From: a virus
IMG/VR virus record: IMGVR_UViG_3300024518_000034
Span: 124,001-188,000 of that record
Strand: one strand, 5' to 3'
Length of the DNA stretch: 64,000 nucleotides
In this document: piece by piece, positions 1-64,000 of the stretch
How the letters are laid out: every line of letters starts with the position of its first letter
Position numbering within the stretch: the stretch's first letter is position 1
The notes under the pieces: generated by a model
What the model saw: only the letters and a program-made list of their open reading frames with translations
What the model was told of the DNA's origin: nothing
Database searches by the model: none
Translations under genes and position numbers: made by a program

Positions 1-110
1 AGATAGAAGAATTGAAGGCGAGACTGACAAAAACTGAAAAAGTGAAGACAGCGGTAAAGAAGAGAGTTGTAAAGAAAAAGAAAGCGACAACAAAGACAAC
101 AAATGAATAA
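1..110 (+). CDS. C-terminal end of an upstream protein (partial)
   Basis: An open frame (codons in phase with position 3) enters from the left edge and stops at TAA 108-110. The visible 35 residues are dominated by Lys, Thr and Val, a basic, probably disordered tail. The next gene starts inside it, overlapping by 8 bases, so the two are translationally coupled. No function can be assigned from this tail. Confidence 0.6.
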   Translation, partial: IEELKARLTKTEKVKTAVKKRVVKKKKATTKTTNE

Positions 111-888
111 GTTAAATGACTTGAGTCCAAGCGAGTGGATACATTGGACGAAAACATGCTGGATGACTGACTATCCGGTAGACTCAACATTTTGCGTTAG
201 AAAAGAACTTAAGACGACAAAATCACCACAGGCGATGAGAGACATAATTTCGTTTTTCACCAAAGAGGGAGATAGAGTCTTAGACACTTTTGCTGGAGTG
301 GGGAGTACACTCATAGCAGCCTTGCTATGTGGAAGAGAAGCCGTTGGCATTGAGATGGATGAGAGACACTGTCAGATTTTTGACCAGATTAAAAGTACAT
401 TCGTCTTGAAGGGCGGCACACTAGTTCCAACTTTAAATAAAGTAGAGGGGCAAATGTGGGCCTCTACGAGGATGATAAACGATGACTGTATGTTGAGATT
501 ACCAAGGCTCAAGAAGGATTCGGTAGATCTAGTGTTATGCGACCCGCCACACGGTCCACAAGGATATCACGCCAAGGAAGGATTAGGTTCAAGTAAGACC
601 ACTGAAGAGTTTATTGACAGTATGGCCAAACTTGGCGAAGGCGTTCGTGAAGTGTTGAGGGACGACAAATATTGGGTTATCATAATGGGAGACAGATACC
701 AGGATGGTGAGTATATTCCACTGACCTACATGCTGGCTACTAAGATGCAGGAGTGTGGGTTTAAACTTAAAGGCATTAAGGTGTGGATCAATCAGGTCAC
801 ACAGAAGAATCTTAAGGCGTTCAGAGTAGGTGAATCTTTTGTGCCAAATATTGTGCATGAGAACTTAATTATATTGAGGAAAGAATAA
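103..888 (+). CDS. DNA methyltransferase-like protein (N4/N6 type)
   Basis: 261 aa, SAM-dependent methylase fold. The SAM-binding motif I variant DTFAGVGST lies at residues 61-69 (family form DPFxGSGTT), preceded by a TKSPQAM segment resembling motif X. The catalytic motif IV is CDPPHG at 146-151, with His where most N4/N6 adenine or cytosine methylases have Tyr. The order motif I then IV is seen in alpha/gamma-type enzymes. It likely modifies phage or host DNA, but the DPPH variant leaves room for an RNA or other substrate. Its start overlaps the upstream gene and its stop overlaps the next ATG by one base, so it belongs to the long glycan operon. Confidence 0.7.
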   Translation: MNKLNDLSPSEWIHWTKTCWMTDYPVDSTFCVRKELKTTKSPQAMRDIISFFTKEGDRVLDTFAGVGSTLIAALLCGREAVGIEMDERHCQIFDQIKSTFVLKGGTLVPTLNKVEGQMWASTRMINDDCMLRLPRLKKDSVDLVLCDPPHGPQGYHAKEGLGSSKTTEEFIDSMAKLGEGVREVLRDDKYWVIIMGDRYQDGEYIPLTYMLATKMQECGFKLKGIKVWINQVTQKNLKAFRVGESFVPNIVHENLIILRKE

Positions 889-1208
889 TGTATGGGTACG
901 TAGTGATGGTAGATGGAGATTGCTGGCATTTGGCGGTGGATCAGGACGAAGCTTTTGATGTTGCGCAATCAGAGGTAAATCAGTACATTTGTGATTTTTA
1001 TAGACATAAATTACCTATGAATGTAGAAAGAGAAGGGTTTGATCCAGATATAAGAGTGCATGTTTTAAATGCAGCGAGCGAACTGGAATTGCCTTTACAA
1101 AAGTGGGTGGACGAAAATTATCAAGAAACAATAGAGTACAATGAAGATCAAGAAAAAAGAGAATACGCAAGATATCTGGAGCTAAAAGAGAAGTATGAAA
1201 ATAGTTAG
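888..1208 (+). CDS. hypothetical protein
   Basis: 106 aa, acidic, with many aromatic residues and a helical, charged C-terminal third. I do not recognise a family. The ATG shares a base with the stop of the methylase gene and the 3' end overlaps the RapZ-like gene by 14 bases, so it is clearly expressed as part of this operon. Confidence 0.65.
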   Translation: MYGYVVMVDGDCWHLAVDQDEAFDVAQSEVNQYICDFYRHKLPMNVEREGFDPDIRVHVLNAASELELPLQKWVDENYQETIEYNEDQEKREYARYLELKEKYENS

Positions 1209-1542
1209 TTTTGGATTCAAATATGGTCAGCCTAGGGCGAATCATTATTTTGATGTAAGTTGGATTAAGAATCCTGCTAGAGGAGAGGGCAGAAACTTGT
1301 TTTCACCTATGGATACTGGAATAATAAATGAGGTTCTGCAAGATCAAGCTGTGAAAGATTTTTTAAGCAAAGTAATTCCTTTACTTGATTTCTTGTCCAA
1401 AAAAGATGTAATGGTAGTTGCTTTTGGATGTTCTGCCGGAAGACACAGATCACCGATAATCGCAGAAACGGTTGCTAAGGCACTTTCTAAAGTATATAAA
1501 ATAGATGTTACGATTGAACACAGAGATATAGACCTATGTTAG
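1195..1542 (+). CDS. RapZ C-terminal-domain protein
   Basis: 115 aa, matching the C-terminal domain of RapZ (YvcJ) without the N-terminal P-loop kinase-like domain. It opens with the family signature SFGFKYGQP, followed by FDVSWIKNP, and carries GCSAGRHRS at residues 78-86, the counterpart of GCTGGKHRS. It ends with EHRD, also typical. In enterobacteria this domain binds glucosamine-6-phosphate and the sRNA GlmZ and controls amino-sugar synthesis. A stand-alone domain beside glycan genes suggests, by inference, control of amino-sugar supply or ligand-dependent RNA binding. Family assignment is firm; the phage role is not known. Confidence 0.8.
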   Translation: MKIVSFGFKYGQPRANHYFDVSWIKNPARGEGRNLFSPMDTGIINEVLQDQAVKDFLSKVIPLLDFLSKKDVMVVAFGCSAGRHRSPIIAETVAKALSKVYKIDVTIEHRDIDLC

Positions 1543-2279
1543 AAGAAAGAATAGATGAATTGAATCCTTGGTATTATTCAGTACAAATGGGCGGGGGCCG
1601 CCGTACTATGCCAGGCATTGGATCTAAACAGAATCATACTGAACTAATAGATAGGCAAAACTATAGATATAAACTATTGGTTGATCCTATATTAGAAAAG
1701 TATGATTTTAAAAATAAAACCATATTGGATGTAGCTTGTAATTGTGCATATTGGAGTTCACAGTATGTGAAGAAAGGAAGAGCTACAGCAATAATTGGAA
1801 TAGAAGGTAGGAAGGAATATGTAGAACAAGCATATCTATATTGGGGGTTGAATGACTTCCTTCCAGCTACAAACTTGGCCTTTGTCCAGATGGATGTGAT
1901 GGACAAAGAAATGTGGGAAAAGCTTAAAATAGATGATCAAGTGGATTTTACATTATGCGCTGGAATACTGTATCATGTGAGTGATTACAAATGGTTGGTG
2001 CAAAAGATCTGTAATGTTACGAAAGAAGCGATTTTGATAGATACGAGGGTGTCTAAAGATGAAAAGAAGATTGAGGAACCAGGAGGTTGGTGTTTCGACG
2101 GAGTAGGAGACAAAGTAGTTAAGGTGAATCCTAACACGAAAAGCATTTGTAAAATTTTGGTAGATAATGGTTTTAAACATGTAGAAATAATTCCTCATGC
2201 GGGTCCAGTTCCTCCAGAGATGAAGAACAATGACAACTATGAGACAGGCGGAAGAGTAACTATACTAGCTAAAAAATGA
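1536..2279 (+). CDS. class I SAM-dependent methyltransferase
   Basis: 247 aa. The SAM-binding glycine-rich motif is degenerate (LDVACNCAYW, residues 64-73) and is followed by the acidic IIGIEGRKEYVEQA strand and CAGILYHVSD, a pattern close to CmoB/DUF1698-type and FkbM-neighbour methyltransferases. It overlaps RapZ-C by 7 bases and the next gene by 4 bases. In this operon a sugar or lipid hydroxyl is a plausible acceptor, but a tRNA wobble-uridine substrate (as for CmoB) cannot be excluded. Confidence 0.75.
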   Translation: MLEERIDELNPWYYSVQMGGGRRTMPGIGSKQNHTELIDRQNYRYKLLVDPILEKYDFKNKTILDVACNCAYWSSQYVKKGRATAIIGIEGRKEYVEQAYLYWGLNDFLPATNLAFVQMDVMDKEMWEKLKIDDQVDFTLCAGILYHVSDYKWLVQKICNVTKEAILIDTRVSKDEKKIEEPGGWCFDGVGDKVVKVNPNTKSICKILVDNGFKHVEIIPHAGPVPPEMKNNDNYETGGRVTILAKK

Positions 2280-2830
2280 AAGAATTAGAAAAGTACAAAA
2301 GAATAGTGGTTTCAGGATGTCAGCGTAGTGGCACAACTATTTTGACAAAGATGATAGCACATACGCTGGGATATACCAAACTAGATGAGTTTCAGGTATA
2401 TCCACACAATCTGGCTAATATGTCTGAGACATTAAAGAGAGAAAAAGTAGTAATTCATAGTCCTCAGTTGACTTCTAGATTACATCAGATAACTGCGCCA
2501 TCCACATGCATTGTTTGGATTACAAGACCGTTTGGCGAAATAAGAAAATCGATGAATCGTATAGGTTGGCAGATTGAAGAAGAGGAAAGGCAAAAATATA
2601 TACATAGGTTTGCAAAGATAGTAAAAGGTATTAATTATAACCAACCAATAGAAAAACTAAAGCATGATTTCTGGCAGTGGCAAAAGCAAAGAATGAAGGT
2701 TGATTGGATAGAACATAAGTACGAAAGTGAATATATGAAAACTCATGAGTTGTTTAGGAATAGTGAACAACGTAAAGAATTCAACCCAAAACAAACAAGT
2801 GAGGATAATCGATCAGGAAGAGATTGGTAA
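2276..2830 (+). CDS. sulfotransferase-like P-loop protein (short)
   Basis: 184 aa. Residues 13-25 read SGCQRSGTTILTK, the 5'-phosphosulfate (PAPS) binding loop of sulfotransferases, and ITRPFGEIRKSMNRI supplies the 3'-phosphate-binding Arg/Ser motif. It is shorter than typical sulfotransferases (about 250-300 aa) and ends with a charged tail. Its stop is immediately followed by the ATG of the radical SAM gene. Two further sulfotransferase-like genes lie in the same operon, so glycan sulfation is the most likely role. Confidence 0.65.
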   Translation: MKELEKYKRIVVSGCQRSGTTILTKMIAHTLGYTKLDEFQVYPHNLANMSETLKREKVVIHSPQLTSRLHQITAPSTCIVWITRPFGEIRKSMNRIGWQIEEEERQKYIHRFAKIVKGINYNQPIEKLKHDFWQWQKQRMKVDWIEHKYESEYMKTHELFRNSEQRKEFNPKQTSEDNRSGRDW

Positions 2831-3805
2831 ATGAAGCCGCTATGTTCAGTACAGATAGAACTTACAAATCACTGTAATTACAAATGTAAGTTTTGCCCAC
2901 AAGCTTATTATAAAGATCCTCTATATAAAGATACCCCTTTTGATCGAAAGAAGGGGTATATGTCGTTTGAGACATTTAAGAGATCAGTGACGCAGTGCAA
3001 GAACTTTGCACAAGAGATTAACTTCTCCTATTTTGGAGAACCTACCCTACACCCAGAATATCGCAAGATGTTCAGGTGGTTAAAACATAACAAAGGACAT
3101 CTTAGAATAATTCTAAACTCAAATCTTTCATTAGTTACAAATGATATATTTGATGCATGGATGGATACAGGTGTGACACAATGTAGGTTTAGTATAGACG
3201 CAGCTACTTCTGATACCTACGAGAAGGTAAGACCAGGAGGGCCAGTTAAGGATTATTTGACTGGAGAGTTTAAGTCATATCAAGACAGATTAACAAAGAT
3301 AAAAGAAAAAGTGATTGTGTGGTTTGGTAAGAAAGGTCATTGTCCAACAAGGCATGTCTACGTTGTATGTAAAAGAAACAAGAGCGAGATAGTACCTTAT
3401 CTGAGGTTTTGGCAACCATGGTTGGGACCAAATGATGAGATTGTAGTTAAAAGTGTGTTGACCTACGGTGGCGTGATCCACAAAGGGACACCAGACTTTG
3501 ATGGCATTACTGACAGCAATCCTTGCAATGTTTGGTCACAGGACAGCATGACCATAGCTTGGAATGGCGATATAACACCGTGTAATCTCGATGTAAACGT
3601 CGGACTAAGGATTGGCAATATTAAAAATAATACGTTGAAGGAGCTACACAGGGGTCAAAAATGGCAGCAATTGAAGAAACTTTCTGATAGGAGAGAAATC
3701 TCACCTTGCAAGACTTGCCACGATGCAAACAATTGGAGTAAGAATGTAGTGGTTAAGAAAGGTGACAAGATAAATAATGCAATCGCCAATTCTTTTTCTA
3801 GCTAG
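2831..3805 (+). CDS. radical SAM enzyme with SPASM-like C-terminus
   Basis: 324 aa. CNYKCKFC (Cys15, Cys19, Cys22) is the CxxxCxxC site for the [4Fe-4S] cluster that cleaves SAM. A YFGEPTLHPE segment follows at the usual place. The C-terminal third has WNGDITPCN and a CKTC pair typical of SPASM/twitch auxiliary-cluster domains. Such enzymes modify peptides or sugars, including dehydration and epimerisation of nucleotide-bound sugars. The last 29 bases overlap the next sulfotransferase gene. The substrate is unknown. Confidence 0.85.
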   Translation: MKPLCSVQIELTNHCNYKCKFCPQAYYKDPLYKDTPFDRKKGYMSFETFKRSVTQCKNFAQEINFSYFGEPTLHPEYRKMFRWLKHNKGHLRIILNSNLSLVTNDIFDAWMDTGVTQCRFSIDAATSDTYEKVRPGGPVKDYLTGEFKSYQDRLTKIKEKVIVWFGKKGHCPTRHVYVVCKRNKSEIVPYLRFWQPWLGPNDEIVVKSVLTYGGVIHKGTPDFDGITDSNPCNVWSQDSMTIAWNGDITPCNLDVNVGLRIGNIKNNTLKELHRGQKWQQLKKLSDRREISPCKTCHDANNWSKNVVVKKGDKINNAIANSFSS

Positions 3806-4571
3806 AGGCCATTCAGGAACATCTATCTTATCGAAGATACTTGAAGCTAACGGAGTATTTATGGGAGATCATAAATCGCTCAATCCTACTTACGATTCAT
3901 TGCCATGGACCTATGATTTCCAAAGGAAACTTCTGCCAATGTGTTGGGAATACGGCAAAGGATGTTCGCCTAAGAAACCAGAAGTTATGACTGTTGCGGC
4001 TAGATGTTTAGCGAGACATATGGTAGGATATAATGGTGGACGATGGGGGATAAAGACGTGCGCTGGAATGTTTTCTTATCCAATGTGGAAGATGGTATTT
4101 CCAGATGCTAAGTATATTTATCTAACCAGAGATGGTAGAGATGTGATTCGCTCAGGACAGGGATACTTCCACATGACCAATGAAAGTTCAAGAGAGAAGG
4201 ATTGGGAGTATTTTAAGATAATAACGTTTGGTATATCGAACGACATAGATAAGTGTCACTTTAAGATACCTGATAAGCCAAACAAGAATGACGAAGTAAT
4301 GAAGAATAGACATTGGATCCAGGCGAAGTCATGGCTGGAACATAAAAAAATGTTTAACAGGATTGAGTCTGACAATATATTTCATCTTAAGTATGAGGAC
4401 GTTTGTAGAAAACCACATAGGTCGTTGGAGGGATTGTTTAACTTTTTAGAAATGCCTTATAAGTGTGAGAGCTATGTAAATAAAAACTTTAGAGGAAGAG
4501 CGGGATCGTGGAAATTATCTAGTGTTGGAGTTGATAAAAGGGCGCATAAGTTAATGGGGTATGAATCATGA
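3777..4571 (+). CDS. sulfotransferase
   Basis: 264 aa, usual size for the family. LARGHSGTSILSK (residues 8-20) is the PAPS-binding loop and YLTRDGRDVIRSG near residue 120 is the 3'-phosphate-binding motif, both intact. LKYEDVCRKP before the C-terminus is the usual late sulfotransferase motif. It starts inside the radical SAM gene and its 3' end overlaps the GT2-like gene by 4 bases. It should transfer sulfate from PAPS to a carbohydrate hydroxyl; the acceptor is unknown. Confidence 0.8.
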   Translation: MQSPILFLARGHSGTSILSKILEANGVFMGDHKSLNPTYDSLPWTYDFQRKLLPMCWEYGKGCSPKKPEVMTVAARCLARHMVGYNGGRWGIKTCAGMFSYPMWKMVFPDAKYIYLTRDGRDVIRSGQGYFHMTNESSREKDWEYFKIITFGISNDIDKCHFKIPDKPNKNDEVMKNRHWIQAKSWLEHKKMFNRIESDNIFHLKYEDVCRKPHRSLEGLFNFLEMPYKCESYVNKNFRGRAGSWKLSSVGVDKRAHKLMGYES

Positions 4572-5326
4572 GAGTAGCAGTATTAATAGTTGGTCGCAAT
4601 AGACCAGACTTAGAAAAAAAACAAAACAAACAATTTGATGCCTTAGAAAAACAAGAGCATGAACATGAAGTAGATAGAATCTTTATTGAATGTAGTGAGA
4701 AAGATTTTAAGGGAAAATGTTATGGACACAATAGGGGACTAGATGATCTAAAAAAACATGGTAGGTTTGAAGACTATGACTATTTTCTTTTCATGCACAA
4801 TGATGTGTTTTTCCCAAATAGAGAATACGGCGATCCAATAGATGTCATGATAACAACCATGGAGAACCATAAGCAAATAGGAGTGTTAAGTCCAACTGAG
4901 CATGGCAGTTCATATCCTGATGCTCAGCCTAGACCTTTTCCTGAATCATACTGGAGAAAAGTAAGTACATGTGATTATCTTTGCATAATGATGAGAAGAA
5001 GTACTTTGGAAAACGTAGGATTCCTTAATCCAGATTTCAAATATTGCTGGGGCGCTATTCATGAATTGTCTTACAAGTTGTACAAAAGAGGGCTGTGTGT
5101 AGCCTATGAAGATAAAGTGCAAATGAGACATCTAGGTGGGTCAACATATGGTAAGAAGACCGGCACAATAAGTAGAGATGAATATCAGAAGAGAGCCAAG
5201 AGGTTCGCTGCAAATTACTTCAAGAAGACTTATGGGGATAGGTGGGACGAGGAGTTTACTAAGCACTTACCAAAAGATATAAAGATTAATACGTATAAGG
5301 AACATAAAAAACTATGGGAATCATAG
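4568..5326 (+). CDS. GT-A fold glycosyltransferase (GT2-like)
   Basis: 252 aa. The N-terminus RVAVLIVGRNRPDL resembles GT2 nucleotide-sugar domains, and YFLFMHNDVFF (residues 72-82) holds the acidic metal-binding motif in the form HND. A second conserved block with a WGAIHELSYKLYKRG segment matches the acceptor half. It overlaps both neighbours by a few bases. Donor and acceptor cannot be read from sequence. Confidence 0.7.
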   Translation: MRVAVLIVGRNRPDLEKKQNKQFDALEKQEHEHEVDRIFIECSEKDFKGKCYGHNRGLDDLKKHGRFEDYDYFLFMHNDVFFPNREYGDPIDVMITTMENHKQIGVLSPTEHGSSYPDAQPRPFPESYWRKVSTCDYLCIMMRRSTLENVGFLNPDFKYCWGAIHELSYKLYKRGLCVAYEDKVQMRHLGGSTYGKKTGTISRDEYQKRAKRFAANYFKKTYGDRWDEEFTKHLPKDIKINTYKEHKKLWES

Positions 5327-5691
5327 ATAGGTTTTGGAAAAAAATAAAAGCAAATTATTCTAGTGGCATGTGTGACGTTATGGCTATAGCGATAGCTAGA
5401 AAATACAATAAGCCGTTGGGTGTTGTAAGAGGTTTTTTCTTTGATGAAACAGAACAAGATGAATATTATATAGATTGCCACATGGTGGTAATTATGGAAG
5501 ACAATAAGGTGGCTGACTCACAGGGAGTGAGAGATCTGGAAGAGGTTTTAAGTTTGTGTGTGTGGGATGCTAAACCAAACAGGATAGAGTTAATCCCTGT
5601 GTCGGAAGAAGAGGCTATGCATTGTATGACTGCAGATGGTGTAACGGAAGAAGAAATAAATGAAACAATGGAGGATGTACCAGAACTATGA
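5314..5691 (+). CDS. hypothetical protein
   Basis: 125 aa, acidic, with a GMCDVMAIAIARKY segment near the start and a very acidic C-terminal tail. The Cys followed by a helical Ala/Ile-rich stretch, and a later YIDCHMVVIM, faintly recalls small papain-like or transglutaminase-like folds, but I cannot confirm a catalytic set. It overlaps the upstream gene by 13 bases and its stop overlaps the next ATG. Confidence 0.6.
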   Translation: MGIIDRFWKKIKANYSSGMCDVMAIAIARKYNKPLGVVRGFFFDETEQDEYYIDCHMVVIMEDNKVADSQGVRDLEEVLSLCVWDAKPNRIELIPVSEEEAMHCMTADGVTEEEINETMEDVPEL

Positions 5692-5764
5692 GAATAAGAA
5701 TGGGACCAGACCAAAGATATTTAGAGGTATCTGAAAAGACTACTGATTTTCATCCACTATTAAA
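5688..5764 (+). repeat. direct repeat copy A (gene 5' end, 96 bases deleted)
   Basis: Seventy-seven bases, starting exactly at the ATG, are identical to 7562-7591 plus 7688-7734. Copy A lacks the 96 bases present between those blocks in copy B. The junction falls on the four-base microhomology AAGA, and the loss is in frame (32 codons). Confidence 0.9.
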
Positions 5765-7553
5765 AAAGTTAGCGCAGTTTCCCCCTGAGGAAAACTATTT
5801 AGATCCAGACGCTTATGTTCAACAATTGGAACCTCCGCAGCCAGTTGCACCAACTGACGTTCAGGAAAATATGAATTGCCCACATTGCGGGAGTATTTTC
5901 CCAACAAGTCGCTTAGAAAATGATCACGCGGTATGTGACAATTGCAATTATTATATTGAATTAAAATGTGATGATTGCGATAAAAATCTTCTCTTTGGAG
6001 AAGAAAGAAAAGATCCTTGGGGCAATGAAATATGTGAAGAATGTTTTGAAGGAAGTTATGTAGTATGTGTGAATTGTGAGGAAACGGTAAAAGAGGAGGA
6101 CGAAAAGAAAGACGAAGATGGTGACTCGCTTTGCGAGGAATGTTTTTACGATAATTATACATACTGCGAGCCGTGCGGAGATGCTATAAAAATAGATGAT
6201 GCAGCTTTTGTAGACGAAGATAGGTGGATGTGTAAAGAGTGTGCTAAAGATTTTTACTGTGATGAATGTATGGGATATAAAACAAACACGCAGGATCGTC
6301 AAATAGGTGAGGAAAATAAAAAACTATGTGATGAGTGTTTTATGTCGATGTGGGAAAATGGTGAAATAGCAACTTGTGACCAATGTCATGCTGTAGTTAC
6401 AGGAGACAACATTCACTATACAGAGGATGGATCTGAGTGTAATGAATGCTATGGAGGCAATGATAACATTAAAAGTTATTATGAATTAAAAGAGGCGGCA
6501 GAGGGGAATCTTGAAACCCAAAGCGATTTGGAATATTACAAAGATATGTATCCTAACTTATTTAGTGTGTCGGAAGATTATAATAGGAAGAAAAAAAAGT
6601 CTTGGAATTATATTCAAAAGTGGTCAGGCGGATTTGACTATGTTCCAGAAATGGATGTTGGAGTAACTAGACCATCTACTGATTATGAGGGAACATACAT
6701 TGAGTTTGATTTGTCAGTTAATGAAGGAGAAAGATTGGCAGAAAAAATAGGAATGGACGAAAGTCAAATGTGGGATGTGTTTAAAAGATGCAACGATTAT
6801 CACCCATGTTTAGTAAGTTCAGACGCAGACAGAATGATAGTGTCCAGAGTTTTGGTGGATGATAACGGAGACTGGAATGTTAAACTAATGCAAGGTTCTA
6901 TAAATCAAGAAGCAAAAGCAGAAATGTCAAGAATTGAGGATGAAATAAGAGGGGAAGAGCGCAAGTGTAGGGACTGCGGCGGTGGCGGGAAAAGTTATTC
7001 TTGGCGAGGAGGGCCGTGTAAAGCTTGTAATGGAAAAGGCGTCGTTAAGATTATTAATGAAGAACAATTGGAGGGGTGGGATAAAACGAGGGGAGAAGAG
7101 GAAGCGGAAAAGCTTTACCCAAAAGAATATGGAGGAGAAGATCCATTAAAAGGACTTGAAGAGAGGGGAAAAGACTATTATCTTAAACAGGACTTACAAC
7201 AGAAAATGGAACAATTAGATAAAATTGTAAAACTAACAAATGGTGCATATATAGCAGCATATGATTGGATAAAGAACCTGGCTAAACAAAAAGGAAAAAA
7301 ATGTTATGTAGAAGTGCCAGAAGGCCAAGCGCGTCAACATCCAAATGCACCTAAAATAAGTCTTGAAGTTATATATGGTGGAATACCATTTTTGATGGGA
7401 TTTGAAAAAGAGAAAATTAAGAGGGAGTTAGAAGGTGAGGGAGAGAAAGGTGTGGAACAAAAAGGAAAATCAAGATATAGGATGGCTAAGGCAAACAATT
7501 GGGATTTTGAAGATATTGCAGATATGGCAATATTTGACCCTCTACTTAGATAG
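5688..7553 (+). CDS. multi-zinc-module protein
   Basis: 621 aa. Residues 64-86 form one CPHC...CDNC ribbon, and residues about 92-262 contain five tandem CxxC-(16-18)-CxxC units. Another pair, CRDC and CKAC with a GxGxG-like spacing resembling DnaJ zinc centres, lies near residue 426. The rest is charged and helical. I know no named family with this layout; a nucleic-acid- or protein-binding scaffold is plausible. The first 26 codons duplicate those of the gene at 7562, but with 32 codons removed, see the repeat entry. ATG 5688 overlaps the previous stop. Confidence 0.65.
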   Translation: MRIRMGPDQRYLEVSEKTTDFHPLLKKLAQFPPEENYLDPDAYVQQLEPPQPVAPTDVQENMNCPHCGSIFPTSRLENDHAVCDNCNYYIELKCDDCDKNLLFGEERKDPWGNEICEECFEGSYVVCVNCEETVKEEDEKKDEDGDSLCEECFYDNYTYCEPCGDAIKIDDAAFVDEDRWMCKECAKDFYCDECMGYKTNTQDRQIGEENKKLCDECFMSMWENGEIATCDQCHAVVTGDNIHYTEDGSECNECYGGNDNIKSYYELKEAAEGNLETQSDLEYYKDMYPNLFSVSEDYNRKKKKSWNYIQKWSGGFDYVPEMDVGVTRPSTDYEGTYIEFDLSVNEGERLAEKIGMDESQMWDVFKRCNDYHPCLVSSDADRMIVSRVLVDDNGDWNVKLMQGSINQEAKAEMSRIEDEIRGEERKCRDCGGGGKSYSWRGGPCKACNGKGVVKIINEEQLEGWDKTRGEEEAEKLYPKEYGGEDPLKGLEERGKDYYLKQDLQQKMEQLDKIVKLTNGAYIAAYDWIKNLAKQKGKKCYVEVPEGQARQHPNAPKISLEVIYGGIPFLMGFEKEKIKRELEGEGEKGVEQKGKSRYRMAKANNWDFEDIADMAIFDPLLR

Positions 7554-7561
7554 GAAACAAT

Positions 7562-7734
7562 ATGAGAATAAGAATGGGACCAGACCAAAGACATTCGTTA
7601 GATAGAGCAACAGAGGCTTTAAGAAAAGCTTTTAATATTGACAGTGAGAGTGATACACCAGCTAGAAATGATGAAGGATTTTTAAGATATTTAGAGGTAT
7701 CTGAAAAGACTACTGATTTTCATCCACTATTAAA
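7562..7734 (+). repeat. direct repeat copy B (complete form)
   Basis: Partner of the repeat at 5688-5764. Blocks 7562-7591 and 7688-7734 are identical to copy A; the 96 bases between them (7592-7687) are unique to this copy. The two copies flank the whole 1.8-kb zinc-module gene, so homologous recombination between them could delete that gene. Confidence 0.9.
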
Positions 7735-7756
7735 CGAAGAAAAAAATGAAGAATAA
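7562..7756 (+). CDS. small paralogue of the N-terminus of the multi-zinc protein
   Basis: 64 aa. It begins with the same ten residues as the 621-aa protein, then has 32 residues missing from that protein (including a predicted helix RATEALRKAFNI), then the shared ring RYLEVSEKTTDFHPLL, and stops after an acidic tail. It looks like the ancestral, complete form of this N-terminal module without the zinc domain. Function unknown; a leader used for targeting, for example into the prohead, is possible but not shown. It overlaps the next gene by 11 bases. Confidence 0.7.
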   Translation: MRIRMGPDQRHSLDRATEALRKAFNIDSESDTPARNDEGFLRYLEVSEKTTDFHPLLNEEKNEE

Positions 7757-8507
7757 AAATGCTATAGTTGGGCTAGTTAGAGGTTATGCAAATCCTAAAG
7801 GATACCATATGCTTAGGAGAAGAAATAGACTTCTAATGGAGAACTATTATAAACACAATAAAAACGCAGATGTGATTATATTCCATGAAGGAAATATTAA
7901 AAAAGAGCATCAAGAAGAATTAAAGAAAGATATACCTATTAAGTTTCACAGCGTGGGTAATCTATTTAAAGCACAGGGCTCTAATAAAACAAACCTGGGA
8001 TATAAGCACATGTGTCGTTTTTATGCTATGCAGATGGCACCAATACTTGACAAGTGGGGATATGAAAAGTATTGGAGGTTGGACGATGATAGTTTTCTCT
8101 TAAAAAAAGTAGAATATAATGTGTTTAAGTTTATGGAAAACAACCAGACGGTATATGGTTATATACATACGAAATGGCCAGTCGCTCCGCAGGCCAAACT
8201 GACAGAGAGAACATTACTGCCATTGGTGAAGAAGCATATGAGCGAAGATGGTTTAAAGTGGGGTAAATTAGATGGGCAGAATCATTACAGCAACTTTCAT
8301 CTTTCGCAAGTTAAGTTTTGGATGAAACCAGAAGTTAGAGAATTTCTTGATCACATTGATGAAAGTGGTGGCATATATGCTCATAGGTGGGGCGACCATA
8401 TAATTCAAACATTAATATTGAAATTATTTGCAATGGAAAAGGAAGTAAAGAAAATGCCGTGGATACACTACAATCATGGCAGTCATAATTTTGAGGTGAA
8501 AACATGA
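7746..8507 (+). CDS. GT15-like (KRE2/MNT1-type) mannosyltransferase
   Basis: 253 aa. YWRLDDDSFLL (near residue 108) supplies the DxD-like metal site. The segment SNFHLSQVKFWMKP followed by FLDHIDESGGIYAHRWGDHIIQTL is the conserved core of GT15, a family known mainly as fungal alpha-1,2-mannosyltransferases. It is shorter than those membrane enzymes (about 400 aa) and lacks a transmembrane anchor, so it should be cytosolic and use GDP-mannose if activity is conserved. Its stop overlaps the FkbM gene by 4 bases. Confidence 0.7.
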   Translation: MKNKNAIVGLVRGYANPKGYHMLRRRNRLLMENYYKHNKNADVIIFHEGNIKKEHQEELKKDIPIKFHSVGNLFKAQGSNKTNLGYKHMCRFYAMQMAPILDKWGYEKYWRLDDDSFLLKKVEYNVFKFMENNQTVYGYIHTKWPVAPQAKLTERTLLPLVKKHMSEDGLKWGKLDGQNHYSNFHLSQVKFWMKPEVREFLDHIDESGGIYAHRWGDHIIQTLILKLFAMEKEVKKMPWIHYNHGSHNFEVKT

Positions 8508-9097
8508 AGTTTCCAGTAAAAGTGCCATTTAAATATGATCAGCATGGAGAGGTAAAATGCATTGTTGACTATATTAGACAGAACAATATAACTGTGCCAA
8601 CAATGTATGTAGATGTTGGGGCATCAGACGGAGTATGTAATAGTAACTCAAGATATTTTGTCCATCAGGGATGGAGGACGTGGCTTATCGAACCATGCCC
8701 TGTAAACTTTAAACTTTTGAAAACAAATACAAATTTCATGGGTAGTGCAGTTGCGGTGAATTATGCAGTTGGAAATGAAAATGGAAAAGTAAAATTTAAA
8801 TCAGAAGGTGGGCTATCTAAGGTTACTCATAGTGGAAATATTGAAGTGCCAATGATAATGGTAAAAGAATTGGTTGAAAAAATTAAGACAAAAGATATAG
8901 GAATTTTAGACGTGGACACAGAGGGTGGAGAAGAAGGAATACTTTTACAGTTTATGAAGTTGAAAATATATCCTCATTTTATTATTGTAGAACACCAATG
9001 TCATGAACCAAAAATAAAAGAACAAGAAAGAATATTATCGCCAAGATATAAGAGAATAGCCAGAAAAGGCGTTAATGACATATGGCACTTAAAATAA
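8504..9097 (+). CDS. FkbM-family methyltransferase
   Basis: 197 aa. YVDVGASDGV (residues 35-44) is the SAM-binding motif, followed by WLIEPCPVNFKLL and DVDTEGGEEGILL, the three hallmarks of FkbM/Methyltransf_21 proteins, which O-methylate sugars and polyketides. Overlapping 4 bases with the GT15-like gene and 16 with the next sulfotransferase points to one glycan-modifying operon. Confidence 0.8.
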   Translation: MKFPVKVPFKYDQHGEVKCIVDYIRQNNITVPTMYVDVGASDGVCNSNSRYFVHQGWRTWLIEPCPVNFKLLKTNTNFMGSAVAVNYAVGNENGKVKFKSEGGLSKVTHSGNIEVPMIMVKELVEKIKTKDIGILDVDTEGGEEGILLQFMKLKIYPHFIIVEHQCHEPKIKEQERILSPRYKRIARKGVNDIWHLK

Positions 9098-9720
9098 TAG
9101 TTACGGGACAACCGAGAACTGGTACAAGTTTTCTTACAAGTTTAGTGGCTAAGATGAGCGGGTATTCTCTGGGACCAAAGGGTGGATTGAAAAAACAAGA
9201 TAGACACAATCCTAACGGGTATTTTGAATCTGTAGATATAATGCAAATAGAGGATGCGTTGTTGCAAAAATTGGGAGGATCGTACCAAAAGATACCAGAC
9301 AAAAAGAGTAATTGGCATAAGGAGTGTGATGGAATAAAGGCAATACTAAGGGGTACGATAAATAGAGATAAGATAGAAATAATTAAGTCTCCTAGAGGAA
9401 TTATGATAGGTGACATATATTATGATATGTATCCTAAAGCTGTATGGTTCTATACAAAAAGAGAACCAGAGGTAACGTACAAGAGTAGGTGGGGCAAAAG
9501 GATTTCTTTGAAAAAATGGAAGAAAATTTGTGCAGAGAGAGAGATAGTTTGGAGAAAGTCAAAAGTAAGTAGAAGAGTTTGGAATGTAAACTATGAAAAC
9601 TTTGAAACAAATTTTAAAGGTGAGTGGTTAAGAATAATACGGGCGTTTAGGTCAGAGGGGATAAAGATAAATTGTTCATTTGAAGAATGTGAAGCGTTAT
9701 GGAAACCAAGAAGAAAATAA
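9082..9720 (+). CDS. sulfotransferase-like P-loop protein
   Basis: 212 aa. VTGQPRTGTSFLTS (residues 7-20) is a PAPS-type P-loop, and HNPNGYFES plus IKSPRG match bacterial sulfotransferase-family proteins. WFYTKREPEVTYKSRWG takes the place of the 3'-phosphate motif. It is the third such gene in the cluster. It overlaps the fucosyltransferase gene by 22 bases. Confidence 0.7.
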   Translation: MALKIIVTGQPRTGTSFLTSLVAKMSGYSLGPKGGLKKQDRHNPNGYFESVDIMQIEDALLQKLGGSYQKIPDKKSNWHKECDGIKAILRGTINRDKIEIIKSPRGIMIGDIYYDMYPKAVWFYTKREPEVTYKSRWGKRISLKKWKKICAEREIVWRKSKVSRRVWNVNYENFETNFKGEWLRIIRAFRSEGIKINCSFEECEALWKPRRK

Positions 9721-10553
9721 AGATAGCATTTAAGAGGTGGTGGACTCCTTGGAATATGAATTATTTCAGAGAGAGATTTCCATTTATGACTAGTCAATAC
9801 GATTTTGTTGAATCAAAGAATCCAGACTATGTAATGTATTCAGTATTTGGGAATGAGCCATTGCCTAAGAATTGCACTAAGGTTTTCTATACGGCAGAAA
9901 ATGCAGCGCCAAATATGAGTGAATGCGACTATGCTATATCCTTTAGAAGAGATATAGGAGGCAAGCACTTTAGGTTACCAAATTATGCTGTGAGATACAA
10001 TCATTGCAAGAATCATGATTTGATAGATTTGGTAAGAAACGACAGACCGCGAAGTCATGTGAACTTTAAAGATCGCAAGTTCTGTGTTTTCCTTCATAGA
10101 AGACCATCTGAACCAAGAGATAGTTTCGTAAAAGAGCTTTCTAAATATAAAAGAGTAGACTGTCCAGGGATAGTTCACAGAAATATGAATGTGGAAATTC
10201 CTAAGGGTGGAGACGCTAAGATTAACTTCTTTAAGCAGTACAAATTTGCAATGGCATTTGAAAATAGCAGAGGAAATGGATATGTAACGGAGAAATTAAC
10301 AGATGCTATGATGGCAGGCTGTATACCTATATATTGGGGTGATCCAGACGTAAAATTAGATTTTAATACTAGGAGTTTTATCAACGTTTTGAACTATGGT
10401 AATTTTGATAGGGCAATTAAAAGGATTAAAAACATAGATAGTAACGATGAGGCATGTAAAAAAATATTAGCACAGCCCTGGGTAAATGAAGACTCGTGGA
10501 TTTTATTAAATAATCATAAAACAGAGAAATTTTTTAGGAGAATATTCGGATGA
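9699..10553 (+). CDS. GT10 alpha-1,3/1,4-fucosyltransferase
   Basis: 284 aa. The GT10 signature is very clear: KFAMAFENSRGNGYVTEKL followed by DAMMAGCIPIYWGDPDV near residues 183-219, which binds GDP-fucose. Upstream FCVFLHRRPSEPRDSF is the usual preceding block. It lacks a signal or membrane anchor, as in Helicobacter-type bacterial enzymes. It would add fucose to a GlcNAc-containing acceptor. No fucose-synthesis genes are in the window, so GDP-fucose would come from the host or from elsewhere in the genome. Confidence 0.88.
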   Translation: METKKKIKIAFKRWWTPWNMNYFRERFPFMTSQYDFVESKNPDYVMYSVFGNEPLPKNCTKVFYTAENAAPNMSECDYAISFRRDIGGKHFRLPNYAVRYNHCKNHDLIDLVRNDRPRSHVNFKDRKFCVFLHRRPSEPRDSFVKELSKYKRVDCPGIVHRNMNVEIPKGGDAKINFFKQYKFAMAFENSRGNGYVTEKLTDAMMAGCIPIYWGDPDVKLDFNTRSFINVLNYGNFDRAIKRIKNIDSNDEACKKILAQPWVNEDSWILLNNHKTEKFFRRIFG

Positions 10554-11341
10554 AAGTACACCAAGATTCTTTTTTATTTATAACATTAGATAGTTGTAGA
10601 TGGGATACGTTTAGGGATGCTCACGCACCTAATATAAAAGGAATCGGTCCCCATAGGAAAACCTTTACACAGGCTACTTACACTTATCCAGCACATCAGT
10701 CGTTTTTCATGGGTTTTCTTCCAACGGATAAGTCAGGACAAAGATATTGGGACAGTAGAAGATCGAGAATATTTCACTTAGTGTCGCCCACTAGCACCAA
10801 GGAGTCTGAAGCATATGTGAAGCTAAAGGGTAGAAATATAGTCGATGGATTTAACAGAAAAGGATATAGGACGCTAGGACTAGGTGCAATGGGGTGGTTC
10901 AATAAAGAATTACCAGCGGGTAAAGTTTTGACAGACGATTTTCAAAGATTTGTATTTACTGGACCATTTGATATTAAAAGACAAATAGATGTAGCATTGA
11001 ACGATGCAGTGAAAAATGCTAATAAACCGCTTTTCACATTTATAAATGTAGGTGAGACACATCATCCATATTGGCATAAGGGTGCAACGTGGGATCAGAC
11101 AAATTACTGCATGCCATTTGGCACTTTCAATAATAGGGCTGAATGTCAGAAGAGACAGCGAGGATGTCTAGAATACGTCGATAGAAAAATCAAGCACCTG
11201 TTGCAAATTTTCAGCAATGCGTCTATAATAGTATGTGCAGATCATGGAGATGTACATGGAGAGGATGGATTATGGGGACACAGCGTAGTACACCCGACCG
11301 TAATGACGGTGCCGATGGTGATGAAGTTAAGAAAAAAATAG
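10550..11341 (+). CDS. alkaline-phosphatase/sulfatase-superfamily enzyme
   Basis: 263 aa. The metal ligands of the superfamily are present: an N-terminal ITLDSCRWDTF (Asp14) and ADHGDVHGEDGLWGH (Asp231, His232, His near 244). The nucleophile region reads TYPAHQSFF, without the CxPxR needed for formylglycine, so this is not a classic type I sulfatase; Thr or Ser as nucleophile would fit phosphoglycerol or phosphoethanolamine transferases and phosphodiesterases. No signal peptide is seen, so it should act in the cytosol. ATG overlaps the fucosyltransferase stop. Confidence 0.7.
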   Translation: MKVHQDSFLFITLDSCRWDTFRDAHAPNIKGIGPHRKTFTQATYTYPAHQSFFMGFLPTDKSGQRYWDSRRSRIFHLVSPTSTKESEAYVKLKGRNIVDGFNRKGYRTLGLGAMGWFNKELPAGKVLTDDFQRFVFTGPFDIKRQIDVALNDAVKNANKPLFTFINVGETHHPYWHKGATWDQTNYCMPFGTFNNRAECQKRQRGCLEYVDRKIKHLLQIFSNASIIVCADHGDVHGEDGLWGHSVVHPTVMTVPMVMKLRKK

Positions 11342-11368
11342 AGATGTTATTTGGAAGCTTGAAGATTG

Positions 11369-12172
11369 ATGTGTGATCTAACGGTAGTAGTTTCAACATA
11401 CAACAGACTTAAGCACCTGAAGAAATCACTTCATTGTTACGAGAGGCAAACTCATAAAAACTTTGAGGTGGTTGTCACAGATGACGGTTCGTCGGATGGA
11501 ACAAGAGAGTATATAGAAGAAGCTATAAAATCTGAGTTTTATGACTTTGACCTTAGTTACGTTAGACAGCCAGATAGAGGATACGATCTCGCTGGGGCAA
11601 GAAATAGAGGGATCGAGTTAGCTGAAGGAAAGAGAATACTTTTTACAGACAACGACATATGGTTTTCCCCTAGATCTGTCGAATTCCACGTAAAGATAAA
11701 ACCTAACAATATTGGAGTGAGTTCTATATATTGGTTGAACAAAGAGTTTAGCAATAGATTATTAAGGGATGATCCAATACCAGAGAATTCGGAATTTGCG
11801 AAGAGAGAAAACATACAGAGTAGAGAGGTTAGAGGGAATATAAATATCCCATGTCCAGATAACTGTTATGGTGGGGCAGTATCTTATCATAGAGGTTTAC
11901 TGAGACATGCTGGAGGTTTTGACGCTGAAGGATTTTTAAACAAATACGGCTTTGAAGACATAGATTTGGCTCAGAGACTAATGAGATCTCCACTTGGCGT
12001 GCCTAGTGGAGGAAGGGCTGGATATGAAGTGGCTAACACCTCTATTGCCTTTCACATATGGCACCCATATGGTAAGTATAGGGGAGACATAGGGAATGCT
12101 TTTGGTGGAAGAAGAATTAGAGAAGGCTATTACAAAAGGGTACACAAGGGGTCGTTGAAAGGGAAAATATAA
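11369..12172 (+). CDS. family 2 glycosyltransferase
   Basis: About 267 aa. TVVVSTYNRLKHLKKSL opens the GT2 domain; TDDGSSDGT and FTDNDIWF (the metal-binding DxD position as DND) follow. The C-terminal GGFDAEGFLNKYGFEDIDL block is the galactosyltransferase-type acceptor region. ATG 11369 is preferred, with GGAAG upstream; TTG 11366 in the same frame is an alternative. Unlike its neighbours it is separated from the upstream gene by 27 bases. Its stop shares a base with the next ATG. Confidence 0.8.
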   Translation: MCDLTVVVSTYNRLKHLKKSLHCYERQTHKNFEVVVTDDGSSDGTREYIEEAIKSEFYDFDLSYVRQPDRGYDLAGARNRGIELAEGKRILFTDNDIWFSPRSVEFHVKIKPNNIGVSSIYWLNKEFSNRLLRDDPIPENSEFAKRENIQSREVRGNINIPCPDNCYGGAVSYHRGLLRHAGGFDAEGFLNKYGFEDIDLAQRLMRSPLGVPSGGRAGYEVANTSIAFHIWHPYGKYRGDIGNAFGGRRIREGYYKRVHKGSLKGKI

Positions 12173-12939
12173 TGGGGAAGAAAAAGAAAGATCCGTTTTG
12201 TGAAGCTGTAGATAAATTTATAGTGAAACAGACAATAAAAGAAAATAAAAGATATCTAGAGAGAAAGAAAAAAGAAGGCACGAAAGAGGGAAAGTTGGCA
12301 AACAGCTTTAGCCCTTCTTTCATTTCTAGCAAAGAATGTCTAAGGTCTTGGTATTATCATTATTTGAAAACGCCAAAAGATCCGGGAATTGATCCAAGAT
12401 TGCAAAGAATATTTGCTAACGGTCATAGTATGCACGATAGGGTCCAGGCAATGTTGCAAAAGATGGGTGTGCTGGAAGAGGAAGACATTGAAATAGGAAT
12501 AGTAGATGACGAGTGGATGATTAGTGGTAGAGTTGATGGGGTGGTAAAGAGAAAAAAGGGTGAAGAAATAAAGAGATTAGTTTTAGAAATAAAGAGCATA
12601 AATGCTTGGGGTTTTGGCGAGGTAGAAAAGAAAGGCCCAAAAGATGAACATAAGAGGCAAGCTAACATTTACATGTGGCTGTTAGATCTAGAGGAAGCAG
12701 TTATATATTATGAATGCAAAAATAGTCAGCAGCATATGTCGTGCATTATAAAATATAGTCCAAGGATGGTACAAAAGCAGATAAAAAATAAAATCATCAA
12801 AGCGTTAGAGCATGTGAAACTTGAAGAGTCGCCAGACGTATGTTACAATGGATCAATAAGAGAGTGTGAGTGGTGTGACTGGAAAGAGAGATGTCAAGAT
12901 GAAGGTGGCAAAAGAAGAAAGAACATTATAAAGGTTTAG
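12172..12939 (+). CDS. Cas4-like PD-(D/E)XK exonuclease with Fe-S cysteines
   Basis: 255 aa. RecB/Cas4-type nuclease core: GHSMHDRV (His85/88), SGRVDGVV (Asp122), LEIKS (Glu139, Lys141) and QANIYMWL (motif QxxxY, Gln163). Cys56 near the N-terminus together with Cys232, Cys235 and Cys241 gives the four-cysteine pattern that holds a [4Fe-4S] cluster in Cas4 and AddB. No CRISPR array is present, so a role in phage recombination or DNA-end processing is more likely than spacer acquisition. It sits just ahead of the nucleotide-reductase gene. Confidence 0.8.
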   Translation: MGKKKKDPFCEAVDKFIVKQTIKENKRYLERKKKEGTKEGKLANSFSPSFISSKECLRSWYYHYLKTPKDPGIDPRLQRIFANGHSMHDRVQAMLQKMGVLEEEDIEIGIVDDEWMISGRVDGVVKRKKGEEIKRLVLEIKSINAWGFGEVEKKGPKDEHKRQANIYMWLLDLEEAVIYYECKNSQQHMSCIIKYSPRMVQKQIKNKIIKALEHVKLEESPDVCYNGSIRECEWCDWKERCQDEGGKRRKNIIKV

Positions 12940-12946
12940 GAGAGTG

Positions 12947-15415
12947 ATGGTGGAATATAAAGAAAGCGAAGTAATTGAGGCGACAAAAGCATATTTTAAC
13001 GGGGATGAACTGGCTACGAGTGTGTGGGTAAATAAGTATGCCTTGAGAGATAAGGAAGGAAGGTGGCTAGAGAAGACTCCAGAAGAGATGCATATGAGGC
13101 TGGCAAAAGAGCTAGCTAGAATAGAAAAGAAATATCCTAACCCTATGGGCGAGGACACAATTTTTGGTTTATTAGATAGATATGAACACATTGTGTTACA
13201 GGGCTCACCGATGAGTGGAATAGGTAATGATCATCAAGTACAGAGTCTTTCAAATTGTTTTACAATAGCTCCACCATACGATTCTTATGGAGGAATATTA
13301 AAGACAGACCAGGAAATGGTTCAGTTGATGAAACGTCGCGGTGGTGTAGGTTTTGATATGTCAAATATTAGACCTAAAGATATGATGACAAACAATGCAG
13401 CTAGAACTACAGATGGGATAGCTTGCTTTTTGGAGAGATATTCAAATTCTACTAGAGAGGTAGCACAGAATGGTAGACGTGGAGCGTTGATGCTCACTAT
13501 ATCAATTCATCACCCAGAAATAAGAACCTTTATAAACATCAAAAGAGATCTTACAAAAGTGACAGGCGCTAACATGAGTATCAGAATAACTGATGAATTT
13601 ATGAAGGCTGCAAAGAATGATGAAGAGTTTGAATTGTATTGGCCACTGGATGGATCAGAGAAAAAGATCAGTATGGTGGTGAAGGCCAAAGAAATATGGG
13701 ACGAGATAGTATCATCAGCTAGAGATATGGCAGAACCAGGACTTATCTTCTGGGATACTGTATTAAATAATTCTCCAGCAGACTCATACGCAGACGATGG
13801 TTTTGAAACAATAAGCTGCAATCCTTGTAGTGAAATAATGTTGTCGGCTTATGACAGTTGTAGGTTGATTCTTTTAAATTTAACATCATATGTAGACAAT
13901 CCATATGCTGGAAGTTCTGAGTTCAATTATGAAGCTTTTGCTAACCATGTTCAGAAAGCCCAAAGAATGATGGATGATCTTGTTGACTTAGAAATAGAGA
14001 AGATAGATAAGATTATAAAAAAGATTGAGAATGATCCTGAGCCAAGGTATATAAAAGAAACAGAAATTGCTTTATGGACAAAAATAAAGAATTCGTGCTT
14101 AGGAGGAAGGAGAACAGGGCTGGGTATTACTGGTCTGGGAGATACTATTGCGGCTCTAGAAATGACTTACGGTTCACCTCAATCCATTGAAGTAACAGAA
14201 AAAATATATAAGGCTTTAGCATTAAATGCTTACAGGTCTTCTTGTATTTTAGCCGAAGAGAGAGGCGCTTTTTCTGTATGGAATAAGGACAAGGAAAAAG
14301 ATAATAACTTCTTAAATAGATTATTTGAGGCAGATCCAGAGCTAAAAGAAAAGATGCAAAAGTATGGAAGAAGAAATATAGCCATTCTTACTACAGCACC
14401 ATGTGGATCTACTAGTACTCAAACGCAGACTTCTTCAGGGATCGAACCAGTTTTCCTTCTTAAATATACCAGAAGAAGAAAACTAAGTGATAACGACATT
14501 GATAGTAGAGTAGACTTTGTAGATGATTTAAATGATAAATGGCAGGAATATGAAGTTTATCATCATGGTCTTGAAAAGTGGATGGAAATAACAGAGAATG
14601 AAAACGTTGAAGAATCCCCATATTGGCACGCTACGGCGAACGATGTAGAGTGGAGCGATAGGGTCCAACTTCAAGCTGGAGCGCAAAAGTGGATAGACCA
14701 TGCGATTTCGTCAACCTGTAATCTACCATCAGATATAACAGATGAAGAGGTTAGTAACATCTATTTTGCAGCCTGGGAAGAGGGCTGTAAGGGATTTACA
14801 GTATATCGTGAAGGGTGTAGGACCGGAGTAATTATCGATAAAGACAAGGAGGAAAAGAAGGAAGAATCTAGAAAAGGAAACAAGAGAAAAAAACTACCAA
14901 TGGATAGGGTGGCTATTACTCATAAATTTAGTATAGGAGGACACACGGGATTTTTGACAGTAGGATTTTATGCTGACGGTAAGATAGGAGAGGTGTTTGT
15001 TAGGATGTCCAAGGCTGGATCTACTATAAACGGACTATTAGATTCATGGGCTAAGGCTACATCCATGCTATTACAGCACGATGTAAGCTTAGATGAGATA
15101 GTGGACAATTTTGAAGGAGTAGCATTTGAACCAGCAGGGTTTACTAGTTGTAAGAATGTGCCTACAGCTAGAAGTGCAATAGATTATATAGTAAAAATAT
15201 TAAAACAGAGATTTATTATAGGTAGAGGCGTAAACATGGACTTCGATTTATTCTTTGATAAGGATTTAACGTCAAAACCGCAAAATGAGAACGAGGGTAC
15301 GATGGTGCCATATTCTATAGACTCCCCGCCATGTAGGAATTGTGGAGCAATGATGCATAAAGTTGGAGGTTGTTATATGTGCCCATCTTGTGGAGAAACA
15401 GGCAGTTGTGGGTAA
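12947..15415 (+). CDS. nrdJ: adenosylcobalamin-dependent (class II) ribonucleotide reductase
   Basis: About 822 aa; ATG 12947 has AGGAG upstream (GTG 12944 is an in-frame alternative). The redox-active N-terminal cysteine is in SNCFTI, the radical and substrate residues are in CNPCSEI (Asn-Pro-Cys-Ser-Glu near residue 292), and CGSTSTQTQTSSGIEP near 485 is the phosphate-binding region. A C-terminal extension carries TSCKNVPTARSAIDYIV and a zinc-ribbon-like CRNC...CPSC...CG tail, both typical of NrdJ. It reduces ribonucleotides without oxygen or an NrdB partner but needs host B12. A strong terminator follows. Confidence 0.93.
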   Translation: MVEYKESEVIEATKAYFNGDELATSVWVNKYALRDKEGRWLEKTPEEMHMRLAKELARIEKKYPNPMGEDTIFGLLDRYEHIVLQGSPMSGIGNDHQVQSLSNCFTIAPPYDSYGGILKTDQEMVQLMKRRGGVGFDMSNIRPKDMMTNNAARTTDGIACFLERYSNSTREVAQNGRRGALMLTISIHHPEIRTFINIKRDLTKVTGANMSIRITDEFMKAAKNDEEFELYWPLDGSEKKISMVVKAKEIWDEIVSSARDMAEPGLIFWDTVLNNSPADSYADDGFETISCNPCSEIMLSAYDSCRLILLNLTSYVDNPYAGSSEFNYEAFANHVQKAQRMMDDLVDLEIEKIDKIIKKIENDPEPRYIKETEIALWTKIKNSCLGGRRTGLGITGLGDTIAALEMTYGSPQSIEVTEKIYKALALNAYRSSCILAEERGAFSVWNKDKEKDNNFLNRLFEADPELKEKMQKYGRRNIAILTTAPCGSTSTQTQTSSGIEPVFLLKYTRRRKLSDNDIDSRVDFVDDLNDKWQEYEVYHHGLEKWMEITENENVEESPYWHATANDVEWSDRVQLQAGAQKWIDHAISSTCNLPSDITDEEVSNIYFAAWEEGCKGFTVYREGCRTGVIIDKDKEEKKEESRKGNKRKKLPMDRVAITHKFSIGGHTGFLTVGFYADGKIGEVFVRMSKAGSTINGLLDSWAKATSMLLQHDVSLDEIVDNFEGVAFEPAGFTSCKNVPTARSAIDYIVKILKQRFIIGRGVNMDFDLFFDKDLTSKPQNENEGTMVPYSIDSPPCRNCGAMMHKVGGCYMCPSCGETGSCG

Positions 15416-15468
15416 AGATAAACTATGAGTGCTTAACCATAGTCTTAATTTAGCAAAATTTCATTGAA

Positions 15469-15500
15469 GGGATAGCAGAATATTCTGTTATCCCTTTTTT
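15469..15500 (+). terminator. rho-independent terminator after nrdJ
   Basis: GGGATA pairs with TATCCC, with a G-T wobble and a CAGAATATTCTG palindrome inside, followed by six T. It ends the glycan-nuclease-nrdJ transcription unit before the virion module. Confidence 0.85.
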
Positions 15501-15533
15501 ATTTGATACTATTGTACTTGTGAGGAGTTTTAT

Positions 15534-16052
15534 ATGGATTTGAAGGCTTTAGAGAAGCTTAAAGTTAAGATGATTATAAGGACAGCACAAGGACCACAAG
15601 GCGGTGCCCCTGGCGCAGGCCCAGGACCAGCAGCTAGTCCCTTTGCCGGTCCCATGCCAGGTATGGGAGGCGCTCCAGGTGGACAGCCACCAGGAGGCGT
15701 GCCGCCCAGTGGCGCTGGCGCGGGTGGAGGTGGAGTACCAATGGCACCCCCTGCTCCGCAAAACCCAGGGGCTGTTCACCCAGAATCGCCTGCGGGAGAT
15801 CAAACGACACCGAAAGGTAGAGAGGCTGAAGTGAGAGGTTCTTTAGAACAATTTAGAAATTGTATATTGGACCTAGCTCAAAAAGTATATGAAATTCCAA
15901 TCACAGAAGATCAGTTAAAGGACATAGCAGAAAGAATGATACAAACTTTTTCAGATAGAATAAACGAAATCACGGTTGACCGAGTAATTGATATTGGTCA
16001 CGACTTAATTGGTGGATATAGAAGTCCATATGAAAGAAAGCGCAGGAGATAA
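15534..16052 (+). CDS. Gly/Pro-rich virion-associated protein (hypothetical)
   Basis: 172 aa. Residues about 19-95 are low-complexity Gly/Pro/Ala, then a charged helical domain ends in a basic YERKRRR. A GAGGAG ribosome site precedes ATG 15534. It opens the virion block two genes upstream of a short protein and the portal. The portal protein has a similar Gly/Pro tail, so both may be made of the same packing-surface type of sequence. No known family. Confidence 0.6.
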   Translation: MDLKALEKLKVKMIIRTAQGPQGGAPGAGPGPAASPFAGPMPGMGGAPGGQPPGGVPPSGAGAGGGGVPMAPPAPQNPGAVHPESPAGDQTTPKGREAEVRGSLEQFRNCILDLAQKVYEIPITEDQLKDIAERMIQTFSDRINEITVDRVIDIGHDLIGGYRSPYERKRRR

Positions 16053-16058
16053 ATAAAT

Positions 16059-16967
16059 ATGTCTAGAGCAGAAACTAGTATTAAGAAACAGATATCAGAT
16101 ATGACATTGTTGAATCAACTTAATGACAAATATCTAGATACGACTGGCGCAGAAACAGTCGAAAGAAAAGGAACTGTAAGAAGTATGCGTCACGCTATGC
16201 GCAGAAATATCGCTGATGCTGGCAGTGGAAATCTATATGTTAATACGTTAGATGGTCAAATGCTTAAGGCTCTTGCAGGATTAACAGGGGCAGCTACAGC
16301 TTCAGATATGATCTTAGCAGTTAGAGGCGTAGTGACTGGCAGTGCAACATCGTTTGCAGATGATAGCCCAGATTCAGATATTTCATCAAGATCACTAAAA
16401 CACTTTTTGTCTGATGTAACAGTACTTAAATCAAATGGTCATTATTACATTGACGACTATGGGATGACAACATTGTTTAGACCAACAGTTGTTAAAGACC
16501 TTAAAAAGGGCTTGAGAAGAGTTGTGGGAGATAATGGTGATGGGACGTTTAGACTGTTGACGGTTACGGGTGACGCAGTAAGCGCACTTTCAGCAGTTAC
16601 AGCACCAGTTACAGCAGTTAAGATTTTAGCAGCAATCAATTCAGTGGTTATAGATTCATCAACATCAGCTACAACAAAAATTGATGAAACTACTAGGCCA
16701 TCAGTGTCAGCCAGACAGATCTTTCAGAAGGCTTTGAGAAAAGTCGGTGGAAGTAATAGAGTAGTAAGAATAGATAATGTCGGCCATGACTCTGGCGTTG
16801 CTGGACTAAGATATAGTAATAGAAAAATGCTGTACGATGCATTAGCCACAGATGGTAGTAATATTAATACGGTCAGTGGTGACGCATTGGCAGCTATTGC
16901 ATTATTAGATGAAGGCTCAGCAAGCTTTGCAGACATTGTGTCGGCAGTAGCAGCGGCAATTGTCTAA
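16059..16967 (+). CDS. virion-module protein with three internal repeats
   Basis: 302 aa. Three related units of about 50-55 residues recur near 37-93, 143-198 and 255-302. Each runs from a basic helix (LxxGLRR-like), through a short strand with NT/TV-x-GD, to a helix ending in an xDIxxAVxxVV-like motif. Between units 1 and 2, and 2 and 3, a second motif starting SSRSLKHFL / SARQIFQKAL also repeats. The pattern suggests tandem duplication of a small alpha/beta domain. I know no family with it. ATG 16059 follows GGAG. Confidence 0.6.
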   Translation: MSRAETSIKKQISDMTLLNQLNDKYLDTTGAETVERKGTVRSMRHAMRRNIADAGSGNLYVNTLDGQMLKALAGLTGAATASDMILAVRGVVTGSATSFADDSPDSDISSRSLKHFLSDVTVLKSNGHYYIDDYGMTTLFRPTVVKDLKKGLRRVVGDNGDGTFRLLTVTGDAVSALSAVTAPVTAVKILAAINSVVIDSSTSATTKIDETTRPSVSARQIFQKALRKVGGSNRVVRIDNVGHDSGVAGLRYSNRKMLYDALATDGSNINTVSGDALAAIALLDEGSASFADIVSAVAAAIV

Positions 16968-16968
16968 T

Positions 16969-17331
16969 ATGGACGTTTTCAATCAAATAGCCCAAGCACA
17001 AAATGAGGGGGAAATAAGAAGGGCTATTGATAATTGGTTTCTTTTTGGAGATCAAAGCCAAGACGCTGAATATGTTATTCCGCATATAGTAGAGCATCTA
17101 AAAAAGGTTAAAGAATATTCTTATTACTTACAAAATACGGGCGTGGAACAACATGTACTGCACCACTTAAACAACTCAATAGCTGAAGTTGAGAAAGTGA
17201 TGTCTCACATACATGAAACTTTAGAGAGAAGAAAACAAGAAGCTTATAATAGTAGTTACGATCATGGAAATTTGAGCGATGAAGAATTGAAACAGAAAGT
17301 AATAGATAAGCTTCACGGTGTGATTGGGTAA
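16969..17331 (+). CDS. hypothetical helical protein
   Basis: About 120 aa, almost wholly helical with His-rich heptad-like stretches (IVEHLKKVKEYSYYL, VEQHVLHHLNNSI). ATG 16969 immediately follows the upstream stop; a TTG at 16960 extends it by three residues but overlaps that gene. Directly upstream of the portal, so a head-assembly factor is possible. Confidence 0.6.
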   Translation: MDVFNQIAQAQNEGEIRRAIDNWFLFGDQSQDAEYVIPHIVEHLKKVKEYSYYLQNTGVEQHVLHHLNNSIAEVEKVMSHIHETLERRKQEAYNSSYDHGNLSDEELKQKVIDKLHGVIG

Positions 17332-17333
17332 AT

Positions 17334-19202
17334 ATGGCAAAAAAAGTATTAGTAAGAAAAAATAGAACAGCGGAACCACCTCATAATGACAGAGTAATCG
17401 TTAGTATGGGGAGAGGTAGAGATAATCTAATTACTAATAATTTAGATTCAGAGTTTAGATCTGCGAGAAGAGGCGATCCACACGTTCCGCAAAGAAGATC
17501 TCCTACTGTAAACGTATCTTCGCTGCCAGGTAATATGCAGAGCGAGATGAAAAGAAGAGCCCAGGGTGGTGGTGCCCAAGGTGTATTTGGTTCCTTCTTT
17601 TCACCATTTAGAATTCGCCCATCCATTGAGTCTCCGACAAAGCGTAAGGATTTAAATGAATGGTATAGATACTATTTCAAGCATGATCCAATTGTTGGAA
17701 CGGCTATAGATCTGCACTCAACATTCCCTCTGAGTAGATTTTCAGTAGAACATGATGATCCAGAAGTAGCTGAATTTTTCAACGATATGGTAGAAGAGTT
17801 GAACTTGCAGGAATTTTTGATACAAATGAGTATTGAATATTTTGTGGTAGGTGAGGCTTTCCCGTTTGGATTTTTAGATGATGTAAAGGATCCAACAAGA
17901 TGGACTAAATTCATTCTATTGGATCCTGACAAGATTAGAATAAATCACCACGTATTTGCATCAGGAGAAGGGTCAGGATATACAATTAAGTTGCAACCTG
18001 ACGCTGACTTACTTACGATAGTAGAGCGAGGACCGAATGATCCAGCTACAGGTCCATTATTTAAAGCATTACCTGGTGATATAATTGAATACGTAAAACA
18101 AAGAAAAGATATACCTCTAGATCCACTACAGGCATCACACTTTAAAAGATCAACTAACTACTTAAATGTAAGAGGCGAAAGCATTTTGAGTAGAATTATT
18201 CAGGATCTAATGTATCTTGACAAATTAAGAGATGCACAGTGGGCTATCGCTGATAGACACATCACTCCTAAGGAATTTTATCTAATTGGAGAACCAGACA
18301 ATCCAGCAGATGATTCAGAAATTGCAGCTTTCCAAAGTATTCTTGCTACACAGTGGCAATCACCCAACCAAGCATACGTGTGGCACCACGCAGTTAAGAT
18401 TCAGTGGGAAGGTGCCTCAGGTAGAATCTTACCATTGCAGCCTGAATTCGACTTTATAGAAAGAAGAATACTTTCTGGATTGGGAATAAATAAGTCTATG
18501 CTTTCAGGTGAAGGACCATCTTATAGTAATGCAAGTGTGGCTATGGATGTTCTAATTGGTAGATATATGCTTTACAGAGAGAAGATGGAACAGTGGTTGC
18601 TTGAGTCTGTATTTAAGCCATTATGTAGAATGCATGGAATATATAAGACTTCAAAGAAAGAAGTAAGCAATAGAATTAAAATGAAGAAGAGAAGGAAATT
18701 GCCAGACCTTCCACGTATCAGTTGGGACAAGTCACAGTTGAGAGACGAGATGACAAAGATTATGCTATACGAGAGATTGGTACAACAGGGAATTATACCA
18801 AGAAAGCAGCTTTACAGTATATTGAATATGAGTCCAAAACAGATGAGAGAAGAATTCTACGATCAGAAGAAAGAGGATTTGGAAGATCAAAAGAAAGTAC
18901 AGGAAATGACGAACCAGATGTCTGGCGGGCAAGCTGGTGGAAACTTACCATCTATGGGCGGTCCAGGCGGCATGCCAGGTGGATTAGGAGGATTATTTGG
19001 AGGAGGTGGAGGACCAGCAGGCGGCATGGGCGCACCGACAGCGGGCCTTCCAGGTGGAACATTAGGTGGAGGCCCAGGAGGATTATCAATGAATAAACCA
19101 TTGCCTGGCGCACCAGGAGGATCACCAGCGGGAGGAATAACTAGTCCGATGGGCGGTGGCCCAATGAGGCCACCAGGAGCGGCTCGACCGCCAGGAACTT
19201 AA
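17334..19202 (+). CDS. portal protein
   Basis: 622 aa. The core after residue 100 (RKDLNEWYRYYFKHDPIVG, then DLHSTFPLSRF) matches T4/SPO1-type portals: crown entry, wing and a stem with LRDAQWAIADRH and ITPKEFYLIG, then FIERRILSGLGINKSML. The last 100 residues are a Gly/Pro/Met-rich tail, not usual for portals. Portal dodecamers form the DNA channel at the head vertex. Spacing of two bases from the previous gene shows coupling. Confidence 0.85.
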   Translation: MAKKVLVRKNRTAEPPHNDRVIVSMGRGRDNLITNNLDSEFRSARRGDPHVPQRRSPTVNVSSLPGNMQSEMKRRAQGGGAQGVFGSFFSPFRIRPSIESPTKRKDLNEWYRYYFKHDPIVGTAIDLHSTFPLSRFSVEHDDPEVAEFFNDMVEELNLQEFLIQMSIEYFVVGEAFPFGFLDDVKDPTRWTKFILLDPDKIRINHHVFASGEGSGYTIKLQPDADLLTIVERGPNDPATGPLFKALPGDIIEYVKQRKDIPLDPLQASHFKRSTNYLNVRGESILSRIIQDLMYLDKLRDAQWAIADRHITPKEFYLIGEPDNPADDSEIAAFQSILATQWQSPNQAYVWHHAVKIQWEGASGRILPLQPEFDFIERRILSGLGINKSMLSGEGPSYSNASVAMDVLIGRYMLYREKMEQWLLESVFKPLCRMHGIYKTSKKEVSNRIKMKKRRKLPDLPRISWDKSQLRDEMTKIMLYERLVQQGIIPRKQLYSILNMSPKQMREEFYDQKKEDLEDQKKVQEMTNQMSGGQAGGNLPSMGGPGGMPGGLGGLFGGGGGPAGGMGAPTAGLPGGTLGGGPGGLSMNKPLPGAPGGSPAGGITSPMGGGPMRPPGAARPPGT

Positions 19203-19214
19203 CGAGGAGATAGT

Positions 19215-19790
19215 ATGAAAAAAACTGAAAAACTGATGAGTGCAGCGGGAATGTTACTTATCTTAACAATTGTATTGTCTAGCTTAACTTTGTCGCACCA
19301 GGCGGTGAAGAAAATAGGAGTACAAAAGAAAGAGTCAACACAGTTAGTATCGCCAAAGGCTTTTAAACCACACTACATTAGAGTAGCAATGGTATATGAA
19401 GGTTTGGTTCATCAACGTTATCTCCTGAAAAAGGAAATGTTGGACAAGTATGATGTTACATTCATTGGAAGATCAATGGTTTTGGGGCATGAAAAAGCTG
19501 ACCCAGATAGAGTAGTTGGAAGAATTATAGCAGCAGATCTTAGATATGATAAAAAGTTAAAAAAGTATTATGTGGAAGGGATAGTGAAGGTTTTAAGTGA
19601 AGAGGCAGTTAAGAAGATTAAGTTGGGATTGTACTATCATGTAAGTATTAGTTGGGAAATTTTAGAAAGGCGGGGTCAAGTAGTAACAAAAATAGAGGGG
19701 ATAGAAGTGTCAATCGTTGGAGCGGCAGCTTCTAGGCATGCTAGAATTTTAGAGATAAGTCAAGAAGAGTTGAAACTAAGTAAGAGGTAA
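19215..19790 (+). CDS. prohead-protease-like protein (DUF2213-type), membrane-anchored?
   Basis: 191 aa. After an N-terminal hydrophobic segment (residues about 10-28) comes a domain with FIGRSMVLGHE, VGRIIAADLRYD and GLYYHVSISW, which follows the pattern of phage prohead proteases (conserved His, then Ser in a VS-containing strand). The position after the portal fits. The hydrophobic N-terminus is odd for a capsid protease and might be a scaffold-binding helix. Assignment is tentative, since the next-but-two gene also looks protease-like. Confidence 0.45.
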   Translation: MKKTEKLMSAAGMLLILTIVLSSLTLSHQAVKKIGVQKKESTQLVSPKAFKPHYIRVAMVYEGLVHQRYLLKKEMLDKYDVTFIGRSMVLGHEKADPDRVVGRIIAADLRYDKKLKKYYVEGIVKVLSEEAVKKIKLGLYYHVSISWEILERRGQVVTKIEGIEVSIVGAAASRHARILEISQEELKLSKR

Positions 19791-19797
19791 TAAGAAA

Positions 19798-19959
19798 ATG
19801 GCAATGAGAAAAATAGTGGCGGGTAAAGTAAAGTATATTGGTAATGAGGCACCTAAACCTTGTTGCCCTATTTCTGATAAAATTATAAAAGAGTCATTGA
19901 AAGAAAAAGAGAAAAGTGACGATGAAACCACAGAAAAAAAAGATAAGCATACTAAGTAG
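19798..19959 (+). CDS. small hypothetical protein
   Basis: 53 aa, with KPCCP in the middle and a Lys/Glu/Asp-rich second half. ATG 19798 follows closely on the upstream stop, and the 3' end overlaps the next gene by 38 bases in another frame. Composition agrees with neighbouring virion genes; function unknown. Confidence 0.45.
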   Translation: MAMRKIVAGKVKYIGNEAPKPCCPISDKIIKESLKEKEKSDDETTEKKDKHTK

Positions 19960-20302
19960 ATTTCATTCTGCGCAAGAACAGAAGAAGGTAAATGCTGCGT
20001 GGCCACCTACTGGTCCTTTTAGAGATTTAGGACCAGCAACAGGCTACGAACAGCAATGGGAGGCAGAGGAAAAGGAGCGTTCTCGCCAGCAGCAATTGGA
20101 AAGACAAAAAACAAAAGAACAGAATCCAAGAGAAGTTGAAGAAGTTCAAGAAACTCCTGGGTCAGACATATATCAAGACCCTTTATATACAGCATATGAA
20201 AAAATGTTAGGATCTGATATTCTTGGGCCAGAAGAGAAGCAAGCGGTAGAACAGGTTTATAATGAATGGAAACAGCGTATAGTAGATATTGGTAGTATGT
20301 AG
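19922..20302 (+). CDS. hypothetical Gln/Glu-rich protein
   Basis: 126 aa from ATG 19922. A central coiled-coil-like region is rich in Glu, Gln, Arg and Lys (EEKERSRQQQLERQKTKEQ). The C-terminal part (GSDILGPEEKQAVEQVYNEW) looks like a helical domain. It lies between two protease-like genes, so a scaffold or core role is possible. Confidence 0.55.
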   Translation: MKPQKKKISILSRFHSAQEQKKVNAAWPPTGPFRDLGPATGYEQQWEAEEKERSRQQQLERQKTKEQNPREVEEVQETPGSDIYQDPLYTAYEKMLGSDILGPEEKQAVEQVYNEWKQRIVDIGSM

Positions 20303-20313
20303 GAGATAAAATT

Positions 20314-21198
20314 ATGGCAATGTTTAAAACTTGTAAAGCAAAAGTAAAAAGAGTAGACCCCAAACTCTGTGGAAATAGGACGGCACAAGGCTCTAATGAC
20401 ATTTTCAAATGCACGGGACACTGTGTAGGCTGTTACGGAGGGTGCAGGCCTATTTCCAATATAAGAATGGCAGCTTCAGGAAAGAAGGTATGTGAAGTTG
20501 ATCCTGACTACATGTATGTCCATGTTTCTGGTTTACATGGAAGTCAGAAGTGTGCTAACAAAGACCATCCAGGTTATGGGCAATTTTCAGGAAACTCAAA
20601 TGGAGACTTCTTTTGGTGGAACCAAACACTGTTGGCATATAATGATAGATTTGGTATGAGAGCTTTTGAAACATGGAGAGGTAAAGATAATTTAGAAAAT
20701 CATGATGAGAGCCAAGTGATAGGTGATATACCAGATGTGTGGCCATCTATTAGAGATAAGAGTATTGACATGCTGATAAGAACTTCAAAAAGAAGAGCGT
20801 GGTCTATTTGTGAAAGCGTTAGAAAAGGATCTGTGACAGACGTATCAATGGGTACTTTAGTAAATTATAGTTTATGTTCGATTTGTGCTAATAAGGCAGA
20901 AACAGAAGAAGAGTGGTGTGACCATTTGCAGTATGCCAAGGGTCAGTTCTTACCAATCAGCGAACTATCATTGAAAGATAAGATGGAGTTTCCTCAGGGT
21001 AAGTGGAGTTATGAAGATAATAGAGATATCTATGGAATAGAAACCTCATGGATTACGGTAGGTGAGGGAGCAGATGAGGATGCTATAGTTAAGAATTTGA
21101 TTGCAGGAATAGATGCACCAATGGGAAAGCAATTTGCAAGTAAGAAAAATCAAAGTCTTGCAGACATGTATTGGGCAAAGTTTGGTAAACAACACTAG
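20314..21198 (+). CDS. putative head-maturation protease with zinc-like motif
   Basis: 294 aa. FETWRGKDNLENHDESQVIG gives a conserved His-Asp environment, and GSVTDVSMGTLVNYSLCSIC gives a Ser in a SMG turn followed by a CSIC...EEWCDHL cysteine/histidine cluster. This His/Ser arrangement, with a CSICxxxA...C.H tail, is the pattern of prohead core proteases in many large phages. The N-terminus is Cys-rich (TGHCVGCYGGC), possibly another metal site. Place between portal and capsid genes agrees. Confidence 0.55.
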   Translation: MAMFKTCKAKVKRVDPKLCGNRTAQGSNDIFKCTGHCVGCYGGCRPISNIRMAASGKKVCEVDPDYMYVHVSGLHGSQKCANKDHPGYGQFSGNSNGDFFWWNQTLLAYNDRFGMRAFETWRGKDNLENHDESQVIGDIPDVWPSIRDKSIDMLIRTSKRRAWSICESVRKGSVTDVSMGTLVNYSLCSICANKAETEEEWCDHLQYAKGQFLPISELSLKDKMEFPQGKWSYEDNRDIYGIETSWITVGEGADEDAIVKNLIAGIDAPMGKQFASKKNQSLADMYWAKFGKQH

Positions 21199-21208
21199 GG
21201 GATTATAA

Positions 21209-22273
21209 ATGGCAAAAGTTAGAAGTAGAGTAGGAAGAAGTGCGTTAGGCAATGCGTCCACTAGACGTAGTAATGGTTTCAGAGAGAAGAAATCTGATAT
21301 TGGTGAAAAATATCAAATTCTTCAGAAAGGCGGAAAGATTAATTTTCCAGTAGAACCTGAAGAAAGAGAAAGAATACACGCGCAGGAATACCTAGAGGCA
21401 CAGTTTGAGGATGGACATGGAAGAGCAAGAGAATACGTGGGAAGAAAAGGTGAAGACTACAAGGCTGATACGCCAAAACAGGCTTTAGAATTGTTTCATA
21501 GGGAAAAGATAAGTAAGAGTGAACTTCCAATTATAGCATTTACACTTGGTCTTATAAACGATCCAGACGATTGTTCAGTAAATAAAGCGCTTAATAGTCT
21601 TAAGCAGGCGTCGGAAGGACAAGTGGTGGTCGAAGAAGGATTAGAAGAATTAGTAAGACAAAATACCGGACTGGCTTCTAGTAAAAATCAGAAGCGTAGA
21701 AAAGGTAAAAAGAAAGCGCCTTTGATGACACCCGAGGAAAGATTAGAATATCAGAGAAAAGCCAAAAAAAGAATGAAAGAAGCTAAGAAAAAAGAACTGG
21801 TTTTGACAGGAAAGCCAAAAGTTAGATTTAAAAAGAAAGTCAAGGGGCAGTATAGCAATGAGGCTTATACTGGTAATGGCGGTAGCAGACCAGGAACTCA
21901 CACTGAGGAAGATACACAAATAGAGGAAAAAGGAGAATCGACGCGATACGATGAGCGTCAGCGTAAGTTACTTAAGAAAAAGAACTTACAACCAAAATCA
22001 GACACAGATGGTGCAGTAGAACAATTTAGTGTTGAAGATCCGCGCAATGAAGGATTGAAATCAGCTATGAAAAATATATCATCTGAATTGGATTCTTTGT
22101 CAGTATCTGATTTACAAGATATTAAAGAACAAGTATCTTTTTTAATAGAAAATAATGCAAAAAGCTCTATTGTAGTTAGTGAAGACACTATGCAAATGCC
22201 TTCACCTGAAGACATTGCAGAACAAATAGAGTATCCAGAATTAGTGGACGATTTGAGGAGTAATTTTAATTAA
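21209..22273 (+). CDS. hypothetical basic protein, possible scaffold/core
   Basis: 354 aa, highly charged. A middle region (about 190-240) is Lys/Arg-rich, and the C-terminal 90 residues are acidic and helical with a DLQDIKEQVSFLIE heptad pattern. Such alternating charge is common in prohead core proteins. It shares a base with the start of the next gene. Confidence 0.5.
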   Translation: MAKVRSRVGRSALGNASTRRSNGFREKKSDIGEKYQILQKGGKINFPVEPEERERIHAQEYLEAQFEDGHGRAREYVGRKGEDYKADTPKQALELFHREKISKSELPIIAFTLGLINDPDDCSVNKALNSLKQASEGQVVVEEGLEELVRQNTGLASSKNQKRRKGKKKAPLMTPEERLEYQRKAKKRMKEAKKKELVLTGKPKVRFKKKVKGQYSNEAYTGNGGSRPGTHTEEDTQIEEKGESTRYDERQRKLLKKKNLQPKSDTDGAVEQFSVEDPRNEGLKSAMKNISSELDSLSVSDLQDIKEQVSFLIENNAKSSIVVSEDTMQMPSPEDIAEQIEYPELVDDLRSNFN

Positions 22274-24204
22274 TGTCAAAAGCAGAATTGAAAGTAGTGG
22301 AAGATTTAATATCAATGAAAATTGCAGAAAAATCTAAAGCTCTTATGTTGAAGGAAGCTCCTGAAAATATTACTGACGAAGGAAAGTGGACACAAGCGAA
22401 AGCACAGGCTAAAAAACAATACGGAGAAGAGCTTGGTGAAGACAAGTTTTATTCAGTAGTGAATCATATATATCAAAACATGGGCGGCGAATTTAAAAAG
22501 AAAAAGAGTAAGAAGACTACAACCAATAGTCATGAGTGTCCCTGTGGCACTAAGCTAAAGAAAGACGACAGCAAATATGGTGTAAAGCCTGGCTGGTCGA
22601 AATACGAATGCGATGATTGCGGTTATAGTAGAGACTACAGAGACGGTGCCCCAGTATATCAGGCTATAAAAATAGCAAGTAGGTGGTATATATGTGAATC
22701 AGGATTACCGCTATTTTCTTTAAGTGCAGACGATGTTGTCAAAAGTAAAAGAAAAAGCTTTTTGAATATCAAACATGGTCAGGCCATAGCAGAACAAGTA
22801 GCTAGCAAGGGTGCATATAATGCTGTAAAGAGTTGGTTTGTAGACGGTGAAGGTGCAGAAATTTTTCATCCAGGTCTAAAGCTAGCATCGGCTGGTATAG
22901 ATGAATCAGATTATCGCCTTATTATAAGAGATATACTGTTAAATAATCCTTACAAAAGGTCAGCAGCTAAGTCACAAATAAGCTCTGAGTGGTATAGTAG
23001 TTTAAAGCAATTAGCAAAAGTAATGGATTCTGCCGAAAAAGAAGGTGGATTAGAAAAGCTGACACCGGGATATTGGGCAAACAAATTGATGCCTGACGAC
23101 GAAGGCACTGAAAAAGAAGGTGCTGAATATAGTCACTATACACCGGGATGGCAAAAATGGTGGGAAGAAAATTCTCCATTGAACTATATAATACCAAAAT
23201 CAAAGAAAGCAATGATGTATTTAACAGCAGGCCATATTGTAGAAGCACAGATACCAATGCAAACAGATGTGTCTGTGTCTGAACCAGGAATAGAGGCACC
23301 ATCGGAACAGCCAGGAGAGATGGGCGGCGAAGGAGCAGATGCGTTAGTTGGTGAAGAGATGGGTGCTGAGTTAACTGAAGATAAGATGGACCACTCAAAC
23401 ATAGTTGATGCTATAGGCGATGTGTTGGCGACAATACTTGCCAATTCAGATATGCTTAGTGTGGAAGATGTTGTAAATGAAATAAGAGAAGTCTTTACGG
23501 ACGACGATGCAATGTCTGAATTTAGAGGTAAATTAGAAGAAAAAGTAGAAGAGTCTGACAATGATGACATTCAGGAAGACTTGATGAGCGACGAGCCGCC
23601 CGCCGATCAGATGCCAGGACAAGAAGGCCCAGGTCCAGCACCACAGGTAGTGGCAGCAATGAAGAAAGCTGAAAAATGGGAAGGATATGCTAGAAAAGTA
23701 TGGGCCTCTCATGAAGAATATAGAATCAAGAACGATGTCTTAACAGTAGAGGCTAAAAGCCTTAACGAAATTAAGATTGAGAATGAAGAATTGAAGAGAA
23801 TTAATAAGAGGCTTTTAATAGAGAGATCAGCAAAGATTAGAGCGCCAAGAGCAGTTAAGTTAGCTAAGAAATGCTACGAGATTGGCGAACTAGGAGATGC
23901 TGCAAATGATGATCATCAGAGGATGGTTATTAAAGCAAAAGTTGATGAGCTTATGAAACTTCCAGACGATTCGTTCCTAGAAAAAGAAGAAACAATCAAT
24001 AACATTCATTCTAAGATGTTAAGTCAAAAGGCAAATAAGGTGGAAAGTAATGGGAATTCGTTATTGATGCCATTCCTTCCAAATAAGCCTGTGAGTCAAT
24101 CTGAATTGGCGTCTTGGGAACACATGTCAAAGAGGACAGGATCAGCGAAAGCCGATAATGAATTCTATGACTGGAATAGGTCATCGGGGCGTGCCCGATG
24201 GTAA
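22273..24204 (+). CDS. large virion/core protein with zinc ribbon
   Basis: 643 aa. The N-terminal segment ITDEGKWTQAKAQAKKQYGE plus FYSVVNHIYQNMGG is a motif found repeatedly in phage structural proteins. A zinc ribbon (CPCG...CDDC) lies at about 89-118. The central part holds two globular stretches, then an acidic region (VVNEIREVFTDDDAMSEF), then a long coiled coil (LNEIKIENEELKRINKRLL) and a charged tail. It precedes the decoration and capsid genes, so a scaffold or internal head protein is likely. Confidence 0.5.
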   Translation: MSKAELKVVEDLISMKIAEKSKALMLKEAPENITDEGKWTQAKAQAKKQYGEELGEDKFYSVVNHIYQNMGGEFKKKKSKKTTTNSHECPCGTKLKKDDSKYGVKPGWSKYECDDCGYSRDYRDGAPVYQAIKIASRWYICESGLPLFSLSADDVVKSKRKSFLNIKHGQAIAEQVASKGAYNAVKSWFVDGEGAEIFHPGLKLASAGIDESDYRLIIRDILLNNPYKRSAAKSQISSEWYSSLKQLAKVMDSAEKEGGLEKLTPGYWANKLMPDDEGTEKEGAEYSHYTPGWQKWWEENSPLNYIIPKSKKAMMYLTAGHIVEAQIPMQTDVSVSEPGIEAPSEQPGEMGGEGADALVGEEMGAELTEDKMDHSNIVDAIGDVLATILANSDMLSVEDVVNEIREVFTDDDAMSEFRGKLEEKVEESDNDDIQEDLMSDEPPADQMPGQEGPGPAPQVVAAMKKAEKWEGYARKVWASHEEYRIKNDVLTVEAKSLNEIKIENEELKRINKRLLIERSAKIRAPRAVKLAKKCYEIGELGDAANDDHQRMVIKAKVDELMKLPDDSFLEKEETINNIHSKMLSQKANKVESNGNSLLMPFLPNKPVSQSELASWEHMSKRTGSAKADNEFYDWNRSSGRARW

Positions 24205-24256
24205 GTAACTATATTATGGTAATTTTAACCACCCAGACAAAAGGAGTTAACTTATA

Positions 24257-24760
24257 ATGAGTACAACTACATTTGATCGTGGCTCTCAGTTTGGTGGAGA
24301 CGATGGCTTTGAGATTCTTCAAGGTGGTCAAATTCGTTGGAGTCTTCCAATAGATGAAGCGTCAGTCTTAACATGGCTACGTGGATATGTATTGGAATTG
24401 AAGGCGGATGGTACTGTCGATAAGGATTCTAGTGCAACAAACGGTCTGTTAAAGGGCCTTGCTTTGGAGCGTAGATCACCTGTTGGCGGTAGGCCAGAAG
24501 AAGATGAAACTCTTGGTTCTAAGAAAGCTTCAATGCTTTTGGACGAATCAATTGTACGCACTATTGCGGTAGCATCAGGTATTTCGGTAGCAGTTAATGA
24601 CAAAATGTATCCTAACGGTGCAGGTCTGTTAACTAATGTCGATGCCGGTGGAGCCCCAGTATTGGGTAAAGCGTTGTCATCAGCACTGGGAGACGGTGGA
24701 GCAGGTGGTTCTGGCTCTACGCTAACAATGTTCTATTCGAACCATAGCGTAAGCTCATAA
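24257..24760 (+). CDS. head decoration/stabilisation protein (probable)
   Basis: 167 aa, directly upstream of the capsid gene with an AAGGAG site. Its layout (ILQGGQIRWSLP, then VLTWLRGYVLELKADGT, a Gly-rich loop and a short beta C-terminus) resembles small beta-rich decoration proteins encoded beside major capsid proteins. Codons are richer in CGT and GGT than in neighbours, a sign of high expression. Confidence 0.5.
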   Translation: MSTTTFDRGSQFGGDDGFEILQGGQIRWSLPIDEASVLTWLRGYVLELKADGTVDKDSSATNGLLKGLALERRSPVGGRPEEDETLGSKKASMLLDESIVRTIAVASGISVAVNDKMYPNGAGLLTNVDAGGAPVLGKALSSALGDGGAGGSGSTLTMFYSNHSVSS

Positions 24761-24782
24761 TGATTGAAAAGGAGAAATAGAT

Positions 24783-25637
24783 ATGCCAGCAACACAAGCA
24801 GAACGTGAATATGCATTAGCAAATGCGCTGCGCACTCCCGAAGGTCGTTTCGAGGTTGCGCAAACTATTCTTGAACCTTTCAAGGAAGGTCGAGATTATG
24901 TCGGGATAGGTCGTAAGATTCTATTCGTTGATCAGATTCCTCAAGGTGCCCCAATGTGGTACGACCGTGACCCGCAGTTTAGTTCGGTTACTATGTCACA
25001 ACAGGGAGCAGTACCTGTAGAGGAAATCTTTGGTGAACGTGTTGAACTGACGCCATTCCCAATTGTCCAGTTGATTCGTATCCCTGTTTTGGAAGTTGCG
25101 GTTCGCCGTTTTAACATCCTTGACAGAGAGCAGGTTCGCGCTCGTGCAGAGATGGCTGAGCAGGAAGATACAGAAGTACTAGCTACTCTGTCTTTCGCAG
25201 CTACACGTACAAGTTCGGCAAATGCAGAAATCACTGGGTTCCCAGACGTTTCTCGTGAAGCTTTAGCAGACGCTTTCGCGCAAGTGGAAGATAACGATGC
25301 ACCAGTTGCAAACGTTATAATGAATGCTAAGGACTATCGTGACATTCGTACATGGGACGGTACAGATTTTGATCCAGTAACTAGAAGAGAGTTAATCAAA
25401 ACTGGTTATATGGGTGATCTGTGGAGTGCCGCAATTAGAATTACTAAGAAGCAGACAGAGGGAAGTATCTTGGTACTTGCTGATCCTGAATTCTTAGGTG
25501 TAATTGCAGTACGTATTGATTTGGACCAGATGGAAGCTCCAAATCCTGACCTGTTGGAGTATGGTTGGGTATTCTACGAGTACATCTCGGTTGCTGCACT
25601 TACTGACGTTGGTGCATGTAAGATCACCTTATCGTAA
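24783..25637 (+). CDS. major capsid protein (HK97-fold type)
   Basis: 284 aa. Long N-terminal arm, then FKEGRDYVGIGRKILFVD, VRRFNILDREQVRARAEMAEQEDTEVL (spine helix region) and PDLLEYGWVFYEYISVAALTD near the C-terminus, all typical of capsid proteins of Myoviridae-like phages. Codon use is strongly optimised (many CGT, GGT, CGC), unlike most of the window. AAGGAG precedes ATG and a terminator follows at once, consistent with very high expression. Confidence 0.8.
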   Translation: MPATQAEREYALANALRTPEGRFEVAQTILEPFKEGRDYVGIGRKILFVDQIPQGAPMWYDRDPQFSSVTMSQQGAVPVEEIFGERVELTPFPIVQLIRIPVLEVAVRRFNILDREQVRARAEMAEQEDTEVLATLSFAATRTSSANAEITGFPDVSREALADAFAQVEDNDAPVANVIMNAKDYRDIRTWDGTDFDPVTRRELIKTGYMGDLWSAAIRITKKQTEGSILVLADPEFLGVIAVRIDLDQMEAPNPDLLEYGWVFYEYISVAALTDVGACKITLS

Positions 25638-25660
25638 GATAAGTAAAAGAAAATTAAATT

Positions 25661-25723
25661 GGGAGGGAGGCACACTAATCGCGGTGATGTCTGCCCTACA
25701 ATCTAGCCTGTCTCCCTATTTTT
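25661..25723 (+). terminator. terminator after the capsid gene
   Basis: GGGAGGGAGGC (25661-25671) pairs with GCCTGTCTCCC (25706-25716), with one mismatch, and is followed by TATTTTT. It separates capsid transcription from the fibre genes. Confidence 0.75.
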
Positions 25724-25751
25724 AATTTCTATCCCCATAAAGGTATAACAA

Positions 25752-26654
25752 ATGGCTGACTTATTAGTAAAAAATCAATTAGACTTCTTGAACAGTGTAG
25801 TCGTTGAAGACCCTACAACTGGATTGTTTTCCATGGATTTAACTGGCACTATAGCTGGTGAAAGAGGAAAATTTAAGAAGATAACTGACCTTTTAAATGC
25901 TATTACCGACGTAACCAGAGTTGGTGGAGTTTTAAAAGGAGATCCTCGTATTTCAGGATTGACAGCAGATGTTGCAGATGGCTCTATAACAGATGCTAAA
26001 TTGACAGAATCTTATGTAAAAACAGATGGTAGCAAGCCATTAACAGGAGATTGGTCGGCTGGTGGAAACAAAATAACAGGACTTCCTACGCCATCTGCTA
26101 GCTCAGAGCCAGCCACCAAGGGGTTTGTTGATGTGACAAAGAGAACTTTGGTTCTGCCAGCAAGAGGAGCCAGAGGGACCGCAACATCCGGGGCAGGAGA
26201 TGCATCTGGTTTGCCAGAGAGCAGAGAATTAGCTACTAATGATATAAATATAGATTATATGGCGTTTGATTCAGTTTCAGATGAAACTGCGTCTTGGCCA
26301 CTTTCAATGCCGGATAGTTGGGATGGTGGAGCCATTACTTTTAGAGTATATTGGACTGCTGAATCTGGAACGCCTGCTGAAACAGTTATATGGGGATTAC
26401 AAGTTAGATCTTTTGGTGACGATGATCCGCTAGATGCGCCACAGGGCGTTTCAGTTACAGTTACAGATTCGCTCATAGCGACCGAAGATATGCATATTAG
26501 TGCTGAGTCTGCTGACGTAACAGTTGCGGGTTCACCGGCAGGGGGAAATTATTTGATTTTTGAATTAACTAGGGACACAACTGATACTTTATCGGCTGAT
26601 GCCCAGTTATTGGAAATTCATATAGAATACACTAGCTCTTCTTACGGAGACTAA
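25752..26654 (+). CDS. tail fibre protein
   Basis: 300 aa. GDWSAGGNKITGLPTPS followed by ATKGFVD is the repeat unit seen in many phage fibre shafts. The C-terminal 150 residues are beta-rich with WTAESGTPAETVIWGLQ and FELTRDTTDTLSADAQLL, common in fibre-associated jelly-roll domains. The N-terminus LVKNQLDFLNSVVVEDPTTGLF probably binds the baseplate. Confidence 0.7.
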   Translation: MADLLVKNQLDFLNSVVVEDPTTGLFSMDLTGTIAGERGKFKKITDLLNAITDVTRVGGVLKGDPRISGLTADVADGSITDAKLTESYVKTDGSKPLTGDWSAGGNKITGLPTPSASSEPATKGFVDVTKRTLVLPARGARGTATSGAGDASGLPESRELATNDINIDYMAFDSVSDETASWPLSMPDSWDGGAITFRVYWTAESGTPAETVIWGLQVRSFGDDDPLDAPQGVSVTVTDSLIATEDMHISAESADVTVAGSPAGGNYLIFELTRDTTDTLSADAQLLEIHIEYTSSSYGD

Positions 26655-26686
26655 TATATGTCAATTAATCAAATTAATTTAGGAGG
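26649..26686 (+). repeat. fibre leader repeat, copy 1
   Basis: These 38 bases, covering the region just before the start codon and the first codons of the LamG fibre, recur identically at 28589-28626. Similarity continues to about 26714. Confidence 0.85.
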
Positions 26687-28124
26687 CTTGAGTTTATCCA
26701 ATCCCAGCGCAGGTGGTGGCATTCCGCTAACAACTGACCTGATCGCATGGTGGGAGCTAGGGGAATTGTCGGGCAATCGTTTTGATTCAACCCTGAACAA
26801 TTTGGACCTTGCCGACAACAACTCGGTGGGCATGAAACCCGCGCCGAGCCCGGCGCTGACCGGTGCGGCCCATTTCACTCTGGCTAACGACGAATACCTA
26901 AGTCACGCCGACGACCCGTTGCTTTCGACGGTCGGTAGCTTTACTTTCTCGGCATGGGTTCTGGCTGATTCGCTTCCTGCGGGTGCCGGCTCTTTAGCCG
27001 TAATCGCTGGCAAATGGACAGGCACCGGATCGCCCCGAGAGTGGCTACTCTGTTACAACAAGGATACCAATAACTTCCTGTTTGAGATGTACGAAACGGG
27101 CGGGAGTGTAACCGGCCAAGCGTTTTCAACCTCATTTGGGAGCCCCGTAGTTAGCACTTGGTATCACGTTGTTGTCCGGTATGACAGTACCGGGACATGT
27201 AGCATTCAAGTGGACAACGGCACCGAGGACGTGGCAGCCCTAACCGGAGCCGACCCAGGGGACACCGCAGCAGTATTTCAGCTTGGAAAAGCCGGCACCT
27301 CAGTCAGCCAATGGGACGGCAAAATCTCAAACGCGGGCTATTGGAGCCGCGTACTAACGGAGGAGAATGTTACCGAATTGTATCAAGGTGGGTACGGTCT
27401 GGCCTATCCGTTCTCTACAACGCCGGCCCTAGCTGCTAGTCTTGAGGGGTTCTGGGCGTTGGATGAAACGAGCGGCGTAAGATCCGATACAAGTGGCAAC
27501 GCCAGGGATCTTTCCGACTTCAACAGTGTAACGGGAGCCGTAGGCGTAAGCGCGTCCACTAACCTATTGGCCGCGCAATTCACTAACGCCAATTCGGAAT
27601 ATTTGGCGGGCGCGTTGGGAGATTTTGATCCAGCCGCAAACTGGATGGTCTCCTGTTGGGTTTATTTAGATAACAAATCAACAACCCAATTCCTTATTGG
27701 GAAGGGCGCGATAAATCAAAAATTCTGGCACATTCGGTATGATCTCGGATTGGATCGGTTTGTGTTTTTCACAAGCCCGAATGCGGTCATAAATCAGTTG
27801 GTAGTGGCCAACAATTTCGGGTCGCCGCCTATCGGGACTTGGCTGTTCCTGCAAGCTTTCCACACCTTTCAGGGAAACACGCTTGTTGGTTCCGAAAAGT
27901 ATCTATCTGGCATCCGGGTAAACGACGGAAAGCCTGACGTGATTGACGCGGGTTCGTCGGGCGGGCATCCAGCTTGGGGGATTTCTCTCGGCGGCGGTGT
28001 TCTCGGGACTAACGCCTATTCGGACGCACGCATGGATGCATCAGGAGTCTGGAGCAAGGATCTAACGGGGCCTGAGTGGGCGCATTTGTATAATGGTGGA
28101 CTTGGAAAGGAGCACCCCTTCTAA
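26658..28124 (+). CDS. tail fibre with two LamG/concanavalin-like domains
   Basis: 488 aa. A 20-residue leader (MSINQINLGGLSLSNPSAGG) is followed by two tandem Laminin_G_3-type domains (about 27-245 and 258-488). Each begins DLIAWWELGELSG or LEGFWALDETSG and ends in an LYxGGxG motif followed by PF. Such domains bind glycans, so this is probably a receptor-binding protein. From about base 26735 the DNA is markedly G+C-richer than its flanks, which suggests a transferred cassette behind a resident leader. A broken relative with the same leader lies at 28598. Confidence 0.75.
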   Translation: MSINQINLGGLSLSNPSAGGGIPLTTDLIAWWELGELSGNRFDSTLNNLDLADNNSVGMKPAPSPALTGAAHFTLANDEYLSHADDPLLSTVGSFTFSAWVLADSLPAGAGSLAVIAGKWTGTGSPREWLLCYNKDTNNFLFEMYETGGSVTGQAFSTSFGSPVVSTWYHVVVRYDSTGTCSIQVDNGTEDVAALTGADPGDTAAVFQLGKAGTSVSQWDGKISNAGYWSRVLTEENVTELYQGGYGLAYPFSTTPALAASLEGFWALDETSGVRSDTSGNARDLSDFNSVTGAVGVSASTNLLAAQFTNANSEYLAGALGDFDPAANWMVSCWVYLDNKSTTQFLIGKGAINQKFWHIRYDLGLDRFVFFTSPNAVINQLVVANNFGSPPIGTWLFLQAFHTFQGNTLVGSEKYLSGIRVNDGKPDVIDAGSSGGHPAWGISLGGGVLGTNAYSDARMDASGVWSKDLTGPEWAHLYNGGLGKEHPF

Positions 28125-28528
28125 TGCCGTTGCCTCAAGCCATAATTGATCGGGCTGATTCAGATTTAGCCGAGTTAGATGCACAATTAAGTGATGGCGA
28201 AAAGCAAGATGAAGTATTAGCTGCAGAAGGCAAATATCTTCAAATAATCAGCGGCATGACTGAATTGCCTAAAGATGGGGAAGCTGAAGCTGTAGATGAT
28301 ACAGCTAAACCACTTGATCGACTGACAAGCCCGGCGGATAATAATATTATTAGGCAAACAAATAGTACTGTTTCTACCTGCGTAGATGAATATTGTTCGA
28401 AAAACGGACGCGGGTGGGGGTATCGTCAAGAAGTAATTATATCAGGTAAAATCTGGCTTAGAACGCAGTGGGTCGTTAATCCTGATAATCAATCAGATTT
28501 ACCTTGGACTGAAGTTTTAGACGTATAA
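28124..28528 (+). CDS. hypothetical protein in fibre region
   Basis: 134 aa. A helical acidic N-terminus (DRADSDLAELDAQLSDGEKQDEVLAAEGKY) precedes a compact domain with Trp and Cys (CVDEYCSKNGRGWGYR, IWLRTQWVVNP). The ATG overlaps the fibre stop by one base. A chaperone or fibre-attachment role is possible by position only. A+T content returns to the phage average. Confidence 0.55.
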   Translation: MPLPQAIIDRADSDLAELDAQLSDGEKQDEVLAAEGKYLQIISGMTELPKDGEAEAVDDTAKPLDRLTSPADNNIIRQTNSTVSTCVDEYCSKNGRGWGYRQEVIISGKIWLRTQWVVNPDNQSDLPWTEVLDV

Positions 28529-28588
28529 TAATATTTGTCCAGAAAGTGGGGGATCTCGATACCACGAAATACGACGCTGTCTCAAGGG

Positions 28589-28626
28589 GACTAATATATG
28601 TCAATTAATCAAATTAATTTAGGAGG
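28589..28626 (+). repeat. fibre leader repeat, copy 2
   Basis: Identical to 26649-26686, including the bases just before the ATG. The pair flank the fibre gene and the 28124 gene. Confidence 0.85.
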
Positions 28627-28687
28627 TTTGGGCCTATCCAATCCTAGCGCAGGGAACGGGCTGGAATACCCATTTGTAGCGCCATGA
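28598..28687 (+). pseudogene. deleted relative of the LamG fibre gene
   Basis: A 29-codon frame. It begins with the same leader as the fibre at 26658 (17 of the first 19 residues identical) and then jumps to NGLEYPF, which resembles the C-terminal end of a LamG domain (NGGLGKEHPF in the intact gene). The simplest reading is an in-frame internal deletion that removed the receptor-binding domains. It could also be an empty cassette ready to take up a new domain. Confidence 0.65.
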
Positions 28688-28757
28688 CCCATATATCGTA
28701 TAAAAAAATGGCATAATTTGATTACCAATGGTATTGTATAATAAGAGAGGATAAATA

Positions 28758-29051
28758 ATGACGGCACCAAATAGATCATTTGATAAGTTTTTTAACCAAG
28801 ATAGTAATCCTTTGTCTGGAAATTATACTATGTTGAGCTTCGACAGAACCATGGATGGACATCAGATAGTTAATGATGATTCTAGTTTAGATCTAGAAGT
28901 ATCATATACTGGCGGACCAGTTCATTTTGTTGTTAAGCCTGGTGAAGATCATTCTTATGACGAGAGAAGAAGAAATAAAATATATTTAAGAGAGGCTGGC
29001 GGAACAGATTCTGGAATTTCCTATAGGGTATCGTCTTGGTCAACAAATTAA
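28758..29051 (+). CDS. hypothetical virion-module protein
   Basis: 97 aa, beta-rich and hydrophilic (GGPVHFVVKPGEDHSYDERRRNKIYL). GAGAGG precedes ATG 28758. Location among fibre and connector genes suggests a small structural protein, but I recognise no family. Confidence 0.55.
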   Translation: MTAPNRSFDKFFNQDSNPLSGNYTMLSFDRTMDGHQIVNDDSSLDLEVSYTGGPVHFVVKPGEDHSYDERRRNKIYLREAGGTDSGISYRVSSWSTN

Positions 29052-29060
29052 TATTTTAAT

Positions 29061-29810
29061 ATGACTACTATTACAGCAAAAGAAAGAAAATTGATAGACA
29101 CTGTGCTGATCCTCTTAGGAGGGTTTCAGCACATACCAGTTCATAATGAAATAGGTATTCCAAAGGAAAGTGTTACTGGAAAAAGAGACGTAATAACTTT
29201 TGCATATGATGACTGGAACTTAACTAAGAGAAAATGGTTTCATCTTAACAACGGACAAAGGGAGTTGAGAGAGGGAACAGATTTTACCTTAGATGGGACA
29301 GCAGGAGAGATGGGATTACTTACTAGTGCTGGCAGTGTGTTTGCTGACGATGGTGAATTACCAGTAGGTCAACAAATAGAGGCTAGTTACCATTTCAAAT
29401 ATTTCAGCGATGAGTGTATCTTGATATGTCTTGAGATTGCATTAAATTTCTTAAATATGGAAAGACCTGTAACGTCTTTTGCCACATTAGATGCATCGCC
29501 AGCAGAGTTTTTTGGCGGGTTAATAATTTACGGATATTATTGTGCATTAAAGAAGATTCTAATGGACAATCAAATCTGGAACAATCATCTGATTTGGGCT
29601 ACAAATGCTGATGGCAATATGCAGGGATTTCATGGACAAGTATATCAACTTAAAGAAGAAGCATGGCGAGAATGGGCAGAGCAGAAGAAGATGGCTAAGC
29701 CTAGGTCGTTCGCCAAACCTCGCGGGGTACACAGTGGTAAGTTTGCTACACAACAAAGAGTTACAGGAGCTAACTTTCAGGATTTTACCATCATTGGTGG
29801 TAGTTTATAA
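29061..29810 (+). CDS. hypothetical head-tail/neck region protein
   Basis: 249 aa. Contains FAYDDWNLTKRKWFHLNN with a TDFTLDGTAGEMGLL turn and, after residue 100, an amphipathic helical segment (SDECILICLEIALNFLNME). The C-terminus is basic with RSFAKPRGVHSGKFA. The gene lies between fibre genes and a small protein; a neck or tail-completion role is a guess. Confidence 0.5.
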   Translation: MTTITAKERKLIDTVLILLGGFQHIPVHNEIGIPKESVTGKRDVITFAYDDWNLTKRKWFHLNNGQRELREGTDFTLDGTAGEMGLLTSAGSVFADDGELPVGQQIEASYHFKYFSDECILICLEIALNFLNMERPVTSFATLDASPAEFFGGLIIYGYYCALKKILMDNQIWNNHLIWATNADGNMQGFHGQVYQLKEEAWREWAEQKKMAKPRSFAKPRGVHSGKFATQQRVTGANFQDFTIIGGSL

Positions 29811-29822
29811 TAGAGATTAAGA

Positions 29823-30032
29823 ATGCCATTTAGAGAAGATAACGGAACAGTATTATATGTATTTGACCAAGATGATGCTGGTCGTAGTGCATATGAAGAA
29901 CTAAATGGACAGCATGCAAGTCTATTGTTAGGACAACAGTGGGTATTACATGAAGAGTTAAGGCTTGAGTTTGATAGCGAAATACATTTTGAAGGTGATG
30001 AGGGCTATCTGCCGTTAGTTATTGAAATATGA
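29823..30032 (+). CDS. hypothetical small protein
   Basis: 69 aa, acidic, with tyrosines and LLLGQQWVLHEELRLEFDSE. It overlaps the next fibre gene by 4 bases, so the two are probably coupled. Function unknown. Confidence 0.5.
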   Translation: MPFREDNGTVLYVFDQDDAGRSAYEELNGQHASLLLGQQWVLHEELRLEFDSEIHFEGDEGYLPLVIEI

Positions 30033-32308
30033 GTAGAATAAGATTTGAAAATTCACCTGAGCCAGTAACGCCACCAGCCGGGAGAACTTATGTTTATGTT
30101 GATAGTGTTGATGGACATACAAAGCAAAAAGATGATGCAGGAATAGTAATAGATTTAGCTGCTGCAGCCGCAGGCGGGGGGCTGACAACAACAAACGTCA
30201 ACTGGGTGGACACAGCAGGAAATGACGGTACTGCTGTGGCCGACAGAGCCGACCTCCCGTGGTTGACCATTGGAGCAGCGTTGACGGCATCAGCATCGGG
30301 CGATGTGGTGGTGGTCCGCCCAGGCACCTATGCCGAGTCTGGCCTGACAGTTCCGGCGGGGGTGTCTCTGATCTCCGAAGGAGGCTTCGGGACGACTATC
30401 GTGGGAGATGCCGCAGCGGTCGCCCACATCATCACCCTCTCGGCTGGGAGCTATTTGCAGGGCTTTCAAATCCTCTGTCCGACGACGGCTAGCTTGGCTG
30501 GTGTGTCCCATAGCGCGGGCACAGGAACGATCTACGATCTCGACCTGCGCGGCGACGGGGCGACGGGATCAGGCGACGGGATCTACAAGACGGGCGCGGG
30601 CAAGGTTGTCGGTGGGAATATCAGATGCGAGGTCGGCGGTTTCGGGAACCTACTGCATGTGGACGCGGCGGTCCTGGCGCTCGATGATGTGCATGTGCCT
30701 GGGTCCACAGGCGCGATAGGAAATGTGATCCTGACCGAGGGCGCTGGTCGATTCCAGGGACAAGGAGTCAACATCGGCAATGCAAACGTCACCGACTGTA
30801 TCCATGTTGCCGGGACTAGCACCTGCATCATCTACTCGCCTAACTGGTTCAATGCACTAATCGGCGGGCACATCGCAGATGATGGTGTCTCCGTGACCAT
30901 CGTGGGCGGGAGTGTCGATTCAAGTGTGGCTACGCTGCTGGTTGACCCTGCGCTCACAGGCGTCGGGACAACCATCACTGTGAGCGGGACAACAATTCAA
31001 CCACTATTTAGCTTCCCATCAGCGGCTATTGGCGAGATGGATCTGAGCGCCCAGATTCACCAAGTAGTTACAGCTACCCGAGACTCGGAAGTCAGGGTAC
31101 TGGGGTCAGACTTGGTGTGCGGGTTCCCTGAAGTTGGTTCTGGTGTATCGGCAGGGGAGGGGTCCGCTTACTCAGATGGGATCAAGGTGGTTACATCTGA
31201 CGGGACGGCGACACCAACCACACTCGGAGGGAACCTCACTGATGTTACGACTGCGGCTCAGAGTAGATCTGGAAGCACGATAGCCTTCCAGGGGTTGACA
31301 GCAGATCATTGTATTTACTTCGGCAGCACCAGATCATCCCCCGGCGGCACTGAACTAAAACATTGGGGCGCTCGTGTCGAGCAAACAGTTGCAGGGGTGG
31401 GCGGGTCTTACGTGGTCGAGATCTTTGACGGTGTGAACTGGGTTGCTATCGGGGTGATGGCGACAAGCAATGTTGAGACATACCGATACTCTAACGCATT
31501 GTTTCTCCGGGCGAGCAGCAGCGAGTTCCTTCAGTATGGAATTGATGCAGACACGACATGGGCCACGGTTTCGGTCGATGGGACAACCGCGTACTGGGTG
31601 CGTTGGAGAATTGATACCACCCTAACGACAGGCCCCACATTCGAGAGAGTGTGGCTAACCCCGTCCGCTATTCAGTTCAACAATCGAGGGCTGCGAAGGT
31701 CGTTAGGGCTCGCAACGTGGACCAAAACCATCGTCTCTGCGGGCAATGTTTTTGGTGAATCAGGTGGAGTAGTCTCGGCAAATTTTGCTGTTGGTTCAGG
31801 AGGTGTTCCCACAGGATGGACACACAATTCCCCTAATAGCCTGATGAATCAGAATGGTGACGCGATGTACGCGCAATTCACGTTGCCCGCCGGGATCTCC
31901 ACAGCGTTTCCGTTGAATATTGATGTCATCTTCTCGTTTGACCCCGGTGGGCTGCTTTCGACCCCGGTACTGGGGTTTGTATCCGCCATTCCGGTCGAGA
32001 CTGCTTTCAATAAAGTGGCCGACCCCACTGGTGGAATTACTCCTGTAGCTCGTGCAATCGCAGACACCGAAACGACAACTGCCAAGGCAGCGACGAGCGT
32101 TTCCTTCGACTCGTCGCTTATCGCGACTACGTGGCCTGCCGATACCTTGGTCAAGGGTGAATTTGGCCCTTACGATATCAGTGGCTACTATAGCGGGGAC
32201 GCTGTACTGGTTCGCTTTGAACTCGATAACGATGGAACACCCAACCAGGATGTGGCGATTATCGCGATGATTGTTAGCGGAACTGCCTTTACGGACGGGG
32301 AGATCTAA
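30029..32308 (+). CDS. tail spike/fibre with right-handed beta-helix
   Basis: 759 aa. The N-terminal 50 residues ([18 protein letters not shown]) form a conserved fibre entry module. From residue about 50 a pectate-lyase-like repeat starts: [20 protein letters not shown] with [19 protein letters not shown] and later GFQIL, EVGGFG and LDDVHV rungs, as in tailspikes that bind or cut surface polysaccharide. The C-terminal half is beta-sandwich-like. Near base 30165 the base composition switches abruptly from A+T-rich to G+C-rich inside the gene, a mosaic junction. Confidence 0.7.
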
Positions 32309-33600
32309 TGGCGGGTTTCTTCACTATCCTCCAGAGTCAGGATTTTACCTCTACTGATTCAATCACTGTCACGCATGGGCTCAACCGGGCACAGGTAGCT
32401 ATCGCTGTTCGAGTGGGGGACGAATTGCGGAATGACCTGATAGAAAAGGTCCAGCCAGGTTCCGCTGACCCCCGAAACGAGGTGGTTGTCACGCTTACTT
32501 CGGCGCAATCGGGTTCGATCCTGTTGCTGGGAACTGACTATATCTTCTCCAATACACCAGCACCGGAAGAAGCGGCCATTATCTCAACCGCAATCCATGC
32601 TGATGTCGCCGGGGAAGTCGATGGCATTGCCGAGAAAGTGGCCCCAACGGCGAGCGATATTCTTCTAATTGAAGATGCCTCTGACTCTAACAATAAGAAG
32701 AAGCTGCAAATCGGCAATCTACCCGGAGGAGGTGGGGGACAGTCCAACACGGGATCAAATGTTGGAACTGCGGGTGTAGGCCCATTTGACGCCAAGGTTG
32801 GTGTGGACCTCCAATTCAAGAACATCAATGCCGGGTCATCAAAGATCTCAGTGACAGACGATCTAGCTGACAAGGAAATCGACATTGATGTTGTCGAGAG
32901 CAACGTCGTCCACCAGAACTTGAACGGGTCGGGGACCAATACCCACGCTCAGATTGATACTCATATCGCGGACACGGCTAACCCACACGCGACTGACGTG
33001 GGTAACTTGGGTAGTGGAACCCTGGCCGAGCTAAACACAGCCATCACAGACGCAACCCTGGATGATTCCGGGGATAGCCGTCCACCTAGCGGAAGTGCAG
33101 GTGGGGATTTGGCCGGGAGCACGTACCCTAACCCGACCATCGCTGCGAGCGGCGTTGTTGCGGGCAGCTACACCAGCGCGGATATTACGGTAGATGCGGC
33201 GGGGCGTCTGACCGCAGCGGCGAGCGGGAGCGGGGCCACGCAGATCTACACTATTGCCATCGGGTCGGAGTTTGACGACCTGGGGAAATTCGGCGTCGTG
33301 AACGGCAAGGGTTCCGACAGAGATGAAACGACAGAGGCCAAGACCCGCGCACCTATCGCGGCGGATGGGACGATAACAACTGTGGCCTATCGCACGGCGA
33401 GCGCGGATGCTACAACGCAGATGAAAATCCACATCGACGGAGTGGTGCAGGCGACTTTTACCCTGGCTAGTATTTCATCTCTCGGCGGGGCCGAGACTGT
33501 CAGCGTGGCCGTCACCGCCGGGCAATATCTTGAGTTGGAGTACGACGCGGGAACCGCCCCGGACGAAAGCACCTGGCTCATCTTGCAGGAGGTGTCCTGA
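32308..33600 (+). CDS. tail fibre protein
   Basis: 430 aa. After a globular N-terminal domain ([20 protein letters not shown]) comes the fibre shaft motif [19 protein letters not shown] followed by [14 protein letters not shown], very frequent in phage fibres. A beta-rich C-terminal domain follows. G+C-rich throughout, like its neighbours; it overlaps the spike gene by one base. Confidence 0.7.
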
Positions 33601-34187
33601 TGATCGTCGGCATCGTGAGGGACGGGTCGGGTGAGATACCGCTGGAAGAATTCAGGGAGGCTGCGGACGTGGCGGCGGGCGTGGCTGCGTTCTGCGCGGA
33701 CCATACACCGCCGCTAGATCCCGCAGACTATGTCGGCATCGACACGGGCTGGGCACCAGGCGCGTCGGAGTTGCAAAAGCAATGGGCATGGGACGGGTCC
33801 GCGCTGACGCAGATCGGGTGGCGCTCGCCCATCATGGACGACGTGAGCGAGCACCGCGACGAGCGGCTCGCTACTGTCATATTGGCTGAATATCCCGCTG
33901 CATCAGGAAATCTATTCGGGTGTAGCGCGGCCGATCAGGACAACTGGGCAAAGTTGGCCACCCTCGACGAGCGGGGCCTGATGACGTACCCTTTCCGAGC
34001 CTACACCTACGATCACGCAGCGCATCACGACATCGTAGACAGCGCGGACCTGACAGCAGCTATCGCGTCGATCTCGCTCGCGGTGATGACCGAGCGGAAT
34101 ACCGCGAGCGGTGTGTTGGACAATGTCGCAGCGGCGACGACAGAGGCAGCAGCGCAAGCGGCGGCTGAACCATATCTAAGTTCATAA
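33600..34187 (+). CDS. tail fibre-associated protein (DUF4376-like)
   Basis: 195 aa. The C-terminal half (RDERLATVILAEYPA, FGCSAADQDNWAKL, a His-containing strand, then an Ala-rich helix ending AAAEPYLS) follows the layout of DUF4376 proteins encoded after tail fibres. The N-terminal half has PPLDPADYVGID. G+C-rich; composition drops back to A+T-rich right after its stop, marking the right edge of the imported fibre block. Confidence 0.55.
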   Translation: MIVGIVRDGSGEIPLEEFREAADVAAGVAAFCADHTPPLDPADYVGIDTGWAPGASELQKQWAWDGSALTQIGWRSPIMDDVSEHRDERLATVILAEYPAASGNLFGCSAADQDNWAKLATLDERGLMTYPFRAYTYDHAAHHDIVDSADLTAAIASISLAVMTERNTASGVLDNVAAATTEAAAQAAAEPYLSS

Positions 34188-34216
34188 AATGGGTAAAACT
34201 ATAAGAGAGGTATAAA

Positions 34217-34708
34217 ATGGCATTAACACCAGATAAAGTTTTTGGAAGTACTTTTTATAGTGGTACGGGAGAGAATATCGAGCGTATCTTAAATATGATT
34301 GAAATCGGTGGAGGAAGATTAGCTTCCTTAACCGATGAAGATTTAGCTATTTACCAACAGGAAGTAGATAGGTTGATTAATAACAGATTGTCACCATATT
34401 ATGCTGTTCCACTAAGTAAGGACGTTGAAGGATTTTACCCCTTCCCTATTCCTTTCATAGCTGCTCGAATAGTAGCCGCAGACATCATCCATAACGAGTT
34501 CACAGAGATCGATGCTAATAAATCAGAAGCGGCCTTGACCATGAAGCGTAATGCATTAGACGAATTAGACAGGCTGACTATGGGCGTCAGAGCGGGAACA
34601 CAGAGGTTAGAGAACCAGAGACTCAAGTCTAGAGATCGTTTCCCACGACCAACTATCATACCGTTGACACAACCCCCTGAAACTGGAGGTGGGAGGCCCT
34701 TAGCTTAA
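34217..34708 (+). CDS. Gp36-like head-tail connector (DUF1320-like)
   Basis: 163 aa. Helical with LASLTDEDLAIYQQEVDRLI, NNRLSPYYAVPLSKD and IPFIAARIVAADIIHNEF, a pattern close to Mu Gp36/DUF1320 adaptor proteins, which bridge head and tail. It uses the same GAGAGG-type ribosome site as the 28758 gene and is followed by a terminator. Confidence 0.5.
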   Translation: MALTPDKVFGSTFYSGTGENIERILNMIEIGGGRLASLTDEDLAIYQQEVDRLINNRLSPYYAVPLSKDVEGFYPFPIPFIAARIVAADIIHNEFTEIDANKSEAALTMKRNALDELDRLTMGVRAGTQRLENQRLKSRDRFPRPTIIPLTQPPETGGGRPLA

Positions 34709-34738
34709 ACGATTTAAGACCCTTCCCCCTGAAGTTGA

Positions 34739-34776
34739 ACAGGTCAGACTCTATAAGGTCTGGCCTGTGTTTATTT
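34739..34776 (+). terminator. terminator closing the virion module
   Basis: ACAGGTCAGAC pairs with GTCTGGCCTGT (one T-G wobble) around a short loop and runs into GTTTATTTT. It ends the head/fibre unit just before a new promoter. Confidence 0.85.
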
Positions 34777-34808
34777 TAGGGCGACTTGAAAAGTTTCTAG
34801 AAAACTGG

Positions 34809-34837
34809 TTGCATTCACTAGGCCTCATCAGTATACT
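34809..34837 (+). promoter_or_regulatory. promoter of the shared family (TTGCAT-17-TATACT)
   Basis: TTGCAT at 34809-34814, 17 bases, TATACT at 34832-34837. It drives the ParB-like gene through a 70-base leader containing a GCCG-ACA-CGGC hairpin. Confidence 0.75.
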
Positions 34838-34909
34838 GGGTGTAGTTGATAACAACAGCACTGGCCGACACCGGCAAGCAACAGTCTAAAAGACGAAAGG
34901 AAATTTATT

Positions 34910-35983
34910 ATGGCTAAGGTAGCAACAGAAGTAAGCGTTCCTCAGGGGACACAGAAGCAAGTCGAATTTGACAAGATTCAAACCGACCCAGAGCAGTTCG
35001 AAAATGTTCGCCACGAGATGGGTGATCTGAAGGAACTGGCTAAGTCAATTAAGAAGGACGGTTTGCTGGTTCCGATGATCGTTCGTAAACGTGGTCGAGG
35101 TAAGACTCTGGCTTATGATCTGGTCGATGGCTGGCGTCGTCATGGTGCAATCAGTCGCCTTCGAAAGAAGGACAAGACGATTCTCACACAGGTTCCTGTA
35201 ATCATTACTACGGCATCCGACGAGCAAGGTCTGCTGTTGGTGAATCTGGTTTCGAACTTTCAACGCAAGGAGTACACTCAGGCTGAGATGTCTGCTGGAC
35301 TTCATCGTCTGGAACAGATGGGTATGAAACGTAATGCAATCGCTAAGGCGTTCAACAAGACCGCTGGTTGGGTTACTCAGGTAATGCGCTTCGAAACAGG
35401 TGCGACTCCTGAACTGAAGAAGCTTTCTCAGGAAGGTAAGATCACCAACACTGCCGCACAACGCGGTGCCGATCTGAAGAAGAAGAATCAGAAGGAACTG
35501 GTTAAGACCATTAAGGATCTTGACGAGAAGGTGGAAAAAGCCACTAAGACGGGAACTAGAGCTACTTCTGATCGCAAGAAGTCGGCAACAACTTCTAAAA
35601 AGAAGGAAACGACTAAGGCGAAGGAAAAGATCAATAAGACTCTGACCGAATTGGAAGCGAACGAAGGACGCGCCTTCTTCAAACTGGCACTCAAGAAGAA
35701 GGAAGTTATCGCTTTGGTCGATGAATTGACAGATCGTCTCTTCAACGGTGAGGTAGAGGACGACGAGGCATACGCTCTTGGCGCTCTCGCTGCAATCTCA
35801 CGTCTTCTTGGAATGCCTGAAATGGGCGAGGATATCAACGATATTCGTGACTTTCTCAGAACCTTGAGCATCGAGGTTAACATTCCTGTGGATCAGGACG
35901 AGGAAGAAGAGGAAGTCTCTGTGGACTTTGAAGAGGACACTGATGGCGAGTACGAGTGGGAAGACGATAGCGAAGAAGAGTAA
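34910..35983 (+). CDS. ParB-like nuclease/partition-type DNA-binding protein
   Basis: 357 aa. Residues 15-110 match the ParB/Srx domain (DPEQFENVR, LAKSIKKDGLLVPMIVRKRG, DLVDGWRRHGAISRL), followed by the second ParB block NFQRKEYTQAEMSAGLHRLEQMGM and a helix-turn-helix (KAFNKTAGWVTQVMRF). A long Lys/Thr linker and an acidic C-terminus follow. Codons are optimised (CGT, GGT, CTG), like those of the capsid gene, so it should be abundant. It has its own promoter and terminator. No ParA is in the window, so chromosome or plasmid partition is not implied; a regulatory or DNA-packaging role is possible. Confidence 0.75.
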   Translation: MAKVATEVSVPQGTQKQVEFDKIQTDPEQFENVRHEMGDLKELAKSIKKDGLLVPMIVRKRGRGKTLAYDLVDGWRRHGAISRLRKKDKTILTQVPVIITTASDEQGLLLVNLVSNFQRKEYTQAEMSAGLHRLEQMGMKRNAIAKAFNKTAGWVTQVMRFETGATPELKKLSQEGKITNTAAQRGADLKKKNQKELVKTIKDLDEKVEKATKTGTRATSDRKKSATTSKKKETTKAKEKINKTLTELEANEGRAFFKLALKKKEVIALVDELTDRLFNGEVEDDEAYALGALAAISRLLGMPEMGEDINDIRDFLRTLSIEVNIPVDQDEEEEEVSVDFEEDTDGEYEWEDDSEEE

Positions 35984-36000
35984 GATGTAACGACAATGGG

Positions 36001-36044
36001 GGTGACACGGCTCGATGAAAGCAGCGTGTCACCTCCGCTTTTTT
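36001..36044 (+). terminator. terminator after the ParB-like gene
   Basis: GGTGACACG (36001-36009) pairs with CGTGTCACC (36025-36033) followed by CTTTTTT. Nine base pairs without mismatch make this a strong terminator. Confidence 0.88.
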
Positions 36045-36074
36045 ATTATAACAGTACTATTTTTGGAGGATTTT

Positions 36075-37118
36075 ATGGATAATTGGGGTGGAGTATTTGA
36101 TTGTGGAGTATTGATTTCGCTACACGTTTCTCGCTGGGGAGCGAGAAAGATGATTAAGTTAGAAGATCTAGGTCTAGGAGAGAGAGACGACCAGGATCGT
36201 TTAGTAAAGTTATTTAAGTTAGGATCTAAAAGACTAATTGATCCAGCACACTTGGAAATCTTTATTAAAATAGAAGGTAAGGCCCGAAGACTTATCGCAA
36301 ACCACGGAGTAACATTTCCAGTGGTTCCTACCGCATATTTCGTTTCAGACGAAAGCTTTATTGGTCTAAAAGAAAAATTAGACATTCTTCAAGAAGCGTA
36401 CAATGACGCTCTAGATTTATTTATTAATTCATATGAAGACTATAGAGAAGAATGGCTAGATCAATTTTATGAGTATGCCAAAGAAGAGCTATCTCAAGGT
36501 CAAGATCCAGAAATGGTCGCCAACAAGTTTGTTTCAAAGCTATCTGGTTTCTATCCAAAAGCAGAAGATCTAAAAGAGAGATTCGGTTTTGTTTATACCA
36601 CATTTACCATTACTTCTCCTGCTAACAAGATTGACCCTAACGAATACATTGAAACTGTCAAAAGTAGAAGAGAAATTCAGAGACACTATCAAGCACAAGT
36701 TAAGCAACAAATCGATGGGTTTTTGGAACAAACGGTTAGCGGGTTAAGAAAAGAATTGGTAGAAACATGCGAACACGTTAGTGGATTACTGATGGACGAA
36801 GGAAAGCAGTTTAATAACAGATCTCTTTCAGCTATGTGGAACAAGGTGGAGAAGTTCAGAAGACTAAACTTCGCTGGTGACAAGAGAGTCACTGATGCAA
36901 TAAATGAATTAGAAAACTACATCACTGTTGATGCTAAGAAATATAGGGACTCTAGAAAGTTTAGTAAAGAGTTTAATGACGTGTTGAGTAGTGTAGGTAG
37001 CGATCTAAGGTCTACTCTGAAAACAGAGTTAAGAGAGATAGTTACAAGTTTTGGTCATACATCTAAGAGAAAATTGAAGTTGAAAAAAAAGAAGAAGAAA
37101 GAGAGAGTTGAGGTATGA
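36075..37118 (+). CDS. DUF3150-family protein
   Basis: 347 aa from ATG 36075, which has GGAGG at 36065-36069; an upstream in-frame ATG lies inside the terminator and was rejected. LISLHVSRWGARKMI and LEDLGL plus LFKLGSKRLIDPAHL match DUF3150, a family found in large phages and plasmids next to AAA+ ATPases and VWA proteins. The remainder is helical, with a KLKLKKKKKKE tail. It overlaps the ATPase gene by 4 bases, so the two products probably act together. Confidence 0.75.
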   Translation: MDNWGGVFDCGVLISLHVSRWGARKMIKLEDLGLGERDDQDRLVKLFKLGSKRLIDPAHLEIFIKIEGKARRLIANHGVTFPVVPTAYFVSDESFIGLKEKLDILQEAYNDALDLFINSYEDYREEWLDQFYEYAKEELSQGQDPEMVANKFVSKLSGFYPKAEDLKERFGFVYTTFTITSPANKIDPNEYIETVKSRREIQRHYQAQVKQQIDGFLEQTVSGLRKELVETCEHVSGLLMDEGKQFNNRSLSAMWNKVEKFRRLNFAGDKRVTDAINELENYITVDAKKYRDSRKFSKEFNDVLSSVGSDLRSTLKTELREIVTSFGHTSKRKLKLKKKKKKERVEV

Positions 37119-38722
37119 ATTTTAATGAGAAGCTAAATGGCTATATTAGATCTACATATCCCAGCCTATACATAGTTACGTCAGAAGAGCAGAGATGTGA
37201 AAGCGACATCAGGTATATAATTGAGAAAGAGTTTGCTGGCGACGAAGATCAGCCTGTTATATACAGTTGGGCATTGACTAAGGGACTATTTAGAGAGTAT
37301 CCTGGGAAGGAATGGATTAAGACTCACTCAGAAGACGAAGAAACTGGTCCACATGATCCAGCAGCAGTATTAGATTATTTCTACGCTCAGAAGGGTGAAG
37401 GAGATTATATTTTAATACTGAACGACTACCACCACTACATTAAAGACCCTTATATTTTGAGAAGACTCAAAGATCTATTTAAGGAATTTAAAGAGAAAGG
37501 AGCTATGATAATATTCTTGTCACCAGTGTTAGAAGTTCCGGCTGACATAGAAAGAGAGGTAGTTATTGAAGAGTTTGATCTACCAGACAAGAAAGTATTA
37601 AGTGAAAGATTGGATGTTATACTGGATGCTGTAGCTGGCGATCTAAGTATAGTAATGGATGAGGAAAAGAGAAACAGCGTTCTTGATGCAGCTTTAGGTA
37701 TGACGACTGGAGAAGCTGAGAATGTATTCGCTAGATCAATCATTGAGTGCGAAGATTTAAATATTAAGACTATTATTGAACATAAAGCACAGGTTATAAA
37801 GAAAACAGGATCGTTGGAGTGGATTGATTCGAACGTGAACATGGACACAGGAGTAGGTGGACTGGACGTTCTAAAGAATTGGATTAGAAAGAGAAGTAAG
37901 GCGTTTACTAAACAGGCTAAGGAGTTTGGACTACCAATGCCAAGAGGGGCTATGTTAGCCGGTATACCAGGCTGTGGTAAAAGTATGGCAGCTAAGGCGA
38001 CAGCAGACCTCTGGTCTATTCCACTATTAAGATGTGACATAGGATCAATCTTTGGGTCGCTAGTTGGAGAGTCAGAAGCAAATCTAAGAAAAGTTTTAGC
38101 TATTGTAGACAGAGTGGCACCGTGTGTATTATGGTTAGATGAGATTGAGAAGGGATTTGCAGGCGCAGGCGGCTCAGGAAATTTGGATGGTGGAACAAGT
38201 AAGAGAGTATTCGGGTCATTCCTAACTTGGATGCAAGAACGTACTACACCAGTATTCGTATTCGCTACAGCTAACGATATTAAAAGCTTGCCTCCTGAAT
38301 TTCTTAGAAAGGGTGGAAGATTTGATGAGATATTCTTTATTGGTCTACCAAACAAAGTAGAACGTGAGGCGATTTGGAAGATTCATCTAAGTAAGGTTAA
38401 TACCTACAAGGAAGAAGATTTCGACTTCGTAGGACTATCTGCACTAACTGAGTTTTTCTCGGGCGCTGAAATAACTTCAATTATTGACAGTGCTTTGTTT
38501 GATGCGTTCGATGAAGATGAAAGTTTGGAGATGAAGCACTTAATTGATGTTGCTAAAAATACTGTTCCCCTAAGTAAGACAATGGGAGAAGAGCTAGGAA
38601 GATTAAGAGAGTGGGGTAAGTCTCACGCCAAATTGGCATCAACTCCTGACAAATCTGGGAAGGGTGTAAAGATAACTAAGAAGCGTAAAATAAGGCACAA
38701 GAAAAGCGTAGAGAAAAATTAA
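37115..38722 (+). CDS. Ycf46-type AAA+ ATPase
   Basis: 535 aa. The N-terminal domain (YIRSTYPSLYIVTSEEQRCESDI, about 9-31, and VIYSWALTKGL) matches Ycf46-like proteins. The classic AAA module follows: Walker A GIPGCGKS near 283-290, Walker B CVLWLDEIEK near 337-346, sensor 1 FATAND, arginine-finger region PPEFLRKGGRFDEIF and a C-terminal helical lid. In cyanobacteria Ycf46 is linked to carbon-uptake control; here it sits in an operon with DUF1257 and DUF2997, as in many bacteria, and probably remodels a protein or nucleoprotein partner. Confidence 0.85.
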   Translation: MNFNEKLNGYIRSTYPSLYIVTSEEQRCESDIRYIIEKEFAGDEDQPVIYSWALTKGLFREYPGKEWIKTHSEDEETGPHDPAAVLDYFYAQKGEGDYILILNDYHHYIKDPYILRRLKDLFKEFKEKGAMIIFLSPVLEVPADIEREVVIEEFDLPDKKVLSERLDVILDAVAGDLSIVMDEEKRNSVLDAALGMTTGEAENVFARSIIECEDLNIKTIIEHKAQVIKKTGSLEWIDSNVNMDTGVGGLDVLKNWIRKRSKAFTKQAKEFGLPMPRGAMLAGIPGCGKSMAAKATADLWSIPLLRCDIGSIFGSLVGESEANLRKVLAIVDRVAPCVLWLDEIEKGFAGAGGSGNLDGGTSKRVFGSFLTWMQERTTPVFVFATANDIKSLPPEFLRKGGRFDEIFFIGLPNKVEREAIWKIHLSKVNTYKEEDFDFVGLSALTEFFSGAEITSIIDSALFDAFDEDESLEMKHLIDVAKNTVPLSKTMGEELGRLREWGKSHAKLASTPDKSGKGVKITKKRKIRHKKSVEKN

Positions 38723-38732
38723 GGAGGGGTAT

Positions 38733-39269
38733 ATGAGTATATTTAGAGGACAAAGGGTAGCTATTCTGGCAGATGTTCAAAACCTATATTATGCAACCGT
38801 AAGAAATGGGAAAAGGCTTAATTATTTGAAGTTAATGAATACGTTGACAAACAATAGAACGTTAGCGAAAGCAGTAGCATTTGTAGTACACAAAGAGAAC
38901 GCACAAAGTCAAGAAAAGTTCTTTGATGCACTAAGATATATGGGTTGGGACTTAAATATCAAAACTCTACAAGAGAGAGAAGAAGGAACAAAAAAAGCTG
39001 ACCAGGACATGGAGTTGGCAATGGAAGCCTTGACAATCGCTGACAATATTGATACAATAATACTAGTCAGCGGGGACTCAGACTTTATCAATTTAATCGA
39101 AAGATTGAGACATAAAGGGAAGAGAATAGAAGTGGCATCGTTTAATGCCTATACTAGTAACAAGCTAATGAAAGTGGCTGATAGATTTTATTCATTAGAT
39201 GATATTGATGGATTGGTTACTGTAGTAGAAGATGAGATCGTTTCTTCGATTGTCGGAGGAACAAAGTAA
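38733..39269 (+). CDS. NYN-domain (LabA/DUF88-like) nuclease
   Basis: 178 aa. Acidic metal site: ILADVQNLYY (Asp14, Asn17), KKADQDMELAM (Asp90, Asp92) and LVSGDSDFINLI (Asp115, Asp117). These define the NYN/PIN-like fold, a predicted RNase. AGGAGG lies a few bases before ATG. It is likely to cut or bind RNA, fitting the RNA-centred genes downstream. Confidence 0.82.
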   Translation: MSIFRGQRVAILADVQNLYYATVRNGKRLNYLKLMNTLTNNRTLAKAVAFVVHKENAQSQEKFFDALRYMGWDLNIKTLQEREEGTKKADQDMELAMEALTIADNIDTIILVSGDSDFINLIERLRHKGKRIEVASFNAYTSNKLMKVADRFYSLDDIDGLVTVVEDEIVSSIVGGTK

Positions 39270-39290
39270 TTATTATTGGAGACTGTTGCG

Positions 39291-39536
39291 ATGTTATTTA
39301 ATGTGCTAGCTGATGGAAATGTAGAATGTTTGTACACGGAAGAAATTGACTTGCCGTCAGTTGGCACGTTAAAGATTAGTCGTGCATCAAAAGTTGAATT
39401 TGATGATTATAGTCAGGGATGGATGGTTACAATTTTGAAAACTGGAGAAACGCTTGGTCCTTATAGATCTAGAAAAGCGGCTCTTGCAGAAGAAGTAGCA
39501 TTTTTGGAAGATAGAATGAGTGAATATGGCAGATAG
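39291..39536 (+). CDS. hypothetical small protein
   Basis: 81 aa from ATG 39291 (GGAG nine bases upstream; a TTG at 39276 is an alternative). Beta-rich: EIDLPSVGTLKISRAS and GWMVTILKTGETLGPYRSRKAALAEEVAFLED, the latter suggesting a small domain with a C-terminal helix. The last ten bases overlap the homing endonuclease gene. Confidence 0.55.
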   Translation: MLFNVLADGNVECLYTEEIDLPSVGTLKISRASKVEFDDYSQGWMVTILKTGETLGPYRSRKAALAEEVAFLEDRMSEYGR

Positions 39537-40155
39537 AAAAAGTAATGCTTTTAGAAAACACAATGAACACTTTTTTAAAGAATGGAATGAAAATTCGGCT
39601 TACGTATTAGGATATCTAGAAGCAGATGGTTGGTTGGACAATAGGAATAAGGCGATTGGGGTACAGTTTGGATGTAGCATAAAAGATTATGAATATTTAA
39701 CTCGTTTGAAAAATATTGTTTCACATACGGGAAAAATTTATGAAAAAGGTCAAATGGTGGGGTTTACAGTTTATAGTAGACAATGGAGAGATTCATTATT
39801 AACTAAAAGTTTTAGAAAAAGAAAGTTGCCTAAAATTCCTAGAGATTTAATACATCATTACATAAGAGGATTTTTCGATGGAGATGGCAGCGTTTATTTT
39901 TTTAATCATCTTAAACGAGTTAGTTTAGTTTTTTACAATTTAAACTTTGCTGAAGAAGTCTTAAAGTTAATAGCAAGAGAGGTTGGATTTAGTAAAGGGA
40001 TGAAGATATATAGAAAAGAAAATACAAAAGATAGTTGGTATTTTAGAATAGCAAAGCAAGAAATAGTAGAAAAGTTTGGGAATTGGATATATAAAGATGC
40101 AAATATTTTCTTAAAAAGAAAAAGAGAAAGATTTTTAGAAAGGAGGTCTAAGTAA
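39526..40155 (+). CDS. LAGLIDADG homing endonuclease
   Basis: 209 aa. Two catalytic motif copies: VLGYLEADGW (27-36) and YIRGFFDGDGSV (112-123), each with the essential acidic residue. Two motifs in one chain means it acts as a monomer. It is not inside an intron or intein; it sits free between the 39291 and DUF1257 genes and may have carried AGGAGG for the next gene with it. GTG 39520 is an alternative start. Confidence 0.85.
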   Translation: MADRKSNAFRKHNEHFFKEWNENSAYVLGYLEADGWLDNRNKAIGVQFGCSIKDYEYLTRLKNIVSHTGKIYEKGQMVGFTVYSRQWRDSLLTKSFRKRKLPKIPRDLIHHYIRGFFDGDGSVYFFNHLKRVSLVFYNLNFAEEVLKLIAREVGFSKGMKIYRKENTKDSWYFRIAKQEIVEKFGNWIYKDANIFLKRKRERFLERRSK

Positions 40156-40156
40156 A

Positions 40157-40585
40157 ATTAGCCATACAACTGAAGTGAAAACAGAGTTTAAAGATATAGA
40201 TTGCTTAGTAAAATCTTTAGTAGATAAAGGGTGGACTGAGAGTCAGATTCAAGTAGGAACTAAGTTGGCTTTTAAAGCATATTATGCTAGACAGAATACT
40301 GAGGTAGATGTTCTCATTAAGAAGAAGAATCTAAAGGCAGGAAGCTATGGAGATTTGGGATTCAAGAAAGAGGACGGAAAGTATACTGTAGTTATCGATA
40401 GAGATAATATGAGCAGAGGTCATTATAATGAGAAATGGTTCAACGATCTCAAGCAAAGATATACTTATCATAAGATAAAGAAAGAAGCTAAAAGGAAGGG
40501 CTATAAGGTTTATGAGAAGTATATAGAAACTGATAATGGTAAGGTTCTTCAGCTTAAATTGAAAAAGGTGAGTTATGGCAGTTAA
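40157..40585 (+). CDS. DUF1257 (Ycf35-like) protein, ATT start
   Basis: 142 aa if translation begins at ATT 40157. Read from there the protein begins (M)SHTTEVKTEFKD, matching the family start MSHFTTIKTQIKD, and AGGAGG lies ten bases upstream at 40141-40146. No ATG exists in the frame there; GTG 40175 would cut off the conserved N-terminus. Further matches are DIGFKKEDGKY and YHKIKKEAKRKGY. Ycf35/DUF1257 genes usually neighbour Ycf46-type ATPases and DUF2997, as here. An AUU start would make it poorly and perhaps conditionally translated. Confidence 0.75.
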   Translation: MSHTTEVKTEFKDIDCLVKSLVDKGWTESQIQVGTKLAFKAYYARQNTEVDVLIKKKNLKAGSYGDLGFKKEDGKYTVVIDRDNMSRGHYNEKWFNDLKQRYTYHKIKKEAKRKGYKVYEKYIETDNGKVLQLKLKKVSYGS

Positions 40586-40754
40586 GAAACGACATCAAAA
40601 GACTAAGATAGTTTGTAATACCTGCAAACACCCAGTGAATACTAAGGGTCACGAAGACATGACAATTGCTGTAAAGCATTATATTGGCGGAAAGGCAAAA
40701 ATGATTAGAGTTGCATGTCATGCGTGTGTAAAAGATGGGAGAAGGAAGCCATGA
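40575..40754 (+). CDS. small zinc-ribbon protein
   Basis: 59 aa. CNTC (21-24 region) and CHAC near the C-terminus form a treble-clef or ribbon-type metal site with basic flanks. It overlaps the DUF1257 gene by 11 bases and the DUF2997 gene by 4, so all three are co-translated. Function unknown, possibly a third subunit. Confidence 0.65.
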   Translation: MAVKKRHQKTKIVCNTCKHPVNTKGHEDMTIAVKHYIGGKAKMIRVACHACVKDGRRKP

Positions 40755-40948
40755 GTGAAGAAATTATAGTTAATATAGACCCTGAGGGTGGGTTTAGTAT
40801 AGATGCTAAAGGATTTAAAGGAAAGACATGTACAGAGGCTACAAAGTTCCTTTCAGACCTGGGAAGCGTTAAAAATACTAACTTAAAACCAGAATATAGG
40901 CAAGCTGCTAAGCCAGTGCAGCAAAAAAATTATCTGAAGGGCGGATAA
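40751..40948 (+). CDS. DUF2997-family protein
   Basis: 65 aa from ATG 40751. IVNIDPEGGFSIDAKGFKG followed by CTEATKFL is the DUF2997 signature. DUF2997 and DUF1257 genes are regular neighbours of AAA+ ATPases in cyanobacteria and other bacteria, and that set is kept here inside a phage. It ends this operon. Confidence 0.75.
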   Translation: MSEEIIVNIDPEGGFSIDAKGFKGKTCTEATKFLSDLGSVKNTNLKPEYRQAAKPVQQKNYLKGG

Positions 40949-40955
40949 ATAGTCC

Positions 40956-40983
40956 TTGCAAAGCGTTGAGAAGTTGATATAGT
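40956..40983 (+). promoter_or_regulatory. possible promoter (TTGCAA-16-TATAGT)
   Basis: TTGCAA 40956-40961 and TATAGT 40978-40983 with a 16-base spacer, a near match to the shared family. It would transcribe the region leading to the tRNA-Met, though a terminator intervenes at 41071. Confidence 0.5.
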
Positions 40984-41070
40984 ACTAGTATTCTACAAAA
41001 TGGAATGTTCATTGACAACTCAACTTAATCAACTCAACTTATCAGCGCTGTGTTCTGGGGGTTGTGGTAA

Positions 41071-41097
41071 GATCTAGCAAAAGGTAGATCATTTTTT
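41071..41097 (+). terminator. terminator before the tRNA-Met gene
   Basis: GATCTA and TAGATC enclose GC-AAAA-GG and are followed by ATTTTTT. The 100 bases upstream (40984-41070) hold no gene that I can see. Confidence 0.7.
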
Positions 41098-41149
41098 GGG
41101 GCGCGTCGAGCGGGGCCACCAAAAAGTTGTAAACTTAAATAGATTAAAA

Positions 41150-41222
41150 AGCAGGGTGGAGGAGTGGTTTCACTCGCGGCTCTCATAAGGCCGAGACGCT
41201 GGTTCGAATCCAGCCTCTGCTA
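41150..41222 (+). tRNA. tRNA-Met (CAU)
   Basis: Acceptor AGCAGGG pairs with CTCTGCT (one G-T). Anticodon stem CGGCT/GGCCG encloses CTCATAA, anticodon CAU. T-arm GCTGG-TTCGAAT-CCAGC is canonical. The CCA end is not encoded. An isoleucine identity after lysidine modification cannot be excluded. Confidence 0.85.
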
Positions 41223-41241
41223 TTATTTTAAGGAGGATAAA

Positions 41242-41730
41242 ATGACAACCAAGAAAGCGCCAGAAGAGGAAGTAAGTCATAATCAAAAACTACAAACTGT
41301 CATTAGACACATAAAGATAGTACAAGAAGCATGTCAGAAATTGGGAATGGCTTTAATAGATAAAGGCGACGAAGAGTTTGGTAGGAACTTAATAGCAAAT
41401 AGTATGGTTCATGATAATTCTAAATTTTCTGGAATCGAATGGGACTGTTTGCACCCAGGCAAAGATAAGAAAGAGTTAGAGATGGCATTACGACAACATG
41501 TAACTACAAACATGCATCATCCAGAATATTGGGGAGGTGCAGAAAAAATGCCAGAAATTTACCTTGCAGAAATGGTCGCTGACTGGTATGCTAGATCTGT
41601 TGAGTTTGGGACAGACTTAAGAGATTGGATAAAGAATTCAGCATATGAAAGATTTGAAATCCCTCCAAAGGGAAAGTTGAGTAAGAAGATAAAAGAATTC
41701 TTAGATTTACTTCTCGAAAAACCTTTTTGA
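41242..41730 (+). CDS. DUF5662-like protein
   Basis: 162 aa from ATG 41242 (AGGAGG upstream; longer frames run through the tRNA). The HD-like set His...NSMVHDNSKFSG, then LRQHVTTNMHHPEYWGG and EMVADWYARS, matches DUF5662, a family common in phages. The conserved His/Asp residues suggest a metal-dependent hydrolase, but activity is unproven. Confidence 0.75.
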   Translation: MTTKKAPEEEVSHNQKLQTVIRHIKIVQEACQKLGMALIDKGDEEFGRNLIANSMVHDNSKFSGIEWDCLHPGKDKKELEMALRQHVTTNMHHPEYWGGAEKMPEIYLAEMVADWYARSVEFGTDLRDWIKNSAYERFEIPPKGKLSKKIKEFLDLLLEKPF

Positions 41731-41738
41731 GAAAGTAG

Positions 41739-41767
41739 TTGCATTCTGAGAATGAAGTTGGTAGAAT
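41739..41767 (+). promoter_or_regulatory. promoter of the shared family (TTGCAT-17-TAGAAT)
   Basis: TTGCAT 41739-41744, 17 bases ending GG, TAGAAT 41762-41767. It drives the RNA island that includes the tRNA-Cys and the tmRNA. Confidence 0.8.
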
Positions 41768-41785
41768 AAGTAGAAGTAAATGGGA

Positions 41786-41866
41786 GTAGCAGTCAACGGT
41801 GTGGGGCACCGTAGCAGTATGACTACTACATCAGTATTGGAGACGATAAAGGTGGGGCCAATATTG
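41786..41866 (+). ncRNA. structured non-coding RNA, function unknown
   Basis: First transcribed segment of the RNA island. GTAGCAGTCA (41786-41795) pairs with TGACTACTAC (41820-41829) with one mismatch, enclosing a perfect ACGGTG-TGGGG-CACCGT hairpin. A second stem, AGTATTGG with CCAATATT (41833-41865), follows. There is no open frame of note and no tRNA T-arm. It could be a processing signal, a leader or an independent small RNA. Confidence 0.45.
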
Positions 41867-41877
41867 AAATTAAGTAT

Positions 41878-41948
41878 GCGCGGTTGACCGAGTGGCTAGA
41901 TGATTGGTTGCAACCCTTTTTACCCCAGTTCGAATCTGGGACCGTGCT
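41878..41948 (+). tRNA. tRNA-Cys (GCA), weak anticodon stem
   Basis: Acceptor GCGCGGT pairs with ACCGTGC; T-arm CCCAG-TTCGAAT-CTGGG is canonical. The loop TTGCAAC gives anticodon GCA, and U73 is the cysteine discriminator. The anticodon stem has two T-T mismatches, so the gene may be decaying. No CCA is encoded. Confidence 0.6.
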
Positions 41949-41956
41949 TTATAAAA

Positions 41957-42018
41957 GCTAGATGCTGATGGAGTTACTGTCAAATGAGAAAAGAAAACTT
42001 CATTAACTATATGCTAGC
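41957..42018 (+). ncRNA. conserved hairpin RNA motif, copy 1
   Basis: Outer stem GCTAG (41957-41961) with CTAGC (42014-42018). An internal loop with ATGC on one side and a strand ending AACTATATG on the other. Inner stem TGATGGAGTT with AACTTCATTA (two wobbles). Outer stem and internal-loop bases are the same in copy 2 at 46536, while inner-stem bases differ but still pair. Confidence 0.6.
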
Positions 42019-42053
42019 ATTGAAATAAATCCCGAATGTGGAATGGAGTTACA

Positions 42054-42126
42054 ATTCTCTACGAAAGAAAAGATGTCGGTTCGATTCCGGCTCTCTCCGT
42101 TGGAGAGATGGTGTAATGGTAACATA
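42054..42126 (+). tRNA. tRNA-Arg (ACG)-like gene with halves in permuted order
   Basis: The 3' half comes first: anticodon arm ATTCT-CTACGAA-AGAAA (42054-42070), T-arm GTCGG-TTCGATT-CCGGC, acceptor strand TCTCTCC and G73 (42099). After two T, the 5' half follows: GGAGAGA (42102-42108), T8 G9, D-arm GTGT-AATGGTA-ACAT and A26 (42126). The acceptor strands match in all seven pairs. In linear order the bases upstream of the 3' half give an acceptor that pairs at only two of seven positions, although a D-arm-like GTGG...TTAC lies there. This fits a circularly permuted tRNA or a tandem duplication that lost its outer halves. Confidence 0.55.
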
Positions 42127-42160
42127 AAAAATACACTTCTTCCGTTTATGTTGGGTAATA

Positions 42161-42240
42161 TGGTGGGTAGCTTAAGGAAAAAAGCGCAGGGCTTATATAT
42201 GCCCTGAAGTTGCTGGGTGGAATGCCTGGCCCCGTCACCA
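42161..42240 (+). other. degenerate tRNA-like sequence (UAU-like anticodon loop)
   Basis: A good D-arm (GCTT-AAGGAAAA-AAGC) and a strong anticodon-like hairpin (CAGGG...CCCTG around TTATATAT) are present, but the T-arm is not recognisable and the acceptor pairs only partly. It abuts the tmRNA 5' end and ends in CACCA. Probably a decayed tRNA or a processing spacer. Confidence 0.4.
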
Positions 42241-42624
42241 GGGACTGAAATAGGATCGACAGGATTCAAGACAATATTAGTGGCACGTAGTAGTTGGTGG
42301 AATGGCTACTTTAAAAATCTACTAAAAAAAGTTTTAATTGACAACAACAATGTCATTTCTCTGAGTGATCGTCGCAAGGGTCGTAAGACTCGTGCGTTCG
42401 CTCGCCTAGCTGCTTAATTAACAGCCAGAGCCTGAAGCACGGACTCCGATACGTGTGGACGGTCGTATCGGATTGTTTGAATTTCTTATTTTATAAAACT
42501 TAAAACTTAAAAATAAGTGGTGGAGGCAAATGGTTGCTTGTTACCTAATTTAACAAGACAAACGTGTAGAAGCTATATTTGATGGATTACTGGACGCGGG
42601 ATGCGATGCCCGCCAGTTCCACCA
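42241..42624 (+). ncRNA. ssrA: transfer-messenger RNA (tmRNA)
   Basis: Complete one-piece tmRNA, 384 nt with encoded CCA. GGGACTG (42241-42247) pairs with CAGTTCC (42614-42620), including the G3-U70 wobble that marks alanine charging. The 5' part (GGATCGACAGGATTC) and the 3' part (GGACGCGGG, T-loop, CCCGC) match bacterial tmRNAs closely; the T-loop has eight bases. The tag frame ends RAFARLAA and then TAATTAA, so the degradation signal LAA is kept. The tag, from about Asp-Asn-Asn-Asn (42340) to the stop at 42415, is about 25 residues and unusually basic. It rescues stalled ribosomes with SmpB, which would come from the host. Confidence 0.93.
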
Positions 42625-42630
42625 AACAAA

Positions 42631-42700
42631 CGGTGTTCAGGTGATATGCGGCAGAGATTACATCAAGCTGCTGACGCTGGTTCAAAACCAGCAACACCGG
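42631..42700 (+). other. tRNA-like sequence lacking a normal anticodon arm
   Basis: Acceptor CGGTGTT pairs perfectly with AACACCG and the T-arm GCTGG-TTCAAAA-CCAGC is canonical. Between them only 38 bases remain, and no five-pair stem with a seven-base loop fits. GGCAG/CTGCT with a 13-base loop, or a long D-like arm, are the alternatives. It is either a reduced tRNA or a tRNA mimic, seven bases after the tmRNA. Confidence 0.45.
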
Positions 42701-42772
42701 TTACGTTCGATGGAATGGTCATTAATGAACAAAATGGGAACCTACCATAACCCATCGACTGAAATAAAGTAG

Positions 42773-42801
42773 TTGCAATTGAGGTTTCATCTTGGTATTA
42801 T
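42773..42801 (+). promoter_or_regulatory. promoter of the shared family (TTGCAA-17-TATTAT)
   Basis: TTGCAA 42773-42778, 17 bases ending TTGG, TATTAT 42796-42801. Transcription would start about 15-20 bases before the 42823 RNA and could run on into GroES and the Ro60-like gene. Confidence 0.8.
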
Positions 42802-42822
42802 AGATGAAGAGTAAAAGTGAAA

Positions 42823-42982
42823 GCGAGGGTGTCGGAAGACACAAGTGGACTTAACATAAAAAAGCGTTCTTTTTATAATCTGCTCATTTATTTGAGTTAC
42901 ATTTTAAAAAGACTTTGAAAATATTTGTAAGGTTCGAAAGAGGACTACTGCTTGGCAGGTGAAAGCCCTGTCCCTCGCCACA
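42823..42982 (+). ncRNA. structured RNA with tRNA-like ends (YrlA/Y-RNA candidate)
   Basis: GCGAGGG (42823-42829) pairs fully with CCCTCGC (42972-42978). Next to it are a small D-like arm (TGTC-GGAA-GACA) and a T-like arm (GCAGG-TGAAAGC-CCTGT), so the ends mimic a tRNA. Instead of an anticodon arm there is an insert of about 110 bases with A/T-rich hairpins (ATAAAAA...TTTTTAT) and a helix ACTTAACA/TGTAAGGT, followed by GGTTCGAAAG. YrlA-type Y RNAs have this arrangement, and a Ro60-like gene lies about 370 bases downstream. A tRNA with an intron is the alternative; no such exon pairing was fully convincing. Confidence 0.45.
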
Positions 42983-43000
42983 CCTTTAAAAGGAGAATAT

Positions 43001-43312
43001 ATGCCATACGCGGTAACGGACAGTAAGTTGGAGATGCTTGACAATAAGGTGTTAGTTAAGCCAATTAAACCACTAGAGAAGACACCAGGCGGAATAATTT
43101 TGCCAGATGTCGCACAAGAAAAAACAAGAGAAGGCGAAGTAATATCTGTTGGTCCTGGTAAGGTGCTAGAGGATGGCAGCAGAGGTGAAATGCAAGTGAA
43201 AGAGGGAGATCATGTACTATTCGAACATTATAACACTAATGACATCTTAATTGATGGAGAAGAGTACAGAATCATGTTTGAGCCAAGTATTTTGGCTAAA
43301 CTTAAAATATAA
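43001..43312 (+). CDS. groES: GroES-type co-chaperonin
   Basis: 103 aa from ATG 43001 with AAAAGGAG upstream. LDNKVLVKPIKPLEKTPGGI and ILPDVAQEKTREGEVI, then VGPGKVLEDG, VKEGDHVLFEHY and LIDGEEYRIM follow Cpn10 from end to end, including the mobile loop region. The phage protein would cap host GroEL, possibly to fold its capsid protein, as T4 Gp31 does. No GroEL gene is in the window. Confidence 0.92.
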   Translation: MPYAVTDSKLEMLDNKVLVKPIKPLEKTPGGIILPDVAQEKTREGEVISVGPGKVLEDGSRGEMQVKEGDHVLFEHYNTNDILIDGEEYRIMFEPSILAKLKI

Positions 43313-43354
43313 CCAAGTCGGCAGTAGGGCCGAATGAAGAAAGGGAGAATTATC

Positions 43355-44902
43355 ATGAATACAATCACAAAGAACGCGGCAGGCGGTGTAGCAATTCGTA
43401 AGAGCAAGGAAAACGCTCTAGCAACAATGGTGTGTACTGGCACTCAGAACGGAGCGTTCTATGCCGACGCAAGCAAGATCACTGATGTAATGAAAGCTCT
43501 AGCTCATCAGGTAAGTCCTGAAGCTCTTGCAAAGATTTTGGTCTACGGACGCAAGAAGGGGCACATGAAAGATCTGCCTGCTCTTGGTCTGGCAATTCTT
43601 GCAACCAAGGACAGCAAGCTATTTCGTAAGGTCGCACCTCACATTCTAGACAACAGCAAGATGTTGCGTAACTTCGTTAAGTATATGCGAGATGGATCAG
43701 TGGGACGTAAGTCTCTCGGTCACGCTGCAAAGAAGGCTGTACAGAGATGGTTTGATGCAAAGGATGCTAAGGGATTGTTCTATAATTCGATTGGTAACGA
43801 TCCGTCACTGGCAGACGTAATTCGTTTGGCGCATCCAAAGCCAAAAACTAAGGAAGCTGAAAATATGTTTGCTTACATTCTTGGAAGAGAATATAAGACT
43901 AACTTGCTTCCTGACAACGTGCAGGATTATGAAAGATACAAACAGTCTGATCGTCCAGGTGGACGAGCAGTTCCGAATGTTCCGTTTCAGATGTTGGACA
44001 GTCTAGGATTGGACAAGGCTGGATGGATTCAGATTGCAGAAAGAGCAAGCTGGCAACAAACTAGAATGCTTTTGAACACTTTTGTTAGACATGGAGTATT
44101 TGAGAGTCATGCAGGTATGGGTAAGATAATTGCAGATAGGTTGCGTAATCGTGATCTGATCGCTAAATCTAGAGTGTTTCCATATCAGTTGTTGGTAGCA
44201 TTCAAGAACGCAGAGGGTGTTCCACAAGAAGTATTGTTGGCATTGCAGGACGCTTTGGATATTGCATGTGAGAACATTCCAGAGATCGATGGAAAGGTGT
44301 ACGTATTTCCTGACGTTTCAGGCTCAATGAGAAGTCCAGTGACTGGATATCGTTACGGTGGACAGAGAAGTTCGACTGTACGTTGTGTTGACGTGGCAGC
44401 ATTGTTTGCAGCAGCGCTTTTGAAAAAGAACCCTGAAGCAATCGTTAGACCGTTTGATACTAAGGTGCATCGTCCTACGTTGAATCCTAGAGACAGCGTG
44501 ATGACTCTTGCAGATAAGTTGGCTAGGTATGGTGGCGGTGGAACTAATTGCTCTCTTGCTATGCAGGAGTTAAATGGGGAAGTTACTAGAGATACTTCGG
44601 CAGTAATATATATTTCAGACAGTGAGTCTTGGGCTGATATTGAAGGACGAAACAGATATTGGTATGGTGAATCTTCAACTGGTCTGATGGATGGCTGGAA
44701 CGAGTTTAAGTCACGTAACCAAGAAGCTAAGTTGGTATGTATGGATATGCAGCCGTACACTACATCGCAGGCTGACGAGCATCGTAGAGATATTTTGCTA
44801 GTCGGTGGGTTCAGCGACAGAGTATTTGATGTTGTTGCTGACTACGTGAAGTATGGTGAACGTAACTGGATGGATATCATCAACCAAGAAGTTAATCTTT
44901 AA
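43355..44902 (+). CDS. Ro60/Rsr-like TROVE-VWA RNA-binding protein
   Basis: 515 aa from ATG 43355 (GGGAG nine bases upstream). The N-terminal 300 residues form a HEAT-like TROVE domain (VCTGTQNGAFYAD, ALAKILVYGRKKGHMKD, LPALGLAILATKD). The C-terminal VWA-like domain holds the MIDAS motif DVSGSM at 320-325 and a later GGGGTNCSLAM and ISDSESW. Ro60 rings bind misfolded RNAs and Y RNAs and feed them to exonucleases. Codon use is fairly optimised. A GroES gene and a tRNA-like RNA precede it, and a terminator follows. Confidence 0.9.
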   Translation: MNTITKNAAGGVAIRKSKENALATMVCTGTQNGAFYADASKITDVMKALAHQVSPEALAKILVYGRKKGHMKDLPALGLAILATKDSKLFRKVAPHILDNSKMLRNFVKYMRDGSVGRKSLGHAAKKAVQRWFDAKDAKGLFYNSIGNDPSLADVIRLAHPKPKTKEAENMFAYILGREYKTNLLPDNVQDYERYKQSDRPGGRAVPNVPFQMLDSLGLDKAGWIQIAERASWQQTRMLLNTFVRHGVFESHAGMGKIIADRLRNRDLIAKSRVFPYQLLVAFKNAEGVPQEVLLALQDALDIACENIPEIDGKVYVFPDVSGSMRSPVTGYRYGGQRSSTVRCVDVAALFAAALLKKNPEAIVRPFDTKVHRPTLNPRDSVMTLADKLARYGGGGTNCSLAMQELNGEVTRDTSAVIYISDSESWADIEGRNRYWYGESSTGLMDGWNEFKSRNQEAKLVCMDMQPYTTSQADEHRRDILLVGGFSDRVFDVVADYVKYGERNWMDIINQEVNL

Positions 44903-44933
44903 AAATCAAGGATCGTGATTGGTCCTCCTTTCG

Positions 44934-44972
44934 GGAGACAGGGGATATATTCCCTTGTCTCCTTTTATTAAA
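44934..44972 (+). terminator. terminator after the Ro60-like gene
   Basis: GGAGACA-G-GGGA pairs with TCCC-T-TGTCTCC (44934-44962) around a short loop, followed by TTTTATT. This is the end of the promoter 42773 transcription unit. Confidence 0.88.
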
Positions 44973-44983
44973 GGAAAAAAGAG

Positions 44984-45172
44984 ATGAAAGTTTATGAGTG
45001 GTATCACAGTGGCGGCTACGCTTCTTGGGAAAGAATAATTGTAGTCGCTGAAGACGAAGAGACAGCGAGGCAGATGGCAAAAGATGATAGGTCTTTTATG
45101 GAAAAGAAAGTTCTAGATGGAAAACCAACCAAAATTAGTGAATTGGCATACGTTTTTTATGACTGTTATTAA
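44984..45172 (+). CDS. hypothetical small protein
   Basis: 62 aa: VYEWYHSGGYASWERIIVVA then EDEETARQMAKDD, a small alpha/beta fold pattern shared with many short phage proteins. AAGGAAAAAAG precedes ATG 44984. Function unknown. Confidence 0.55.
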   Translation: MKVYEWYHSGGYASWERIIVVAEDEETARQMAKDDRSFMEKKVLDGKPTKISELAYVFYDCY

Positions 45173-45200
45173 GAAAACAACTATAGCATGTGTATAAAAT

Positions 45201-45272
45201 GGGGCGGTCAGTGGGCCTGGGTTGGACACTTGCAATGTCTGAAACGGAGTTCGATTCTCCGTCGCTCCACCA
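45201..45272 (+). tRNA. tRNA-Ala (UGC)
   Basis: Acceptor GGGGCGG pairs with TCGCTCC and shows the G3-U70 alanine identity pair. Loop CTTGCAA gives anticodon UGC; T-arm CGGAG-TTCGATT-CTCCG. CCA is encoded. The D-arm is short (CAG-TGGGC-CTG). Confidence 0.8.
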
Positions 45273-45286
45273 TAAAGGGGGAGTAA

Positions 45287-45784
45287 ATGATTGTAGAACT
45301 AACTAAAGAACAAGTGTCGGGATGTAGGGCCTTGGCCACACTAAGACAGAACGACAATGTAAAAAAAGGCAAGAAAGATGCAGACGGTTTTAGAGGAGAT
45401 CCTTTAAGATTGCATTTTATAGGACTGCTGGGCGAGTGCGCAGCGCACACTGTGCTTGGTGGAGACTGGAACGATTTTACTGATAGTGAAATTGAGAGAA
45501 AGAAAGGCGATGTAGGGAAATACGAAGTAAGAACTACAGAATATTCAAGTGGTGGTTTATTGATTAAACCTAGAGACGTAGACGATAGGATTTATGTTTG
45601 CGTAAGAAGAGTGAATAAAAAAGAGTATAAGTTTGAAATTGCTGGATGGATGAAAGGGAAAGAAGCAAAGCAAGAGAGATTTTGGAAAGCTTATGTTAGA
45701 AAACCATGCTACATTGTGCCAGCATATAAACTAAACGACATAGAACTTTTAAAGCAAAAAGTTAAAGGGCAAATAAATGATTGA
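45287..45784 (+). CDS. PD-(D/E)XK-like protein (tentative)
   Basis: 165 aa. GLLGECAAHTVLGGDW and KGDVGKYEVRTTEYSSGGL contain an Glu, Asp and Glu-x-Arg spaced as in restriction-endonuclease-like folds; Arg in place of Lys is unusual. The C-terminal part (YVCVRRVNKKEYKFEIAGWM) supplies further strands. It has been met often in phages without a fixed function. GGGGG precedes the ATG; the 3' end overlaps the VWA gene by 8 bases. Confidence 0.6.
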   Translation: MIVELTKEQVSGCRALATLRQNDNVKKGKKDADGFRGDPLRLHFIGLLGECAAHTVLGGDWNDFTDSEIERKKGDVGKYEVRTTEYSSGGLLIKPRDVDDRIYVCVRRVNKKEYKFEIAGWMKGKEAKQERFWKAYVRKPCYIVPAYKLNDIELLKQKVKGQIND

Positions 45785-46520
45785 AGAAAGTTTAGATAAG
45801 ATTGATGAACAACTCAACGATCTGAAGGGTAAGAAAGAGCCAAATATTCTAGTAGACCTTATTGTAGACAGATCGTCTTCAATGTATCATCAAACCAAAG
45901 ATGTGATTAAGGGGATTAACGAATATCTGGACGGACTAAGACAAGATAAGGAAAACAGAATATTGGTCAGCTTGACACTATTTGATGATCAGATCGAGAC
46001 ACCATATGTTTTGACACCAATCGCTGAAGTTCCTGTGTTAGACGATAGTGTTTATTTTCCCAGAGGATGTACAGCGTTGAACGACGCTGTAGGTATCACA
46101 TTGAATAGATTAGAAAGACACATTAGAGAGTACAAGGAAGAGCCAAAGGTTTTAGTAGTTATTCTCACAGACGGCCTGAATAACGTTACTAGAGAGTTCA
46201 AGGCAGGCGAAATACAGAAAAAGATCAGCGATTTGGATAGGGAAAAAGATAATTATACTATTGTATATTTAGGTTCACATGCAGATGCTTGGGCAGTTGG
46301 ACAGTCGTTAGGTATTAGTGGCGGAAGTTCAATGTCCTTCGATCAGAATAACCTAGTAGGGACAATGAGAGGCATGTCAACAGCTACTTCGAATTATGCA
46401 AGAAGTAGGGAAAAGTCAGCACAAAGCTTTTACATGTGTGCTTCAGACACCTTCGAAAAAGAAGGTGTGACTGTGGCAGATGATGTAAAAGGAAAGCTTG
46501 ACAAGATAGAAAATAAGTAG
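45777..46520 (+). CDS. von Willebrand factor A domain protein
   Basis: 247 aa. Metal-ion-dependent adhesion site: VDRSSSM (Asp31 to Met36), Thr99 in GCTALND and LTDGLNN (Thr131, Asp132). Almost the entire chain is VWA. Such intracellular VWA proteins often work with AAA+ ATPases, and a MoxR-like or Ycf46-type partner is encoded in this window. It overlaps the gene before it and is followed by the second hairpin RNA and tRNAs. Confidence 0.82.
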   Translation: MIEESLDKIDEQLNDLKGKKEPNILVDLIVDRSSSMYHQTKDVIKGINEYLDGLRQDKENRILVSLTLFDDQIETPYVLTPIAEVPVLDDSVYFPRGCTALNDAVGITLNRLERHIREYKEEPKVLVVILTDGLNNVTREFKAGEIQKKISDLDREKDNYTIVYLGSHADAWAVGQSLGISGGSSMSFDQNNLVGTMRGMSTATSNYARSREKSAQSFYMCASDTFEKEGVTVADDVKGKLDKIENK

Positions 46521-46535
46521 TAAGATACAAACAAC

Positions 46536-46599
46536 GCTAGATGCAAGTAGGAGCTACAATCCTTTAAATTGAATCCGCTTCTACAAACTATATGCTAGC
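46536..46599 (+). ncRNA. conserved hairpin RNA motif, copy 2
   Basis: Same plan as 41957-42018: outer stem GCTAG/CTAGC with the identical flanks ATGC and AACTATATG. Inner stem GTAGGAGC with GCTTCTAC, different bases from copy 1 but still paired. It lies five bases upstream of a tRNA-Gln gene. Confidence 0.6.
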
Positions 46600-46604
46600 A
46601 CTAA

Positions 46605-46675
46605 AGCCGGATGGTGTAATGGTAGCGCACGGGTCTTTGAAGCCTAGAGCGGAAGTTCGATTCTTCCTCCGGTTG
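46605..46675 (+). tRNA. tRNA-Gln (UUG)
   Basis: Acceptor AGCCGGA with TCCGGTT. Anticodon loop CTTTGAA gives UUG. D-arm with AATGGTA and T-arm GGAAG-TTCGATT-CTTCC are canonical; G73 is the glutamine discriminator. No CCA. Confidence 0.85.
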
Positions 46676-46682
46676 TTATATT

Positions 46683-46753
46683 AGCCTAGTGATGTAATGG
46701 TAGCATAAGTGTTTCTGAGACATTTTGTGAGGGTTCGAATCCTTCCTAGGCTG
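46683..46753 (+). tRNA. tRNA-Gln (CUG)
   Basis: Acceptor AGCCTAG with CTAGGCT, all seven pairs. Loop TTCTGAG gives CUG; D-loop AATGGTA and G73 as in the preceding tRNA-Gln, to which it is clearly related. No CCA. Confidence 0.85.
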
Positions 46754-46792
46754 TTAGTCCTAGGCGTCATAAGGATGAAAATATATATTAAT

Positions 46793-46821
46793 AAAGGATC
46801 GTTGAACGCGGTCCTTTTTTT
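46793..46821 (+). terminator. terminator after the tRNA-Gln pair
   Basis: AAAGGA pairs with TCCTTT around an imperfect CG-rich middle, followed by a run of T. Confidence 0.65.
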
Positions 46822-46837
46822 ATTGAAAGGTAATAAA

Positions 46838-47458
46838 ATGAAAAAGTTGGCAATGTTGGCACTAGTATTGATGTTGGTCGGCTGCGGAGTTTCACCAGAG
46901 TACCAGACAAGCGACGGTATTTATATGCCAATGGCTAGATATAATGATACTCTAATTATAGATACAGACGTTAAGACGAATATGAAGTTTAAAGCTGCAA
47001 TCGTTAATTGTCTTATAAATTCTCCAAAAGCAGCTAGATATGTTAAAGAGATTCACATTACTATGGAAAAATGGGGAGATGATGGTAGATTGCATATTGG
47101 AAGATATCATCATAGAACTAGAGTCATTACTATTTCCATAATCCCTAGATATATCGATGAGTTGGAACCAGTTGTTTATCATGAATTAGGCCACGCAATC
47201 TGGTTTCATAGATTAAATGATAGTCAGCGTGCTAGTTGGGTGACTCTTTATAATTATAAGAAGATGGGACGTGATCTTACAGATTGGGGAATGCCATATG
47301 GGAAACGAGGACTTCCCTCTGTGTATGCAGCTAAGAACGTTAAAGAGTTTTTCGCAGAGCATTATAAGATATACAAGACAGACCAAAATCTGCACGAAAT
47401 AAGGTTCTGGCAGGCCAACGATTTAATGTTTAAACAAGGAGTAATAGCACGAAAATAG
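46838..47458 (+). CDS. lipoprotein zinc metallopeptidase
   Basis: 206 aa from ATG 46838; earlier starts lie in the tRNA. MKKLAMLALVLMLVGCG is a signal peptide with the lipobox LVGC, Cys16 being lipidated. The mature part holds VYHELGHAIWFH (His115, Glu116, His119), the HExxH zinc site, and a later FFAEHYKIY that could give the third ligand. It should sit in a host membrane and may act in lysis, superinfection exclusion or receptor change. Confidence 0.75.
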   Translation: MKKLAMLALVLMLVGCGVSPEYQTSDGIYMPMARYNDTLIIDTDVKTNMKFKAAIVNCLINSPKAARYVKEIHITMEKWGDDGRLHIGRYHHRTRVITISIIPRYIDELEPVVYHELGHAIWFHRLNDSQRASWVTLYNYKKMGRDLTDWGMPYGKRGLPSVYAAKNVKEFFAEHYKIYKTDQNLHEIRFWQANDLMFKQGVIARK

Positions 47459-47527
47459 TACTATAGTACTTATGGAACGCTAGGGGAAGGCGACCAGTCG
47501 CCCCGTGCAAATATAGGGTCGCCAGTT

Positions 47528-47596
47528 GGGTCGGGTGCTGGGACACAGGAGAGCCTCCAAAACTCTTTATGCCGGGTTCGATACCTGGACGGCCTG
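47528..47596 (+). tRNA. tRNA-Trp (CCA), reduced D-arm
   Basis: The 3' half is canonical: loop CTCCAAA with anticodon CCA, five-base variable loop, T-arm CCGGG-TTCGATA-CCTGG, acceptor ACGGCCT and G73. The 5' acceptor GGGTCGG pairs at six of seven positions including wobbles, and the D-arm is short (CTG-GGACA-CAG). Just upstream, GGCGACC can pair with either of two GTCGCC copies. No CCA. Confidence 0.55.
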
Positions 47597-47600
47597 TTAT

Positions 47601-48029
47601 ATGAAACAATGTACGAGATGTAAAGAAAAAAAAGAAGAGGAAGATTTTTATTGGAAAAATAAGAGAATAAGAAAAACCATATGTAAAACTTGTTGTTTGG
47701 AGTATGGGAAAAAACATTATTTAGAAAATAAAAAAACTTACATAAAACAAAGCGTAAAAAGAAACAAAGCTATAAAAGACAGAAATGTTAAAACTTTACT
47801 TCATTTTTTGAGTGACAAGGAGTGTAAAGACTGTGGTGAAAATGATCCAATAGTTTTAGAATTTGATCATAGGGATCCAAAAGAAAAAACAACTCTTGTT
47901 AGCAGATTATATAGCTATTCTTGGAAAAGAATAAAAGAAGAAATAGATAAATGCGACATCAGATGTGCAAATTGTCATAAAAGAAAAACAGCCGTGCAGC
48001 TAGGTTGGAGAAAATTGAAATATTTGTAA
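47601..48029 (+). CDS. HNH endonuclease with zinc fingers
   Basis: 142 aa from ATG 47601; a longer frame from TTG 47526 runs through the tRNA and was rejected. An N-terminal CTRC...CKTCC finger is followed by the HNH core: CKDC, LEFDHRD, RCANCHKRK (Cys75, Cys78, Cys122, Cys125; Asp89-His90; Asn124, His126). Free-standing HNH genes beside tRNA genes are usual for mobile phage endonucleases. Confidence 0.82.
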   Translation: MKQCTRCKEKKEEEDFYWKNKRIRKTICKTCCLEYGKKHYLENKKTYIKQSVKRNKAIKDRNVKTLLHFLSDKECKDCGENDPIVLEFDHRDPKEKTTLVSRLYSYSWKRIKEEIDKCDIRCANCHKRKTAVQLGWRKLKYL

Positions 48030-50257
48030 TGGCAACTACTAAAGAACACGACTTAATTAGTAAAATAATAAGAGCCCAGGACGAAGTTCTACCCAATTTA
48101 GTCGTCCCCCTCCAGCCAGATCCCCACATGCCAGGCGACGAAGAAGAATCGCCAAAACCCTCAGAAAGATGGAAACAAATAGTAAAGAAAAAGAGGGAAG
48201 AAGATTTACAAGAAGGCCCCCTCAACGAGGCTGCGGGAGGTTTTCCTGAAAAAAGGATGCAATTTTCCGAGACAGACAAAAAAGAGTGGGAAGATTGGCT
48301 GAGTACAGTAACCTCTGGCAAGAAACAACAGAAGGCTAGGATACTGAAATTCCTTAAAAATGAGCCACGCATGATAAGAGACTTCGTATTGAAGAGAGAA
48401 GATCTCTACCATGAAACCGTTGCGGAGATGGACGAAGAAGCAATGGAAAAATATATGGTGGTAAAAGAGAATTTAAAAGAGAATTTTGAGGAAGAAACAA
48501 ACAATACAGTAGATTATTTTTATAATATGTTTAAAGAGGCAGACCCTACTGGAAAGTCATACGTAGATCAAATCATTACTTGGTGGACAAACTATTCTTT
48601 TAATGAACGAAACGCAAAAGAAGACATGGGTCAGGTTAAATCTTTATTAGATATTTTTCATAGAAATAAAGAGAACTTGCCAAACAATAATATAGCCACT
48701 TATAGAAGTATGAAGGAACTATATGATGTTGTGAAAACTGTTATGCCTGAAGCAATTGCTTCAGAGGAGGCAGAGATGGTAGCCAAACAGGAAATAGATG
48801 GTGACAAATATGAGTTATATAATTTAAAAACAAAAGATGCAGCAATGGAGATGTGTAAGGGAACTACTTGGTGCATAAAAGATCCAAACGCTAGACACTA
48901 TGAAGGCTACAAAGAGAAAGGAAACGTTTACACGATTTGGAAGAATGACAAGCCGTTTATAGGAGTGGCAAATTCTATGCCAAATGCTAATGGTGGAGGT
49001 TTCGTTTATGCAGACAATGAATCAGTAAGTAAAGAAGATAGAGTTTTATTAAAGGATTTAATAGAAGTATTTGTAAGCGATTGGGAAGACTTGGAAACGC
49101 CAGAGGGAGTTTATAACTTAGCAAAATTTTCTGCAGGGGATTTAAATGAGGAACAGGAAAACATATTACTTAAAGATTTAGCATATGCAACCGACTATGC
49201 GGTATTTATAAAGAAGGATAGATGGGAAAAGGGAGAACCTTTAATGGCTTCTTCTCCACGTACAGCACACAGCTATGCAATGAATGCGTTAAAGGGTAGG
49301 TTTCCAGAAGGAGAGCCTGCAATAGCTGAAGATGGCAAATATGCTATGTTGTATGCTAAGAATGTTATAAAAGATAGATGGACTGAAGGCGAGCCTGCAA
49401 TAGCTGAAAACGGTGAATATGCGTATAGATATTCCGCAGAAGTTGTGAGAGGTAGATGGCCAGAAGGTGAAGCTGCAATAGGGCAAGATGCATGGACGGC
49501 TATGGATTATGCAGAAAAAGTTATAGAGGGAAGATTTCCAGAGGGTGAAGCTGCAATAATAGCAAAAAGCTCAGAACAGACGTACCATTATGCTAAAAAT
49601 GTTTTAAAGGGAGAAAGAGTTCCCGAAATAGAAACTGCGTTAGCTCAAGATAGAGAGTGGGGGCAGTATGCGTACCACTATGCTAATACTGTATTGGAAG
49701 ATAGATTTCCAGAGGGGGAAGCTACAATAGCTAAATATCCAGCTTATGCGGGTTATTATGCTAAAAATGTTATAAAAGGTCCGTGGCCAGAAGGAGAACC
49801 TGCAATAGCTTCGCATTTTGCTAGCGCGGGTGAATATGCTAGGGATGTTTTAAAAGGCCCATTTCCTGAAGGGGAAGCAGAAATAGCAAAATATCCGGCA
49901 TGGTCGATAAATTACGCTATTCAAGTTCTAAAAGGTAGATTTCCAGAAGGAGAAGCAGAAATAGCAAAAAGTCCCCTTGAGACAGCGTCGTATTTTACAA
50001 ATATATTAGAACCACAAGGGTTAACTTGGGAAATGATAAAGGGACAAGAACAACCACAGCAACCAGCAATAGAAGAACAGCCAGCAATACCACAACAAGT
50101 ACAGCAACAACCACCAGAGGACGAACTAATGATTGAAGCTAAAAAGAAAGTAAAGGCGGCTGTGCCATCTGATATTCAATTAGACGAAGCATCACTGTAT
50201 TGGTCGCCAGAAGATGACGAGGAATGGAAAAAATGGATAAGTTTATACCAAAAATAA
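48029..50257 (+). CDS. large protein with about ten tandem 26-residue repeats
   Basis: 742 aa from ATG 48029, overlapping the HNH stop. An N-terminal charged part is followed by a domain with GTTWCIKDP and EGYKEKGNVYTIWKNDKPF (about 285-320), a domain seen in proteins of large phages. Between about 390 and 660 a unit of the form YAxxVLKGRFPEGEAAIAxx is repeated about ten times with variation. The C-terminus is Gln/Pro-rich. Repeats of two short helices suggest a solenoid for protein binding. Function unknown. Confidence 0.6.
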   Translation: MATTKEHDLISKIIRAQDEVLPNLVVPLQPDPHMPGDEEESPKPSERWKQIVKKKREEDLQEGPLNEAAGGFPEKRMQFSETDKKEWEDWLSTVTSGKKQQKARILKFLKNEPRMIRDFVLKREDLYHETVAEMDEEAMEKYMVVKENLKENFEEETNNTVDYFYNMFKEADPTGKSYVDQIITWWTNYSFNERNAKEDMGQVKSLLDIFHRNKENLPNNNIATYRSMKELYDVVKTVMPEAIASEEAEMVAKQEIDGDKYELYNLKTKDAAMEMCKGTTWCIKDPNARHYEGYKEKGNVYTIWKNDKPFIGVANSMPNANGGGFVYADNESVSKEDRVLLKDLIEVFVSDWEDLETPEGVYNLAKFSAGDLNEEQENILLKDLAYATDYAVFIKKDRWEKGEPLMASSPRTAHSYAMNALKGRFPEGEPAIAEDGKYAMLYAKNVIKDRWTEGEPAIAENGEYAYRYSAEVVRGRWPEGEAAIGQDAWTAMDYAEKVIEGRFPEGEAAIIAKSSEQTYHYAKNVLKGERVPEIETALAQDREWGQYAYHYANTVLEDRFPEGEATIAKYPAYAGYYAKNVIKGPWPEGEPAIASHFASAGEYARDVLKGPFPEGEAEIAKYPAWSINYAIQVLKGRFPEGEAEIAKSPLETASYFTNILEPQGLTWEMIKGQEQPQQPAIEEQPAIPQQVQQQPPEDELMIEAKKKVKAAVPSDIQLDEASLYWSPEDDEEWKKWISLYQK

Positions 50258-53232
50258 GCTCTAAAGAGTTAGAGATGGGCGTTGAAGAAGAAATGGAACA
50301 TACAGACGATCCAAAGAAATCTAGACAAATTGCATTGGATCATTTAGAAGAAGATCCAAAATATTATACCAAGTTAAAGAAGTGTATGCCAAAAGAGGCA
50401 CTAGAAGGATCAGGGTATGCAGACCCTAGGGATGGCTCAACAAATACAACTAGTAGAAGTACTAGCGGTCAGGAGACACAGTTCTCTGCTCCTGACATAC
50501 CAGAAGCACCAGAGGATAAAAAAAAGAAGGAAAAGAAGTACATGACAGTCACTCCACCGAAGAAGGAAGTAGTGGAAGTGGAAGAGAAAAAGATGGCAAA
50601 GTATGTTAAAGCCATGGAGTGTCCAAAGTGTGGAGATGAATATTGGCAAGGAGATCAATGTCCACAGTGTCAGGATGATGATGAAAAGGGCGTTGCATAT
50701 TATAATATAAATAAAGAAATTGATGTTGAAAATTTATTAAAATCTAAACAAGATTTGGTAGATAATTTAGTATCATTTCCTGCAAGGTATAAAGATGAAT
50801 TTTCACATGAAGAAGATGAAAGTCTCATAGATGCAGGAGAATGTCATTATTGTGGAGAAAAAATAAAATTATTACATTGGCCTAGTACTTACGAGGGTGG
50901 AGTGGGTGAACCCGGTCAAGTTTGGATAGATAAAACAGGTGGAGATGTTTGTTCAGGGAATGATGAAGGTGAAAACGAACATGAGAATCACGAACCGTTT
51001 CCAGAGGAGGAAGCAATGTCAGTAGATGAACTAAAAAGTATATTTAAAAAATCAAGAAGAGAAGAGAAGAAGGTTCAAACATGTATAGACCTTGTAGAAG
51101 GTAAGGTACATAATGTTAAGACAGCAAGACTGTGGAAGGATTTAACTGAAAGTCTAAAGAGTGTAGTGTCTTTAAAAAAAACAGCACAGACTGAAGAGTG
51201 GGAAAATCCATATGATGCCGCAGGCGCTCAGATAAATTATAATGCTTTAGAAGATGCATATAATGAGTATGCTAAGACTGAATCACCTGGAGCAATATAT
51301 TGGAAGTTGCAGCAGGATTTAATACAAAACAATACTCCCAAGGAGCAAGCTAAGCAACAAGTAGATAGTTTTTTTGAAAATATAGGAGTCAGTCCTGCCG
51401 ACGAATCTAGTCCAATACAAGATCCATATAGACCAGACGTTGGAGATATTTTTGAACAGTATGATCAGCCACAAGAGCGAGGCGAAAAGGCTAGCGACTA
51501 TATTAAAGATAGACCGGGAGAGGAAGTTAAGCCAAAGCAATTCTCAGATCGCCAACACATGAAGAGCATGATGGATAGAAATCAGATTGGTGAAGGTGGA
51601 ACTTATGAAAGTAAGCCACAGATTAAGATTAGAGAAATGGCAGCATATTCTCAAAGCCCAAAGTTAAGACAAAAGATACAAAAGCAGAACCCTGAGTTGG
51701 CAAAGAGAATGGAAAATTATATGTCAAGAAAAGTGGGTGGTTTGGGGGAAGCTGGAAGACAGTTGTTCGCCAAAGACCCAGCTAATTTTTGGAAGTTAGT
51801 ACATAGGAAGCCAGGCGATAAAAAAGCCTTTGAAGCTGCTGCACAACAATTTGCTAGCACAGGCGAAATGCCATTACAGAGTTTAAGTCCTGGTCAAGCG
51901 AAAAGAATGCCACAACTTAAAGACGTTAAAACAGCGCCAGCGCCAGGATCAGCAGGCTCATATGAATTGCCAACACAGGAAGAGCAGTTGGCAACTAATA
52001 GGGAGAAATTTACTCCAACGCCACCACAAACAGATCAGCCAACAATGGAAGCGATTCCAGCGGGATATAGTCCAGTAAAGACAGAGCAAGACAAACAAAG
52101 AGAACGTGCAAGAGAACAGGCTGACATTGGTTATACAGAAAGAATGAAAGACCCAGAACGCTCATTGCCTCCTGAAGAACTTAAGAAACGAGAAGAAAAG
52201 ACTGAAAAACTCCATGAGAAGATTGGAACGCCAGCCGGTTTAGAACATCAACGAATGGAACCAAAGCCAGAGGAGAGGGAAATGGTTGATGTGATTGATC
52301 CAAGAGCGGTCAGTCCAGAACCAAGTGGGCAAAAAACAATTGAAGGTCCAGACATTACACAAGAAAAGCTGGACGTGGATGACCCAGAACCATTAGAGTT
52401 AGCGCCGAGAACAGAGCCAGAAGCGAAAGTTGAGGAGTTAGAACCTGAAGCTGTAGTTCCAGGTCAGCCTAGTGGTAATGCGGTAAGTAAATTATCAAAT
52501 GCGATGGAAGATCCAGAGACTGGAAGAACAAATCCAGAGTATTTGCCAACAGGAGGCTGGAATCAAGAAAAGGCTAAGAAAATATTTACTCCCGAAGCTT
52601 TCAAGGAAGTTTTTAAAGATTCATTTGTGATTCCAAAAGAAAGCAAAGACAAATTGGGAAAGTATATGAATTATGACAAGCAAATGAATAATTGGAAAAA
52701 TCCACTATCTAAGGGACTGTGGGAAAGTTTTATGGAAACTTTTGGGCACGGACCAAAAGTGAAAGATGAAGAAAAGCCAGAAGTTAAAACTAGATCGCAG
52801 AGAGCGAAAGAATTTATTAATGTAATAAAAGACAATGGTCCGCTGTTTAAAGCATTTAAGAAATATGTAGAGCCGCATCTGCAAAGAAAAGAAGTGCGTG
52901 AAGAAGATAAGGTAGATCTTAAATTGAAAGATGCACCGGCAGAGGTTGAAGTAAGTGAAGACGAAGGCTTGGGGCAAGCAACAGCTAGACTAAGAACAGT
53001 TACATCTAGCAAGTTAATTAGAGGAGAGCTTATAAATGGGCCAGAATGGCTCCACAGAGTAGCCTCAACCAATAAATACTTACCTGTTGGTGACTATGCC
53101 TGTGTACTCTTGACAAATAAGCTGATAGCTGTTAGACTACCTGATAGTCACAAGGCAAAAAATCGTATGAGATCAGAAGAAGTAAGAGAACTGTATAAAT
53201 CAGGGGCACCAACATGGGCAATCCCAAGATAA
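50224..53232 (+). CDS. very large modular protein with DUF5661-like N-terminus
   Basis: 1002 aa. LEMGVEEEMEHTDDPKKSRQ and IALDHLEEDPKYYTKLKK match DUF5661, a phage virion-associated domain. Then come a zinc ribbon (CPKC...CPQC), a second Cys pair (CHYC), a region of Gln/Ser-rich helices, a PRTEPEAKVEELEPE-type Pro/Glu linker and a C-terminal helical domain. Pro/Glu-rich spacers point to a virion or internal head protein. Overlaps the upstream gene by 34 bases. Confidence 0.6.
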   Translation: MEKMDKFIPKISSKELEMGVEEEMEHTDDPKKSRQIALDHLEEDPKYYTKLKKCMPKEALEGSGYADPRDGSTNTTSRSTSGQETQFSAPDIPEAPEDKKKKEKKYMTVTPPKKEVVEVEEKKMAKYVKAMECPKCGDEYWQGDQCPQCQDDDEKGVAYYNINKEIDVENLLKSKQDLVDNLVSFPARYKDEFSHEEDESLIDAGECHYCGEKIKLLHWPSTYEGGVGEPGQVWIDKTGGDVCSGNDEGENEHENHEPFPEEEAMSVDELKSIFKKSRREEKKVQTCIDLVEGKVHNVKTARLWKDLTESLKSVVSLKKTAQTEEWENPYDAAGAQINYNALEDAYNEYAKTESPGAIYWKLQQDLIQNNTPKEQAKQQVDSFFENIGVSPADESSPIQDPYRPDVGDIFEQYDQPQERGEKASDYIKDRPGEEVKPKQFSDRQHMKSMMDRNQIGEGGTYESKPQIKIREMAAYSQSPKLRQKIQKQNPELAKRMENYMSRKVGGLGEAGRQLFAKDPANFWKLVHRKPGDKKAFEAAAQQFASTGEMPLQSLSPGQAKRMPQLKDVKTAPAPGSAGSYELPTQEEQLATNREKFTPTPPQTDQPTMEAIPAGYSPVKTEQDKQRERAREQADIGYTERMKDPERSLPPEELKKREEKTEKLHEKIGTPAGLEHQRMEPKPEEREMVDVIDPRAVSPEPSGQKTIEGPDITQEKLDVDDPEPLELAPRTEPEAKVEELEPEAVVPGQPSGNAVSKLSNAMEDPETGRTNPEYLPTGGWNQEKAKKIFTPEAFKEVFKDSFVIPKESKDKLGKYMNYDKQMNNWKNPLSKGLWESFMETFGHGPKVKDEEKPEVKTRSQRAKEFINVIKDNGPLFKAFKKYVEPHLQRKEVREEDKVDLKLKDAPAEVEVSEDEGLGQATARLRTVTSSKLIRGELINGPEWLHRVASTNKYLPVGDYACVLLTNKLIAVRLPDSHKAKNRMRSEEVRELYKSGAPTWAIPR

Positions 53233-53639
53233 TTTCTAAAGCATTAGCAAATATTGTTATATCGGTAGCAAAGATCCCACCGGGCCTATTAAGGCCTATG
53301 GCAATTATGTCTGCTCCCGGCGTATGTCCTACTCTGGAGATGAGTCAATTTTTTAATAAAAAGAAAGTGTTCAACAGAAGACTTTTTAATATGGCAGTCT
53401 TAGAGGCAACTTTGAAATTCAACGTCTATGAGATTGTTGTAGTGATGAAAGTGAAAAAAGGTGCAAGGATTGATCACGCTCACATCTTAGGTGAACAAAA
53501 CTATATCATGCCCAAGTTTCCTACTCTTGGTGGCTATCAGTATGGTTCATGTGAATTAATTAAAGACAGGGAACAAACAGACCTTTCGTTTATAATGAAA
53601 TCTCCGCAAGAGTATAAAAACTGGAAAAGGAATAACTAA
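53214..53639 (+). CDS. hypothetical protein
   Basis: 141 aa. An N-terminal amphipathic part (ISKALANIVISVAKIPPGLL) precedes a domain with VYEIVVVMKVKKGARIDHAH and LGGYQYGSCEL. It begins inside the 1002-aa gene. No family recognised. Confidence 0.5.
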   Translation: MGNPKIISKALANIVISVAKIPPGLLRPMAIMSAPGVCPTLEMSQFFNKKKVFNRRLFNMAVLEATLKFNVYEIVVVMKVKKGARIDHAHILGEQNYIMPKFPTLGGYQYGSCELIKDREQTDLSFIMKSPQEYKNWKRNN

Positions 53640-53640
53640 A

Positions 53641-53736
53641 ATGGACAAGAGAAAAAAGATTGAATTATGTATGACTGGCTCAGGCCTTCTATTAGTATAC
53701 CTAGCTATATTTATATTAGCTACTACTTTTAATTAA
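53641..53736 (+). CDS. small membrane protein
   Basis: 31 aa. A basic start (MDKRKKIELC) is followed by one transmembrane helix (GLLLVYLAIFILATTF). It follows one base after the stop of the gene before. Small single-helix proteins like this can be lysis-related, but nothing else supports that. Confidence 0.45.
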   Translation: MDKRKKIELCMTGSGLLLVYLAIFILATTFN

Positions 53737-53758
53737 TCAAAAACTTTTCAAAAACTGG

Positions 53759-53787
53759 TAGCATTTGACTCTTGTTTAGGGTACTCT
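53759..53787 (+). promoter_or_regulatory. promoter of the shared family (TAGCAT-17-TACTCT)
   Basis: TAGCAT 53759-53764, 17 bases ending GGG, TACTCT 53782-53787. AAAGGAGG follows 20 bases later for the 53818 gene. Confidence 0.75.
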
Positions 53788-53817
53788 ATGTAAACAGAGA
53801 ACTTAAAGGAGGCAACC

Positions 53818-54039
53818 ATGTACCAGACTGATGTCGATGGACTATCTGACATCCTAATCGAGATAGGCAATATGAAATCAATAACTGTCTTATTTAACGT
53901 GCAAGGAAACGCTCTACCAATCAAGGTCAATGCTAATGAAAATGAATCGAATTCATCTTTGATTGGAAAAGCAAGAAAAATCGTAATGTGTGACATAATC
54001 CAGCAGCAAGGAAACCCAAGGCTAGAGGAAGAAAGTTAA
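53818..54039 (+). CDS. hypothetical small protein
   Basis: 73 aa, mixed alpha/beta (ITVLFNVQGNALPIKVNANEN). The site AAAGGAGG precedes ATG 53818. It heads a three-gene unit from its own promoter. Confidence 0.55.
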   Translation: MYQTDVDGLSDILIEIGNMKSITVLFNVQGNALPIKVNANENESNSSLIGKARKIVMCDIIQQQGNPRLEEES

Positions 54040-54041
54040 GA

Positions 54042-54212
54042 ATGAAGAAGGAAAAGAAGTATAAGGGCAATAGGCACGACGCACGCAAGGATTCTTTTGA
54101 GCTTGCGGCTAACAAGAGAGATAAGAGTAAGAAGAAAAAACGAGGTGCTAGGCAAGAGCAGGATGAGTATCTGACAGAATACGAAGAATATCTAACGCAA
54201 AAAGGAGCGTAA
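54042..54212 (+). CDS. small basic protein
   Basis: 56 aa, Lys/Arg-rich with two short clusters (KKEKKYKGNRHDARK, RDKSKKKKRGAR) and an acidic end. It starts two bases after the previous stop and ends one base before the next ATG, so it is translated with them. It could bind nucleic acid. Confidence 0.5.
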   Translation: MKKEKKYKGNRHDARKDSFELAANKRDKSKKKKRGARQEQDEYLTEYEEYLTQKGA

Positions 54213-54213
54213 A

Positions 54214-54507
54214 ATGGTTTGTGAATTTGTTCAGACAGCTATCGATGAGACTGGAGAAGAAGGCTTAGAGCAGTTAAGAAGCATGATGAATAGAAATATG
54301 ATAAGTATATCACAAGATAACAATCTGGTTGCAGCGCTTTTTAGTTTAATTCAGTCTGGTTACGATGGACAACTAGCAGAAGACCCAGGGCTGTCAATCA
54401 TTCTAGGAAACGCAATAGATTTTTTATTCACAAATGTGGTCATGGGCGCATATGATCGACAAAAGATAGCAAGTAAGTACCAAGAGCATTTTGAGAAAGA
54501 ACTGTAG
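54214..54507 (+). CDS. hypothetical helical protein
   Basis: 97 aa, wholly helical (EEGLEQLRSMMNRNMIS, LGNAIDFLFTNVVMGAYD). Third gene of the small unit. Its TAG stop forms the first three bases of the next -35 box. Confidence 0.55.
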   Translation: MVCEFVQTAIDETGEEGLEQLRSMMNRNMISISQDNNLVAALFSLIQSGYDGQLAEDPGLSIILGNAIDFLFTNVVMGAYDRQKIASKYQEHFEKEL

Positions 54508-54533
54508 CAATTTGCTATAGTGTATGGTAGTCT
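54505..54533 (+). promoter_or_regulatory. promoter of the shared family (TAGCAA-17-TAGTCT)
   Basis: TAGCAA 54505-54510, 17 bases ending GG, TAGTCT 54528-54533. It drives tRNA-His and the 54659 gene. Confidence 0.75.
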
Positions 54534-54550
54534 ATATAGACGACCATGAT

Positions 54551-54630
54551 GGTGGCTGAAGCTGAAGTAGCCGACGCACCCGGCTGTGAACCGGGAGTAT
54601 TAGCGAGTGCAAGTCTCGTCAGTCACCCCA
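54551..54630 (+). tRNA. tRNA-His (GUG)
   Basis: G-1 pairs with C73, as needed for histidine. Acceptor GTGGCTG with CAGTCAC; anticodon stem CCCGG/CCGGG around CTGTGAA, anticodon GUG. The T-loop is TGCAAGT instead of TTCGANN. CCA is encoded. Confidence 0.85.
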
Positions 54631-54658
54631 CAAACAACTTTTACAAAGGAGCGGACAA

Positions 54659-55231
54659 ATGAGTGACGCTGTAATTTTGGATCTGAAGGATGAGAAGTTT
54701 GGACACCTCATTCGAGGAATTCTAAATGGTAAGAATTGCGAAGCTGAGCTTTTTGACATTCACAGTAAGAAAAAACTAAAACTTAAGCATCTTAAGACTA
54801 CCAAGGTAGTTTTTCTTGGTAAAGTGCCGAAAAAGATTATGGAAACTCTAATGACGGCACCAGGAGTAAGCTTGATTCGCGTTGGACAAGTTAAGGAAGA
54901 GTATCGTAACAGATATCACGAAATTATTCCTAGACCTATCGCGTTGAACAAGTTGGACGCTATAATGACCAACTACGGATTGGTAAAGAAGAGAATCTTT
55001 AAGCCAGTAGCAAGACGTGGAAGAAAGAGTAGTCACAATCTGTCAGATATCGCAAACGAAATCTTGCACTCCGTTGGTGAGGGCAACGAGACTAGAAGCG
55101 AAATCCTTGGAGCAATTACTAAAGACATTCCCCAAACCGCTTGGGCTCAGGCTATCAAGATGTTGGTCAAGGACAAGCAGGTAATCAGAAAGGGTAAGAA
55201 ACGTGGAGCAAGATACTATCTCCCAGAGTAA
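54659..55231 (+). CDS. probable winged-helix DNA-binding protein
   Basis: 190 aa. The C-terminal part (NEILHSVGEGNETRSEILGA then AWAQAIKMLVKDKQVIRKGK, ending RGARYYLPE) reads as a winged helix with its beta wing. The N-terminal part has ELFDIHSKKKLKLKHLKTTK. GGAGCG precedes ATG. A regulator is likely but the target is unknown. Confidence 0.55.
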   Translation: MSDAVILDLKDEKFGHLIRGILNGKNCEAELFDIHSKKKLKLKHLKTTKVVFLGKVPKKIMETLMTAPGVSLIRVGQVKEEYRNRYHEIIPRPIALNKLDAIMTNYGLVKKRIFKPVARRGRKSSHNLSDIANEILHSVGEGNETRSEILGAITKDIPQTAWAQAIKMLVKDKQVIRKGKKRGARYYLPE

Positions 55232-55235
55232 GCCG

Positions 55236-55466
55236 ATGCATGATTATTCACTAGCAAGAGGTCGAGCGGTCCAGAAGGCAATTAAGCTGTCAACTCTAAA
55301 CAGCATTTCGTATTATGTTGTTAAGATCGTTTATGACAATAAGAACGTGCCAGATGAATACAAGGTAAACAAAACTGGGACAAAGAAACTGACAAAGAAA
55401 CAGAAGAGTGAAGGCGGGACTGTTGCTAGTGTACAAGAATATAAACCTTATTATGATATGTTCTAA
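55236..55466 (+). CDS. hypothetical small basic protein
   Basis: 76 aa from ATG 55236. SISYYVVKIVYDNKNVPDEYKV then TGTKKLTKKQKSEGG. A GTG at 55203 would overlap the previous gene and is less likely. No function known. Confidence 0.5.
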   Translation: MHDYSLARGRAVQKAIKLSTLNSISYYVVKIVYDNKNVPDEYKVNKTGTKKLTKKQKSEGGTVASVQEYKPYYDMF

Positions 55467-55571
55467 TGGCGATTAATTGAGTTAAACACTTTGTACTAGC
55501 TGCAATATTTCAAATAGCATTCCGTAACTGGAAGCTAACACTTTTTCTGATTTTGATGAAGGAGTTTCACG

Positions 55572-55676
55572 ATGATCTACTGCATAGTGCTGATTTGGTT
55601 GATAGCATGTTCGATGTTCGATGTGGGATTTGGTACTGTTGGCGCAATGTTTGGCGAGTTAACTTTGAGGAAATGA
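55572..55676 (+). CDS. small membrane protein
   Basis: 34 aa. Nearly all is one transmembrane segment (MIYCIVLIWLIACSMFD) with a short polar end. GAAGGAG lies ten bases upstream of ATG 55572. It sits just before a tRNA gene; role unknown. Confidence 0.4.
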   Translation: MIYCIVLIWLIACSMFDVGFGTVGAMFGELTLRK

Positions 55677-55682
55677 AAATGA

Positions 55683-55755
55683 GGGCTAGTAGCTCAATGG
55701 TTAGAGCAGCACTCTCATAAAGTGAAGGTTCCAGGTTCGAATCCTGGCTGGCCCA
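55683..55755 (+). tRNA. tRNA-Met (CAU) or tRNA-Ile2
   Basis: Acceptor GGGCTAG with CTGGCCC; D-arm GCTC/GAGC; loop CTCATAA, anticodon CAU; T-arm CCAGG-TTCGAAT-CCTGG. A73 and the overall shape fit either elongator Met or lysidine-type Ile. The anticodon stem has one G-A mismatch. No CCA. Confidence 0.85.
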
Positions 55756-55788
55756 TAAAAAATTTATTCATAAAAGGAAGGTAAAAAA

Positions 55789-56262
55789 ATGAAAATCTAT
55801 ACTTTTGTATCGAAAACTAGGCAGAATATTTACGCAGGCTATGGTGCCAAAATGTGGGCCATTCCGCTACCCAAAGATAGGAGCCAATTTAAGAGGTTGG
55901 CAACTAAAGCAAAAAGGGTTAAAGCTGGCGATATTTGTCTGTTTTATTGTGTGATGGATAAGAGATTTTATATGCCATCAATCGTTGAAAGTACACCAGT
56001 AAATAAAAGTTTTAATGATCAGGTTTGGAATGGAAAGTGGCATTTTCCATTCAACATTAGACCGCTAAGAGATTCATTCATCAGTTGGTCTAAAGACGAG
56101 ATCAAGGATCTTAATATTATTAAATATAAAGATAAAAATTGGAACTATATTTTGCAAGTTAACTCTTTGTCAACCTTTACGCCCATTAGGGATTTGCATG
56201 AAAAAGAAAAGGAAGTTTTGTTTAACTACTTCATCAGAAGTGAACAAGAGATTTTGGTATGA
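55789..56262 (+). CDS. EVE/PUA-like domain protein (probable)
   Basis: 157 aa. The order NIYAGYGAKMWAIPLPKD, RVKAGDICLFYC, FYMPSIVESTPVNKS and WHFPFNIRPL matches the EVE/PUA-like fold, which binds modified bases in DNA or RNA. AAGGAAGG precedes ATG. The phage carries a DNA methylase, so a modified-base reader is a reasonable guess. Confidence 0.55.
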   Translation: MKIYTFVSKTRQNIYAGYGAKMWAIPLPKDRSQFKRLATKAKRVKAGDICLFYCVMDKRFYMPSIVESTPVNKSFNDQVWNGKWHFPFNIRPLRDSFISWSKDEIKDLNIIKYKDKNWNYILQVNSLSTFTPIRDLHEKEKEVLFNYFIRSEQEILV

Positions 56263-56429
56263 TCACACTTAAAATGGATAGACTTGCAGCAGAGAAGGTG
56301 CTACAATTGGTACAAGAACATCAGGAAGAACCAATTCGCACTAGGCATAACAATGCTGGTAGTTACTTCGTTACCGACGAATTGCAGAGGCTGTTGTTTT
56401 TGGAGAAATTTGAAGCAAGGGGTAAATAA
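56259..56429 (+). CDS. small hypothetical protein
   Basis: 56 aa, helical (LAAEKVLQLVQEHQEEP; ELQRLLFLEKFEA). It overlaps the genes on both sides by one to four bases (ATGA, TAATG), which supports coupled translation. Confidence 0.55.
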   Translation: MITLKMDRLAAEKVLQLVQEHQEEPIRTRHNNAGSYFVTDELQRLLFLEKFEARGK

Positions 56430-56623
56430 TGAAACTGAATCCTAAAGCACCAGAGGTTAAAGAACTGCTAGAAGCGTTTGTTGGTAAGAAACTAGATGGA
56501 AAGAAGTGTGCGTTTTGTCCATCAACTAGGACAAATAAAGAGGACTTCAAGGACGACTTGTCTCGTGCGGAGTTTGGTATTTCCAGTCTATGTCAAGAAT
56601 GTCAAGATCAAATCTTTGGATAA
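56429..56623 (+). CDS. small zinc-finger-like protein
   Basis: 64 aa. CAFC (residues 27-30 region) and CQEC near the end form a CxxC pair set. The N-terminal helix is LNPKAPEVKELLEAF. A metal-binding adaptor of unknown role. Confidence 0.55.
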   Translation: MKLNPKAPEVKELLEAFVGKKLDGKKCAFCPSTRTNKEDFKDDLSRAEFGISSLCQECQDQIFG

Positions 56624-56632
56624 GGAATCAAG

Positions 56633-56705
56633 CGACCTGTAGCTTAACGGTGAAAGCACCAGTCTTATATGCTGGCAAATCGGAGTTCGATTCTCCGCAG
56701 GTCTA
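56633..56705 (+). tRNA. tRNA-Ile (UAU)
   Basis: Acceptor CGACCTG with CAGGTCT (C1-U72 mismatch, six good pairs). Loop CTTATAT gives anticodon UAU, reading the rare-in-many-hosts codon AUA, which is frequent in this A+T-rich phage. T-arm CGGAG-TTCGATT-CTCCG. No CCA. Confidence 0.82.
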
Positions 56706-56724
56706 TTAGAAAGAAGGAAAAGTA

Positions 56725-57150
56725 ATGCATTTTGAAGTCAAGTACGGAAATAACTTACCAAAAGAAATGAGGAGTATTTTTAAGAAAGCAATAGATAAAT
56801 ACTCTGAGTTGGTTCCTACTTGGTGTCATGTGATATATGTGAAGCTTGAAGATGTGGATGAAGATGGATCACCAGCACACATTCAAGTGCAAGAGAGATA
56901 TAGAGAGGCGACAATTACTCTTTCGACTGCCATCTTGTCGGAAGAGCCCAAAGAAAGAATCGATAGAATAATTTTACATGAGATTATTCATATCTTGATA
57001 GATCCATTAGCAACAGTGGCCCAAAGAGTCATAGCAAAAACCATAGAAAATGAGAAATTCAAAGGTTGGGCCGAAGGTCAGCTTGAAGAAAAAGAAGAAG
57101 CTGTGATCCAAGATTTGCTAAGAATCTTTAAAAAATACCCTCCTAATTAA
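56725..57150 (+). CDS. HExxH metallopeptidase-like protein
   Basis: 141 aa. ILHEIIHILID has His85, Glu86, His89; Glu-rich GQLEEKEEAVIQDLLRIF could offer the third ligand, as in gluzincins. No signal peptide, so cytosolic. AAGGAAAAG precedes ATG. Confidence 0.6.
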   Translation: MHFEVKYGNNLPKEMRSIFKKAIDKYSELVPTWCHVIYVKLEDVDEDGSPAHIQVQERYREATITLSTAILSEEPKERIDRIILHEIIHILIDPLATVAQRVIAKTIENEKFKGWAEGQLEEKEEAVIQDLLRIFKKYPPN

Positions 57151-57159
57151 CTAAAATAG

Positions 57160-57188
57160 TTAACTTTACAACATCACCCTGTTATAGT
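57160..57188 (+). promoter_or_regulatory. promoter (TTAACT-17-TATAGT)
   Basis: TTAACT 57160-57165, 17 bases, TATAGT 57183-57188. The spacer length is that of the shared family but the -35 is weaker. It is followed by a 200-base leader. Confidence 0.55.
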
Positions 57189-57395
57189 ACTGGTAGAGAT
57201 TTATATTTTTAAATCATAATAGGGCATGATGTTGGATACGAGTGAGCATCGTGAAGCCATACTAAGCTGCTTCAACTTTTACCATTCAAAAACTCACTTC
57301 AAACTAACCCATCAAATCATCCTACCCTGTAGTATGACGGTCGCAAACTCTGTCCTCTAGTCTCTTTATGATTTAATATCAAGGAGATATTATGT
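57189..57395 (+). other. long transcribed leader, no clear gene
   Basis: No convincing frame or RNA gene. GATG...CATC with GTGAGC nearby can form a weak hairpin near 57228-57253. An A/C-rich stretch follows, then AAGGAG at 57381 for the next gene. Confidence 0.35.
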
Positions 57396-57566
57396 ATGGA
57401 TTTTGCAGCCGATAAAACTTACAAAGATGATTTTGAAAAAGATGAAGGAGATTTTGAGGATATTGCCAGTGTTAATATGGAAAAACCCACTGAAGAAGAT
57501 CCCAAGATGAAAATAATAGAGGAGGCAGTGCATAAATTATTTAATATTATGCACATGTTACTATAA
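57396..57566 (+). CDS. small acidic protein
   Basis: 56 aa from ATG 57396 with AAGGAG nine bases upstream. Rich in Asp and Glu (DDFEKDEGDFED) with a helical C-terminus (EEAVHKLFNIMHMLL). Opens the second virion block; function unknown. Confidence 0.5.
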   Translation: MDFAADKTYKDDFEKDEGDFEDIASVNMEKPTEEDPKMKIIEEAVHKLFNIMHMLL

Positions 57567-57569
57567 AAT

Positions 57570-58115
57570 ATGACCGATGTACCAACAAGTTTTTTTACAC
57601 CATATGATTTGAGCGATCAAGTAGCAATAACCGTAGAAAGAGATCTAACGGCAGGGCTACCAGTCTTTGAGAAGGTTTTTAGAGATCAGGGGTTTGTTTC
57701 AAACAAGACTAAACCAATTATAGGCAGAGTGTTGAGAGGCGAACCAACAAGGGTTGGAAATAGGGCAGCTATAAGAGTGGTAGTGACAGAAAAAGTAGAA
57801 AACTGGCATGCAACTAGAGTAAAGGATGACATCTATAACTTCAACATTGACTGCCTTTCTAAAATGACAAGTAAGAAAGAAGAAGTAGAAAAGTTTATAA
57901 ACGTATTTGGATCAATCGTACAAAGTTATTTAAATAGATTTAGTAATCTACAACCAGTAATCGCAGAAACAGAACCCCCAATTGCTGCATACGATTCCTG
58001 GGCCGAAAGAATGCAAAAGGGATTTGCTCAACAGGGAACATATCGAGTAGCAAGAATAAGCTACTGGATTAAAATACTTAACCCTTATGTCATTAGGCCA
58101 AATTTAGTATGCTAA
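57570..58115 (+). CDS. virion protein, tail-region (hypothetical)
   Basis: 181 aa. FFTPYDLSDQVAITVERDL and NRAAIRVVVTEKVENWHAT are beta-rich; WAERMQKGFAQQGTYRVAR follows. It heads a run of genes ending in a tail-tube-like gene, so a tail completion or neck protein is likely by context. Confidence 0.5.
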   Translation: MTDVPTSFFTPYDLSDQVAITVERDLTAGLPVFEKVFRDQGFVSNKTKPIIGRVLRGEPTRVGNRAAIRVVVTEKVENWHATRVKDDIYNFNIDCLSKMTSKKEEVEKFINVFGSIVQSYLNRFSNLQPVIAETEPPIAAYDSWAERMQKGFAQQGTYRVARISYWIKILNPYVIRPNLVC

Positions 58116-58130
58116 GGAGATTATAGGAAA

Positions 58131-58940
58131 ATGGGAATAATTACAGGACCACAATATATACCAATCGCAGACAGGGTAGCTTGCCAAGCAATAAATTTAG
58201 AAAATGCTATCAATAAGAATAGGTCTGGAATAAGCTATTATATCCGCGTACACGATAAACTGTGCGAGCTATTACCAGGATTAGGTGATTTTCAAATAGA
58301 AAATGACTTAATCAGCCCAGCCAACTCAACAGATGAAGGTATGGTCTTCGCACCAGGCGCGAGAACATACTTTACCGACATTATTAATGGACTTAATAGT
58401 CACGTTGGACTAAGAGGAACAGATTTCGGAATATCTACAATGGACAATTACTTGAATAAATCGGGTATTAATGTTCATGAGTTATATAACGAAGCACACT
58501 TGGCTGTTACTGGTGGAGCGCTTGACGCTGTTAACGTGTACCGTGATGACCAAATTCAGATGGCTCAAATTGATGTAACATCGTCAGGTGTTGGAACATT
58601 CACTGACGGCGAGAAGTTGGGAACAGGAACAGGAGATTTCGTAAGAGACACTGGGCCATTGGTAACTCCAAACAGCGCTGAAGCTAATGTTGAATGGTGT
58701 ACTCCATCAGGTATTGGACCAGGCATTGATATTGAAGTAAGAGTGCGTGGAAAGAATGAGCAAGGAAATAGTGTTACTGAAATAGTAACAATACCATCTG
58801 GAACTACTTCTGGAATATGCGCTCAGTTTGGCGCAGACGGATTTAAACTGTTAGATGTAACTTCGATGAGTTTTGCTGGCGGAAACCCAGGGGACATCGT
58901 AACAATTAGATCATTAATTGAAAGAAACTGCGGGCTATAA
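58131..58940 (+). CDS. virion structural protein (hypothetical)
   Basis: 269 aa. A helical first third and a beta-sandwich-like second part (ANVEWCTPSGIGPGIDIEVR, GNSVTEIVTIPSG). GGAGATTATAGG lies before ATG. Layout fits a baseplate- or neck-type protein, no family known. Confidence 0.5.
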   Translation: MGIITGPQYIPIADRVACQAINLENAINKNRSGISYYIRVHDKLCELLPGLGDFQIENDLISPANSTDEGMVFAPGARTYFTDIINGLNSHVGLRGTDFGISTMDNYLNKSGINVHELYNEAHLAVTGGALDAVNVYRDDQIQMAQIDVTSSGVGTFTDGEKLGTGTGDFVRDTGPLVTPNSAEANVEWCTPSGIGPGIDIEVRVRGKNEQGNSVTEIVTIPSGTTSGICAQFGADGFKLLDVTSMSFAGGNPGDIVTIRSLIERNCGL

Positions 58941-58943
58941 AAA

Positions 58944-59255
58944 ATGAATAAGCCATTATTAGATTTATTTCATAAAAGGGTCGCTCAAACTGTTGAATAT
59001 AGTCAAAATCCAACAGCAGATTTAATTGAAGCTGCAAGATTAATTCAGAACGTGATCGATAAGGTTAGAAATGAACAAATGGGAACTCAACAAGCTCAAG
59101 TACAAGGTGACGCTGGTTCTGTTACAGTATCGGGATCGCAAATACCTGAATCGTTACAGCAGGCAAAACAAATATGCGTTGATGCGTCAGGACAAATAGG
59201 GTCATTGCTTGCTGCACAAACAGATACAGGACAACCAGTGGGGGGAACAATATAA
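58944..59255 (+). CDS. hypothetical small structural protein
   Basis: 103 aa, helical start (LLDLFHKRVAQTVEYS), then Gln/Ala/Gly-rich. The stop overlaps the ATG of the next gene by one base. Confidence 0.5.
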   Translation: MNKPLLDLFHKRVAQTVEYSQNPTADLIEAARLIQNVIDKVRNEQMGTQQAQVQGDAGSVTVSGSQIPESLQQAKQICVDASGQIGSLLAAQTDTGQPVGGTI

Positions 59256-59788
59256 TGGCTAGAAAAAGAAAAGAAGAAACAGTTTCCAAAACTTTGAAAA
59301 AGAAAAGGAAATACAGAAAGAGAACGTCGAAGGTTGAACCAGTAGTTGAAGAGGTGATTCCTGAGCCAGTACCAGATTGGCCTGAGCTTGGAGAGGAAGA
59401 TTTTATAGCAATTACTTACAAAAGTAATAATGGTTCGTTGCAAATCGGAGGTCATACAGTTACCCATGACACTCCACTAATTACGAAAGATCCTCATGGA
59501 TTGCCAGCAACTTATGCAATACTTAAATCGATTAAGTTAGTTGACGTTCAAATAATAAGAGATCCACTAAAGTTCGTCAAAGAAATATTCAAACAAGAAG
59601 TTAAAGAAATTAAGAAAGAAAAAGTAATATCAATGGATGGAGTCGTGTGGATGGGTGATACTCTCTACAAGACAACAGCCTATGGTCAATTTAAAAAAGA
59701 CGTGCCTCATTTTGGATTGTCTCCAGAAGAAGTAGACGAGTTGACTATTAGTGGCCGCTTTGTAAGGGTCAAGAGGGGCCAAGGATAA
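59255..59788 (+). CDS. hypothetical structural protein
   Basis: 177 aa. A basic N-terminus (RKRKEETVSKTLKKKRKYRK) and a Pro/Glu spacer precede a compact domain (GSLQIGGHTVTHDTPLI, VWMGDTLYKTTAYGQF). Function unknown; within the tail gene run. Confidence 0.5.
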   Translation: MARKRKEETVSKTLKKKRKYRKRTSKVEPVVEEVIPEPVPDWPELGEEDFIAITYKSNNGSLQIGGHTVTHDTPLITKDPHGLPATYAILKSIKLVDVQIIRDPLKFVKEIFKQEVKEIKKEKVISMDGVVWMGDTLYKTTAYGQFKKDVPHFGLSPEEVDELTISGRFVRVKRGQG

Positions 59789-59882
59789 AAATAAAATTGA
59801 GATGGTGTCAGCAGTGCTTCAGTAGTTTTGATTTTATCTGGGGCCACGTCAGGGGCCTAGAATTGGCTTATAGCAGGTGTAG

Positions 59883-60074
59883 ATGGAAGACTTCCGAGAG
59901 AAGCTTAAAGAAAAATGTAAAAAGTGCGAATTTTATGGCACAAAACTTGATAAGGAACCTTTTTGGGTTCCATGTAAAATAATGATAGAAAAAGTAGAAA
60001 ACTGTATTTTTCACTACTCTGATAAAAAAGAATATGAATTTTATCAAGACGTGAAGAAAAAGGAGAATGAATAA
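59883..60074 (+). CDS. small Cys-containing protein
   Basis: 63 aa: CKKCEFYGTKLDKEPFWVPC followed by a later Cys and a charged tail. Four cysteines could bind zinc. AGGTG before ATG; the stop overlaps the tail-tube gene start. Confidence 0.5.
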   Translation: MEDFREKLKEKCKKCEFYGTKLDKEPFWVPCKIMIEKVENCIFHYSDKKEYEFYQDVKKKENE

Positions 60075-61054
60075 TGAGTTGTACTCCTCCAAAGGTAGCT
60101 ATTGGATGGAAAGGTTTTATGATGCTGGGAACAGCGGTAATGCCTTACCTAACTTTAGACGTATCAGAGAAAATTAATCACATTGTGGCAGACGACGTTC
60201 ACGGTGGTGGTATAGGAACCTCACATGGTGCCTACCACTCGCAGATCAATGCCGCTGAAGGACAAATCACTTACGATGGTCGAGTAACTGGCAATGTATA
60301 TGTAGGGGCTGGTGGATTCGGAACAGGGTTCAGAAAGTTTCTAGAGAAAACAATTGGTGAGTCAGGAGCCGATACTACAGAAAGAGAATGCGGATTTGAC
60401 GCATCGTCTCCATTGATTCTGTCAGCAGGTGGTACTGGTTTAGACGGCGCAAAGTCAATGACCTTCCCAGCAGCCGCTGTTGGACGTGCTGTAGTGGCTT
60501 CAATGTCCCTCAACGGGAACTTAGGTGGACTGGTTGGTTGGGAAGCTGAAATACAAGCATCATCTTTAGGTGATTCAAGTACAGTTCCAGCATTTCCTGG
60601 TGGGTTCACTTTTGAATCAGGCTCCTCTCTTGGCGCTGGATCTCCAGTACCATATTTTGAGTCAGGTTTCGCTTTCGGCGCTGGTGGTTTAGGCCAAGCT
60701 GGTGTAAGCGATCTAATTACTGGTTGGACAATGAACATAAATAATAATACTCAGCCAGTGTGGACTTTCAACGGTGAACGTTCACCGAGAGATGTCTACC
60801 AAGGACAAATGGAAGTTACAGGAAACTTTACATATTATCAAGACGGTGGTGACTTTTCGAGACTAAAAAACGGTGCAACACTAACAATTACATTTGGTGA
60901 TTCACTGGGCGCTGGGGCTTTGAAACTATTCAGTCCGTACCTCGCTTTAGATCCAAGACCGATTACATCTGGTGGTGTTAATGAAATTACTTCCAGAGAA
61001 GTAAACTTTAGGTGCTTGGGTGCTGCGTCGGGCGGCTCTCTATATATAATCTAA
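60074..61054 (+). CDS. tail tube-like major tail protein
   Basis: 326 aa, Gly/Ser/Ala-rich and beta-dominated, with VYVGAGGFGTGFRKFL, WTFNGERSPRDVYQGQMEVT and NFTYYQDGGDFSRLKNGATL. The last part resembles phage tail-tube domains. Long, rich in Gly and well-expressed codons, and followed by a strong terminator, as expected of an abundant protein. Confidence 0.55.
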   Translation: MSCTPPKVAIGWKGFMMLGTAVMPYLTLDVSEKINHIVADDVHGGGIGTSHGAYHSQINAAEGQITYDGRVTGNVYVGAGGFGTGFRKFLEKTIGESGADTTERECGFDASSPLILSAGGTGLDGAKSMTFPAAAVGRAVVASMSLNGNLGGLVGWEAEIQASSLGDSSTVPAFPGGFTFESGSSLGAGSPVPYFESGFAFGAGGLGQAGVSDLITGWTMNINNNTQPVWTFNGERSPRDVYQGQMEVTGNFTYYQDGGDFSRLKNGATLTITFGDSLGAGALKLFSPYLALDPRPITSGGVNEITSREVNFRCLGAASGGSLYII

Positions 61055-61100
61055 GAGCTTAAGGAATTTAAGTTTCTCGCTTCAACTCAGATAACCATAA

Positions 61101-61143
61101 GCATCTTAGTTCACTTAGAATACCCCCTAATTGACTAAGATGC
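61101..61143 (+). promoter_or_regulatory. hairpin between tail gene and terminator
   Basis: GCATCTTAGT (61101-61110) pairs perfectly with ACTAAGATGC (61134-61143). No T-run follows, so it is more likely an mRNA-stabilising or processing hairpin than a terminator. Confidence 0.55.
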
Positions 61144-61161
61144 CACTAATAAATAATAATT

Positions 61162-61209
61162 AATCCTGGTCATTACTTAACTAACTTAAGTGATGCCCAG
61201 GATTTTTTT
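61162..61209 (+). terminator. strong terminator after the tail-tube-like gene
   Basis: AATCCTGG and CATTACTTAA pair with TTAAGTGATG and CCAGGATT (one mismatch, loop CTAAC), followed by seven T. Confidence 0.9.
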
Positions 61210-61210
61210 G

Positions 61211-61239
61211 TAGCCAGATTTGGGGTTAGATGGTATACT
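61211..61239 (+). promoter_or_regulatory. promoter of the shared family (TAGCCA-17-TATACT)
   Basis: TAGCCA 61211-61216, 17 bases ending GG, TATACT 61234-61239, just after the terminator and before the 61285 gene. Confidence 0.7.
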
Positions 61240-61284
61240 AGGTGTTATATAAAGAGTAGGTAACATAACCTGAGAGGAAGAGAA

Positions 61285-61467
61285 ATGAAAATCGAAAAAG
61301 ACACAGTGGATGATATCAAGGAGATTCTGCAATATAATTGGGAAGATGAGTTGGACGATTTCATCGACTCAGGCTCTGACGAAAATCATGTATTCTGTAC
61401 CCTCGTTAGAATCGACAATGCTATCTATAAAACTAAGCATACCCCAGAATATTGGAAAAGAAAGTAG
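61285..61467 (+). CDS. small acidic protein
   Basis: 60 aa, rich in Asp and Glu (DTVDDIKEILQYNWEDELDD), GAGAGG before ATG. Function unknown. Confidence 0.5.
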   Translation: MKIEKDTVDDIKEILQYNWEDELDDFIDSGSDENHVFCTLVRIDNAIYKTKHTPEYWKRK

Positions 61468-61496
61468 TATCATTTACTAACCGCTGTTGGTAGACT
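61468..61496 (+). promoter_or_regulatory. promoter of the shared family (TATCAT-17-TAGACT)
   Basis: TATCAT 61468-61473, 17 bases ending GG, TAGACT 61491-61496. It begins directly after the previous stop codon. Confidence 0.7.
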
Positions 61497-61514
61497 AATT
61501 GAAAGGAGAACAAC

Positions 61515-61706
61515 ATGGACAACGAAACATACAGAGCGGTAGGGCTAGCTGAAGGCTTTGTTCACAGTGACGATGAGGAAGAGATTCTTGGAGCCTGGCA
61601 GCACCTTATCAATACGGGAGTAGTTTGGCAACTTCAGGGTTCTTTCGGAAGAATGGCTAATCAGCTTATCGAGGCAGGCGCATGTCAAACCGCTCAAAAC
61701 GCTTAG
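61515..61706 (+). CDS. small conserved phage protein
   Basis: 63 aa. AWQHLINTGVVWQLQGSFGR followed by MANQLIEAG is a motif found in small proteins of many phages (DUF7417-like), function unknown. AAGGAG precedes ATG. Overlaps the next gene by 25 bases. Confidence 0.6.
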   Translation: MDNETYRAVGLAEGFVHSDDEEEILGAWQHLINTGVVWQLQGSFGRMANQLIEAGACQTAQNA

Positions 61707-61876
61707 GAGAGCCCAGGCTGGGCCAGAGAATCAAGTGGACTAAGAACGGGAAAATCATCAAAGGTAGAGTCGTTAATCTAAATCAGAGAATGATTAAGAT
61801 TAGAAGGAATGACGGTGAAATCTTAGAAATGTACCGTTCTGCTTGGGGTCTATTGTTTGACCCAGAAGAAATTTAA
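61682..61876 (+). CDS. small beta-rich basic protein
   Basis: 64 aa. GQRIKWTKNGKIIKGRVVNL then IKIRRNDGEILEMYRSAW suggests a small beta barrel, perhaps RNA- or DNA-binding. Confidence 0.5.
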   Translation: MSNRSKRLGEPRLGQRIKWTKNGKIIKGRVVNLNQRMIKIRRNDGEILEMYRSAWGLLFDPEEI

Positions 61877-61888
61877 CGGAGATAAGAA

Positions 61889-62158
61889 ATGACGATAAAG
61901 GACTGGGAAGAGTTTTTTAATTCGGAATTGCCAATTGACCATAGTATCAAAAAGGTAGCTGGAGAGTTTGTCACTTGACCTATGGGTATCCTTTATCCAC
62001 AGTTTGTGGAAATTTATGGCGACGGACACAACACGTCGAGCGAGGACATTCCAGAGGATCTGTTGCAGCTTTCTTATGAATTTTACAACGCTGCTTGGGC
62101 ATTACAAAAGGTCCAAATGGAGGAAGTCTTTAATAAGATAAAAAGCTGGAAGGAATAA
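61889..62158 (+). pseudogene. gene interrupted by an in-frame TGA, or readthrough gene
   Basis: ATG 61889 with ACGGAG upstream opens 29 codons (IKDWEEFFNSELPIDHSIKK) that stop at TGA 61976-61978. The same frame continues from ATG 61982 for 58 codons with good coding character (GILYPQFVEIYGDGHN; LQLSYEFYNAAWALQKVQ). The second start has no ribosome site. TGA is followed by C, a leaky context. It may be a single protein of about 89 aa read through or recoded, a true nonsense mutation or two genes. Confidence 0.5.
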
Positions 62159-62162
62159 TATA

Positions 62163-62876
62163 ATGGGACTAAAGGTAGTAGCAATATCAGACACGCACAA
62201 CGACCATAAACGGCTAGTCCTCCCAGATGGAGATATGCTGATTCATGCTGGCGATTTTACCGGAATGGGAACCAAGAAGGAAGTCAAAAACTTTGTAAAA
62301 TGGTGGAGGTTTCAGGATTTCAAATATAAGATACTCATACCTGGAAACCATGACTTTAGGGCACAAAAGCGACCAATACATACTAGAGCAACCGTCTATG
62401 GTGGCACTACGGAACCTGATGAGAATTGGCACTACTTGGTGGATCAGTCTGTAGTAATTGAGGGTATCAAGTTTTATGGTAGCCCCTGGCAACCCTGGTT
62501 CCACGATTGGGCATTTAATCTGTCTCGGGGTCCAGAAATACGTGAGAAATGGGATCTAATTCCAGAAGATACTGACGTGTTGATTACTCATGGACCGGCC
62601 TATGGATATGGAGATAGAGTAGCTCAAACGTTTCTAGACATGGACAGGCCGATGAACGATAGTAGTATTGTAAATCAAAGAAAAGGATGCGAGGAGCTTG
62701 CTAAAGTAATTAAATTAGTTAAGCCCAAGTATCACATATTTGGTCACATCCACGAAGACTATGGGATGTTTAATCAATATAAGGAAGATGAGACTACTTA
62801 CATAAATGCGTCTTCTTGTGGTGGTCCAGGTATGTATAGGCTTATAGCCAACAAACCAATTGTTTTTGAAATGTAG
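62163..62876 (+). CDS. calcineurin-like metallophosphoesterase
   Basis: 237 aa. All metal motifs are present: SDTH (Asp10, His12), HAGDF (Asp31), GNHD (62-64), a THGPAYG His and GHIHEDYG. This family hydrolyses phosphodi- and monoesters such as cyclic nucleotides or nucleotide messengers; the substrate is not evident. Its TAG stop touches a promoter. Confidence 0.88.
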   Translation: MGLKVVAISDTHNDHKRLVLPDGDMLIHAGDFTGMGTKKEVKNFVKWWRFQDFKYKILIPGNHDFRAQKRPIHTRATVYGGTTEPDENWHYLVDQSVVIEGIKFYGSPWQPWFHDWAFNLSRGPEIREKWDLIPEDTDVLITHGPAYGYGDRVAQTFLDMDRPMNDSSIVNQRKGCEELAKVIKLVKPKYHIFGHIHEDYGMFNQYKEDETTYINASSCGGPGMYRLIANKPIVFEM

Positions 62877-62905
62877 TAGCAATCCTTGAGTTTGCTGGGT
62901 ATTCT
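62877..62905 (+). promoter_or_regulatory. promoter of the shared family (TAGCAA-17-TATTCT)
   Basis: TAGCAA 62877-62882, 17 bases ending GGG, TATTCT 62900-62905. It precedes the SprT-like gene. Confidence 0.78.
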
Positions 62906-62941
62906 AACTGTAAGCAAAACAATACTGGCGAGGGAAGACAA

Positions 62942-63469
62942 ATGGAAACTACTGAAAGTGAATATACAACTCTAAAGGAAATTAGGGAAGTGGTTGAGTG
63001 GGCTGCAATTCAAGTGGGATACCCCGTAGAAGAACTAATATATCTCGGAATCTCATTTAATAACAGATTCACTCGTCGTATGGGCGATGCTAGTTTTACG
63101 AAGGGTAGAATAAGATTTAGCGGTCCCCTCTGGCCTCACGCTACACCAGAAGACCGTAGGGAAACGATTGTCCACGAATTCTGTCATATTGCAGACAGGT
63201 ATTTTGGCAATAAAACTAGACGAGGGCATGGTCCGTCTTGGAAACGTTTGATGCGTCAATGTGGATATGCTGGCGATAGGTGTCACACCGTCAATCCTCC
63301 GGGTATGAGAAGGAAAAACAGAGGCACTAAAGAATATACTTGTGGATGTCCAGGCAAAACTCTCTCTTTGGGAAAGAAAAGAGCAACTAGACAGGCATCA
63401 GCAGCTATGTATGGTAGAGTGGCATTTAGGTGTCGCCAATGTGGATGTGGATTGGTATTAAAAAAGTAG
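62942..63469 (+). CDS. SprT-like zinc metalloprotease
   Basis: 175 aa. VHEFCHIADRYFG (His78, Glu79, His82) with GHGPSWKRLMRQCG is the SprT/SPRTN catalytic pattern. A C-terminal zinc ribbon (CGCP and CRQCGCG) also fits. SprT-type proteases cut proteins crosslinked to DNA in higher organisms; the phage role is unknown. A promoter precedes it. Confidence 0.82.
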   Translation: METTESEYTTLKEIREVVEWAAIQVGYPVEELIYLGISFNNRFTRRMGDASFTKGRIRFSGPLWPHATPEDRRETIVHEFCHIADRYFGNKTRRGHGPSWKRLMRQCGYAGDRCHTVNPPGMRRKNRGTKEYTCGCPGKTLSLGKKRATRQASAAMYGRVAFRCRQCGCGLVLKK

Positions 63470-63498
63470 TAGCAAGTTAAATTCCTTAAGGGTATTCT
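63470..63498 (+). promoter_or_regulatory. promoter of the shared family (TAGCAA-17-TATTCT)
   Basis: TAGCAA 63470-63475, 17 bases ending GGG, TATTCT 63493-63498. It begins right after the SprT gene stop, as at 62877. Confidence 0.78.
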
Positions 63499-63517
63499 AA
63501 GAAAGAAAGGACAACAC

Positions 63518-63751
63518 ATGAATAAAGAGCAGCAGAAGAAGGCAGAGGCTATCGTTGAACGCGCAGTCAAGTTCGGCGGTCTGATGAGCGGTGAGGCTAA
63601 GGAGATTCTTGAGGATTCACAGTCTCTTGGTGCCGTTCGTCGCGCTATTGGTGCAGCCCAAAAGAATGGTCTGACTAAGGGCGCTATGCGTCGTGATCGA
63701 GAGATGGCAAAAATCAAGAAAAAGAAGAAGAAAGTGAAGAAAAGCCAATGA
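63518..63751 (+). CDS. small basic protein
   Basis: 77 aa, helical (KAEAIVERAVKFGGLMSGEA; LGAVRRAIGAAQKNGL) with a KIKKKKKKVKK tail. GAAAGG before ATG. Codons are fairly optimised. It may bind nucleic acid. Confidence 0.55.
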   Translation: MNKEQQKKAEAIVERAVKFGGLMSGEAKEILEDSQSLGAVRRAIGAAQKNGLTKGAMRRDREMAKIKKKKKKVKKSQ

Positions 63752-63963
63752 AAATAATCCAAATTGATCAAGGGTTTGGCCCTAGTCCGTACAGCATCTC
63801 TCTAGGTGAAAAGTATACAGTGGATGATATTAAATATCCTCAGTATATGAGAGAAAAGGAAGTAGGTAGGGATGAAAAACCACCTTGGGGCACTACATGG
63901 TACACTGAGGGCGAGGAAGGTTATCTTGAGTATTACAGATCCAATTGGGATACTTCAGGGTAA
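63748..63963 (+). CDS. hypothetical small protein
   Basis: 71 aa. FGPSPYSISLGEKYTVDDIKY and KPPWGTTWYTEGEEGYLEYYR, rich in Tyr and Trp. ATG overlaps the previous stop by 4 bases. Confidence 0.55.
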   Translation: MKIIQIDQGFGPSPYSISLGEKYTVDDIKYPQYMREKEVGRDEKPPWGTTWYTEGEEGYLEYYRSNWDTSG

Positions 63964-63976
63964 AGTTTTTTTAAAA

Positions 63977-64000
63977 ATGAGTAACCAATCTTACGCTAGA
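63977..64000 (+). CDS. possible start of a further gene (partial)
   Basis: ATG 63977 opens eight codons to the right edge. There is no clear ribosome site, so the call is weak. Confidence 0.25.

Follow-up and report, generated by a model that had tools for sequence, protein, structure and literature searches.

An apparent permuted tRNA gene in a phage genome is very probably a YrlA-type Y RNA, the predicted partner of a phage Ro60 protein

Results

A permuted tRNA-like element upstream of a Ro60 gene

The 64-kb window, by which we mean the whole stretch of DNA analysed here, is part of a 192-kb virus record with a portal gene. In its tRNA/tmRNA cluster, between the genes for tRNA-Cys and tmRNA, lies a tRNA-like element with unusual arm order, and 1.2 kb downstream of it, on the same strand, a gene for an orthologue of Ro60/Rsr (Table 1). 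The Ro60 protein probably starts at 43355. The gene product matched phrog_850 (RNA-binding protein, 6e-33) and the PDB structures 2nvo (Rsr) and 1yvp (Ro), and the Ro60 orthologue of phage Mx1 is 47% identical to it. The phage genome also encodes an RNA_ligase-domain protein, and no RtcB was found in the phage record. As for the two neighbours in the cluster, the tmRNA at 42241-42624 scored 86.7 bits and has the predicted tag DNNNVISLSDRRKGRKTRAFARLAA, while the tRNA-Cys(GCA) at 41878-41948 received a low score of 35.3 bits, has a poor anticodon stem and is possibly degenerate.

Table 1. Features of the Y RNA-Ro60 locus (positions in the window)
Feature	Coordinates	Strand	Sequence, pairing or domains	Basis
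Second, short Y RNA-like element	41952-42023	+	Ro60-type stem GCTAGATGCTGATGGAGTTAC...ACTTCATTAACTATATGCTAGC	R1 18.5 bits, E 6.7e-5; fold
Very probable phage Y RNA (YrlA type), whole	42026-42160	+		R1 match 52.4 bits, E 2.6e-13, model positions 1-133
Basal stem, 5' strand	42031-42035	+	CCCGA, pairs with 42151-42155	cmsearch alignment, MFE fold
Ro60 stem, 5' strand	42041-42052	+	GAAUGGAGU, then UAC; pairs with 42135-42142	model alignment, MFE fold, ATGGAGTTAC repeat
Anticodon-arm-like hairpin	42055-42069	+	TTCT-CTACGAA-AGAA, 4 bp, triplet ACG	sequence; family-wide test
T-arm	42075-42091	+	GTCGG-TTCGATT-CCGGC, 5/5 pairs	sequence, covariance-model alignment
Acceptor hairpin	42092-42108	+	TCTCTCC-GTT-GGAGAGA, 7/7 pairs, 3-nt loop	sequence, covariance-model alignment, MFE fold
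D-arm	42111-42125	+	GTGT-AATGGTA-ACAT, 4/4 pairs, GG in loop	sequence, covariance-model alignment
Ro60 stem, 3' strand	42135-42142	+	ACUUCUUC	covariance-model alignment, MFE fold
Basal stem, 3' strand	42151-42155	+	UUGGG	covariance-model alignment, MFE fold
Ro60/Rsr orthologue gene	43334-44902	+	TROVE and Ro60 vWA	Pfam PF25045 4e-10, PF05731 2e-7

Read directly, positions 42055-42125 hold, in this order, an anticodon-like hairpin, AAGAT, a T-arm, the 3' strand of an acceptor stem, GTT, the acceptor 5' strand, TG and a D-arm. A sequence-only reading had proposed a candidate circularly permuted tRNA-Arg gene at 42054-42126, and we could confirm the arm order on which it was built (5/5, 7/7 and 4/4 pairs, plus the anticodon-like hairpin), as well as its observation that the acceptor pairs in 7/7 positions in the permuted order versus 2/7 in linear reading. 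When rejoined, the permuted arms give a full cloverleaf with 4/5 pairs in the anticodon stem. The two acceptor strands are 3 nt apart and CCA is not encoded. When stems of T=5, A=7 and D=4 pairs were sought mechanically in the permuted arrangement, the window itself gave a single match and its 150 dinucleotide shuffles gave 0, and we therefore rejected chance as the origin of the core.

Neither ARAGORN nor Rfam at gathering score called the permuted element, ARAGORN found no flanking tRNA halves at 42054-42126, and none of the Rfam Y RNA families rose above threshold, so Rfam alone gave no identification. A linear Rfam tRNA match at 42038-42091 was sub-threshold (22.9 bits against a cut-off of 29) and lacked the acceptor stem. 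The element proved to be larger than first reported, extending over about 42026-42160.

A covariance model of bacterial Y RNAs matches the element end to end

Relatives of Ro60 were gathered from annotated phages, IMG/VR and GTDB genomes. In IMG/VR, a scan with a single Ro60 protein found no relatives whereas an alignment of two sequences found seven; when Ro60 sequences of seven diverse phages were aligned, they diverged too far for the alignment to serve in collection scans. A DNA-pattern search of IMG/VR (Ro60 strand plus T-arm) gave one match, which was without the permuted core and was taken as chance. In most bacterial loci, a permuted element with T-arm, acceptor hairpin and D-arm was present beside Ro60, close to the gene and sharing its strand, with the consensus flanks CGAATGCCGGTGGAACTACAT on the 5' side and GTTTC...CTTGTCG on the 3' side.

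The covariance model R1 was built from 38 of these bacterial Y RNAs only, with no phage sequence and no sequence from the window. In its training alignment, 94.5% of the cells of the 32-pair structure pair, a level that none of 500 shuffles reached; compensatory (both-sided) change was seen in 23 of the 32 pairs, and both Ro60-stem helices covary. Training sequences had been selected on their T, acceptor and D stems and, except for short anchors, not on their Ro60-stem helices. Since having the permuted core was what qualified a sequence for training, the core's share of any R1 score is partly due to construction.

In the window, R1 matched 42026-42160 over its full length (Table 1), and the same match was obtained with the filters off. 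The next-best place in the 64 kb scored 12.4 bits, against 52.4 bits for the element. As a positive control we used an enterobacterial rsr-Y RNA-rtcB locus, which scored 87.6 bits; it is carried by contigs L003 and L004 from Turkey, which are labelled phage and are really enterobacterial rsr-Y RNA-rtcB DNA. These two records (GenBank OR845705.1 and OR851267.1, deposited as Escherichia and Salmonella phage) look like enterobacterial chromosomal contamination. The Y RNAs of phages and viral contigs (Mx1, Myrna, Big4, GMA2, Limpid, L012 and L017) scored 51-104 bits. Applied to seven whole bacterial genomes, R1 gave 21 matches at E<=1e-9; 20 of them lay on the contig that carries Ro60, in a single cluster in each genome, and the remaining one was a partial match. 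Independent loci of about 3 kb drawn by R1 from other genomes had Ro60 within about 1.5 kb in 27 of 34 cases. Adjacent intact tRNA genes can imitate the core, as does a pair elsewhere in the phage that we used as negative control (G000:27420-27473, 25 bits, R1 positions 43-98 only), and partial R1 matches were for this reason not counted as Y RNAs.

Anatomy of the probable Y RNA

Anatomy, covariance-model membership and genomic linkage together point to 42026-42160 as a phage-encoded YrlA-type Y RNA and partner of the phage Ro60, a reading to which we assign a probability of roughly 93%. Both ends of the RNA pair, in the full-length model match as in the MFE fold, into a stem with Ro60-type sequence, and this stem is divergent. 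The CGAATG at the basal stem corresponds to the conserved sequence with which the Ro60 stem of Y RNAs begins. An internal loop separates the basal stem from the Ro60 stem, where 42041-42049 and 42135-42142 form seven standard pairs with one mismatch and one bulge. The three outermost pairs of the model are unformed, one Ro60-stem pair is mismatched, and the 3' motif CUUGUCG is altered to UAUGUUGG. By PWM, the 5' strand of the Ro60 stem scored 3.4 bits versus 17-40 in bacterial Y RNAs, and this score was still among the top half dozen of 128,000 positions. The pairing energy of the flanks alone was not significant, as 24% of shuffled flanks did as well. The unconstrained MFE fold yielded the basal stem, the Ro60 stem, the anticodon-like hairpin, the T hairpin and the acceptor hairpin, and paired the D-arm region differently from the model.

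This anatomy accounts for the permuted order. Between the D-arm and the anticodon-like arm, the two ends of the RNA itself make up the Ro60 stem: the ends emerge at the position of a tRNA's anticodon stem, and the tRNA-like arms must therefore appear in permuted order. The order is thus explained without any cut-and-seal processing. The GTGGAATGGAGTTAC upstream, earlier taken for a remnant D-arm, is the Ro60-stem strand CGAATG...GGAGTTACA, the core of which recurs in a second Y-like stem just upstream. The tandem duplication with loss of the outer halves that had been proposed along with it finds no support.

A second, short element in tandem

The match to the short element at 41952-42023 came from an unfiltered R1 search of 1.6 kb. 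Its stem is without a tRNA-like module. The 10-nt repeat ATGGAGTTAC is identical in this element and in the main Y RNA, and the pattern ACTTC.TT...TATG is common to both at the same structural positions, with ends this similar found in 93 of 5000 shuffles. Short partners exist elsewhere too, for example in L012 and L017, where R1 gave short matches over its full length. A weak R1 match at 42635-42764 (11.6 bits) was considered and is not claimed as a Y RNA. It overlaps a candidate stable small RNA at 42627-42702, closed by CGGTGTT/AACACCG (z -3.0), which holds a T-arm-like hairpin, CTGGTTCAAAACCAG, and a strand, ATGCGGCAGAGATTACATC, reminiscent of the Y RNA 5' strand.

An anticodon-like arm is present in many Y RNAs

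The region between the Ro60 strand and the T-arm was examined for a hairpin with at least 3 pairs and the canonical 7-nt loop YUNNNRH, in those Y RNAs with enough room, and compared with dinucleotide shuffles. Such an arm was present in 28 of 63 Y RNAs, where about 1.8 were expected. The first set contributed 26 of 54 (1.6 expected from shuffles) and the independent set 2 of 9 (0.2 expected, with a maximum of 3); when each sequence cluster was reduced to a single member, the count was 9 of 27 against 0.7. When 840 permutations of the loop pattern were compared, the true anticodon pattern ranked first (28, with a median of 2). The search region was widened by two bases after the first pass and the independent set is small, so the result is strong but partly post hoc. 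Ro60-linked loci with the arm are L008, L012, L025, L032, L051, L055, L057, L076 and others. Some Y RNAs are without it altogether, and in some the anticodon region is just a few nt long.

A published description of Y RNAs names D, T and acceptor arms only (PMC8394870). The finding of the arm in 28 of 63 suggests that the tRNA mimicry of many Y RNAs covers the whole tRNA, anticodon arm included. YrlA has been suggested as a possible competitor with an anticodon nuclease (PMC7790460), and an anticodon-like arm would fit that idea. It is tempting to go further and speculate that the mimicry is complete and that in infected cells the phage copy, whose loop of the tRNA-Arg(ACG) type is intact, serves as a Ro60-held decoy or regulator for enzymes such as anticodon nucleases or a TadA-like deaminase, which attack anticodon loops or modify them, a proposal that we consider rather unlikely in this full form.

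Discussion

Alternative explanations

If the element is a Y RNA by descent, it might have lost Ro60 binding and now act only as a free tRNA mimic or decoy. A divergent Ro60 stem with weak flank pairing is what one would then find, but the phage has retained an intact Ro60 gene next to the Y RNA and, in tandem, another stem of the Ro60 type in which the sequence motifs recur, which makes such a loss very unlikely.

Circularly permuted tRNA genes exist in red algae and some archaea, where functional tRNAs are produced via circularisation and reopening. Were the phage element a genuine gene of this kind for tRNA-Arg(ACG), its transcript would be closed into a circle on the anticodon side, a step that the RNA ligase of the phage might perform; RNase P and RNase Z would then open the acceptor, and CCA would be added. 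This route has to cope with acceptor strands just 3 nt apart, a CCA that is not encoded and a phage record without RtcB, even though an RNA_ligase-domain protein is encoded in the genome. All four tRNA arms are indeed present at 42055-42125, and the loop CUACGAA is that of an ordinary tRNA-Arg(ACG); however, the outer ends match the Ro60 stem of Y RNAs, and the same order is general beside Ro60, even in members whose anticodon region has few nt. We regard a true permuted tRNA-Arg gene as highly improbable. What stands of the sequence-only reading is the permuted tRNA-like fold, which is real, while the tRNA-Arg gene itself is unsupported given the end-to-end match of 42026-42160 to a bacterial Y RNA model.

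That two ordinary tRNA genes decayed here and left halves which pair by chance is scarcely credible: the element does lie among clustered tRNA and tmRNA genes, and the local order can be mimicked by intact tRNAs that adjoin each other (G000:27420-27473), but the outer tRNA halves are absent, the acceptor pairs in 7/7 positions, the strict core occurred in 0 of 150 shuffled windows, and the model match is full-length, continuing through the Ro60 stem on both sides.

Comparison with known systems

The apparent back-to-front tRNA gene is thus almost certainly a further member of the known Y RNA family and not a new kind of tRNA gene. YrlA RNAs measure 90-150 nt and combine an Rsr-bound end-to-end stem with a tRNA-like domain, the arms of which recall the D, T and acceptor arms of a tRNA (PMC8394870). 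The phage element resembles the YrlA-type bacterial Y RNAs (Salmonella rsr-yrlBA-rtcBA operon; PMC8394870, PMC7790460) in its linkage to Ro60/Rsr, its end-to-end stem CGAAUG...GGA..UAC, its permuted T-arm, acceptor hairpin and D-arm, and its tandem short Y RNA without tRNA-like module. It differs from them in being encoded by a phage, in its position between tRNA-Cys and tmRNA genes with no RtcB beside it, and in its divergent 3' motif, 3-nt acceptor loop and well-formed anticodon-like arm. TROVE proteins are noted in a review of jumbo phages, and in cells these proteins work with a tRNA-like partner (PMC7824862).

The novelty suggested for the arm order as a phage phenomenon is not borne out, since bacterial Y RNAs encoded beside Ro60 are normally built in just this order. 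R1 also found Y RNAs in Mx1, actinophages and viral contigs. No close relatives of this phage (80-95% identity) were found. The Y RNAs of Mx1, Myrna, Limpid, GMA2, Big4, L012 and L017 share with the present one a full-length R1 match and a genome that encodes Ro60, while the sequence of the Ro60 stem differs between lineages. They lie anywhere from adjoining the Ro60 gene to tens of kb away, often within tRNA arrays, and in the Ro60 regions examined they are not annotated as Y RNAs. Y RNAs beside Ro60 in phages are said to have been reported already by Chen and colleagues in the journal RNA in 2014.

With the permuted tRNA genes of red algae and archaea the element shares the arm order; unlike theirs, its ends build a predicted protein-binding stem. 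The permuted two-piece tmRNA (RF04321) likewise has a tRNA-like domain with permuted ends, from which the phage element differs in having no tag reading frame. Matches to RF04321 were sub-threshold (17-19 bits) and lay elsewhere than 42026-42160, and this candidate was rejected.

A possible role and its implications

In Deinococcus, a Y RNA has been shown to tether the effector PNPase (PMC8058203, PMC8394870). If the phage RNP works like those of Deinococcus and Salmonella, a phage Y RNA would be transcribed from 42026-42160, and the phage Ro60/Rsr would bind the bulged stem formed by its 5' and 3' ends. The permuted tRNA-like module might then dock an effector on Ro60, namely PNPase, probably that of the host, and direct the degradation of structured RNA. 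Alternatively, the module may compete for tRNA-binding enzymes such as anticodon nucleases. Phages face such nucleases, and are therefore a natural place for testing the competition idea put forward for YrlA (PMC7790460).

The claim that this phage has a permuted tRNA gene is false and gives way to a Ro60-Y RNA pair that can be tested. Programs designed to find permuted tRNAs will also report the Y RNAs that accompany Ro60, and their hits should therefore be checked for a nearby Ro60 gene first.

Other features of the neighbourhood

Three further features of the region were recorded. The stretch 42823-42980 is RNA-like and closed by GCGAGGG/CCCTCGC (z -2.9), with a TGTCGGAAGACA hairpin and GGACTTAA; it resembles a tRNA-Leu(UAA) into which other sequence has been inserted. 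Two stable hairpins occupy 41785-41870, a stretch with z -2.2 that is flanked by the genes for DUF5662 and tRNA-Cys. Finally, 39520-40155 encodes a LAGLIDADG-domain protein of the homing endonuclease type, flanked by NYN-domain and DUF1257 genes.
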